36,537 nucleotides of DNA from Saprospiraceae bacterium (lineage in GTDB: Bacteria; Bacteroidota; Bacteroidia; Chitinophagales; Saprospiraceae), in NCBI GenBank assembly GCA_020846655.1, contig JADLDL010000064.1:1-36537 (forward strand). The letters are read 5' to 3'. Below the pieces are notes generated by a model. That model had not been told where the DNA came from and ran no database searches. It worked only from the letters and a program-made list of their open reading frames with translations. The translations under genes and the position numbers were made by a program. Within the stretch, counting starts at the first letter, position 1, and each line of letters starts with the position of its first letter. Shown here piece after piece: positions 1-36,537 of this stretch.

Positions 1-156
1 CACGGTATCGTCGAAGCCGTAAATGCCCGGAAAAACGGTCTCTTTGCGGCGGATTTTCTCAATCAGGTTGGCGCGGAGTTCTTCCTTGACGCTGCGGGCT
101 TCGTAGCCGCTGGCCTTCAGGCCGCCAAGGGTGTGGAGGTGACGAGGATCTTTCAT
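1..156 (-). CDS. AAA+ ATPase, magnesium chelatase subunit I / MoxR-like (N-terminus only)
   Basis: Only the first 52 codons lie in the window; the gene continues beyond base 1. The start is the ATG at 156-154. The visible peptide includes LGGLKASGYEARSVKEELR and then a segment ending FPGIYGFDDTV. This matches the N-terminal leader of Bacteroidota proteins annotated as magnesium chelatase subunit I or sigma-54-interacting ATPases, in which a glycine-containing aromatic segment precedes the Walker A region. The ATPase core is not visible, so the assignment rests on the leader alone. The gene begins 62 bp after the YihY gene on the same strand and may belong to the same transcript. In these bacteria such ATPases usually act as chaperone-like partners of VWA proteins rather than in chlorophyll synthesis (family knowledge). 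Confidence 0.65.
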   Translation of the reverse strand, partial: MKDPRHLHTLGGLKASGYEARSVKEELRANLIEKIRRKETVFPGIYGFDDTV

Positions 157-218
157 ACGGGAGGGGAAAACAGCCGGAGGGGGAAATTAGTTTTGGGTAA
201 CCGCAAAATAATGCCGAC

Positions 219-1196
219 TCAAGCCCCTTGTGCGGCTTTGGCCGCTTGCTCCTTTTCCATCCTTCTCAAATTGCGCAGCACGGCAATGCCGGCGTTCACT
301 TCAAAGCCGATGAGCAGGATCATACAGTTGAGTTGCAACCAGATCATAAGCACGATGAGGGTGCCGATGGAACCATACACTGTGTTGTAACTGCCAAAAT
401 TGTCGACATAAAAGGAAAATCCCCAGGAAATAATGATCGACAGCAGCGTGGCCAGCAGGGAGCCCGGATTGAAAAACGGAATGCGTGTGCGGGTAGCCGC
501 GCCGTAGCGGTAAATGGTGCTGAACCCCGTGTAAAACAGAATAATCACCACAATCCACCGGAAACTCCAGAACGCCAGTTTGGTGATCCAGGTGGCTTTG
601 ATGTAGTGAAATACAAAGTCGAGGATGATGTTGCCCAGGATCACAAAAACGACCGACCCCACCAGCACCAAACCGATCAGGAAGGTCAATTGAATGCCGA
701 TGAGCCGTTTTTCCAGGCCCGTACGCCGGCGAAACGTGTGCTCGTGGTCTTTTTCAAACCCTTTCATCATCGACAACATGCCGTTGGAAGCAAACCAAAT
801 GGCCAGTACAAAACCAAAGGACAACAAGCCGCTGCGCTGCCGCGTGGCGATATCCTGGATGGTGACAAACAGCGCGTCGCCCGCCGAGCCGGGCATCACC
901 TCGTCGATGGCCGCCCGCAACACCACGTCAAAATTGTTGTACAACGGCGTATAAGCCAACAGCGTAAACAACACAATGATGGAAGGAAAAAGCGACAGAA
1001 AAAAATCCCAGGCCATGCTGTTGGCGCGGGTCACGATGGTGTCGTCGCGGGTTTCTTTTTGGATAAAAACGATCAGGTTGTACAAGGGAATGCGCTTCAA
1101 GCCCGGCAAGGAGTGGGTCTTCGACCATTCCACCGCCGCCAGCCAGAGGGGGTGCTCCGGAAAATAACGAGTTGCGCGTTCGATAAACCGTTTCAA
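219..1196 (-). CDS. YihY/BrkB family inner-membrane protein
   Basis: This is a polytopic inner-membrane protein of the YihY/virulence factor BrkB (UPF0761) family, whose function is unsettled. After about 65 soluble residues there is the family core TRANSMAWDFFLSLFPSIIV and then about six hydrophobic helices, including the segments beginning GLLSFGFVLAIWFASNGML and IGIQLTFLIGLVLVGSVVF. It ends in a charged tail (RRMEKEQAAKAAQGA). I chose the TTG at 1196-1194 as start because it overlaps the TGA stop of the upstream thioesterase and gives the usual family N-terminus. An ATG at 1271 is in frame but would put 78 bp inside the thioesterase gene. It is probably translationally coupled to the thioesterase and arginine deiminase genes. 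The family call is firm; the exact start is not. Confidence 0.85.
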   Translation of the reverse strand: MKRFIERATRYFPEHPLWLAAVEWSKTHSLPGLKRIPLYNLIVFIQKETRDDTIVTRANSMAWDFFLSLFPSIIVLFTLLAYTPLYNNFDVVLRAAIDEVMPGSAGDALFVTIQDIATRQRSGLLSFGFVLAIWFASNGMLSMMKGFEKDHEHTFRRRTGLEKRLIGIQLTFLIGLVLVGSVVFVILGNIILDFVFHYIKATWITKLAFWSFRWIVVIILFYTGFSTIYRYGAATRTRIPFFNPGSLLATLLSIIISWGFSFYVDNFGSYNTVYGSIGTLIVLMIWLQLNCMILLIGFEVNAGIAVLRNLRRMEKEQAAKAAQGA

Positions 1197-1600
1197 AAGA
1201 AGGGTTGTAGTTTTTCCAGCAAATGAGCAGGCGCCGGCACCACCTTTTTGGCGGCAGCCGCAAAAAAACACAAGCGGACGGTGCCGGCGTTGATCAGTTT
1301 GCGTTTTTCATTAAAAATGTCACAATGAAACGTGATGTACTCGTCCGGCAGTTTGCGGATTTCGGTGTGCACCGTCAGCAAATCATCGTAAAACGCCGGC
1401 CGCACGAAACGCATGTCCAGGCTCACCACGGGCAGCCAAATGCCGTGTACCTCTTCCAGGTCCTTGTAGGTGAGGCCCAGCGAACGGATCGTTTCGACCC
1501 GGCCCACCTCAAAATACTCGGCATACCGGCCGTAGTAGAGGTAGCCCATCTGGTCCGTTTCTCCATACCGAACCCGGAGCTGCGTGTCGTGTGCGTACAT
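1193..1600 (-). CDS. Acyl-CoA thioesterase, 4HBT hotdog fold (YbgC/FadM-like)
   Basis: A 135-residue single hotdog domain, the normal size for the YbgC/FadM/4HBT thioesterases that hydrolyse acyl-CoA thioesters in the cytoplasm. The N-terminal signature RVRYGETDQMGYLYYGRYAE (about residues 9-28) carries the conserved Asp and the Y-x-x-Y-x-x-Y-x-x-Y/F pattern of the active-site helix. The following strands (LDMRFVRPAFYDDLL) are typical of the family. The start ATG lies one base after the TGA of the arginine deiminase gene (TGATATG), and the stop overlaps the probable TTG start of the YihY gene, so the three are almost certainly one operon. The chain-length preference cannot be read from the sequence. 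Confidence 0.9.
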   Translation of the reverse strand: MYAHDTQLRVRYGETDQMGYLYYGRYAEYFEVGRVETIRSLGLTYKDLEEVHGIWLPVVSLDMRFVRPAFYDDLLTVHTEIRKLPDEYITFHCDIFNEKRKLINAGTVRLCFFAAAAKKVVPAPAHLLEKLQPFF

Positions 1601-1601
1601 A

Positions 1602-2870
1602 TCAAATTTCTTCCCGTTCGATGGGGCAGGTCATGCAGTGGCTGCCGCCCCGGGCGCGGGATAATTCGTTGGATGGAATGGTGATGATGGTGTTTTCCAC
1701 TTTGTCAGGCGTGGTTTTGCCGTTGTCAAAATCGCGCAGCAGTTTTTCGGCGCCGATCACCTTGTAGCCAAAATCTTTGAAGGCTTTTTCGGTGATGGGG
1801 TTTCGGTCGTAGGTGACGGCTACGCCGGGTTTGAGGGCTACGAGGTTGCAGCCGTCGGTCCATTGTTCGCGTTCCTGGTAGGGGCTTTCCCCGCGACCGG
1901 CCCAGATGAACTCCATTTTGGGGTTCACTTCGGCCAGCAGGAAATCTTTGAGGCTGGGGTATTCCATCTCCTCGCCGTTGGAGCGGTACACGTCGACGTA
2001 GGAGCCCAGGCCGTCTTGCACGATTGGTTTGTAGCCCACCATGTGGTTGTGGTTGATCTGGGTAAATACCGTGTCGATGTGCATGTAGGTGCGCTCGGCG
2101 GGGATATTGACCTGCACGACGTTTTTGATGATGCCCCGGTCGAAGAGGTAGTTTTTGATCAGTTGGAAGGCGTAGTTGTTGGTGCGCTCGGAACAACCGA
2201 TGAGCAGGTAGTCTTTGTTGAGCACCATCACGTCGCCGCCTTCGATACTGATGGTTTCGCCTTTTTTGGAGGGCGGAAACTTGTCGACCCGGTTCAGGTT
2301 CACCGTTTTGCCGTCGGCTTTGAGGCGTCGGAACACGGGGTGGCTGCTGAAGATCAGCCGGGTGAGGAAGTTTTCGCGGAAGCGGGCTGTTTTGTTGGCC
2401 TTGGTGATGAGCACGTTTTCCTTGATGGTCACCGCGATGTCGCGGGTAAAAATCAGGTTGGGGATGGGGTCGAAGAGGATGCGGTCTTCGGGTTCGAGGT
2501 AGCCGGTGATGAGGGTGTCGGCGAGTTGTTCGGGCGAGAGGCCGGCCAGGCGCGGAATAAAGGAGTAGGGCAACTCCTCGAAGTCGGTGATTTTGTTAAT
2601 CACCTCGTATTTGCTTTCCTCGTCGCGGGTGCTTTCGGCCAGGAGGTCGCGCACTTCGAGCACGTTTTCTTTTCCCAAAAAGGCTTTGAGCACATTGATA
2701 AAAATATCGTGCTCGTCCTGCATGTTGGGCAGGTGCACGATATCGTCGAACAGGAGTTCGCCGGCGCGCTTGGGGGTAATACGGGCAATGCCCTCGTCCG
2801 GGCGGTGAACGATGACTTTTTTCAGGCGTCCGATTTCGGAATCGCAGTAAATGCGGCTGTTCGCGTCCAT
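1602..2870 (-). CDS. arcA: Arginine deiminase
   Basis: Converts L-arginine to citrulline and ammonia in the cytoplasm. The 422-residue product has the full guanidino-modifying-enzyme fold: an N-terminal DSEIGRLKKVIVHRPDEG, the FTRD motif (LIFTRDIAV), the EGGDVM substrate-binding motif, a HIDT histidine motif, and the C-terminal GGSHCMTCP with catalytic Cys412. All expected catalytic residues are present. The ATG at 2870 gives the usual family N-terminus. A TTG at 2915 would add 15 non-conserved residues and would lie almost at a predicted transcription start, because a promoter-like TACCTTCG sits on the minus strand at 2934-2927. No ornithine carbamoyltransferase or carbamate kinase gene adjoins it, so the complete ADI energy pathway is not encoded here. 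First gene of the operon with the thioesterase and YihY genes. Confidence 0.95.
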   Translation of the reverse strand: MDANSRIYCDSEIGRLKKVIVHRPDEGIARITPKRAGELLFDDIVHLPNMQDEHDIFINVLKAFLGKENVLEVRDLLAESTRDEESKYEVINKITDFEELPYSFIPRLAGLSPEQLADTLITGYLEPEDRILFDPIPNLIFTRDIAVTIKENVLITKANKTARFRENFLTRLIFSSHPVFRRLKADGKTVNLNRVDKFPPSKKGETISIEGGDVMVLNKDYLLIGCSERTNNYAFQLIKNYLFDRGIIKNVVQVNIPAERTYMHIDTVFTQINHNHMVGYKPIVQDGLGSYVDVYRSNGEEMEYPSLKDFLLAEVNPKMEFIWAGRGESPYQEREQWTDGCNLVALKPGVAVTYDRNPITEKAFKDFGYKVIGAEKLLRDFDNGKTTPDKVENTIITIPSNELSRARGGSHCMTCPIEREEI

Positions 2871-3098
2871 AGGTATATCCCGGAACTCCCGCTCCGGATC
2901 AGTTTGGTTAGGCAAAAAAACGGAGGCGAAGGTAGCAGGAAAAATTGTTTAGGCGCAAAATCAAAGTAAGGGAAACCGGCGAGCCTTTGTTCTTTCCGAA
3001 ACTGCAAAGCCTGCAAAAAATACCATCGAATTTTTACCTTTCCCGCACCAATACGCACTGCACCTTTCCCTTGTCGTACGAAATACTAACATGTCCTG

Positions 3099-4325
3099 AT
3101 GCAAAACTGGCAAATCAAACTCTCCCTGTTCCTCAACTACTTCGTCTTCGCCATCCTGCTCAACAGCGTCGGCACCGTCATTCTTCAGGTCCAAAACAAC
3201 TTCGGGGTCAGCCAGTCCGGCGCCTCGGTGCTGGAAGCCTTCAAAGACCTCAGCATTGCCGCCGTCTCGTTTCTGGTGTCGTCGTTCATCATTCGCATCG
3301 GCTACAAAAACGCCATGCTGATCGCCCTGGGCATCGTCACCGGCGCATGCCTGCTGATGCCACTGACCGCAAGTTTTGGGTCCACCCCATTGCTGTTTGC
3401 CGCCGTAGGCTCCAGTTTTGCATTGATCAAAATGTCGGTCTACAGCACGATCGGTCTGGTCACCAGCGACAAAAAAGAGCACATCAGCCTGATGAATTTC
3501 ATCGAGTCCTTTTTCATGGTGGGCATCCTGACGGGCTATTTTATTTTCAGTTCGTTTGTCGATAGCAACAACCCTCAGTCCACACAATGGCTGCAAGTGT
3601 ACTACCTGCTGGGCGCTATTTCGCTGGCCGCTTTCCTGCTCCTGCTCAGTGCTCCGCTCGACGAAAGTGCCGCCAAAAAAGAAGGCTCCGGCGCCTCGCT
3701 GGATGAATTTGGTGAGATGTTCCGCCTGATGGTGGCGCCGCTGGTGATCGTGTTTGTGGTTTGCGCCTTTTTTTACGTCCTGATCGAACAAAGCATCATG
3801 AGTTGGCTGCCCACCTACAACCAGCAGGTCCTGCAATTGCCTGCCGCCCTGAGCATCCAAATGGCCAGTATCCTGGCCGGCTCCACCGCTGTGGGCCGCT
3901 TTTTGGCGGGTGTTTTGTTAAAAAAACTGAACTGGTACCTCGTGCTCAGTTCCTGCCTGCTGCTGGCCGGTGCGCTGGTGCTCACCGCCATTCCCCTGGC
4001 CAAAGGTGTCGACGGGCGCGCCGTCACGGGCTGGGGCAATGCCCCCCTGGCCGTGTATGTGTTCCCGCTGATCGGCTTGCTCATCGCCCCTATTTACCCG
4101 GCGATCAATTCGCTGATCCTGAGTGCCTTGCCCACACAAAAACACGGCCTTATGTCGGGTCTGATCATCATCTTTTCGGCCCTGGGCGGTACCACCGGTT
4201 CCATCATCACCGGCTATATTTTTGAACATTACGGCGGCCAAAACGCCTTTTATTTCTCCCTGCTGCCCATCACAGTCCTGCTCGTAGCACTTTTCTTCTT
4301 CAAACGCCAGATGGAAAAAATATGA
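3099..4325 (+). CDS. MFS sugar transporter (FucP/TsgA-like), probable trehalose or glucose uptake
   Basis: A 408-residue, 12-helix major facilitator protein of the inner membrane with no cleavable signal. It opens with NWQIKLSLFLNYFVFAILLN and has a central charged loop (about residues 190-205, DESAAKKEGSG) dividing two six-helix halves. The helix IAPIYPAINSLILSALPT is typical of the FucP/GlcP/TsgA branch of sugar transporters. Its last codons overlap the trehalase start by four bases (ATGA), so the pair is translationally coupled and the natural inference is import of trehalose, or of a sugar handled with it. The substrate itself cannot be read from the sequence. A weak promoter-like TACCTTTC lies at 3035-3042 without a good upstream element. 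Confidence 0.85.
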   Translation: MQNWQIKLSLFLNYFVFAILLNSVGTVILQVQNNFGVSQSGASVLEAFKDLSIAAVSFLVSSFIIRIGYKNAMLIALGIVTGACLLMPLTASFGSTPLLFAAVGSSFALIKMSVYSTIGLVTSDKKEHISLMNFIESFFMVGILTGYFIFSSFVDSNNPQSTQWLQVYYLLGAISLAAFLLLLSAPLDESAAKKEGSGASLDEFGEMFRLMVAPLVIVFVVCAFFYVLIEQSIMSWLPTYNQQVLQLPAALSIQMASILAGSTAVGRFLAGVLLKKLNWYLVLSSCLLLAGALVLTAIPLAKGVDGRAVTGWGNAPLAVYVFPLIGLLIAPIYPAINSLILSALPTQKHGLMSGLIIIFSALGGTTGSIITGYIFEHYGGQNAFYFSLLPITVLLVALFFFKRQMEKI

Positions 4326-5806
4326 AACCCCGGTTTTTGATCGAAAGCCTGTCGCCACTCTACGAAGACGTCCAGTTGGCCGGCATTTTTCCCGATTCCA
4401 AATATTTCCCCGATTGCCGGCCCCGGGCCGCCGCCCAAAGCATTGTTGCGGCCTACCAGCGCGCCAAACAGGCGCCCGGCTTTGACCTGAAAACCTTTGT
4501 CGACACCCATTTTGACCCGCCCCATACGCCGGACACGCACTACGAATCGGCCGGTAAACCGCTCGCTTCTCACCTGCCGGCGCTCTGGGACGTACTGACC
4601 CGCCGCCCCGACAGCCTGGGCGGCACGCTTATTCCCTTGCCCTTCCCGTACATCGTGCCGGGCGGGCGCTTTCGCGAAGTTTACTACTGGGACAGTTATT
4701 TCACCATGCTGGGCCTCCAGGTGTCCGGCCGAAAAGACTTGATCCAGCACATGGTGGACAATTTTGCGTTCCTCATTGATACACTGGGTTTTATCCCCAA
4801 TGGCAACCGGACCTACTACCTGGGGCGTTCGCAGCCGCCCTTTTTTGTCCTGATGGTGGGCCTGCTGGCCGATCTGAAAGGGCCGGAAACCTGGATGCGT
4901 TACCGCCCCCAACTGGAAGCCGAATACCGGTTTTGGATGCAGGGTGCGCAAAAAAAGGCGCTGGACCAGCAGGCGCACCGCCGCATCGTCCGGCTCCCCG
5001 ACGGCAGCCTGCTCAACCGCTATTGGGATGACTCCGACGCGCCCCGCCCGGAAGCCTATGTCGAAGACCTGCACATCGCCCAACAGACCGGCTCCGCCGA
5101 TACCTGCCGCCACATCCGCGCTGCGGCCGAATCCGGCTGGGATTTCAGCAGCCGCTGGTTTGCCGACGGCCAGCACATGGAAACCATCCAGACCACCCAC
5201 CTGATTCCCGTCGACCTCAATTGCCTCCTGCTGGCCCTGGAAGAAGCGCTGGCCAAGATTTATGCGGCCGCCGGTGAACACGCGCAGGCCGGGAAATTTC
5301 AGGTTAAAGTTGCTCGCCGCCAATCGGCGATCCAACAGTATTGCTGGGACGAACAGAAAGGTTTCTTTTTTGATTTTCAGTTTCGGACGCAGGCTTTTTC
5401 CAACGAATGGACCCTGGCTGCTGTTTTTCCGCTGTTTTTCCGGGTCGCAACCGCCGATCAGGCTGCGCGGGTGGCCGCCCATTTGTCCGACAAATTTTTA
5501 TGCCCCGGCGGACTGCGCACCACCTGCAGCAGCACCGGCCAGCAATGGGACGCTCCCAACGGCTGGGCGCCCCTCCAATGGATCGCCTACCAGGGCCTTC
5601 GGCACGACGGCCACACCCAACTCGCCGGCGAAATCCGCCGCCGCTGGATGCACACCGCCGAACAAGTCTACGCCCGCACCGGAAAAATGATGGAAAAATA
5701 CAACGTCCTGGAACCCGAACTCAAGGCCGGCGGCGGCGAATACCCCAACCAGGATGGTTTCGGCTGGACCAACGGCGTTTATTTGCGGCTGTCTCGCGAA
5801 AAATGA
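4322..5806 (+). CDS. treF: Cytoplasmic alpha,alpha-trehalase, GH37
   Basis: Hydrolyses trehalose to two glucose molecules. Both GH37 signatures are present: PGGRFREVYYWDSY (about residues 110-123) and QWDAPNGWAP (about 407-416). By comparison with E. coli trehalases, the catalytic acid Asp lies in ESGWDFSSRW (about 272-281) and the catalytic base Glu in GGGEYPNQDGFGWTNG (about 470-485). There is no signal peptide, so the enzyme acts on imported trehalose in the cytoplasm, like TreF. At 494 residues it has the normal family length. The gene overlaps the upstream MFS transporter by 4 bp. The heptamer repeat element R1-A begins 7 bp after the stop codon. Confidence 0.95.
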   Translation: MKPRFLIESLSPLYEDVQLAGIFPDSKYFPDCRPRAAAQSIVAAYQRAKQAPGFDLKTFVDTHFDPPHTPDTHYESAGKPLASHLPALWDVLTRRPDSLGGTLIPLPFPYIVPGGRFREVYYWDSYFTMLGLQVSGRKDLIQHMVDNFAFLIDTLGFIPNGNRTYYLGRSQPPFFVLMVGLLADLKGPETWMRYRPQLEAEYRFWMQGAQKKALDQQAHRRIVRLPDGSLLNRYWDDSDAPRPEAYVEDLHIAQQTGSADTCRHIRAAAESGWDFSSRWFADGQHMETIQTTHLIPVDLNCLLLALEEALAKIYAAAGEHAQAGKFQVKVARRQSAIQQYCWDEQKGFFFDFQFRTQAFSNEWTLAAVFPLFFRVATADQAARVAAHLSDKFLCPGGLRTTCSSTGQQWDAPNGWAPLQWIAYQGLRHDGHTQLAGEIRRRWMHTAEQVYARTGKMMEKYNVLEPELKAGGGEYPNQDGFGWTNGVYLRLSREK

Positions 5807-5813
5807 TGGGTTT

Positions 5814-6025
5814 GTTTTTCGTGTTTCGGGGTGCGGGGTGCGTGTTTCGTGTTTCGAGGTGCGTGTTTCGTGTTTCGGGGTGCGGGTTTCGTGGTGCGGG
5901 GTGCACAAAATGGCTTGGAATTATACACCCTGATTTTACTTCTTGAGAAAAACATACTTCGAGCGCCCCGAAACACGCACCCCGCGCCCCGAAACACGCA
6001 CCACGCACCACGAAACACGAAAATC
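5814..6025. repeat. R1-A: heptamer-word inverted-repeat element with 58-bp core
   Basis: Left arm (5814-5904) is 13 consecutive 7-bp words, mostly GTGTTTC and GGGGTGC. The core (5905-5962) begins ACAAAATGGCTTGG and contains ACACCCTGATTTT and GAGAAAAACATACTT. Right arm (5963-6025) is nine words of the complementary type, mostly GAAACAC and GCACCCC/GCGCCCC/GCACCAC, the last one degenerate. The arms can pair into a long hairpin with the core in the loop. The core is about 83% identical to the core of R1-B in reverse orientation, and the long and short arms swap sides accordingly, so this is one defined element and not random low complexity. It follows the trehalase stop and abuts the S23 gene stop. 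Confidence 0.9.
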
Positions 6026-6377
6026 ACTTTTCCAAATAATTAATGTACCCGTTAATCAATTGGCGGCATTTGATGATTTTGGAAAGAATGGCAGACAGGG
6101 TTGGCTCGGCGATACAATTCAGCTCATGCGCAATCAGGATTTGGGTTTCCAACTCGAAGAGTGAGCCGCGGGCAGTATACATAAACTGTGCTTTGTCCTT
6201 GTTCGTACGGCGCCCACAACCTTCTGCAATATTGGAAGGAATAGAAACAGCGGCTCGGCGCAACTGACTGCTGAGCCCAAAAACTTTGTGCTTAGGAAAG
6301 GTTTCTGAAAATCGATAGGTAGCAATGGCTAATTGTTTTGCTTCCTTCCAAACATCCAATTCCTTATAATCCACCAT
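6024..6377 (-). CDS. Four-helix-bundle protein, S23 / 23S rRNA intervening-sequence family
   Basis: A 117-residue protein with the typical S23 pattern: the opening DYKELDVWKEAKQLAIATYR, the signature SSQLRRAAVSIPSNIAEGCGR, and then ARGSLFELETQILIAHEL. Family members fold as an antiparallel four-helix bundle and assemble as pentamers. They resemble the diversity-generating retroelement protein Avd, and some are encoded in 23S rRNA intervening sequences. No molecular function is established. Here the gene is not in rRNA. It lies between two R1 arrays: its stop codon overlaps the last degenerate heptamer of R1-A, and its start is 29 bp from the solo array at 6407. It is also more AT-rich than its neighbours, which together suggest a transferred or mobile unit. 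No reverse transcriptase or variable repeat is nearby. Confidence 0.92.
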   Translation of the reverse strand: MVDYKELDVWKEAKQLAIATYRFSETFPKHKVFGLSSQLRRAAVSIPSNIAEGCGRRTNKDKAQFMYTARGSLFELETQILIAHELNCIAEPTLSAILSKIIKCRQLINGYINYLEK

Positions 6378-6384
6378 AAAACAT

Positions 6385-9237
6385 CTATTTTTTCATAAAT
6401 AATCCCGAAACACGCGCCCCGAAACACGAAATACGAACCACGCACCCCGAACCCCGCACCCCGAAACACGCACCCCGAAACACGAAATACGAAACACCAA
6501 CCACCAAAAAAACCACCCACCACCAATGCCAGGACCAGGGCATGTCGACCGGGCGGTTGGCGCCCACGGCCACCATGCCCGCCCAGAAATAGGGCGTCTG
6601 CCAAGCCGCGCCAATCGAGTTGTCGCCGAGGTACTGCAACTTAGCCTGCCGCAGGGCCGCCCCCACGGGTTTGCCGTTGCGCAAGGAGCCATAAAACGAC
6701 TGAAACAGGCGCGTGCTGCTCCGGTCATTGACCGTCCAAAGGCTCGACAGAATACAGGCCGCTCCTGAGTGGGCAAAGGCCCGTGCCAGGCTCATCACCC
6801 CTTCGCCGCTTTGCTCGGCGCCGATGCCGGTCTGGCAGGCGCTGAGCACGACCAATTCGGCGTGCAGCGACAAGGTGTAAATGTCCGGCAGCAACAGTGC
6901 TTCGTCGTAGAGTTCGATGCGTGGCGGCAGGCTGTCCTGCTGGTCGGCGCGGGCATGCGTACACAAGTGTAGCAACCGGTATCGCCCGGCTTCAGCACAG
7001 AACCGCTTCGCTCGGGCCTCCGCCCCGAGCCAGCTCTCCGGACTGCCGGCCGGCAGGGCATTCCATTCGGCGGCGCCGGCTGGCAAGGGTGCCAGCCCGC
7101 GTTCGCTGCCCGGAAACAAAGGAGCCAGGCCCAGGAAAAAATCAGGGGCGGTTCCCGCAAAGGCTTCCTGCTGTTGCAAGGTTGCCCAGGACCAGGCATA
7201 CCGAATTTCCTGTCGGCAAATCAAATAGTCTGCCCTGCGCAAGCTCGCACCGGGCGCAGGCCGCGAGCGAAGCAGGGCTTCAAATGGAACAAAATGCAAC
7301 AAACCGTCGGGCACAAGGCAGAGCCGTTGCGCGGAAGCCGTTTCGGGTGGCAAAAGTTGTTGGCCCAGGGCGTAGGCCAGTTCGAGGTAGCCGGCCGGAT
7401 CGGCCAGGATGGCATTGGCATCTTTGAAAAAACCTAAAAAACGCTGCAATTGCCCTTGCAACATGCTGTCGTAGGGGATGCGGCGCCAATACATCGGGCC
7501 GCTGTTGTTGCACAGGAAAATATCCAGGAAGGATTCGCTGCGGAAATATTCCACCAGCAGTTCGCCGGCTGCCATCCGGCCGCTGCCGGGCTCCGGCGCG
7601 GCGCTGTCCAGGCCATACAAATGCGGGTAACTCTGGTACAAGGATTTTCTCAACGCGTTGATCTTGCCCTGGAGCGCATCGGCATCCGACACCCATTGCT
7701 GTCGTTGGGCATGCTCGCGATACAGGAGGTATTGCCGCTCGTACCAGGCTTTGCTTTTTTCCATGGCCTCCAATTGGGCAAAACGCGCGTCTTTGCCGGC
7801 GAGGCGCTGGCGGATGAGGTTGTCGCGCAAGTTCTCGAGCAACAACACCGCGCGGCTGCGCTCGGCAATGGCAAAGCCTTTTTTCAACCACTCCTGCGCG
7901 CCTGTTTTTTCATACAACCAGCGGGCTACCTGCAAGGCCGATGCTTCGCGGCGGCGCGCGATGTTTTGCAGCCCAATCTTGGACGACCGGTACTGAAACA
8001 CTTGCCGGACGCGCCACTCGGCCTGCCAGGCCAGGTCGTGGCAGTCCATGGCCAGCCGCAGCCAATCGACACGGCCGCTGTGCCGGTAGAGCGCTTCGGC
8101 AGCGGCCGCTTTGGCGCCCAGGGCCTCGTAGATGGTGTTTTCTTCGTAAAAAAGAGTGGCTGCCGGATTGTTTTCCACCCGGTCTGAGCGAAATTCCGGC
8201 AATACGGCGCGCAAGGCCTGGTGGGCGGCGTCCAGGGCGGCGGTCCACTGGCCTTGCGCCTGGTACAAACCGGCAAGCGCCAAATGGGCTTTTCCGACAT
8301 CGCGGGAGAACGGGCCAAAGGCCGCCAAGGCGCTGGCAAGCGCCTGCCGGAGCAAGTGTTGGGCCTCGCCCCATTGCCCGTTTTTGAGCCGGATCAGTCC
8401 GGCCGTTCGTTGGGTGTAAGCGCGGTATTCGAGGGCTTCCGGTCCGGCTGCCAAGCCCGGCAGGAGGCGCAGGGCGGCTTCTGCGGTGGGCCAGGCCAGG
8501 CGGGGCAGGCCCTGGTCGAGTTGGGTGCGGGCCAGGCCAGTCAGGAGCAGCAGCCGTTTGTCGGCTGGCGCCCCCGGCAGTGCCAGGCCGGCGCGGTAAC
8601 TCTGCTCCGAGGCCGAAAAATCATCCTGGTTCCACTGCGCGATTCCAATGTTGTTGTACAAACCGGCCCGACTGGCAAGGGCATCGGCTGGTGTAGCGGC
8701 GAGGGCCTGCTGGAAGATCGCCAGCGCTTTCTCGTTGTCGCCCAGGCGGGTGTAGTGGTTGCCGAGAGGTTTGTAAATCATTTCTGTAACCTCAAAGTCT
8801 GGGTCCTCCACGGGGTGCCGGGCATACCCGGCCGCCGCCGCTTCGTAGGCTTCCACGGCGTCCCAAATGCGCCCCAGGGCCGAGAGGTAGTAGCCCCGGT
8901 ACGACTGGAGGTACACCAGGGCCTCTGTTTCGGGGGCATTGGCGGGTGCCCGCCATTGGCCGGCCAGCGCCAAATTCAGGTTGTGGAGGGCGGCTTGGGG
9001 CGCGTCGGACAGGTAGTCGTGGGTTTCAATTTGAATCCAGGTCCACAAGGCCAGTTGGTCGGCTTTTCGCGCCAGTGCTGCCTTCCGGCCGGCGTAGTGC
9101 AATACGCTGTCACGTTGCCCGGTTTTTTCAAAATAGGCCATGCGCGCGTCGTATTGCTCCAGATCAGGCGCTGCCTGCGCGGCCAGTGTGGCAGGCAGGA
9201 ACAACAACAGCAGGCTGGCGCAAACGATTGGGTGCAT
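6385..9237 (-). CDS. Secreted TPR-CHAT caspase-like protein with repeat-encoded C-terminus
   Basis: A 950-residue protein with an N-terminal signal peptide (about residues 1-20, ending ATLAAQ), TPR-like helical repeats through about residue 400, a helical linker, and a C-terminal CHAT domain of the caspase/separase clan. The catalytic pair is visible: His761 in LHLCTHA and Cys801 in LSACQTG, followed by SLWTVNDRSS. A tryptophan-rich hydrophobic stretch (PWSWHWWWVVFLVVGV, about 900-915) looks like a C-terminal membrane anchor. From about residue 912 the frame runs through the R1-C array, giving a Cys/Arg/Gly-rich tail built of VFRGACFGVRGSG-like units before LFMKK. The native stop appears to have been replaced by the array. 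The gene starts 36 bp after the PKD-barrel gene and is probably co-transcribed. Substrate unknown. Confidence 0.88.
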   Translation of the reverse strand: MHPIVCASLLLLFLPATLAAQAAPDLEQYDARMAYFEKTGQRDSVLHYAGRKAALARKADQLALWTWIQIETHDYLSDAPQAALHNLNLALAGQWRAPANAPETEALVYLQSYRGYYLSALGRIWDAVEAYEAAAAGYARHPVEDPDFEVTEMIYKPLGNHYTRLGDNEKALAIFQQALAATPADALASRAGLYNNIGIAQWNQDDFSASEQSYRAGLALPGAPADKRLLLLTGLARTQLDQGLPRLAWPTAEAALRLLPGLAAGPEALEYRAYTQRTAGLIRLKNGQWGEAQHLLRQALASALAAFGPFSRDVGKAHLALAGLYQAQGQWTAALDAAHQALRAVLPEFRSDRVENNPAATLFYEENTIYEALGAKAAAAEALYRHSGRVDWLRLAMDCHDLAWQAEWRVRQVFQYRSSKIGLQNIARRREASALQVARWLYEKTGAQEWLKKGFAIAERSRAVLLLENLRDNLIRQRLAGKDARFAQLEAMEKSKAWYERQYLLYREHAQRQQWVSDADALQGKINALRKSLYQSYPHLYGLDSAAPEPGSGRMAAGELLVEYFRSESFLDIFLCNNSGPMYWRRIPYDSMLQGQLQRFLGFFKDANAILADPAGYLELAYALGQQLLPPETASAQRLCLVPDGLLHFVPFEALLRSRPAPGASLRRADYLICRQEIRYAWSWATLQQQEAFAGTAPDFFLGLAPLFPGSERGLAPLPAGAAEWNALPAGSPESWLGAEARAKRFCAEAGRYRLLHLCTHARADQQDSLPPRIELYDEALLLPDIYTLSLHAELVVLSACQTGIGAEQSGEGVMSLARAFAHSGAACILSSLWTVNDRSSTRLFQSFYGSLRNGKPVGAALRQAKLQYLGDNSIGAAWQTPYFWAGMVAVGANRPVDMPWSWHWWWVVFLVVGVSYFVFRGACFGVRGSGCVVRISCFGARVSGLFMKK
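6407..6504. repeat. R1-C: solo array of 14 heptamers, overlapping the CHAT gene end
   Basis: Fourteen back-to-back 7-bp words on the plus strand: GAAACAC (five copies) and GCACCCC (three), with the rest single-step variants such as GCGCCCC, GAAATAC (twice), GAACCCC and CAACCAC. There is no core and no opposite arm. It has the same word set and length as the long arm of R1-A and R1-B, but the word order differs, so it is a solo arm or a decayed copy. Read on the minus strand it codes for about residues 912-944 of the CHAT protein. Confidence 0.88.
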
Positions 9238-9273
9238 GCTCGCTTTTTAGCCAGCAAGATAAGCCCCGGGGCG

Positions 9274-11256
9274 CTAAAATTTCATCTCCAGGGCGATTTG
9301 AACAAATGGCTCCGCCTGACGCTTTCGCAGCACGGCGCCGGCGCGAATGCCCAGGCTGGGGCCCGCGCGCACGAACCCGATGCGCAGCTCGGCAAAGGCC
9401 GCAAACCGGGTGCTCGTTGCCGAATAGGGCGTCACCGTGGTCGTGTCGCGCAGCAACTCGGGCGGTGGCACATTGGTGCCGGCCGGTCCAAAAAAGCGCC
9501 GCAACACCCGTACCCGTGTCTTGTCTTCGCCGTCTTCCAGGAGCAGGCGAGCGGAAGCGCCGATGCCCAGCCCCCAGTACCGGGAGAAATTTTTGCGCAG
9601 CAAAAAAGGCACTTCGAACGACACGAAGCGGCGCTCGGCGCTGATGCTGCTGTCGCGGTAGGTGACCCGCTTGAAGGTCGCGTCGGCCAGGATTACGGAG
9701 TCGCGAAACACGAGATCCGGCAGCGCAGCACGCCCTTTGAGCCCGGTGAGCAGTTCTACCTGGGGATAGATTTTCCAGGATTTGTAGGGCGACAGGCTCA
9801 GCCCCAGGAAATAATACCCATCGCCGCTGTTTTCCGGCGGAAAGGCATGCCCGACTTTGAAACCCGGCGACAAGCCCGGTTTGAACCCGGTTTTGGAGTA
9901 GTTGGTGAAAATCGGTGGGTTTTTGTCAAACACAATTTGGGCGCGGCTGTGGAAACTGCGCTTGGCCATGCGCGACTCCGGCTCGATCCGGTAAGTGACA
10001 AATCCCTTGGTCGAGTCCTTGTCCGTCACACCTTTTTGCCGGCTGCCCGGCAGGTAAATGTTGCGAAAGGTGAACAGCAGGCCGTCCTGGGAAGAGGCGG
10101 TGTCCAGGCAACTGCCGTTGTAGGGTGTCGGCGGACAAATGGGGCATTCGGGGTACCAATCGAGCGGTCGCATGCGGGCCAGGTTGAGCCCCTCCGGAAT
10201 ATCGATCTGCAAGGCCACGGTGTGCGCCGGGCCCTCGCCATTGTTCTGGAACCGGACTTTGTAGTCGAGGTTTTTGTACTTCAACAAGCGGTAGTTGACG
10301 CGGTTGTCGGATACAAAAATGGCGTTGGGGTCGTGCGAACTGACGATTTCGATTTCCAGTTCGAAGCGCTCCGGCGCTACCATCGGGTCAAAAGGCTCAA
10401 AAACACCCTCCAGATGAATAAACGCTGAAGTGTCTTTGAGCATGTGGGCGGTGCCACTGAGGTCGACGAAGATGTTTCGCTGCTCGCCGGGTCGCAGTTC
10501 GGTGAAGCGCCATTGTTGCTCCTGGCGGTAGTGGCGGCGGGCTTGTTCGAGCATGGCCTGTACTTCGGCAAAGGGCGCTTCGGCCGGGGCCAGGCTGCCC
10601 GCGCCGCCTGCATGGGCGCCGATCAGGGCTGCCCAGTCTAGTCCCGGAGTGGCTTCCGGAAAGTCGGAAAGGGAGTAGCTGTTGTCGGCCAGTTCACCAA
10701 AATAGGTGCGGGCCGTATCGTAGCGGAAGTGCGCGTTGGGGAATTTTTTTTCATTAAAAAACAAATGCAGCCGGCCGCCGGTCGTGAGGGCGCTGCGGTT
10801 GCGGTAACTGAGGATGCAGGTCAGCGCCTCGCCGGATTTGGGCTGGCTGTTGGTTTTCAGGGCCAGGCCTTGCTCCTGGTTTTGAAAGACGCCGGCTGTA
10901 GTCGTACCGCCGCCACTGCCGCCGGTGAGCACCGATTTTCGCTTCTTTTTTGGTTTTTTTCCGTCGTCGTAGTTGTTGGTGAGATCGAGCGAGGCCGTGT
11001 AATTGCCCGGCTGGCGGTAGCGGTGCGTTGGGTTTTCTTCGAAACTGAAACTGCCGTCGCCGAACTCCCAAAAACAGGTGTAAAAGGCTTCCGGCGCGCC
11101 GGCAACCTGCGACAGTGCCGGCATCTGCGCCGTAAAGCGCGTGCCCTGGCTGTCGGCGGCGACGCTGAAATCGGCTTCCCGGGGGGCTGGGGTGGTGCTT
11201 TGCGCCAGCAAGGTTGCGGACCAAAGCAGGCAAAGGCAAGCGGCGAGCGTTTTCAT
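9274..11256 (-). CDS. PKD-domain protein fused to an outer-membrane beta-barrel
   Basis: A 660-residue exported protein. I start it at the ATG at 11256 because it gives a clear signal peptide (MKTLAACLCLLWSATLLAQ); an in-frame TTG 36 codons upstream does not. Order: signal peptide; a PKD domain (CFWEFGDGSFSFEENPTHRY); a basic linker (KKPKKKRK); a beta-rich region of the DUF11/DUF7619 kind ending VFDKNPPIFTN; and about 190 residues of alternating beta strands ending in Phe (FVQIALEMKF), as in outer-membrane barrels of the PorT type. In related surface proteins a T9SS sorting domain usually follows the IFTN region, so replacement by a barrel is unusual. It precedes the CHAT gene by 36 bp, suggesting an envelope module. 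Function not recognised. Confidence 0.8.
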   Translation of the reverse strand: MKTLAACLCLLWSATLLAQSTTPAPREADFSVAADSQGTRFTAQMPALSQVAGAPEAFYTCFWEFGDGSFSFEENPTHRYRQPGNYTASLDLTNNYDDGKKPKKKRKSVLTGGSGGGTTTAGVFQNQEQGLALKTNSQPKSGEALTCILSYRNRSALTTGGRLHLFFNEKKFPNAHFRYDTARTYFGELADNSYSLSDFPEATPGLDWAALIGAHAGGAGSLAPAEAPFAEVQAMLEQARRHYRQEQQWRFTELRPGEQRNIFVDLSGTAHMLKDTSAFIHLEGVFEPFDPMVAPERFELEIEIVSSHDPNAIFVSDNRVNYRLLKYKNLDYKVRFQNNGEGPAHTVALQIDIPEGLNLARMRPLDWYPECPICPPTPYNGSCLDTASSQDGLLFTFRNIYLPGSRQKGVTDKDSTKGFVTYRIEPESRMAKRSFHSRAQIVFDKNPPIFTNYSKTGFKPGLSPGFKVGHAFPPENSGDGYYFLGLSLSPYKSWKIYPQVELLTGLKGRAALPDLVFRDSVILADATFKRVTYRDSSISAERRFVSFEVPFLLRKNFSRYWGLGIGASARLLLEDGEDKTRVRVLRRFFGPAGTNVPPPELLRDTTTVTPYSATSTRFAAFAELRIGFVRAGPSLGIRAGAVLRKRQAEPFVQIALEMKF

Positions 11257-11368
11257 GACACAGTTGTTTTGCAGGTGTACTTCCAAAACCTGTGCCACAG
11301 ACGGGGCGGGCAGGCGGAGAGCACGTTTGTTGTTGTTCAAAAAAACAGGCAGGCGGTTGCTCAAAGAA

Positions 11369-11443
11369 TATTTCTAAGTGTCCTTAGTGCTCTTCGTGGT
11401 TAAAAAATTAAACCACGAAGAGCACTAAGGACACTTAGAAATA
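11369..11443. repeat. R3: perfect 33-bp inverted repeat
   Basis: Arms at 11369-11401 and 11411-11443 are perfectly complementary, with a 9-nt A-rich loop. Each arm is itself a degenerate 9-bp repeat (ACCACGAAG, AGCACTAAG, GACACTTAG). Repeats with this kind of wording are scattered through many bacterial genomes (general knowledge). It sits 6 bp after the stop of the 845-residue T9SS protein gene and 113 bp before the next minus-strand gene. An RNA hairpin of this strength would stabilise or end the upstream transcript, although no run of T follows it as in a classical terminator. Confidence 0.92.
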
Positions 11444-11448
11444 ACTAC

Positions 11449-13986
11449 TCAGTTTTTGATAATTTTTTGGCTGTGCCAAACCGAGTTTTTTCCCAAAACC
11501 TGCACCAGGTACACGCCGGCCGGGTAGTCGCGCAGCGACAGTGTTTGCCGAACCTGGTTGGCGGCCAGCGGCGTTTGTTGCAGGCGGCGGCCCAGCAGGT
11601 CGGTCACTACGGCCAGGGCCGGTTCCGGTAGCGCTTCGCCCAGTTCCAGCGTGATCTCGCCGTCGGTGGGGTTTGGGAACAGGCGCAGGGAATGCTCGGC
11701 AGACGCTTCGCCCGTGGCAGTGGCCTGGCCCAGGTTGCGGACGCAGATGTCGTCGATGCGGGCCCAGGACACATAGGCGCCGTCGTTGATGGCGAAATTG
11801 TTCCAAATGGTGATGTTCAGGAAACTGTAGTTCTGCGTGGGTGTCCAGAGTGCCGACGTGTAGGTAGCCCAGGTGGTGCTGAGTATGGGCGAGAGAAAAA
11901 TTTCGTCGCAAGTGCCGCTGGTGCAGTTGAAATAGTTGCTCAGTGGAGTCGTGGAAGCCCGGAAGCGGAAGCGCACGGAATCCTGCACCGTCGGCATCCA
12001 CATGCCGCAGAATTGGATTTCGTAGGTGTTGCCGGCCAGAAATGCCAGGGGTTGCACGATGCCTTCGCCCACCACCTGGTTGCCCCACATCTGGATGGCG
12101 CCCATGTCGGCACAACTGTCGTGCGTGATGACCTGCGGCGTGTTGAACCCGCTGCTCCAGTTGGACACCGTGCCGCCGCTGCCCAGGTTGCCGGCGTTGA
12201 GGCCGGCTGTAAACTGACCGTTCAGTAGGAGGTTGTCGGGGCAATCCTGCTGCGAAACGGTCACCACTACCTCGCGGCAGAACGTGTCGCGGCAGAGCAT
12301 GCCGGCGTTGCCGGCGGTGACGATCAGGCAAACGAGGTAGGTGCCGGAGTTGGCGTAGGTATGGCTGGGGTTGGTGGGGCTGGTGAAAAATGCCGTGTTG
12401 CCGTCGCCAAAATCCCAGTCCCAACTAAAAATAGTGCCGCTGGCTACCGTCGACAAGTCCGTGAAGGTAAACGTAGCGCCGCTGCCCGTGGTGCTGAAGG
12501 CGGCGTTGACGGCGATTTGTTGACAAGGATCGACCGGTGGCGCGGGGCAGAAGGTTTGTTTGTCGTCGTAGGCTTTGTTGAGCAGGCTGGCCGCCGAGAA
12601 ATCCTGCCGGGGGCTCACCTGAACTTGCCAGGGCGTCACCTTTGGCGTTTGTTTCAGGATCTCCGTTTCGGGGCTGTGGTAGCAGGAAGACTCGGTCAGG
12701 CCTTGCGCATCGGTTTTGATGGCCAGCAGGTTGTAATCGGCGTTTTGCCCCTGGATACGGGTTTGGGAATGGCCCATGATATAGTATTCGTCGTTGGCGG
12801 TGGGCGCCACGCGGTTGCCCTGGGAGGCGTCGCCGAGGGTGTACAAGCGGGTCCAGTGCACGGGCGAGCCGGTGTTGCCCAGGTTCAGGAGCAGGCAATG
12901 GCCGGTTTCGGAGCCGTCGGAAGTGGCGAAGGCTTCGGCTTTGCCGGTCAGGGCCAGGTCGCCGGCGCCGGTAAATTTAAAATGGTTGGCCCATTCCTGT
13001 TTGCTGTTCAGCACCTCGTAGTGGTTGGCCCAGAAGAGCGTGCCGTTGATGTCGGTGCGGAGCATCAGAATTTTTTTGTCGTTGGTGTTGGGGTCCTGGG
13101 AATAGCCCGACACCCAGAGGTCGCCGTCCAGTTTGGGGTCGAGGCTGCAACTGCCCTGGATGCAGGTGGCGCGCTCCTGGGTATTGGGCGCGATGTCGTA
13201 GGTGTTCAGCCAGGCCGCGCTGCCGTTGTTGGTATTGATGCTCAGGATAAATACCTCCTCGGCGCCGGTGGGGCTGGTGTAGGTGCCGGTTACGTAGTAC
13301 GCGCTGGGTGTGTTGGCGCAGCCTGGCAGGGTGGCGAAGGCGGTCACGGAAGCGCTGTGCAGGCCACCGCTGACGGTGTAGGTGCGGCTCCACTGGAACT
13401 TGCCGGAGCAGTCGGTTTTGACGGCATACACGCTGGAAACGCCCGTGTTGCCATCGATTTTGGTGCCCACGAGGATGAAATTGCCGGCGCCGTCCTGTTT
13501 GACGCAGGCACTGGTTTCGTCGTCGCTGGGGATGCCGTAGCGCTGCACCCAGAGGGGCGTGCCGCTGAGGTCGGTTTGGGTGAGCAGCATGTTGCGGCTG
13601 CTGCCGTTACGTTCGTTGGCGGCGATGATGTAGCCGGGTTGTCCGTTGCAGCCGGTGGCTTTTTCGATCCAGACGCCGGTTTCGCCGACATCCTGGCCGA
13701 TCATTTTGGACGGCGGCAACACGGCGCCCGTGCTGTTGAGCCACACCAGTTGGAGATCGCCGGCGGGGTTGAAGAACCCGGCGGGGTGCTGGGTATTGGT
13801 GCCGAGCAAGAGGTACTCGCCGGCGTTGGTGATGAGGCCGGAGGGGGCGCGTTCGTCGGTGGGCAGGGGGTAGCCGATGGCGGTTTGAAAAGTTTGGCCG
13901 CTGAGAACGCTTTGGCTCAACAGCAGGATGGCAGACAACAAGGTGTTGAGGAGCAGGGCCGGGTAGTAGTTCAAAAACTGGCGCAT
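11449..13986 (-). CDS. T9SS-secreted PKD-domain protein
   Basis: An 845-residue surface or secreted protein. It has an N-terminal signal peptide (about residues 1-30, ending SQSVLSGQ) and about 440 residues of repeating beta motifs of the kind WLNTYDIAPNTQE and IKTDAQGL, as in Bacteroidota propeller-like repeats. A PKD domain follows (FSWDWDFGDGNTAFF to SHTYANSGTYLVCLIV), then a jelly-roll-like region that starts DNLLLNGQFTAG and probably binds carbohydrate or protein. It ends in a type A T9SS sorting domain (about 770-845: LRLFPNPTDGEITLEL to YPAGVYLVQV and a basic end). The ligand cannot be inferred. The gene is divergent from the next plus-strand T9SS gene across a 257-bp AT-rich spacer in which I see no convincing promoter on either strand. 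Its transcript ends at the R3 inverted repeat. Confidence 0.85.
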   Translation of the reverse strand: MRQFLNYYPALLLNTLLSAILLLSQSVLSGQTFQTAIGYPLPTDERAPSGLITNAGEYLLLGTNTQHPAGFFNPAGDLQLVWLNSTGAVLPPSKMIGQDVGETGVWIEKATGCNGQPGYIIAANERNGSSRNMLLTQTDLSGTPLWVQRYGIPSDDETSACVKQDGAGNFILVGTKIDGNTGVSSVYAVKTDCSGKFQWSRTYTVSGGLHSASVTAFATLPGCANTPSAYYVTGTYTSPTGAEEVFILSINTNNGSAAWLNTYDIAPNTQERATCIQGSCSLDPKLDGDLWVSGYSQDPNTNDKKILMLRTDINGTLFWANHYEVLNSKQEWANHFKFTGAGDLALTGKAEAFATSDGSETGHCLLLNLGNTGSPVHWTRLYTLGDASQGNRVAPTANDEYYIMGHSQTRIQGQNADYNLLAIKTDAQGLTESSCYHSPETEILKQTPKVTPWQVQVSPRQDFSAASLLNKAYDDKQTFCPAPPVDPCQQIAVNAAFSTTGSGATFTFTDLSTVASGTIFSWDWDFGDGNTAFFTSPTNPSHTYANSGTYLVCLIVTAGNAGMLCRDTFCREVVVTVSQQDCPDNLLLNGQFTAGLNAGNLGSGGTVSNWSSGFNTPQVITHDSCADMGAIQMWGNQVVGEGIVQPLAFLAGNTYEIQFCGMWMPTVQDSVRFRFRASTTPLSNYFNCTSGTCDEIFLSPILSTTWATYTSALWTPTQNYSFLNITIWNNFAINDGAYVSWARIDDICVRNLGQATATGEASAEHSLRLFPNPTDGEITLELGEALPEPALAVVTDLLGRRLQQTPLAANQVRQTLSLRDYPAGVYLVQVLGKNSVWHSQKIIKN

Positions 13987-14243
13987 AGTAGTACGTTTTG
14001 GATGGTACGATGTTCGGGTGGATGGAAACGGCCGCTTGTAGTGGCCGCCTTTTCCTTACATCGGGGATGGTCCAAAACCTTACCCTGCGGAATGGAAAAA
14101 AAGTTTTTTTAGGAAAAAGAAATGGGAGATATGGTTTTAATGGATTGGCTGTGTGGGAGTTGTGTTTTTTTGGACCAGGGCTTGCTTCCATCGCGCAACA
14201 CCCCCGATCTTTACTTCATTGACTGACCTCATCCGTCCTTCCC

Positions 14244-16004
14244 ATGCACCGTGTTTTCCTACCCGCTCTTCTGTTGTGCATCCAATCCCTGGCCTTGGCC
14301 CAAAACCCTTCCTACCGCCCCCTGCATGATAATGTTTGGCTGATGGGCTACGAAAGTTTCGGGACCTCTCCCGATTGGGGCGGCACCCGGATTCTTTTTT
14401 CCTCCAACCCTCCCAAAACGATCCGAGAAGACCGGCATATGGATTTTGACATCACAGACGGCAGTATGAGCGACAGCAGTGGCCGCTTGCTGTTTTATAC
14501 CAATGGCTACTATATCGCCAATGCCAAAAACGACACGATGGTCGGGGGCGGGAGCATCAACCCGGATACCACCGTTTGGCAAAACAAACTCTACCAAGGC
14601 GTTTTGCCGCTTCCCTTTCCGGGGCATCCCAACCAATACTGTCTGATCCACGAAGTCAGTACCTTGGCGCCGGATATGTACAGTTTTCACAAAGTCTACC
14701 GCTGTCTGTATTCGATCATTGATATGAGCGGCGACAACGGGCGGGGAGTGGTGACCGAAGCCAACCGGCTGCTGCTAAATAATATCCTGTGCTATGGAAA
14801 ACTCACCGCCTGCCAACACGCCAATGGCCGGGACTGGTGGATCCTGATCCCGCAGTGGAACAGCGCGACCTATTTTTCCTTCCTGCTCTCTCCTGAGGGA
14901 TTTACCTACATGGGTAAACAACAACTCGGCGAGCCGCCGATTTCAAATGCAGGCCAGGCCGTTTTTTCACCCGATGGAAGCACCTATGCCAAGTTGAATT
15001 CGCCCGGCAGCCCGGGCGCCTGGCTGGATATCTACGATTTCGATCGCTGCACAGGTACCTTGAGCAATTACCGGAAAATATTCAAAAAGCCGGGAGATAT
15101 TTGCGGGTTAGCCATTTCACCCAATTCCAGATACTTATACCTTTCTCTTGGGCGGGTACTGTACCAATATGACCTGTACGCTGCTGACCTGGCAGGCAGC
15201 GAAACCGTAGTGGGCGAGTACGATGGGTTTCAGTCGCCACCGCTGTGGCCCACCTTCTTTTTCATGCTCCAATTGGCGCCGGATGGAAAAATCTACATGA
15301 ACAGCGCTTCCAACGTGAACCGGCTGCACGTGATCAGCGCGCCGGATTTTGCCGGCGCCGACTGCCAGTTTCAGCAACACGCCTTTGCTATTCCTACCCT
15401 GAACAACTGGAGCCTTCCGAACTTCCCCAACTACCGCCTGGGGCCGCTCGACGGCTCCGCCTGCGACACCCTGGGCCTCGACAACCACCCGGTGGCGCAT
15501 TTCCGTTGGGCGTTCTGGGATACCCTCTCGCCCCTGCATGTATTTTTCAACGACCTGTCGGTGTACGACCCACAGGAATGGCATTGGGATTTCGGCGACG
15601 GCGCCACCAGCACCGACAAGCACCCGGAGCACACCTATGCCGCCCCCGGCACCTACCCGGTCTGCCTAATCGTCAGCAACGACTACGGCGCCGATACCAT
15701 CTGTTACGCGCTGACACTGGGCGCTACGACCACACAAGCCGCTTCGTCCGCCCCCCTCCCCGCCCTGGCCTTGCCCAATCCTTTTCGTTCAGTGTTGTCC
15801 TTCGAGGCGCCGGTAGAGCCCTGGCAGCGCGTAGATGCGGTGTTGTTCGATGCCACGGGCCGGCTCCTGGCCCACACCGCCTGGCGGGGCCCGCACGGCG
15901 ACTGGCTCCTGGCAGACTTGCCCGCCGGGGTGTATTTTTACCAACTCACGGCGGACGACGGCCGGCAAGCGCGCGGAAAGGTGGTGAAGCAAGGCAAAAT
16001 GTAA
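14244..16004 (+). CDS. T9SS-secreted PKD-domain protein with propeller-like N-terminal region
   Basis: A 586-residue secreted protein. The signal peptide is about residues 1-19 (MHRVFLPALLLCIQSLALA). It continues with about 380 residues of beta-propeller type, including repeat-like phrases such as AVFSPDGSTYAKLNSPGS, LAISPNSRYLYLSLG and LQLAPDGKIYMNSASN. A PKD domain follows (EWHWDFGDGATSTDKHPEHT), then a type A T9SS sorting domain (ALPNPFRSVLSFEAPV to LPAGVYFYQLTADDG). The last three residues (GKM) and the TAA stop come from the R2-A repeat, so the native end was probably altered when the repeat arrived. Function is not recognisable beyond secretion and a likely binding role. Confidence 0.85.
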   Translation: MHRVFLPALLLCIQSLALAQNPSYRPLHDNVWLMGYESFGTSPDWGGTRILFSSNPPKTIREDRHMDFDITDGSMSDSSGRLLFYTNGYYIANAKNDTMVGGGSINPDTTVWQNKLYQGVLPLPFPGHPNQYCLIHEVSTLAPDMYSFHKVYRCLYSIIDMSGDNGRGVVTEANRLLLNNILCYGKLTACQHANGRDWWILIPQWNSATYFSFLLSPEGFTYMGKQQLGEPPISNAGQAVFSPDGSTYAKLNSPGSPGAWLDIYDFDRCTGTLSNYRKIFKKPGDICGLAISPNSRYLYLSLGRVLYQYDLYAADLAGSETVVGEYDGFQSPPLWPTFFFMLQLAPDGKIYMNSASNVNRLHVISAPDFAGADCQFQQHAFAIPTLNNWSLPNFPNYRLGPLDGSACDTLGLDNHPVAHFRWAFWDTLSPLHVFFNDLSVYDPQEWHWDFGDGATSTDKHPEHTYAAPGTYPVCLIVSNDYGADTICYALTLGATTTQAASSAPLPALALPNPFRSVLSFEAPVEPWQRVDAVLFDATGRLLAHTAWRGPHGDWLLADLPAGVYFYQLTADDGRQARGKVVKQGKM

Positions 16005-16215
16005 AATGTAAAATGTAAAAGTCAAAAGGGTGGTAGTGGTGATGGAAGGCCGGGAGGATAAGGTTGGGGTTGATTTTGGGTGGATTTTAAAGAATTGAAA
16101 ATCAAAGAATTGCCCCCGCTTCCCCGTTTTCAACGATATATGTTTTACACGCACTACATGCGGGTACGCTACCCCTCCCCACGAACACCCTTTTGACGTT
16201 TACATGTTACATGTT
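15996..16215. repeat. R2-A: AAAATGT heptamer inverted repeat at a convergent gene junction
   Basis: The left arm has three tandem AAAATGT words (15996-16016), then AAAAGTC and AAAAGGG. The right arm (16186-16215) is its reverse complement with AACATGT variants; over 30 bp the arms match at 27. Between them is about 150 bp with no recognisable gene. The left arm contains the TAA of the T9SS gene (16002-16004), and the right arm ends 5 bp short of the TGA of the DUF4406 gene at 16221. The segment after the left arm (GGGTGG, then ATGGAAGG) is shared with R2-B, so the two are copies of the same element. Confidence 0.88.
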
Positions 16216-16220
16216 GACTT

Positions 16221-16589
16221 TCACACCGTTTCCACGTCGTCGAGAGACATAAAAATGCGTTTGCCGTGTTCGGCACCGATCCGGATCATGTCGTCGGCGC
16301 CCTGCGAGGGCCCGCCGATGCGCAGGATGGCGTCGCAAAAGGAAATCAGCCGGATGGCGACAGGGTGAAAGAGGCTGTTGAAAATGGCGTCGCCGGTGGC
16401 TTTGGAGCCGGCCGTTTCGATGAGCGGCAAGGCAAACCACTCGCCCAGCACGGGCAAATGGCCCATTTCATAGAGGCGAAGGGCGGTTTCATTCATGGCA
16501 TCGACGTTGCGTTGGATCAAAATGGGGTCGTCGTTGGTGCCGGAGCGGTAGGGCCCGGCAACGAGAATCATCAGTCGTTGTGCAGACAT
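16221..16589 (-). CDS. DUF4406 / nucleoside 2-deoxyribosyltransferase-like protein
   Basis: A 122-residue cytoplasmic protein. The start MILVAGPYRSGTNDDP, the RNVDAMNETALRLYEMGH helix, LPVLGEWFALPL and the C-terminal ILRIGGPSQGADDMIRIG follow the fold of nucleoside 2-deoxyribosyltransferase-like proteins and DUF4406, which bind nucleotide-like ligands. I see no direct evidence for the actual substrate. The gene starts 15 bp after the transglutaminase-like gene on the same strand and is likely co-transcribed with it. Its stop (TGA) lies just outside the right arm of R2-A. Confidence 0.8.
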   Translation of the reverse strand: MSAQRLMILVAGPYRSGTNDDPILIQRNVDAMNETALRLYEMGHLPVLGEWFALPLIETAGSKATGDAIFNSLFHPVAIRLISFCDAILRIGGPSQGADDMIRIGAEHGKRIFMSLDDVETV

Positions 16590-16604
16590 TGGGTGCTTAG
16601 ATTG

Positions 16605-17552
16605 TTATGGACGAAGGCTTGGGTATGGCGCCGTCAATACGGCAAAATATTTTCGGTACGGGGTTTTATCCGAAATGGCGGTGAGTTCTACGTCAAAATG
16701 GCCTTCCGCCGGCAAGGGCACCCGCAGCACCGACAAATCGCCCTCTCGCTCCAGTTGGATCGTTGGCAGGATGGTTTCTTCGAACGTATCGACATTGCGC
16801 AGAATCACCCCTAGGGTCACCGATTTTGGAATGGCCAGGCGAAATGTCACTTGCCCGGAGTCGCGCTCCATGCGGGGTGGTTCGGGGCCGAAGCCCAGGG
16901 TGTAGTAGGCGTAGCCGATCTCCGGCAGGGCTTGGTAGAGCTCGTACGGGAGCGGATTGTCGTACAACAACCACTGGAGGCTATCGGGGTAGTGGCTCAG
17001 GGCAAAACGGGCCGGCGGCGGCAGGAAAAACAGGTCGCTGACGTCCTGTTTGGTCCATTGCGTAGTGGCCCAGGTGACGTCCAGGAGTTGCCACTGGCCG
17101 CCCAGGCGGACGCTGTTCCAGACATGGTTGCTGCGCCGGTCTTCGTTTAAAAATGACTCACCTTTGCCGTGGCCGGTCACCAGGGCATTTTCTATTCCAG
17201 CGGCGTCGAGCATGTATTTGAGCAAAACCGAAAAACCACCGCAAATGCCTTTTTTCCAGGCAAAAGTAGCCGCAGCCAGGTCGGTATTCAGGTCGTATGG
17301 CTGCCAGGATCGTTTGTGCAGGCCTTCGTGATCGTATTTGATGTTTTTGGCTATCCAGCAAAAAAGCTCCCGAACCCGTTCCGTGTCGTTGCGGGCCGGC
17401 TCGATCAGGCGGGCTGTGAGTTGGTCTAGTTTGGAAAAATTATCCTCCCGGATGCTGTCGGCATGGGCGTCGATGGCCGCGTAGGGATGGGTTTGGGCAA
17501 AAGACGAAAAGGAAAACAGGAAGAGTAAAAAAACAAGGCTGAAGTATCGCAT
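16605..17552 (-). CDS. Exported transglutaminase-like (papain-fold) protein
   Basis: A 315-residue protein with signal peptide MRYFSLVFLLFLFSFSSFAQ and a transglutaminase-like core of the kyphoscoliosis-peptidase type. The catalytic Cys is in KGICGGFSVLLKYML, the His in SNHVWNSVRL and the Asp in WQLLDVTWA, in the correct order. It also has ELFCWIAKNIKYD, which usually precedes the core. The C-terminal about 100 residues are beta-rich. I start at the ATG at 17552 because it gives the signal peptide; upstream the frame stays open only because it runs into the stop-free R1-B array. The protein would act in the periplasm or outside as a protease or crosslinker. Followed by the DUF4406 gene. Confidence 0.87.
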   Translation of the reverse strand: MRYFSLVFLLFLFSFSSFAQTHPYAAIDAHADSIREDNFSKLDQLTARLIEPARNDTERVRELFCWIAKNIKYDHEGLHKRSWQPYDLNTDLAAATFAWKKGICGGFSVLLKYMLDAAGIENALVTGHGKGESFLNEDRRSNHVWNSVRLGGQWQLLDVTWATTQWTKQDVSDLFFLPPPARFALSHYPDSLQWLLYDNPLPYELYQALPEIGYAYYTLGFGPEPPRMERDSGQVTFRLAIPKSVTLGVILRNVDTFEETILPTIQLEREGDLSVLRVPLPAEGHFDVELTAISDKTPYRKYFAVLTAPYPSLRP

Positions 17553-17644
17553 AGTCGAAACAAAACAAGCCGGCGAACCGGGGGTTACATTTAGCCGGGC
17601 AGTAAAACGACAAAGCCCGGGATTTAGTTGCCAGTAGCCAAATC

Positions 17645-17857
17645 GGGGTGCGTGTTTCGGGGAGCGTGGTGCGTGGTGCGTGTTGCGGAGTGCGGGGGCT
17701 TTCAAAGTATGTTTTTCTCCATGGGGAAAATCAGGGTGTAAAATTTCAAGCCATTTTGCGCATCACGAAACACGCACCCCGAAACACGAAACACGCATCC
17801 CGAAACACGCATCCCGAAACACGCACCCCGAAACACGCACCCCGAAACACGAAACAC
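17645..17857. repeat. R1-B: second heptamer-word inverted-repeat element, core inverted relative to R1-A
   Basis: Left arm 17645-17700 has eight words (GGGGTGC, GTGTTTC, GTGGTGC and variants). The 59-bp core (17701-17759) reads on the minus strand CAAAATGGCTTGAAATT, then TACACCCTGATTTT and GAGAAAAACATACTT. Right arm 17760-17857 has 14 words, mainly GAAACAC, GCACCCC and GCATCCC, followed by one degenerate word. The total of 213 bp matches R1-A (212 bp), and as in R1-A the long arm adjoins the CAAAATGG side. It fills most of the 362-bp space between two divergent genes with signal peptides; I see nothing else in that space. Confidence 0.9.
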
Positions 17858-17914
17858 GCTCTCCATCCCGTGCGATTCCGTTTCTTTGCCCCCGTACCAT
17901 CCGTTTGTATTGTT

Positions 17915-20900
17915 ATGAAAAATTGGCTTGCTGCTCTGGCGTTTTGCCTGCTCCCGCATTTGTTTTTTGCTCAAAAACTCTTCCCGCCCGCTCCGGTGCG
18001 CGGCGAAAAACTGCCGGCCTGGGCTGCCGAAATGTACGGCCCGCAGCCCAACGTTTGGCGGGTAGACGCCGGCTACCGCGCCTGGCGCGCCGCCAACCCC
18101 GGCGTAAAAACGACCTTTTCCCAATTTTATAAAAAATGGCGGCGCGCAGCCCAACCCTGGTGCACCGCCGAAGGTTTTATCGACAAATCTCCACCGCACG
18201 CGCGCCTCCACGAACGCGGCAGCGGCGCCGGCCAGTGGACCAACATCGGCCCTTTCGAAACCTTCAACACCAATACCGGCCCCGACCCGCTGGCCAAATC
18301 CGAACAAGCCAACGTGTACTGCATCGACCAGTCGCTGTCCGACCCCCAGGTGTTGTATTGCGGCACCGAGGGCGCCGAAATGTTCAAAAGCACCGACCGC
18401 GGCCAGTCCTGGACCTGCGTGTCCCGCGACTACGAAATTTCCTCTGTCACTGCCCTGGAAATTCACCCCTCGGACCCGGCCATCGTGCTCGCCGGCGAAG
18501 GCAACCGCCTGCGCCGCAGCGCCAACGGCGGCCAAACCTGGTCCATCGTGCTCGACGTGCCCGATCTCCAGCCCAATGAGTTGTTGTTCAATCCTGCTGA
18601 CCCGCAAATTGCCCTCGCTGCCACCTGGAAAGGCCTCTGGCGCAGCACCGACGGCGGCCTGAATTGGACCCAACTGCGGCCCGAACCCAGTTACGATGTC
18701 CACTGGAAAACCGACGACCCGCAAACCGCCTTCCTGCTGCGCCACGACGCCACAGACAAGATTTGCCGGTTTTACAAATCCACCGACGCCGGGCTCAGTT
18801 GGACCGTGCGCACCGAGGGCTGGTTTTTCAGCGACGACCCTGCCCGCAACGACGGCGGCGCGCGCCTGGCCGTCACCGACGCCGACCCCAACCGGCTCTA
18901 CGCGGTGCTCATCGGCGAAGGCAAAGCCGGCGACGACGGCTTCATCGGCATCTGGCGCAGCAACGACGCCGGCGAAACCTGGACCCTGCCCAACGGCCCC
19001 GCCGGCGCACCCTTCGACGATACCCTGCACCCCAATATGGCCACCATCGGCCTCACCGGCGGCTACCACCAGGGCTTTTACAACCTCGGCCTCGACGCCT
19101 CCGACACCAACCCCGACGAACTGCTGGCTGGTTTTCTCAAACTCTGGCGCTCGCGCGACGGCGCCGCCTCCTTCGAGTGCATCGGCGGCTACTGCGGCAA
19201 TGCGTTCAACTACGTGCACCCCGATTGCCAGGAAATCGAGATCAACGGCGCCGACGTCTGGATGACATCCGACGGCGGCGTGGAATATTCCAGCGATTTT
19301 TTCGAGACCCACTACGCCCGCAACCGGGGCATCACGAGTTCTGATTTCTGGGGCTTCGCTACCGGCTGGAACGACGACGTGCTCGTGGGCGGCCGCTACC
19401 ACAACGGAAACATGGGCTGGTACGAAGACTGGTTGCCCGGCGAATGCCTGGGCCTGGGCGGTGGCGAGGCGCCCACCGGCTATGTCAACCCCGGCGAAGC
19501 CCGCAGGACCTATTATTCCGATATCGGTGGCGTGGTGCTGCCGGAGATTCAAAACGGCCCGGCTAACTATTTTTCTATCGGAAAATACCCCAACGAGAGT
19601 TACTACGACGCTGAAAGCGGCGAAATGGAATGGGACCCGCGCTGCTGGAATCATTTTTACGTCAGCAAAGCCAATATCCTCTGGAAAACCACCGACGGCG
19701 GCGCTACCTTCGATACGGTGTTTGCCTTTCCCGGCGGCGCCGACGCCTACCTCACCGGTTTCGAACAAAGCCGCAGCAACCCCGATGTGTTGTACCTGTT
19801 CCAACGGGCAGCCTACACCTGGGACCCCGGTTTTCTCTGGAAAACAACCGATGGCGGCGCCACCTGGCTGAGCCTTACCCTGCCCCCCGGTTATGCCCGG
19901 CGTATGCTGCTGACGCTCAGCCCGGAGGACGAAAACCTGCTCTGGGTAGCCTACCCGGATGGCGCAGATGGCCAAAAAATATACCGTTCCGCCAACGGCG
20001 GCCAGTCTTGGGACAACCTGAGTACCCCTGCCCTCGACGGCGAACACCTGTCGTATCTGCTGCACCAGGGCGGCACCAACGGCGGCGTGTACCTCGGCAC
20101 GTATCGCAGTATTTGGTACCGGAACGATAGCATGTCCGACTGGGAGCCGTTCGGCGACGGCTTGCCCAAAAGCGTGGCTACCTGCATCCTGCGGCCGTTT
20201 TACCGCGACGCCAAACTCCGGCTCGGCGCCTACGGCAAGGGTATCTGGGAAAGCCCGTTTTTCGAGCCGTCCCGCCCGGTTGCCCAGCCTATGGTCGACC
20301 AGCGCGAAACCAGTTGCCCCGGCGACACCCTCCAGTTCGACGATTATTCCATGCTGGCCCACGCCGGCGCTACCTGGGCCTGGCAGTTTCCGGGCGGCAG
20401 CCCGGCCAGTTCCAGCCTCCGCAACCCGCAGGTGGTGTACCAAACGCCCGGGGAATACGACGTGACCCTCACGGTGACCAATCCGCAGGGTTCAAGCAGT
20501 AAAACCGTAGCCAAAATGGTTCGGGTGTACGAGCCGGTCATCAGTCCGGTACCCAGCATCCATACCTTCGAAAACGGGCTGGGTAATTGCAGCATCGTCA
20601 ACCCAGACAATTCCATCACCTGGAGGCCGGTGGCACTGAATACCTGCGACCCCGCCGGCGACACTGCTTATTTTGTTGAAAATTTCGTGTACAGCGGCTA
20701 TGGGCAGGACGAACTGGTGTTGCCTGTGAATTTGGACCTGACCCAGTTGACCCAGCCCATGCTCTCGTTTCGGGTAGCCTATGCCCCTTACATTGACGCC
20801 GGTGGCATTTTTATTGATTCGATGAAAGTGCTGGTGTCGGCCGATTGCGGCGCTACGTTTCAAACCTTGTTCCGCAGCGGCGGCGAAGCCCTGAGCACCA

Positions 20901-21376
20901 CCACATCGGGCGGCGGCCCGGGGAATTTGTACGAAACCGAAGCGTTTTCGCCCCAATCCTGCGCCGAATGGCGCGATGTCACGCTGGATTTGGGCGCTTT
21001 TGCCGGAAAATACATCACCATAAAATTTCTGAGCCAATCGGGCTATGGCAACAACCTGTACCTCGACGAGATCGCGCTCAACGGCCAACCCCTCGTCGGT
21101 ACGAATACCCTTCAGCATGCCGACCTGAAACTATCCGCTTTCCCCAACCCGGGCACCGGCCCGCTGCGCTTGTCGGGGTATACCGCCACCGCCGAACCAG
21201 CCGTACTGACACTGCGTCACCCGACCGGCCAGGTGCTCGAAACCAGGACGTTATCCCTGCCTGCGGGCCCTTGGGAGCAAACGCTGTCGCTAGCCCAGTG
21301 GCCGGCCGGCGTGTATGCCCTGGAACTGCGCACCGAATCGGGTAGGGTAGGGGTGCTTAAAATATTGCGGCAATAA
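17915..21376 (+). CDS. T9SS-secreted sortilin/BNR-repeat protein with PKD domain
   Basis: A 1153-residue secreted protein. The start is the ATG at 17915, which gives the signal peptide MKNWLAALAFCLLPHLFFAQ. The frame is open 89 codons further upstream, but only because it crosses the stop-free R1-B array. The body is a VPS10/sortilin-type propeller with at least eight Asp-box-like motifs (KSTDRGQSW, RSANGGQTW, RSTDGGLNW, KSTDAGLSW, RSNDAGETW, KTTDGGATF, KTTDGGATW, RSANGGQSW). A PKD domain follows (about 800-890, ATWAWQFPGGSPASSS), then a beta-sandwich region (about 900-1060) and a type A T9SS sorting domain (AFPNPGTGPLRLSGY to WPAGVYALEL). This layout occurs in secreted glycan-binding or hydrolytic proteins, but no catalytic residues can be assigned. 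Confidence 0.88.
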   Translation: MKNWLAALAFCLLPHLFFAQKLFPPAPVRGEKLPAWAAEMYGPQPNVWRVDAGYRAWRAANPGVKTTFSQFYKKWRRAAQPWCTAEGFIDKSPPHARLHERGSGAGQWTNIGPFETFNTNTGPDPLAKSEQANVYCIDQSLSDPQVLYCGTEGAEMFKSTDRGQSWTCVSRDYEISSVTALEIHPSDPAIVLAGEGNRLRRSANGGQTWSIVLDVPDLQPNELLFNPADPQIALAATWKGLWRSTDGGLNWTQLRPEPSYDVHWKTDDPQTAFLLRHDATDKICRFYKSTDAGLSWTVRTEGWFFSDDPARNDGGARLAVTDADPNRLYAVLIGEGKAGDDGFIGIWRSNDAGETWTLPNGPAGAPFDDTLHPNMATIGLTGGYHQGFYNLGLDASDTNPDELLAGFLKLWRSRDGAASFECIGGYCGNAFNYVHPDCQEIEINGADVWMTSDGGVEYSSDFFETHYARNRGITSSDFWGFATGWNDDVLVGGRYHNGNMGWYEDWLPGECLGLGGGEAPTGYVNPGEARRTYYSDIGGVVLPEIQNGPANYFSIGKYPNESYYDAESGEMEWDPRCWNHFYVSKANILWKTTDGGATFDTVFAFPGGADAYLTGFEQSRSNPDVLYLFQRAAYTWDPGFLWKTTDGGATWLSLTLPPGYARRMLLTLSPEDENLLWVAYPDGADGQKIYRSANGGQSWDNLSTPALDGEHLSYLLHQGGTNGGVYLGTYRSIWYRNDSMSDWEPFGDGLPKSVATCILRPFYRDAKLRLGAYGKGIWESPFFEPSRPVAQPMVDQRETSCPGDTLQFDDYSMLAHAGATWAWQFPGGSPASSSLRNPQVVYQTPGEYDVTLTVTNPQGSSSKTVAKMVRVYEPVISPVPSIHTFENGLGNCSIVNPDNSITWRPVALNTCDPAGDTAYFVENFVYSGYGQDELVLPVNLDLTQLTQPMLSFRVAYAPYIDAGGIFIDSMKVLVSADCGATFQTLFRSGGEALSTTTSGGGPGNLYETEAFSPQSCAEWRDVTLDLGAFAGKYITIKFLSQSGYGNNLYLDEIALNGQPLVGTNTLQHADLKLSAFPNPGTGPLRLSGYTATAEPAVLTLRHPTGQVLETRTLSLPAGPWEQTLSLAQWPAGVYALELRTESGRVGVLKILRQ

Positions 21377-21381
21377 ATGAA

Positions 21382-21582
21382 GGAGGAAGAAATGTAAAAG
21401 GCAAAATGTAAAATGTAAAATGTAAAAGGGTGGATGGGGTCGAATGGAAGGTTGGGGCAAGGAATTTAATCCTTAAACAAAGTACAGCAAAGAAAAAATG
21501 AAACGACACCGTCGTTCCGGCAAGCCGTTCTCAACCTTTTACATTCTACATTTTACATTTTGCCTTTTACATTGCTTCCTCC
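21382..21582. repeat. R2-B: AAAATGT heptamer inverted repeat reaching into the dipeptidase coding end
   Basis: Arms 21382-21430 and 21534-21582 match at 46 of 49 positions in inverted orientation. The left arm reads AAAAGGC, then AAAATGT three times, then AAAAGGG. The repeat includes a GGAGGAAG segment which, on the right side, is part of the dipeptidase coding sequence (codons for WEEA); the ATG TAA end of that gene lies inside the arm. The 103 bp between arms shows no gene. It occupies the junction between the convergent T9SS gene (stop 21376) and the dipeptidase gene. Confidence 0.9.
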
Positions 21583-22646
21583 CAGTTTCGCCGGAGGAAG
21601 GACAGCCAGTTGCCGTGCATGATTTGCTCGATATCGGTGGCCGAATAGCCTTTGGCGGCCAGCAAGGCATCTAGTTTTTGCAAATCGGCGATGGTGTGCA
21701 GGTCGGCGGGGCACTGCTCGGTGCCGAAGCCGCCGTCCAGGTCGGAGCCGATGCCAACGTGGCGGGCATTGCCGGCCAACTGGCAAATGTGGTCGATGTG
21801 TTGAACCACTTTTTCCAGGTTGCAGTCCATGCCCTGCGGGGTGGATTGCTGCCGGACCCAGTTGGGCACGATCATCCAGGCGTCCATTGGGGCGCCGAGT
21901 ACGGCGTCGCGGTCGATGAGCGCCCGAATTTGTTCGTCTGAAAATTGCCGGTTGTGGGGGACCAGGGCCCGGCAGTTCTGGTGGCTGGCCCAAACCGGGC
22001 CCTGAAAATGATCCAGGGCTTGCCAAAAAGCGTCGTCGCAGAGGTGGGTGGCGTCGAGAATCAAGCCAAGCGATTCCATTTTTTTCAACAAATCCAAACC
22101 GGCTTGCCCCATTTTGCCGCTGGAGTCGGTGCCGTTGGCGTAGCGTCCGGGGCCGTAATGCGCTGGCCCGACGGCCCGCAGGCCATAGGCCCAGGCGATA
22201 TCGAGGTAATCCGGGTGAACCAAGGAGTCGGCGCCTTCCAGGCTAAGGATATACCCGACAGGCTTGTGTTCTACAGGAGCGCCGTCGTTCCAAAACGACA
22301 GGTGTTGTTCCAGCCCGGCCAGGTCGCGGATCGGGGTCATTTCACCGGCGGCTTCCATGGCACGGTACCAGGCGAGTTGCGCTTGGGTGTGCGCCCAGGC
22401 TTGCTCGGGTGAGTGCCAGCCCGGCAACGGATTATCGGGCGCCACAAAGCGGGCGATCTGAGTGGCGACCACCAAACCGATATTGCCCTTGCGCAATTCG
22501 GGCAGCGACACCGTGGCCCGGCCGCGGTCGGGCTTGTCGTTCAGGCCGGCTTCGCGGGCATTGATGGCCGATACCGGCTGCCGCAAATCGCGGTTCCACT
22601 CCATGGCGTTCATGCTGAGGTCGAGGTGCGCGTCGAAAAGAAACAT
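21567..22646 (-). CDS. Membrane (renal-type) dipeptidase, peptidase family M19
   Basis: A 359-residue zinc dipeptidase. Metal-binding signatures are present: DAHLDLS near the N-terminus (His7, Asp9), LSLEGADSL with the bridging Glu, LILDATHLCDDAF and VWASHQNCR with histidines, and GIGSDLDGGFG with the Asp. The family hydrolyses dipeptides, including those with a D-residue at the C-terminal side. No signal peptide is seen, so it is probably cytoplasmic. It is the last gene of an operon with RidA and a D-amino-acid PLP enzyme, with a gap of 13 bp. The final Met and TAA stop lie in the right arm of R2-B, so the C-terminus has been formed by the repeat. Confidence 0.93.
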   Translation of the reverse strand: MFLFDAHLDLSMNAMEWNRDLRQPVSAINAREAGLNDKPDRGRATVSLPELRKGNIGLVVATQIARFVAPDNPLPGWHSPEQAWAHTQAQLAWYRAMEAAGEMTPIRDLAGLEQHLSFWNDGAPVEHKPVGYILSLEGADSLVHPDYLDIAWAYGLRAVGPAHYGPGRYANGTDSSGKMGQAGLDLLKKMESLGLILDATHLCDDAFWQALDHFQGPVWASHQNCRALVPHNRQFSDEQIRALIDRDAVLGAPMDAWMIVPNWVRQQSTPQGMDCNLEKVVQHIDHICQLAGNARHVGIGSDLDGGFGTEQCPADLHTIADLQKLDALLAAKGYSATDIEQIMHGNWLSFLRRNWEEAM

Positions 22647-22659
22647 GGCAATAGTTGTT

Positions 22660-23775
22660 TTAGCAGGTGATTTTTCGGTCGCGGGCTACCGCCAGCCATT
22701 CGCCGCTGAGCCGCCCGTTTTCGATGGTGTAGGCGCGTTCGAACAGCGCTACGGTCGGGCAAATATGATACGGCAGGCCGTACAGCACATCGCCCGGCTG
22801 GAAACCGTGTCCGGGCCCGGCCTCCACTACCAGGTGCTCTTCGCTTTGGCCGATGGGCAGCAAATGGGGCGCGTTCAGGAACGAAACCCGTTGCGACAGG
22901 GGATTTTCGGCGGCGACGGATTTGTGGCCCAGGTCCAGGCAAAGTTTGGTGGCATCGGGCAGCGACACCACGCGGGTGAGCAGCAAGGCGGCCGGTTCGA
23001 ACGGCTGTTCCGGGCAAAGGCTGCTGTAGCCCTGATCCCAGTAAATAAAGGTACCCGGGCTGCATTCCACATCCAGCCGTTCGGCATGGATGGGAAAGGT
23101 GGGCGATCCGCCGGCCACGACGGTGGGCTCGGGCAAGCCGGCGCCCCGAATCCGCTCCCGCAGCGCATCCACCGGGGCAAAGGCTTCGTGGCAGGCTGCG
23201 CGCCGCGCTTCCAGGTCGGGCTGGCGCACATGGCCGTCGTAGGCGTGGAGGCCGAGGGGCCGGATACCCGGCATGCCGGCGCAGGCCGTGTACAATTGGA
23301 AGGCGGTTTCGCCTGGGGCAATGCCGCTGCGGTGTTGGCCAGTGTTCAGGTCAAGAAACACCGAGACTTCCCGGCCCAGCGCAGCAAAGGCGGCAGCCAG
23401 TTGGCGGGCAGCGTCGGGGTGGTCGCACAGGCAGGCATACCGGGTGCCGGGGTACTGTTGCGTGAGTGCGGCAAAGCGCTGCACTTTTGGGCCGACGGGC
23501 TGGTAGGCCAGCAGCACATCCGCTGCGCCGCATTGGCCCAGCATCTCGGCTTCGGCGATGGTAGCGCATTTGAATTTGGTAATTCCGGTGCGCAGCATCA
23601 GCCGGGTGGCTTCGGCCGATTTGTTGGTTTTGACGTGGGGGCGCAGGCGCTGCACATCGCCAACCAGGGCGATGGCCCGGTCGATGTTGCGCTGTACGCG
23701 CTCGGGGTAAAGGAGCAGGGCCGGCGAGTCGGGCAGCAGCGCGGGGTCGATGGCGTACCAGGAGGAAGCGGGCAT
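22660..23775 (-). CDS. D-threonine aldolase / D-serine dehydratase family PLP enzyme, H-x-C type
   Basis: A 371-residue fold-type III (alanine-racemase-like barrel) enzyme of the D-TA/DSD family. The PLP lysine is Lys49 in LRPHVKTNKS. Barrel strands such as VFLDLNTGQHRSGI and GLHAYDGHVR follow, with a glycine-rich phosphate site near VVAGGSPTFP. The C-terminal metal site is PYHICPTV, with His337 and Cys339. In known members H-x-D goes with D-threonine aldolase, while H-x-C goes with D-serine dehydratase and D-threo-3-hydroxyaspartate dehydratase. I therefore infer a beta-eliminating dehydratase rather than an aldolase, though annotation pipelines would call it D-TA. It lies between the RidA gene (8 bp) and the M19 gene (13 bp), which fits production of reactive enamines. 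Confidence 0.88.
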   Translation of the reverse strand: MPASSWYAIDPALLPDSPALLLYPERVQRNIDRAIALVGDVQRLRPHVKTNKSAEATRLMLRTGITKFKCATIAEAEMLGQCGAADVLLAYQPVGPKVQRFAALTQQYPGTRYACLCDHPDAARQLAAAFAALGREVSVFLDLNTGQHRSGIAPGETAFQLYTACAGMPGIRPLGLHAYDGHVRQPDLEARRAACHEAFAPVDALRERIRGAGLPEPTVVAGGSPTFPIHAERLDVECSPGTFIYWDQGYSSLCPEQPFEPAALLLTRVVSLPDATKLCLDLGHKSVAAENPLSQRVSFLNAPHLLPIGQSEEHLVVEAGPGHGFQPGDVLYGLPYHICPTVALFERAYTIENGRLSGEWLAVARDRKITC

Positions 23776-23783
23776 GGTCGGAT

Positions 23784-24242
23784 TTATTGAATTTCAAAAA
23801 TGCCTTCGATTTCTACGGCCACATTGCCGGGCAGGGAGCCCATACCGACGGCGCTGCGCACGCCGATGCCGGCTTCGCCCCAGAGTTCGGCAAACAAGGC
23901 GCTGCAGCCGTTGATGACGATGGGGTGCTTTTCATAGTTGGCCGTCGCATTGACCATGCCGAGCAGTTTGATCACGCGTTTGATGCGCCCGAGATCGCCC
24001 AGGTGTTCCTGCAGAGAGGCCAAAATGCCCAATCCGCATTGCCGGGCAGCCGTCTGGCCCTGCTCTTCGTCGAGGTCTTGTCCGAGTTTGCCGGTGATAA
24101 AACTGCCGTCGGTGCGCACCGACACGTGGCCGGAGACGGACACGAGATGGCCGTCGGTCACACATTTTTTGTAGATGCCTTTGGACGGCGGGAGAGTAGG
24201 CAGCGCAAGGCCCAGGGACTCCAGTTTTTGCTCGATGCTCAT
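23784..24242 (-). CDS. RidA/YjgF/UK114 family enamine-imine deaminase
   Basis: A 152-residue single-domain RidA protein, slightly longer than E. coli RidA because of an N-terminal extension, as in the subgroup with a PPSKGIYKK opening. The conserved Arg that binds the substrate carboxylate is in GVRSAVGMGSLPGNVAVEIE, the family signature. RidA proteins hydrolyse 2-aminoacrylate and related imines released by PLP dehydratases, preventing enzyme damage. It is the first gene of the operon with the D-amino-acid PLP enzyme and the M19 dipeptidase. The operon diverges from the sigma factor gene across 68 bp. A minus-strand TACCTTTA at 24279-24272 is a possible -7 element. Confidence 0.93.
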   Translation of the reverse strand: MSIEQKLESLGLALPTLPPSKGIYKKCVTDGHLVSVSGHVSVRTDGSFITGKLGQDLDEEQGQTAARQCGLGILASLQEHLGDLGRIKRVIKLLGMVNATANYEKHPIVINGCSALFAELWGEAGIGVRSAVGMGSLPGNVAVEIEGIFEIQ

Positions 24243-24294
24243 TTGATTTGAATATTTTATGATCTTACGGCTAAAGGTACTGCGCTATGGGGTA

Positions 24295-24302
24295 TACTTT
24301 TG
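24295..24302 (+). promoter_or_regulatory. Bacteroidota -7 box for the ECF sigma gene
   Basis: TACTTTTG matches the Bacteroidota -7 consensus TAnnTTTG. No TTG is found at the expected distance upstream, so it may be weak or recognised by an alternative sigma factor. Transcription would start near 24307-24309, almost at the ATG at 24311. This argues against the in-frame ATG at 24287 as the start and suggests a leaderless or very short-leader mRNA. Confidence 0.45.
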
Positions 24303-24310
24303 CCAGACGT

Positions 24311-24886
24311 ATGCATACTGATCACCAATACATTGAAGCCTTGCGGCGCAACGATGCGCGGGGCATTCGCGAAATCTACCAGCGTTTTTCCGGCCAGGCC
24401 ATTCGCTGGGTGGCGCAGCACAATGGGACCACGGCCGATGCCCGGGATATTTTTCAGGAGGCGGTACTGGTCTTGTACGAAAAAGCCCTGGACCCCGGGT
24501 TTGTGCTGACATGCCCGCTGGGCGCTCTGTTGCACGTTTTTTACTCGCGCAAATGGATCGATCGCCTTCGGCAAAAAGTACGAGACGGCGGGGTAAGGAA
24601 AATAGAGGAGCAGCGATATACCGAAGAAGCGGTGGAAGAAGATGCCCTGACGATTGCTGAAGAGGCCCTGGCCGAGCAACAGCGACAGGAGCGCCTGGGC
24701 AAGGTGTTTGGTCAGTTGAGCGAACTCTGCCGCCGCCTGCTCACGCTGCTGTCGAACGGCATCAAGCCGGCCGAGGCCGTGCTGCAACTCGAACTCAACA
24801 GCGTCGATACCTTGTACCGGCGCAAAAACGCTTGTATGCAGCGCTGGCGCGAACTGTATCTGGAAACCGGTGCAAGCCAACCTTAA
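24311..24886 (+). CDS. ECF-type RNA polymerase sigma-70 factor
   Basis: A 191-residue sigma factor with regions 2 and 4 only. Region 2 includes DARDIFQEAVLVLYEKAL and SRKWIDRLRQK (core binding and -10 recognition). Region 4 is a helix-turn-helix (SELCRRLLTLLSNGIKPAEA and SVDTLYRRKNACMQRWREL). I start at the ATG at 24311 because an ATG eight codons upstream would precede the promoter-like box at 24295. The stop is followed after 2 bp by a membrane protein with TPR-like repeats that is probably its regulator. Bacteroidota sigma factors of this kind often sit beside such partners, and in other genomes near CHAT genes (family knowledge); here a CHAT gene lies 15 kb away. Confidence 0.9.
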   Translation: MHTDHQYIEALRRNDARGIREIYQRFSGQAIRWVAQHNGTTADARDIFQEAVLVLYEKALDPGFVLTCPLGALLHVFYSRKWIDRLRQKVRDGGVRKIEEQRYTEEAVEEDALTIAEEALAEQQRQERLGKVFGQLSELCRRLLTLLSNGIKPAEAVLQLELNSVDTLYRRKNACMQRWRELYLETGASQP

Positions 24887-24888
24887 CC

Positions 24889-25632
24889 ATGGAACAACAA
24901 GATTTTCAATTGCTCGATCAATATTTCAACGGCCTGCTTTCGGAGGCTGAGCAGGAAGTCGTGCTCAAAAAAGCCGCTGCGGAACCTGCATTTGGGCAGG
25001 CGTTCGAACTGCGCCGCCAACTGGAGGACTGGCCCCGCCGGGAGGCCCTGCGCCAGGCCTTTGCCGCCAATTTGCCGGCCCTCGGAGATGAATTTTTTCA
25101 GGAAAAAACGGGCGAACAGCAAGTCCAGGAGTTCACCGTGCAGGTCAACCGACGGCGTTGGTGGCTGGCTGCGGCGGCCGTTTTGATCCTGCTGTCCGCT
25201 GCGCTGTGGTTTTTTAATCTGCCGCAAACCTCGCTGTACCAGGAATATGCGCAATATTCGGCGCTGAGTTTCACCGAACGCGGCAGTGCTGTTGCTGATG
25301 CTGCCGCCGCAGAAACGGCGTTCAATGCCCGGCATTATCCGGAGGCCTTGGAGGCACTGGATCGGCTGCTGGCTCAGGAACCCGCCAACGCGGTTGCCCG
25401 TTTGTACCGGGGGCTTTGCCTCCTGGAACTCCGCCGGCCGGCCGACGCCCGCGAAGCCCTGTTGCCCCTGGTGCAGGGCCAGACCGCCTTGCGGGCCGAT
25501 GCGCAGTGGTATGTTGCGTTGAGTTATTTGTTGGAAGACAATCCGCAAGGCTGCCAAACGGCACTACAGCAACTACAGCCTGGCGAAGACCACTACGAAG
25601 CGGCGCAGGACTTGTTGCAGCAGTTGCGATAG
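24889..25632 (+). CDS. Probable anti-sigma factor: single-pass membrane protein with periplasmic TPRs
   Basis: A 247-residue protein starting at the ATG 2 bp after the sigma factor stop. The first 85 residues are a cytoplasmic helical segment (LLDQYFNGLLSEAEQEVVLK), with the same pattern as Bacteroidota anti-sigma N-termini. One transmembrane helix follows (about residues 91-109, WWLAAAAVLILLSAALWFF after a triple Arg), then TPR-like helices (HYPEALEALDRLLAQEPANA, ARLYRGLCLLELRRPADARE, AQWYVALSYLL). The topology is cytoplasm inside, TPRs outside. I infer that it sequesters the ECF sigma factor and senses an envelope signal through the TPRs. It lacks the zinc-binding motif of ZAS anti-sigma factors. 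Confidence 0.75.
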   Translation: MEQQDFQLLDQYFNGLLSEAEQEVVLKKAAAEPAFGQAFELRRQLEDWPRREALRQAFAANLPALGDEFFQEKTGEQQVQEFTVQVNRRRWWLAAAAVLILLSAALWFFNLPQTSLYQEYAQYSALSFTERGSAVADAAAAETAFNARHYPEALEALDRLLAQEPANAVARLYRGLCLLELRRPADAREALLPLVQGQTALRADAQWYVALSYLLEDNPQGCQTALQQLQPGEDHYEAAQDLLQQLR

Positions 25633-25702
25633 CGTTTGCTTTGAACTCCTTGAAACCAAACTACCTGGCATCCTGAACGAGAAAATTAAATAAAAACACA
25701 CC

Positions 25703-27244
25703 ATGCTGAAAAAAATAATACTGCTTTTGATTGTACTGGGGATGGGGGCAGGCGCCGGGGCTCAAAACAGGATCATCCTGAACGCAGATGGCGGCCGCGA
25801 TACGATTAGCCGGCACATTTACGGGCATTTTGCCGAACACCTCGGCCGCTGTATTTACGGCGGGTTTTATGTTGGAGAAGGCAATCAACAGATTCCGAAC
25901 CAGGCGGGGGTACGCAGCGACATCCTGGCCGCGCTGAAAAATCTGAAAGTGGCCAATTTGCGTTGGCCCGGCGGCTGTTTTGCCGATACCTACCATTGGA
26001 AGGACGGGATTGGCCCCAAGGACAAACGGCCCAGCATAACCAACGTATGGTGGGGGGGAGTGACCGAAGACAACAGTTTCGGTACCCACGATTTTCTGAA
26101 CCTCTGCGAAGCCATTGGGGCTGAACCTTATCTGGCCGGCAACGTCGGCAGCGGTAGCGTCCAGGAATTGTCGGATTGGGTAGCCTACACCAATCAGGAA
26201 ACGGGCAGCCCGATGAGTGCCCTGCGGAAAACCAATGGCCGGGAAAAGCCCTGGGGGGTCAACTTTTGGGGCGTCGGCAACGAGGTTTGGGGCTGTGGCG
26301 GCAACATGAAGCCGGAGTATTATGCCAATATATACCGCCAATACGCCACGTTTATGTCCAACTGGGGCTCCGGAGGCCAATTGTTCCGGGTGGCCTCGGG
26401 CGCCAATTCGTCTGATTACAACTGGACCGAAGTGTTGCTGCGTGATATTCCCCACAACATGCTCGAAGGCGTGGCCCTGCACCATTATTCGGTAATTGAT
26501 TGGAATAAAAAGGGTTCGGCAACGGCATTTTCGGAAGAACAATATTGTAAAACCCTCAGTGAGGCCCTCCGCATGGAAGAACTGGTGACCCGCCATTCCA
26601 CCATTATGGACAAATACGACCCAGCCAAGAAAATTGCCCTGGTCGTGGATGAGTGGGGCGGCTGGTACGACGTGGAGCCGGGTACTAATCCGGGGTTCTT
26701 GTTCCAGCAAAACACGATGCGGGACGCCATGATCGCTGGCGTAACGCTCAATATTTTTCACCGGCATTGCGACCGGGTGCGGGTGGCCAACCTGGCCCAA
26801 ACCGTGAACGTCCTGCAGGCAGTTGTACTCACAGAAGGTGAAAAAATGTTGCTCACACCCACCTATCATGTGCTGGAAATGTACAACGTGCACCAGGATG
26901 CGCTGTCGTTGCCCCTGGATATCCGGACGAACGATTATGTTTTCGGCAAGCAGAAACTGCCTGCCGTTTCGGCCTCCGCTTCCCGCGACAAAGCCGGGCG
27001 GGTGCATATTTCCCTGGTGAATATCGACCCCAACCGCCCACAGGAACTTACGGTGGTCTTGCGTGGCCTTCAAGCGGCTGGCGTTACCGGCCGGATTCTG
27101 CAGGCGGCCAAGGTGCAGGACTATAATAGTTTTGAGCAACCGGACCGGATAAAACCTGCCGATTTTAAGGCGATTACGCTGCGTGCCGAATTATTAACCC
27201 TCAGCCTGCCGCCGGCCTCAGTAGTGGTGCTGGAACTGCGCTAG
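25703..27244 (+). CDS. Secreted alpha-L-arabinofuranosidase, GH51
   Basis: A 513-residue exported glycosidase with signal peptide MLKKIILLLIVLGMGAGAGA. The GH51 barrel begins with SRHIYGHFAEHLGRCIYGG and NLRWPGGCFADTYHW. The acid/base is Glu194 in GNEVWGCGG and the nucleophile is Glu317 in VVDEWGGWY; a C-terminal beta-sandwich ends VVVLELR. GH51 enzymes remove terminal arabinofuranose from arabinan and arabinoxylan. No SusC/SusD genes or other polysaccharide-utilisation genes lie in the window, so it appears to be a solitary gene. It starts 70 bp after the anti-sigma gene and may or may not share its transcript. Confidence 0.94.
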   Translation: MLKKIILLLIVLGMGAGAGAQNRIILNADGGRDTISRHIYGHFAEHLGRCIYGGFYVGEGNQQIPNQAGVRSDILAALKNLKVANLRWPGGCFADTYHWKDGIGPKDKRPSITNVWWGGVTEDNSFGTHDFLNLCEAIGAEPYLAGNVGSGSVQELSDWVAYTNQETGSPMSALRKTNGREKPWGVNFWGVGNEVWGCGGNMKPEYYANIYRQYATFMSNWGSGGQLFRVASGANSSDYNWTEVLLRDIPHNMLEGVALHHYSVIDWNKKGSATAFSEEQYCKTLSEALRMEELVTRHSTIMDKYDPAKKIALVVDEWGGWYDVEPGTNPGFLFQQNTMRDAMIAGVTLNIFHRHCDRVRVANLAQTVNVLQAVVLTEGEKMLLTPTYHVLEMYNVHQDALSLPLDIRTNDYVFGKQKLPAVSASASRDKAGRVHISLVNIDPNRPQELTVVLRGLQAAGVTGRILQAAKVQDYNSFEQPDRIKPADFKAITLRAELLTLSLPPASVVVLELR

Positions 27245-27339
27245 AGCCCAAAAACCGGTATTTGCCCCCCAAGTGGTGCCGGGTTTAGATGGGGTGCAAA
27301 AAAGCCTGTCAGATTTCTTGACATTTTTTGTGTTCCTGC

Positions 27340-27369
27340 TTGCAAACGAGCATTCCTTCTCTACCTTTG
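27340..27369 (+). promoter_or_regulatory. Promoter P1 of the act (ACIII) operon
   Basis: TTG at 27340-27342, exactly 19 bp, then TACCTTTG at 27362-27369. This is a full match to the Bacteroidota housekeeping promoter TTG-N19-TAnnTTTG. Transcription would start near 27375, giving an untranslated leader of about 215 nt before actA. It lies in the 346-bp gene-free stretch 27245-27590, which otherwise holds only promoter P2 and leader sequence. Confidence 0.75.
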
Positions 27370-27458
27370 CGCCGCCTGTTTTAACGGTTTGTTAACGCCA
27401 ATAGAAGGAACAATAAGTTTAGACGGCATCTAAATAATGACATGATTTAACACATTGC

Positions 27459-27488
27459 TTGGCGGAAATCAGACCGTTGGTATTTTTG
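27459..27488 (+). promoter_or_regulatory. Promoter P2 of the act (ACIII) operon
   Basis: TTG at 27459-27461, exactly 19 bp, then TATTTTTG at 27481-27488, again a full match to TTG-N19-TAnnTTTG. The start would be near 27494, about 97 nt before the actA ATG. It lies 119 bp downstream of P1, so the operon seems to have two tandem promoters in the same orientation. Confidence 0.72.
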
Positions 27489-27590
27489 CGCTGACAAATT
27501 GATGACGCTGATCTGCAACCGTAATGACCGGGATTCTTGGATCAACTGAATTTATTACTCGACCGTTTGCCATTAATTAGCACTTCAAAT

Positions 27591-28976
27591 ATGTTGCTGA
27601 AACGCATCTGCTGGGTTTTCTCGCTGTTTTTGCTTGCCTCTATCGCCCTACAAGCGGCGCCTACCAAAGAAGCCGGCAAGGAACTTTTTTCTGCCAACTG
27701 CGGCTCCTGTCACGCTAAAAATATGAAAGATAACCTCACCTGCCCGGCACTGGGCGGGGTAGAGGAGCGCTGGGCGGCCTATCCGAAAACGGATTTGTAC
27801 AAATGGATTCGCGCTTCGCAGGCCATGATCGCCGCCGGACACCCCCGGGCGACAGAATTGTGGAACCAGTACAAGCCCACGATCATGAACAACTTCCCCG
27901 GGCTGACGGACGAGCAGATCGAAAGCCTGTTGTTGTATATTAAAGAGCCAACAAGTGGGCCGCCGAAACCACCGGAAGATCCGACCGATGGACCGAAAGA
28001 ATCTGGCAACATGTGGCTGTTTGCCGGTTTGGCCCTGATTCTGGGCTTGCTGGCCTTCGCCCTGATGCGCATCATCGACAACCTGGGCAATATCACCAGG
28101 GTGCAGGCTGGCGAATCGCCGGTATCGCGCACCCTGTCGCAGGTGCTGTCTACTAAAGGTGCAGTTGCTTTCCTGGTCTTTGCGTTGGTACTTTTCCTGG
28201 GCTACAAAGCCGTGGACAACGCTACCCGGATGGGCCGCGAGCAAAATTACCAGCCCGATCAACCGGTCGCCTTTAGCCATAAAATTCATGCCGGTGTCAA
28301 TAAAATTGATTGCCAATATTGCCACGACGGCGCCCGCCGCTCCAAGCAGTCCATTATCCCGGCAACCAATACGTGCATGAACTGCCACAGCGCCGTCAAA
28401 AAAGGCACGATTTCCGGCACTTCCGAAATCACGAAAATCTTTGCTTCGATCGGCTACGATCCGCTCATGAGCCAGTACATTCCGGACTATGAAAACTGGA
28501 GTGAAAAGCAAATCGAAGACCTCTACAAAAAATGGATCGGCCAGGAGTACATGTCGGCCAATAGCCTTACTGCCATGAACGATGCCGGCCGCACCGTTGT
28601 CGAATCGCAATGGGAAGGCATTGTAAAAGCGCTTAAAAACGACTCCAACGGCAAAATCCAGGGCCCCATCGAATGGACCCGGATCCACAACCTGCCCGAT
28701 CACGCGTATTTCAACCACGCACAACACGTATCCATCGGCCAGGTCGCCTGCCAGAAATGCCACGGCCCGGTTGAAAAAATGGATGTGGTGTACCAGTACT
28801 CCACCCTCGGGATGGGCTGGTGTATCAACTGCCACCGGGAAACGGAGGTGAAATTTGCCGACAACGACTACTACAAACAATACGAACGGTACCACGAAGA
28901 ACTTAAAGACGGCAAACGTACCAAAGTTACGGTATCCGATATCGGCGGCCTGGAATGCCAGAAATGCCACTATTAA
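27591..28976 (+). CDS. actA: ActA, multiheme cytochrome c subunit of Alternative Complex III
   Basis: Periplasmic heme subunit of the quinol:cytochrome c oxidoreductase ACIII. The start is the ATG at 27591, giving a signal peptide (MLLKRICWVFSLFLLASIAL); an upstream frame from 27537 adds only 18 poor residues. Order: a monoheme domain (CGSCH, about residues 39-43); two transmembrane helices (about 142-164 and 187-205); then a pentaheme domain with CQYCH, CMNCH, CQKCH, CINCH and CQKCH, the last at the C-terminus. The six heme sites and the N-terminal extra domain match other Bacteroidota ActA proteins. First gene of the operon, served by promoters P1 and P2. Confidence 0.95.
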   Translation: MLLKRICWVFSLFLLASIALQAAPTKEAGKELFSANCGSCHAKNMKDNLTCPALGGVEERWAAYPKTDLYKWIRASQAMIAAGHPRATELWNQYKPTIMNNFPGLTDEQIESLLLYIKEPTSGPPKPPEDPTDGPKESGNMWLFAGLALILGLLAFALMRIIDNLGNITRVQAGESPVSRTLSQVLSTKGAVAFLVFALVLFLGYKAVDNATRMGREQNYQPDQPVAFSHKIHAGVNKIDCQYCHDGARRSKQSIIPATNTCMNCHSAVKKGTISGTSEITKIFASIGYDPLMSQYIPDYENWSEKQIEDLYKKWIGQEYMSANSLTAMNDAGRTVVESQWEGIVKALKNDSNGKIQGPIEWTRIHNLPDHAYFNHAQHVSIGQVACQKCHGPVEKMDVVYQYSTLGMGWCINCHRETEVKFADNDYYKQYERYHEELKDGKRTKVTVSDIGGLECQKCHY

Positions 28977-29009
28977 TTCAGACCACGGTCTGCGCCTCCA
29001 AGAACCACT

Positions 29010-29039
29010 TTGACCACATTTTAGAACATTGACCACATT
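29010..29039. repeat. Short direct repeat TTGACCACATT before actB
   Basis: TTGACCACATT occurs at 29010-29020 and again at 29029-29039, 19 bp apart, in the 72-bp space between actA and actB, ending 9 bp before the actB ATG. No Shine-Dalgarno sequence is visible, as is usual in Bacteroidota. The role is unknown; it could be a leftover of slippage or a translation or processing signal. Confidence 0.6.
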
Positions 29040-29048
29040 CAATATAAT

Positions 29049-32000
29049 ATGCACCACGACAACGGTATTTGGGTCAGCTCCGAAGATTTGACACGCGACG
29101 AATCGTTCCTGCGCTCGGCTGAAAAAGAATTTTCCGTGGAAACCATGGCCGAATCCGACGGCTCATGGACGGCCTCCCGCCGCGATTTTCTCAAATTGAT
29201 GGGCTTTGGCTTGGGCGCAGCCACACTGGCGGCCTCTTGCGAAATCCCCGTCAAACGAGCAATCCCGTACGTGACCAAGCCGGATGAAATCGTGCCGGGT
29301 GTAGCCAATTATTACGCCTCTTCTTTCGTCAATGGCGGTGATTATTGCTCCATTTTGGTAAAAACGCGCGAAGGCCGCCCCATCAAAATCGAGGGCAACA
29401 CCCTGAGCAGCGTTACTTCCGGCGGTACCAGCGCCCGCGCACAAGCCCTTGTTTTGGGCCTGTACGACATGCGCCGCATCCATTCGGCCGGTACGGTAGA
29501 AGGTGGAGAAGTGAAAAAACTCGACTGGAAAGAACTTGACAATAAAGTAAAAGGCCAGTTGGCATTGGGCGGCAACATTCGCCTGATTACCAATACGATC
29601 CTCAGCCCCACGGCCAAAATGGCACTGGCTGAATTCACGGCCAAATACCCGAATACCCGTGTCGTGAGTTACGACCCGGTGTCCAGCGCCGCCTTGCTGG
29701 CCGCCAACCAGCAGTGTTTCGGTGTGCGTGGCATTCCGAATTACAAATTCGGTGAGGCCGACGTCATCGTTTCCTTTGGCGCCGATTTCCTGGGCACCTG
29801 GATCAGCCCGATCGAGTATGCCCGCGATTACGCTGCCAAGCGGAAAATCAAATCCATCAAAGGCGCTACCATGTCGCGCCATTACCAGGTGGAAAGCCAT
29901 ATGTCGCTGACAGGCTCCAATGCGGACAACCGTATTTTGGTAAAACCCAGCGAACAAGGCGCCGCCATTTGTGCCCTGTACAATGAAGTGGCCGCTCTTA
30001 CCGGCGGCGCAGGCATTGGCGGACCGACACTGAACGACAAAGCCAAGGCTTCCCTGAAAAAAGTGGCAGCCGAGTTGGTGGCCAGCAAAGGCAAATCGCT
30101 GGTCGTCAGTGGCTCCAACAATGTGATGGAACAAATCATTGTCAACAAAATCAATGATTTGCTGGGCAACATCAACACGACCGTCGACTTCAGCGTAGTG
30201 AACAACATGCGCCAGGGCGACGAACGCGATATGATGCGCCTCATTGGCGAAATGAACGCCGGTCAGGTCTCTATCGTGATCGTTTGGGGGGCGAATCCCG
30301 CCTATGAATTGCCGAATGCAGGCCAGTTTAAGGACGCCTTTGCCAAAGTAAATACGCGGATCTCCTTCAACGGATCGCTGGACGAAACGACGGGCCTGTG
30401 TTCCCATGCCGCTCCGGCACACCACACGCTCGAGGCTTGGGGCGATGCTGAGCCCAAAACGGGGCACTACAGCCTGCAACAACCGACCATCGCGCCGCTT
30501 TTTGAAACCCGCCAGGCCGAACACTCCCTGCTTGAATGGGCCGACAGCCAGAATCTCAACCGACAGGACGATCAGCCCTACTACCAATATCTGAAATCTG
30601 TGTGGGCAAGCGACATGTTTGCCAAACAAAATAAATACAGCACGCCGGCTGCTTTCTGGGATATGACCCTGCACGGCGGTGTGTTTGACATGCATGCCGC
30701 ACCGGTAACCGTGTCTTTCATCGCCGGTATCGCGCTGAATGCTTCGGGTGTGACCCAGCCGGGCTCCAGCGAACTTGAAATTTCCTTCCTCGAAACGGTG
30801 AACACCGGCAACGGGCAGTACGCGCACAACCCCTGGTTACAGGAAGTGCCCGACCCGGTCAACCGCACAGTTTGGGGCAACTACCTGAATATCCCAGTGG
30901 AATGGGACGGCGTCAATAACATCAACGGCTGGAAAAACCTCAACGACGGCGATAATGTCGAAGTAGAGGTGAAAGGCCAGAAACTGAGCTGCACGGTCGT
31001 GCGTACCTTTGGCCAAATGCCGGGTACCGTTGCGATTGCCCTGGGCGGTGGCCGCGAAAGCGGTGGCTGTGGGGTAGGGTATGGCGTAAATGTCAATCCC
31101 TGGCTCCCGATCGAAGGTGGTTTTATCCAGTATGCCGCGAAAGAAGCGCGTGTAACACCTGCCGGAACAGTAGATAAAAACTTTGCCTGCGTACAATTCC
31201 ACCACACGATGGGGGTACAAGCGATGGGCAAAGAAGAAGGCAAAGTGATCAACGCGGATGAAAAATCGCTGGGCTGGAAAGGTTTCCAGGGCTCACTGAC
31301 GGATCGTTCGATTATTTTCCAGACCAACCTGAGCGAATTGCCGGAACTGGCTGAAAAAATGACCGAGTTCCACGAAGAAGCCAGTCACCTGAATGCTCAA
31401 ACCCTGTATCCGGACACTGCCGAATATTTTGGCACCGGTTTGAAATGGGGCATGCACATTGATCTGAATGCCTGCATTGGTTGCGGCGCCTGCCAGATCG
31501 CTTGCGTCAGCGAAAACAATATCCCGGTCGTCGGTAAAAACGAAGTGAACCGCCACCATGAAATGACCTGGTTGCGGATCGACCGCTACTTCTACGGCGA
31601 TATCGAAAACCCGAAAGTAGTCTACCAGCCGATGATGTGTCAGCACTGCGACAACGCTCCTTGTGAGAACGTTTGCCCGGTGAACGCCACCAACCACTCG
31701 ATGGAAGGCATCAATCAGATGGCCTACAACCGCTGCATCGGTACCCGCTACTGCGCCAACAACTGCCCGTATAAAGTGCGCCGTTTCAACTGGCTGGATT
31801 ATACGACCGCCGACGTTTGGCCCGGCAACGAAGACCGCGTCTTCTGGGTAGAGGGTGAAGACAAACCGTACTATGCTGACAACCTCGTTCGGATGGTACT
31901 GAACCCCGACGTAACGGTTCGCTCGCGTGGTGTGATCGAAAAATGCTCGTTCTGCATCCAACGGATTCAGGAAGGCAAATTGACGGCCAAACAAGAGGGC

Positions 32001-32219
32001 CGTGCGATCCTGGATAACGATGTGCGCAGTGCCTGCCAAACGGCTTGCCCGACAGGCGCCATCGTATTCGGCAACCTGAACAACCCCGACAGTGCCGTTT
32101 CTAAAGCCAGCAAAACAAGTGGTGCGCTGGCCTACCAGGTGCTGGAAGAAGTGAATGTGCGCCCGGGTGTACGCTACTCGGCAAAGGTGCGCAACGCCAA
32201 CGAAGAACTGCACTCATAA
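29049..32219 (+). CDS. actB: ActB, molybdopterin-oxidoreductase-like iron-sulfur subunit of ACIII
   Basis: A 1056-residue fusion exposed on the periplasmic side. A Tat-type motif (SRRDFLK, about residues 43-49) precedes a hydrophobic stretch with a lipobox-like LAASC. Then comes a catalytic-subunit-like (MopB) domain that in this family carries no molybdenum cofactor, and a C-terminal FrdB/NrfC-like domain (about 800-1010). The latter has four cysteine clusters: CIGCGACQIAC, CQHCDNAPCENVC, CIGTRYCANNC, and CSFC with a later CQTAC. These bind the Fe-S clusters that pass electrons to the hemes of ActA. Full length for the family. It follows actA by 72 bp and precedes actC. Confidence 0.96.
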   Translation: MHHDNGIWVSSEDLTRDESFLRSAEKEFSVETMAESDGSWTASRRDFLKLMGFGLGAATLAASCEIPVKRAIPYVTKPDEIVPGVANYYASSFVNGGDYCSILVKTREGRPIKIEGNTLSSVTSGGTSARAQALVLGLYDMRRIHSAGTVEGGEVKKLDWKELDNKVKGQLALGGNIRLITNTILSPTAKMALAEFTAKYPNTRVVSYDPVSSAALLAANQQCFGVRGIPNYKFGEADVIVSFGADFLGTWISPIEYARDYAAKRKIKSIKGATMSRHYQVESHMSLTGSNADNRILVKPSEQGAAICALYNEVAALTGGAGIGGPTLNDKAKASLKKVAAELVASKGKSLVVSGSNNVMEQIIVNKINDLLGNINTTVDFSVVNNMRQGDERDMMRLIGEMNAGQVSIVIVWGANPAYELPNAGQFKDAFAKVNTRISFNGSLDETTGLCSHAAPAHHTLEAWGDAEPKTGHYSLQQPTIAPLFETRQAEHSLLEWADSQNLNRQDDQPYYQYLKSVWASDMFAKQNKYSTPAAFWDMTLHGGVFDMHAAPVTVSFIAGIALNASGVTQPGSSELEISFLETVNTGNGQYAHNPWLQEVPDPVNRTVWGNYLNIPVEWDGVNNINGWKNLNDGDNVEVEVKGQKLSCTVVRTFGQMPGTVAIALGGGRESGGCGVGYGVNVNPWLPIEGGFIQYAAKEARVTPAGTVDKNFACVQFHHTMGVQAMGKEEGKVINADEKSLGWKGFQGSLTDRSIIFQTNLSELPELAEKMTEFHEEASHLNAQTLYPDTAEYFGTGLKWGMHIDLNACIGCGACQIACVSENNIPVVGKNEVNRHHEMTWLRIDRYFYGDIENPKVVYQPMMCQHCDNAPCENVCPVNATNHSMEGINQMAYNRCIGTRYCANNCPYKVRRFNWLDYTTADVWPGNEDRVFWVEGEDKPYYADNLVRMVLNPDVTVRSRGVIEKCSFCIQRIQEGKLTAKQEGRAILDNDVRSACQTACPTGAIVFGNLNNPDSAVSKASKTSGALAYQVLEEVNVRPGVRYSAKVRNANEELHS

Positions 32220-32233
32220 CGAATTGTTAGTCA

Positions 32234-32289
32234 ACAGGGTCAATCCTGTATTTTATTTATGTTCACCCCAACCAACCGCATGTGAACAT
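32234..32289 (+). promoter_or_regulatory. Two hairpins between actB and actC
   Basis: The first stem-loop is ACAGG-6 nt-CCTGT (32234-32249), followed by the T-rich TATTTTATTT. The second is a perfect 8-bp stem, ATGTTCAC at 32259-32266 with GTGAACAT at 32282-32289 (15-nt loop). Together they could slow or partly terminate transcription, or protect the upstream actA-actB message. This is inferred from structure only. Confidence 0.5.
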
Positions 32290-32291
32290 TC

Positions 32292-32314
32292 AACGATCAC
32301 TGATCAACGAATAA
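32292..32314 (+). repeat. Leader repeat copy 1, directly before actC
   Basis: A 23-bp sequence, ending GATCAACGAATAA, that ends 1 bp before the actC ATG. The same sequence with one substitution stands before actE at 34386-34408. It is internally repetitive (CGATCA and ATCAACG). It does not resemble a Shine-Dalgarno site. Confidence 0.7.
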
Positions 32315-32315
32315 T

Positions 32316-33752
32316 ATGTCTCAACCCGTAGCGCCTGTACGGCACATCCTCATCGAAGGAAACAAATCCTACCACAACATCACGGAGGATTTGTGCTCTC
32401 CTACTGAAAAAGCGCCTTCCCGCGAATGGATCCTTGCGTTCATCATATCTGCCGCATTATTAGGACTGTATGTCTTTGCGGTATGTTGGACGGTTTGGAA
32501 AGGTATCGGATCCTGGAACCTGAACCGTACGATCAACTGGGGTTGGGATATCACCAACTTTGTGTGGTGGATCGGTATTGGTCACGCTGGTACGCTGATT
32601 TCAGCCATCCTCTTGTTGTTCCGCCAACGCTGGCGTACCGGGGTTAACCGGGCGGCAGAAGCCATGACCATCTTCGCGGTGATTTGTGCCGGCCAGTTCC
32701 CCATTATCCACATGGGACGGGTTTGGTTGGCCTTCTTCATCTTCCCGTTCCCCAACACCCGTGGTCCGCTGTGGGCGAACTTCAACTCGCCGCTGTTGTG
32801 GGACGTATTTGCCATCTCGACGTACTTCTCCGTATCCCTCTTGTTTTGGTATACGGGCCTGGTACCTGACCTGGCCACCGTGCGCGACCGTGCTTCCGGC
32901 TTCCGCCGTAAAATGTACGATATATTTTCCTTCGGCTGGACGGGTAGTGCCAAACACTGGCAACGCTGGGAGTCGCTGTCGCTCGTATTGGCTGGTATTT
33001 CCACGCCGCTGGTACTTTCGGTACACACCATTGTATCCTTTGACTTTGCCACCTCGGTTATCCCCGGCTGGCACACCACGATTTTCCCGCCCTACTTTGT
33101 GGCCGGTGCTATCTTCTCGGGTTTTGCCATGGTACAAACCCTGATGGTCATCACGCGGAAAGTACTTCGGCTGGAAGAATATATTACGATCAACCACATT
33201 GAGTCGATGAATAAAGTAATCGTGCTGACTGGTACGATTGTAGGGGTTGCCTACCTGACGGAATTGTTTGTCGCCTGGTACTCGGGGTATATCTACGAAC
33301 AGTTCGCGTTCTACAACCGCGTATTTGGTGTCTACTGGTGGTCGTACTTCGGGATGATGTTCTGCAACGTGGTCAGCCCGCAGTTGTTCTGGTCGCGCAA
33401 GATCCGCCGCAGCATTTGGTGGACCTTCTTCCTGTCCATTATTGTGAACATTGGTATGTGGTTCGAGCGCTTTGTCATCATCGCCACGACCCTGGCCCGC
33501 GATTACTTGCCCTCTTCCTGGAGTTACTATAGCCCCAGTTGGGTCGAGATTGCCCTGTTCGCAGGCACCATCGGGTTGTTCTTTGTTTGCTACCTGATTT
33601 TTACCCGCGTTGCGCCGGTAGTGGCTATTGCCGAGGTAAAAGCCATCCTGAAGGTTGCGGGCGACCAGTATATTGGCCCCAATGCCAAGGCGCATGGCCA
33701 CCACGGCGGGCACAAATCGGCTCCGGTAAAAGAAGACAAGCACGAAGACTAA
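32316..33752 (+). CDS. actC: ActC, NrfD-like quinol-binding membrane subunit of ACIII
   Basis: A 478-residue integral membrane protein of the NrfD/PsrC family with about ten transmembrane helices. After a soluble N-terminus (TEDLCSPTEKAPSREW) the helices include ILAFIISAALLGLYVFAVCW, TNFVWWIGIGHAGTLISAIL and FFLSIIVNIGMWFERFVII. ActC and its paralogue ActF form the membrane core; quinol is oxidised near ActC, and proton translocation has been proposed through these helices. The short tail is rich in His and charged residues (AHGHHGGHKSAPVKEDKHED), as in relatives. It follows actB by 96 bp, a gap holding two hairpins and a short repeat. Confidence 0.96.
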   Translation: MSQPVAPVRHILIEGNKSYHNITEDLCSPTEKAPSREWILAFIISAALLGLYVFAVCWTVWKGIGSWNLNRTINWGWDITNFVWWIGIGHAGTLISAILLLFRQRWRTGVNRAAEAMTIFAVICAGQFPIIHMGRVWLAFFIFPFPNTRGPLWANFNSPLLWDVFAISTYFSVSLLFWYTGLVPDLATVRDRASGFRRKMYDIFSFGWTGSAKHWQRWESLSLVLAGISTPLVLSVHTIVSFDFATSVIPGWHTTIFPPYFVAGAIFSGFAMVQTLMVITRKVLRLEEYITINHIESMNKVIVLTGTIVGVAYLTELFVAWYSGYIYEQFAFYNRVFGVYWWSYFGMMFCNVVSPQLFWSRKIRRSIWWTFFLSIIVNIGMWFERFVIIATTLARDYLPSSWSYYSPSWVEIALFAGTIGLFFVCYLIFTRVAPVVAIAEVKAILKVAGDQYIGPNAKAHGHHGGHKSAPVKEDKHED

Positions 33753-33791
33753 TCCTCCAAATTTTAAAACTCAGGCATTCAAACCTATATT

Positions 33792-34322
33792 ATGGCTGCA
33801 GATAGTAAAAAAGTACTCTACGGGCTTTACAACGACGAAGAAGACCTGAAAAGCGCCATCGGCACTGCCCGCAAATCGCACCTGGATATCATGGACGTGC
33901 TAACGCCGTTCCCGGTGCACGGCTTGGACCCCATCATGGGGCTAAAGGAAAGCCGCCTGCACTACCTCGGGTTTATTTACGGAGCGATTGGCGCTACGTT
34001 TGGCTTTGGATTTATGTCCTGGGCGGTGGTAAGCGATTGGCCCATTCTGTTCGGCGGCAAGCCGTACTGGCCGGTCCCTGCCTATATTCCGATCACCTTT
34101 GAGTTGACGGTTTTATTTGCAGCATGGGGCATGACGCTCACTTTTTATACGATTTGCGGCATGTGGCCAGGTGTTCAGGCCAAAGTCCTGGACAACCGCA
34201 TTACCGACGATAAATTCTGTATCGCCTTCAACGTCACCGAATCGGCCGACAGTGAAGTCAGCGCCTTACAGGCTTTTTTCAGTAAAACGGGCGCTGCGGA
34301 AGTGCATGTGAAAACGATATGA
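33792..34322 (+). CDS. actD: ActD, DUF3341 membrane subunit of ACIII
   Basis: A 176-residue protein of the DUF3341 family. The N-terminal cytoplasmic part has YGLYNDEEDLKSAI and MDVLTPFPVHGLDPIMGL. Two transmembrane helices follow (about residues 58-80 and 97-120), the second around ITFELTVLFAAWGMTLTFYT, and then a short soluble C-terminus. ActD contacts ActC and ActF on the cytoplasmic side and carries no cofactor. It lies 39 bp after actC and 95 bp before actE. Confidence 0.95.
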   Translation: MAADSKKVLYGLYNDEEDLKSAIGTARKSHLDIMDVLTPFPVHGLDPIMGLKESRLHYLGFIYGAIGATFGFGFMSWAVVSDWPILFGGKPYWPVPAYIPITFELTVLFAAWGMTLTFYTICGMWPGVQAKVLDNRITDDKFCIAFNVTESADSEVSALQAFFSKTGAAEVHVKTI

Positions 34323-34385
34323 TTGTGTTTGGTGGAGAGGCTTGCCGAATCTAGCAGCGCTCCCGCCAACAGCAGCACCATCAAA

Positions 34386-34408
34386 AACGATCACCGATCA
34401 ACGAATAA
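34386..34408 (+). repeat. Leader repeat copy 2, before actE
   Basis: A 23-bp sequence matching 22 of 23 bases of the copy before actC (32292-32314), placed 9 bp before the actE ATG. The gene between them, actD, has no copy. The recurrence inside one operon at two start sites suggests either a translation-related role or insertion of a small repeat. Confidence 0.7.
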
Positions 34409-34417
34409 CAAGAAAAT

Positions 34418-35239
34418 ATGAAATACGCAATTGGCACCATTATCGGACTTGCCTTGTTTGCCTGGCTTTTTTCACTCTGCTCGCCGGCCGGCAAAAACAA
34501 GACCGGTCACGAGTACATGCCGGATATGTATCACTCGGTGGGCTATGAGGCTAATACCTACGGTGCCTATTTTTGGAATACTTGGGATGACAATAATTCA
34601 TTCACCAAAGCAGAACTTTCCCAACCTCGCGCCAAAGTGGAAGGCACGATTGCGCGTGGCTATACGGGTGTTTTCTACAATGGCGCTTCCGAACTGGATA
34701 TCATTCGGGGTAAAAATGCCGGCAATGCCATCGCAGCACCGGTAAATGGTGAGGCGCCGTTTTATTATGTAAATACGGAAGACGACCGCTTGCGCTGCGA
34801 ACAGGAGATGGTTTCCAATCCTTTTCCCATTACCAAGTCCGGTTTGAACAAAGCCAAGCCGCTGTATGATATCTACTGTGGGGTTTGCCACGGCCCGAAA
34901 GGAGATGGCCAGGGCACCATGGTATCGGTACCCGATGCGAAATATCCGGTTCAGCCGAAAAACCTGATTGCCGATGATATGATCAATGCCGGCAATGGCC
35001 GCTTTTACTTTGCTATGATTTATGGTAAAAACGTCATGGGCGGGTATGCGGATAAACTTTCTTTTGAAGAGCGCTGGCAGGTGCTGCACTATATCCGGTC
35101 CTTGCAGGCACAAAGCAAAAGCCTGCAATACGATGAAACGGGCAACACCTTGAGCAATATCGAAAAACCTGCCATGGGTGTAGCTACCGGTGGCTCCCGG
35201 GTTGCTCCTCCGCCACCGCCGCCAGCACCGGCAAACTAA
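34418..35239 (+). CDS. actE: ActE, monoheme cytochrome c lipoprotein subunit of ACIII
   Basis: A 273-residue periplasmic subunit. A hydrophobic N-terminus ends in a lipobox-like LFSLC (Cys about residue 21), so it is likely a lipoprotein. A cytochrome c domain begins with ITKSGLNKAKPLYDIYCGVC; the heme-binding motif CGVCH is at about residues 154-158, and the axial Met is likely in KNVMGGYADKLS. The C-terminus is a proline tail (RVAPPPPPPAPAN) that may be a flexible linker. ActE is one of the electron exit subunits towards cytochrome c or the terminal oxidase. A leader repeat shared with actC precedes it. Confidence 0.95.
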   Translation: MKYAIGTIIGLALFAWLFSLCSPAGKNKTGHEYMPDMYHSVGYEANTYGAYFWNTWDDNNSFTKAELSQPRAKVEGTIARGYTGVFYNGASELDIIRGKNAGNAIAAPVNGEAPFYYVNTEDDRLRCEQEMVSNPFPITKSGLNKAKPLYDIYCGVCHGPKGDGQGTMVSVPDAKYPVQPKNLIADDMINAGNGRFYFAMIYGKNVMGGYADKLSFEERWQVLHYIRSLQAQSKSLQYDETGNTLSNIEKPAMGVATGGSRVAPPPPPPAPAN

Positions 35240-35281
35240 CGTTCTGAAGAAACCAACTTGCTACCATCAACATCAAACTAT

Positions 35282-35297
35282 CCGGTAAGTGTACCGG
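35282..35297 (+). promoter_or_regulatory. Perfect 6-bp hairpin just before actF
   Basis: CCGGTA-AGTG-TACCGG forms a 6-bp stem with a 4-nt loop that ends 9 nt before the actF ATG. It is in position to mask or organise the translation start of actF, or to act as an mRNA processing site between actE and actF. No U tract follows, so it is not a terminator. Confidence 0.55.
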
Positions 35298-35306
35298 TCT
35301 TGTGAT

Positions 35307-36537
35307 ATGAATCTGAATACGCAATTCGTATTTGACGGCAAACTAAAGCGCAACCTCGTTATCGGGATGGTGCTTGGGGTAGTATGCCTTGCCTGGTCCC
35401 TCGTCGGCGATGATGAATACCATACCCGCTTCTGGACCAACTACCTCCACAATTCAGTGTACTTCACCGGTATTGCCTTCACGGCAATGTTCTTTATGTC
35501 CGCTCAGATCACCGCGTTCGCGGGGTGGATGACGGCCGTAAAACGCATTTGGGAGGCCATGAGCCAGTTTATGTGGGTAGGTCTTATCCTCCTCGCTGTG
35601 GTTGTTGCCGGTGTGTGGGGACATTTCCACCACCTGTACCATTGGAATGTGCCGGGCCTGACGGATCCCAACAGCCCCTTGTATGACAAGATAATTGCCG
35701 GCAAATCGGGCTTCCTCAGCCCGATGTTCTACACCGTTGGCGTGCTGGGATTCCTGGGCATTTGGTATTTCTGGGCCTACAAACTGCGGCAAACCTCCGT
35801 ACTGCAAGACGAACACGAAACGGCTTCGTTTGATTACTATAAAAAGCAACGCAAATGGGCGGCCTCCTTCCTGCCGTTGGGCGGCTTTCTGAGCACCGTT
35901 TTCCTGTGGGAAACCGTGATGTCGATCGACCCGCACTGGTATAGCACCATGTTCGCTTGGTACTCCACCATCTCGGTGTTGCTCGGTGGTTTGGCGCTGA
36001 TGATCATGCTGATCATCTACCTCAAATCCAAAGGCTACATGGAGTATGTCAACCGGGACCACATGCACGACCTGGGCAAGTACCTGTTCGGTATCAGCGT
36101 GTTTTGGACTTATCTTTGGTTTGACCAGTTTATGTTGATCTGGTATGCCAACGTAGGGGAGGAAACCATCTATTTCAAACAGCGGATGAATGATTATCCG
36201 GTGTTGTTCTGGGGCAACCTCTTGTTGAACTTTATCACGCCGTTCCTGATCCTTATGCGGAACGATACCAAACGCAAGTTTGGCACCTTGTTCTTTGTCA
36301 GCCTGATTGTTTTCTTTGGCCACTGGTGGGATTATTTCTACATGATCAAACCGGGCGCCCGCGTAGCCGCCCATGAAGCCAAAGAAATTTCCGAAGGCAA
36401 ACACAAGCAGCACGAGGCCGCGCCCACTTCCAGCGCAGCACCAGAAGAACACAGTGCTCCGGCACACACTGAAGAAGCCGCTGCTGCTGCAGAAACGACG
36501 GAATCCGCTGCTGCTGCACAACCCCACGAAGCAACAC
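35307..36537 (+). CDS. actF: ActF, second quinol-core membrane subunit of ACIII (3' end cut)
   Basis: The open frame from the ATG at 35307 (MNLNTQFVFDGKLKRNLVI) runs off the window after 410 codons. It is the ActF/QCR subunit 2, a structural relative of ActC with about ten transmembrane helices, including a helix with FWTNYLHNSVYFTGIAFTAM. Signature segments include GVWGHFHHLYHWNVPG and FLWETVMSIDPHWYSTMFAW. After about residue 355 the protein leaves the membrane and becomes rich in Ala, Glu and His (AAPTSSAAPEEHSAPAHTEE). This low-complexity tail is still open at base 36537 and is longer than I expect for the family. It lies 67 bp after actE, a gap holding a perfect hairpin. Confidence 0.95.
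   Translation, partial: MNLNTQFVFDGKLKRNLVIGMVLGVVCLAWSLVGDDEYHTRFWTNYLHNSVYFTGIAFTAMFFMSAQITAFAGWMTAVKRIWEAMSQFMWVGLILLAVVVAGVWGHFHHLYHWNVPGLTDPNSPLYDKIIAGKSGFLSPMFYTVGVLGFLGIWYFWAYKLRQTSVLQDEHETASFDYYKKQRKWAASFLPLGGFLSTVFLWETVMSIDPHWYSTMFAWYSTISVLLGGLALMIMLIIYLKSKGYMEYVNRDHMHDLGKYLFGISVFWTYLWFDQFMLIWYANVGEETIYFKQRMNDYPVLFWGNLLLNFITPFLILMRNDTKRKFGTLFFVSLIVFFGHWWDYFYMIKPGARVAAHEAKEISEGKHKQHEAAPTSSAAPEEHSAPAHTEEAAAAAETTESAAAAQPHEAT

Follow-up and report, generated by a model that had tools for sequence, protein, structure and literature searches.

The window, a stretch of 36,537 nucleotides that constitutes contig C64 of a draft genome (G000; 6.4 Mb, 398 contigs, 96.7% complete), contains two elements, R1-A and R1-B, in each of which a core is flanked by inverted arrays of 7-bp words (Table 1). 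What kind of genetic unit is R1, which part of it recurs, and how does it come to lie where it does?

Anatomy of R1 and the gene beside it

Table 1. Heptamer arrays, cores and the IVP gene located in the window (positions counted from its first nucleotide).
Feature	Position	Strand	Description
R1-A 5′ arm	5814..5904	-	13 words, GTGTTTC/GGGGTGC and variants
R1-A core	5905..5962	+	58 bp, AT-rich
R1-A 3′ arm	5963..6025	+	9 words, GAAACAC/GCACCCC/GCGCCCC and variants
IVP gene (PF05635)	6024..6377	-	117 aa; E 2.9e-37; 127.5 bits (cut-off 33.8)
Second heptamer array	6407..6504	+	Far side of the IVP gene; words and orientation as in the R1-A 3′ arm
Third pair	15996..16222		AAAATGT array 15996-16020 and degenerate partner at about 16189-16222 (partner by eye)
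R1-B 5′ arm	17645..17693	-	7 words
R1-B core	17694..17759	-	Faces opposite to the R1-A core; 86% identity
R1-B 3′ arm	17760..17857	+	14 words
Second-vocabulary pair	21390..21573		AAATGTA array 21390-21427, spacer, TTTTACA array 21537-21573

An earlier note on this DNA had described R1-A and R1-B as inverted heptamer arrays around oppositely oriented cores, and we confirmed this for both copies, together with their total lengths of 212 bp (R1-A) and 213 bp (R1-B) and the position of the longer arm on the CAAAATGG side of each. The cores, which had been put at about 83% identity, are indeed in opposite orientation, with a measured identity of 86% over 57 bp. Array calls in five base shuffles of the window numbered zero, which, together with the absence of matches to a reversed word pattern (below), excludes chance as the source of the arrays. 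The words abut, with no unique spacers between repeats, and R1 is thus no CRISPR, in agreement with the earlier note; nor is it an insertion in 23S rRNA, since it sits between protein-coding ORFs, the 5′ arm of R1-A beginning 7 bp past the stop codon of a trehalase ORF (4322-5806). Identity with an Rfam family was also considered for R1 and rejected, as the window holds no Rfam match at the gathering score.

The 3′ arm of R1-A is touched by the stop codon of an IVP gene, beyond which lies a second heptamer array; a CHAT ORF (6385-9237) reads through this array. R1-A, the IVP gene and the second array are one locus, the gene-bearing locus of the window. The earlier note had left out the gene and the second array. 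A profile that includes the window's IVP protein matches the solved structures 2rld and 2gsc, the latter being XCC0516 of Xanthomonas campestris, a species in whose genome convergent GGGAATC arrays occur.

Five IVP matches are listed for G000, and the flanks of four were read: the window locus, a second flanked by inverted but different words, a third whose words stand on a single side, and a fourth gene situated between two TTCGATAT hairpins, in direct order on both sides. Words of the AAAATGT type, which are dispersed in G000, occur at none of these four loci. The window locus, where R1-A forms a full hairpin on one side, resembles a locus of G006; the IVP proteins of the two share 70% identity. 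Across the genus there are two locus plans, arm-gene-arm and hairpin-gene-hairpin (for example, L356 and L358).

Arms, cores and the recurring unit

The core of about 59 bp had been proposed as the defining unit, and this did not hold: a search of G000 and 99 relatives found two copies only. In the draft G000 there were seven matches at E<=10, of which the five besides R1-A and R1-B were 14-19 bp long, and the 99 relatives contained no convincing copy (best match 28 bp, E 6e-4). With two copies in the genome, the core was rejected as the repeating unit. A lack of further core copies had been named beforehand as the outcome that would count against a mobile element; it does count against an element defined by its core, and leaves standing one defined by its arms.

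The recurring unit is a pair of arms around many different cores. A 21-bp word pattern gave 94 + 135 (229) matches in G000, versus 0 + 0 for the reversed pattern, and matched anywhere in 17 of 100 genomes, G000 included. In the window and 37 fetched regions, which were picked for holding arrays or IVP genes, the word model called 60 arrays; array counts are lower bounds, many other arrays running into contig ends. Arrays of the R1 kind are dispersed through the genome. Among 22 cases of neighbouring arrays less than 900 bp apart, a GTGTTTC-type arm comes first and a GAAACAC-type arm second in 17, the order is reversed in two, and three are on the same strand; the G/T-rich arm thus leads in 17/19 opposite-strand neighbours and follows in 2/19, and one of the two reversed cases sits between two complete pairs. 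These 17 pairs served for the tests of word order, flanks and spacers and, having been selected as G/T-arm first, have that order by construction. Their spacers range from 0 to 588 bp and fall into several unrelated classes, with some palindromes nested in palindromes. Most of the G000 arrays that were read have no adjoining IVP gene.

The two arms of each of the 17 G000 units draw on one vocabulary yet differ in the order of their words (of 500 swapped pairings, 384 score at least as high), which bears out, for this genome, the earlier description of shuffled heptamers and suggests that each arm grows on its own. In 12 units of two related species (G006 and G031), GTGTTTC/GTGTTTG arms are mirror images around a hairpin, and none of 500 swaps scored as well. 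The arms of G009 are built of GGGTAGA/ACCCTCY. In the three genomes compared (G000, G006 and G009), the words at one IVP locus are those that are also dispersed in the genome. It had further been suggested that R1 inverted as a whole; this is unsupported, since with symmetric arms two independent insertions, whichever way each of them faced, account equally well for the two copies.

Inverted word arms at IVP genes of the genus and other phyla

The genus was searched in 42 genomes, G000 included, and yielded 30 IVP loci, one per genome and again including G000; L355 (a run of N) and L364 (contig edge) were left out, so that 28 loci were scored in the swapped-percentile test and 27 in the comparison of near and far flanks. 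The cross-phylum set consists of the best 80 of at least 580 IVP relatives, 77 or 76 of which were scored, depending on the test. The threshold was set at an inverted-repeat score of 32, which is where the 99th percentile of swapped flanks falls for the cross-phylum loci.

At this threshold and with 300-bp flanks, 25 of the 27 genus loci score, versus 0/21 stretches taken 700-1000 bp from the gene. For the best 80 of at least 580 relatives the corresponding values are 47/76 and, at 700-1000 bp, 0/71, the remaining 29/76 lacking inverted arms; in the swapped-flank test of the same 80, 39/77 exceed 32. Outside the Bacteroidota, 24/31 loci have inverted repeats at the threshold; direct repeats reach it at 14/77 loci. 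Measured against the 99th percentile of its own swapped flanks, which is high (60) because vocabularies overlap within the genus, the genus set has only 17/28 loci above. Runs of period 7 are found in 48/152 near and 4/142 far flanks among the best 80 of at least 580, and in 24/54 near and 1/42 far flanks of the genus. In 87.6 kb of the 30 genus IVP loci there are 37 period-7 arrays, compared with seven in 82.0 kb of trehalase loci (four of them G000's own) and three in 90.9 kb of Y1-transposase loci.

Two gene families served as controls, with 13 of 20 trehalase and 20 of 30 Y1 loci scored; neither loci at contig edges nor the G000 trehalase locus next to R1-A entered these sets. Inverted arms were found at 0/13 trehalase loci, and a single run each of period 7, period 8 and period 10 among 26 trehalase flanks, while Y1 loci have inverted repeats at 9/20 loci and period-7 runs in 0/40 flanks. 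IVP genes and word arms thus co-occur far more often than the controls, in counts that are not all independent, as near-identical loci remain (for example, L472/L473 and L496/L497).

By eye, arms adjoin the IVP gene in most genus genomes with words that differ between genomes, including GGACGGT, GACTGTT, GGTGATT and AGTTATG, and in some cases 8-mers and 10-mers. For 79 loci with a score of at least 33, we examined 400-bp flanks at periods 4-12 with polarity free to vary: among the 63 arms with a clear period, the best period is 7 in 50 and 8 in 8. On the 5′ arm, G outnumbers C in 73 of 78 cases and C outnumbers G in five. Among the best 80 of at least 580 loci, the arm lies a median of 31-37 bp away from the matched stretch, and the median span is 506 bp.

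The layout is also found on viral contigs and plasmids. On viral contigs, 24 IVP loci were found, and 14 of the 19 scored (near copies being left out) reach the threshold; a search of phage records with one query returned no IVP match at E<=1e-5. Of 29 plasmid records, 15 were fetched, all of them cyanobacterial, and 14 loci were scored (L476 being a near copy of L464): 6/14 reach a score of 32 and 16/28 flanks carry period-7 runs, in a set that comprises near flanks only. Inspected by eye, the 15 cyanobacterial plasmid loci comprise eight with clear inverted words, four in which only one side has words, and no more than one or two of them, two with direct words and one with none. Several plasmid IVP genes lie, with their words, between genes of one functional set, the flanking genes being cas10/cmr3-family, cas6/cas4 (twice) or two ribonucleotide reductase genes.

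Movement, folding and the nature of the element

The relatives of G000 are too distant for an orthologous comparison of the window loci (their trehalase proteins are 53-69% identical to that of G000 among those listed), and we therefore compared sites in the pair G009/G007, which are about 95% identical, with blocks mostly at 93-98%. One G009 element, with ends GTAAAAACTTAGGT and ACCTAAGTTTTTAC and an 8-bp duplication, is absent from the corresponding G007 site. Among terminal-repeat pairs (GTAAAAACTTAGG) in the fetched DNA of the two genomes, 15/19 show an 8-bp duplication, one mismatch being allowed, where 2.3% are expected; the 19 include L375/L377, which are the same site in two genomes. 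Some word-armed units, belonging to one subfamily in sister genomes, do transpose with target duplication. Flank direct repeats at the outer edge of the G000 units are no better than chance (275/300 shuffles as good), and by eye no fixed terminus or terminal repeat was seen in their outer words. Insertion into palindromes, considered by way of inverted flanks, was dropped, the signal being weak in relatives (23/300 shuffles as good) and absent in G000 (128/300). The earlier proposal of a non-autonomous mobile element is accordingly supported in part, by dispersal and by the insertion and 8-bp duplications of the sister pair, but not by such ends in G000 itself; a mobile element without its own transposase fits the R1-type arrays.

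These duplications are what an ordinary MITE would leave, namely a non-autonomous DNA transposon that ends in short terminal inverted repeats, makes 8-bp target duplications and relies on a DDE transposase supplied from elsewhere; the arrays would then be subterminal slippage products and the IVP gene a passenger. Three of the duplications belong to elements with long arrays (L296, L306 and L309). The gene-bearing G009 element compared (L296) is without a clear terminal repeat. Word-less repeats of about 160-173 bp are likewise enclosed by the G009 terminal repeat. Because these ends bound ordinary repeats as well, the transposing entity in G009/G007 may be a MITE that carries, having captured them, word arrays. 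As a general account, however, a MITE is unlikely: such termini were not seen in G000, and it leaves unexplained the arms at IVP genes of many phyla, with unrelated words, a common period and polarity.

Arrays also differ in length between the two genomes. At three sites shared by the pair, G007 has one to three words per array and G009 up to 273 bp, and at another the arms, core and IVP gene of G009 correspond to no more than a minimal hairpin in G007; opposite two other IVP insertions of G007, the sequence of G009 is unrelated, with no clean empty site. Such great differences in length, and the preponderance in G000 of arrays without a neighbouring IVP gene, would be expected from plain microsatellite growth, as in cyanobacterial heptanucleotide repeats, with IVP genes landing in repeat-rich intergenic DNA. 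We consider this explanation improbable, as inverted arms are missing from the far flanks (0/71 among the best 80 of at least 580) and from the trehalase control (0/13), the arms are inverted, mostly of one polarity and near the IVP gene on both sides, and plasmid IVP genes occur together with their words between neighbouring operon genes.

In the intervening sequences (IVS) of 23S rRNA, complementary ends form a stem, and RNase III cuts at this stem. The R1 locus is similar in that an IVP gene lies inside an insert whose complementary ends are able to form a stem; it differs in that the inserts considered here lie between protein genes and their stems are arrays of words of about 7 bp. IVP-family genes occur in large 23S inserts, according to passages of PMC10053308. 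Computed folding gave z-scores of -7.1, -6.6 and -9.2, the last for the window locus (20 shuffles), and a Nostoc plasmid locus folds at z -7.3. Since the arms are predicted to fold strongly, a structured RNA, which had been suggested for R1, is possible.

We lean towards a reading in which R1 probably represents the hairpin unit of a mobile, IVS-like IVP element, with R1-B as a gene-less copy. By analogy with the 23S rRNA intervening sequences, the two arms would pair into one long hairpin in any transcript crossing the insertion, and this hairpin could be cut out by double-strand RNases such as RNase III, or the insert might simply be ignored in the host transcript. Insertion beside or inside operons would then be tolerated because the hairpin insert is removable from the transcript. 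The words would grow and shrink by slippage, and gene-less copies could arise through loss of the IVP gene or be moved in trans by a putative enzyme.

RNA pairing does not account for the polarity of the arms, as arms of opposite polarity would pair just as readily, and this leaves room for another mechanism in which a reverse transcriptase, aided by an Avd-like IVP protein, would extend both 3′ ends of a break with G-rich heptamers, the ends then being joined with or without filler. Such templated addition would suit a polarity that hardly varies (from either side, the G-bearing strand points 5′ to 3′ to the centre), the common vocabulary without common order of the G000 arms, spacers of 0-588 bp, and the structural homology of IVP to the DGR protein Avd that is described in a passage of PMC10053308. 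It is nevertheless very unlikely, given the mirror-image arms of G006 and G031, the terminal repeats and 8-bp duplications of G009, and an IVP profile that, among solved structures, matches only 2gsc and 2rld at E<=0.01, with no match to Avd.

The motif GTAG, a tag of one REP superfamily, is present in one core class. A REP/BIME-type element moved by a RAYT (Y1 transposase) would fit units that are palindromic, largely intergenic and dispersed (for the REP superfamily, see the relevant part of PMC3733652), but a RAYT origin is rejected and barely conceivable here, as the draft G000 (96.7% complete) has no Y1 transposase match, the gene being present in 34/42 genus genomes, and Y1 loci lack period-7 runs near the gene (0/40 flanks).

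Returning to the IVS-like IVP element, several known repeats share parts of its architecture. The STRR of heterocystous cyanobacteria are tandem heptanucleotides, described as tandem repeats and not as gene-bracketing arms; they are alike in that heptamer words flank IVP genes on cyanobacterial plasmids, a likeness of description and not a word-by-word comparison. The Foldback (FB) elements of Drosophila have long inverted ends made of short tandem subrepeats, with a variable centre or none, and resemble R1, again by description, though they are eukaryotic and have longer subrepeats. Sections of PMC4692102 describe heptameric SSRs, GGGAATC in Xanthomonas and GGGGA(C/T)T in Nostoc, and mention three tandem heptanucleotides in Calothrix. 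Both, like the R1 arms, are G-rich heptamers; Xanthomonas has 70 and 75 cases of two convergent arrays, whereas Nostoc has few inverted pairs. The same sections state that heptameric SSRs are generally not associated with mobile elements, and a word search of that text found no mention of intervening sequences, S23, ribosomal proteins or xcc0516. According to parts of the respective papers, the heptanucleotide elements of Geobacter metallireducens are tandem, with some classes drawn as two-strand loops and taken as regulatory sites (PMC2700814), and the TAACTGA heptanucleotides of the Beggiatoaceae form tandem, direct sets with one inverted case (PMC4679880); both share tandem heptanucleotides with R1, and IVP terms were found in neither text. 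The BrickBuilt MITE of Porphyromonas gingivalis, as portrayed in part of PMC4596501, is like R1 a small intergenic element of tandem repeats with inverted ends, but is built of 23-bp units, whereas R1 pairs two arrays of 7-bp words in inverted orientation, with a gene present in some copies.

Published work thus already describes heptameric repeats and their occurrence as inverted pairs (sections of PMC4692102 and PMC2700814). In the open-access literature, most subscription papers being outside the scope of the search, none of the papers listed was seen to link IVP genes with heptamer arrays; what appears to be new here is their union, as an IVS-like IVP insert. To our knowledge, IVP/S23 is a widespread family with solved structures and no settled function outside rRNA. 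A bracketing rule that is independent of sequence and holds in many phyla makes the nature of IVP/S23 as an element testable, and offers an origin for the heptamer repeats of cyanobacteria and other bacteria. It might also explain the occurrence of IVP near cas genes, between which three of the 15 fetched plasmid loci lie; the legend of a CRISPR-association figure lists the 23S rRNA IVP (PMC10910872, in part). A far-reaching synthesis, which we think improbable when all its parts are taken jointly, would make IVP genes a cross-phylum class of selfish elements whose ends obey a rule instead of having a fixed sequence (free words, most of them of 7 bp, in inverted arrays in which the G-bearing strand leads), would see in the scattered heptamers of cyanobacteria, Xanthomonas and Bacteroidota their gene-less remnants, and would have the words made by templated, telomere-like addition at DNA ends using an Avd-like IVP protein.

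Two further heptamer pairs of the AAAATGT type, absent from the earlier note, repeat the same layout with other words elsewhere in the window (Table 1).

The CHAT-domain ORF and the composition of heptamer arrays

A CHAT-domain ORF in the window (6385-9237, minus strand) runs across the heptamer array at 6407-6504 and stops just short of the start of the IVP (PF05635) gene; the array therefore appears to encode the last residues of the CHAT-domain protein. At another locus, L118 (4040-4180), a GTGTTTC array seems to run on into a different 7-bp vocabulary, TCTCATC/TCGCATC. Palindromes within palindromes are found at L093 (4027-4508 and 9207-9934) and L095 (3883-4524), with heptamer arms outermost, then a GTAGTCCTCCCCC palindrome, and further palindromes inside. 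One of these inner palindromes is composed of TTCGATAT words, which also flank the IVP gene on contig C387 (L477).

Insertions and word-less repeats in the sister genomes

In the sister genome G009, a heptamer array is interrupted by an insertion of roughly 1.3 kb (L296, 5337-6690). A copy, 99% identical, is present elsewhere in the other sister genome, G007, and end sequence resembling that of the insertion lies next to arrays in L302 and L303. The pattern at these three loci is as if an insertion sequence preferred heptamer arrays. Both genomes also contain a repeat family of 160-173 bp that lacks heptamers and has ends like GTAAAAACTTAGSC and 8-bp duplications.

Members of the word-less repeat family (160-173 bp)
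Locus	Coordinates
L371	13773-13944
L375	6097-6256
L256	8651-8823

IVP genes among cas genes

On cyanobacterial plasmids (L462, L463, L471), an IVP gene with short repeated words at its borders is flanked by cas genes; these IVP genes may represent insertions and not accessory genes of Cas. L462 (901-1260) is an exception in that the AAAAGCT/AAAAGCC heptamers on either side of the gene are in direct, not inverted, orientation.
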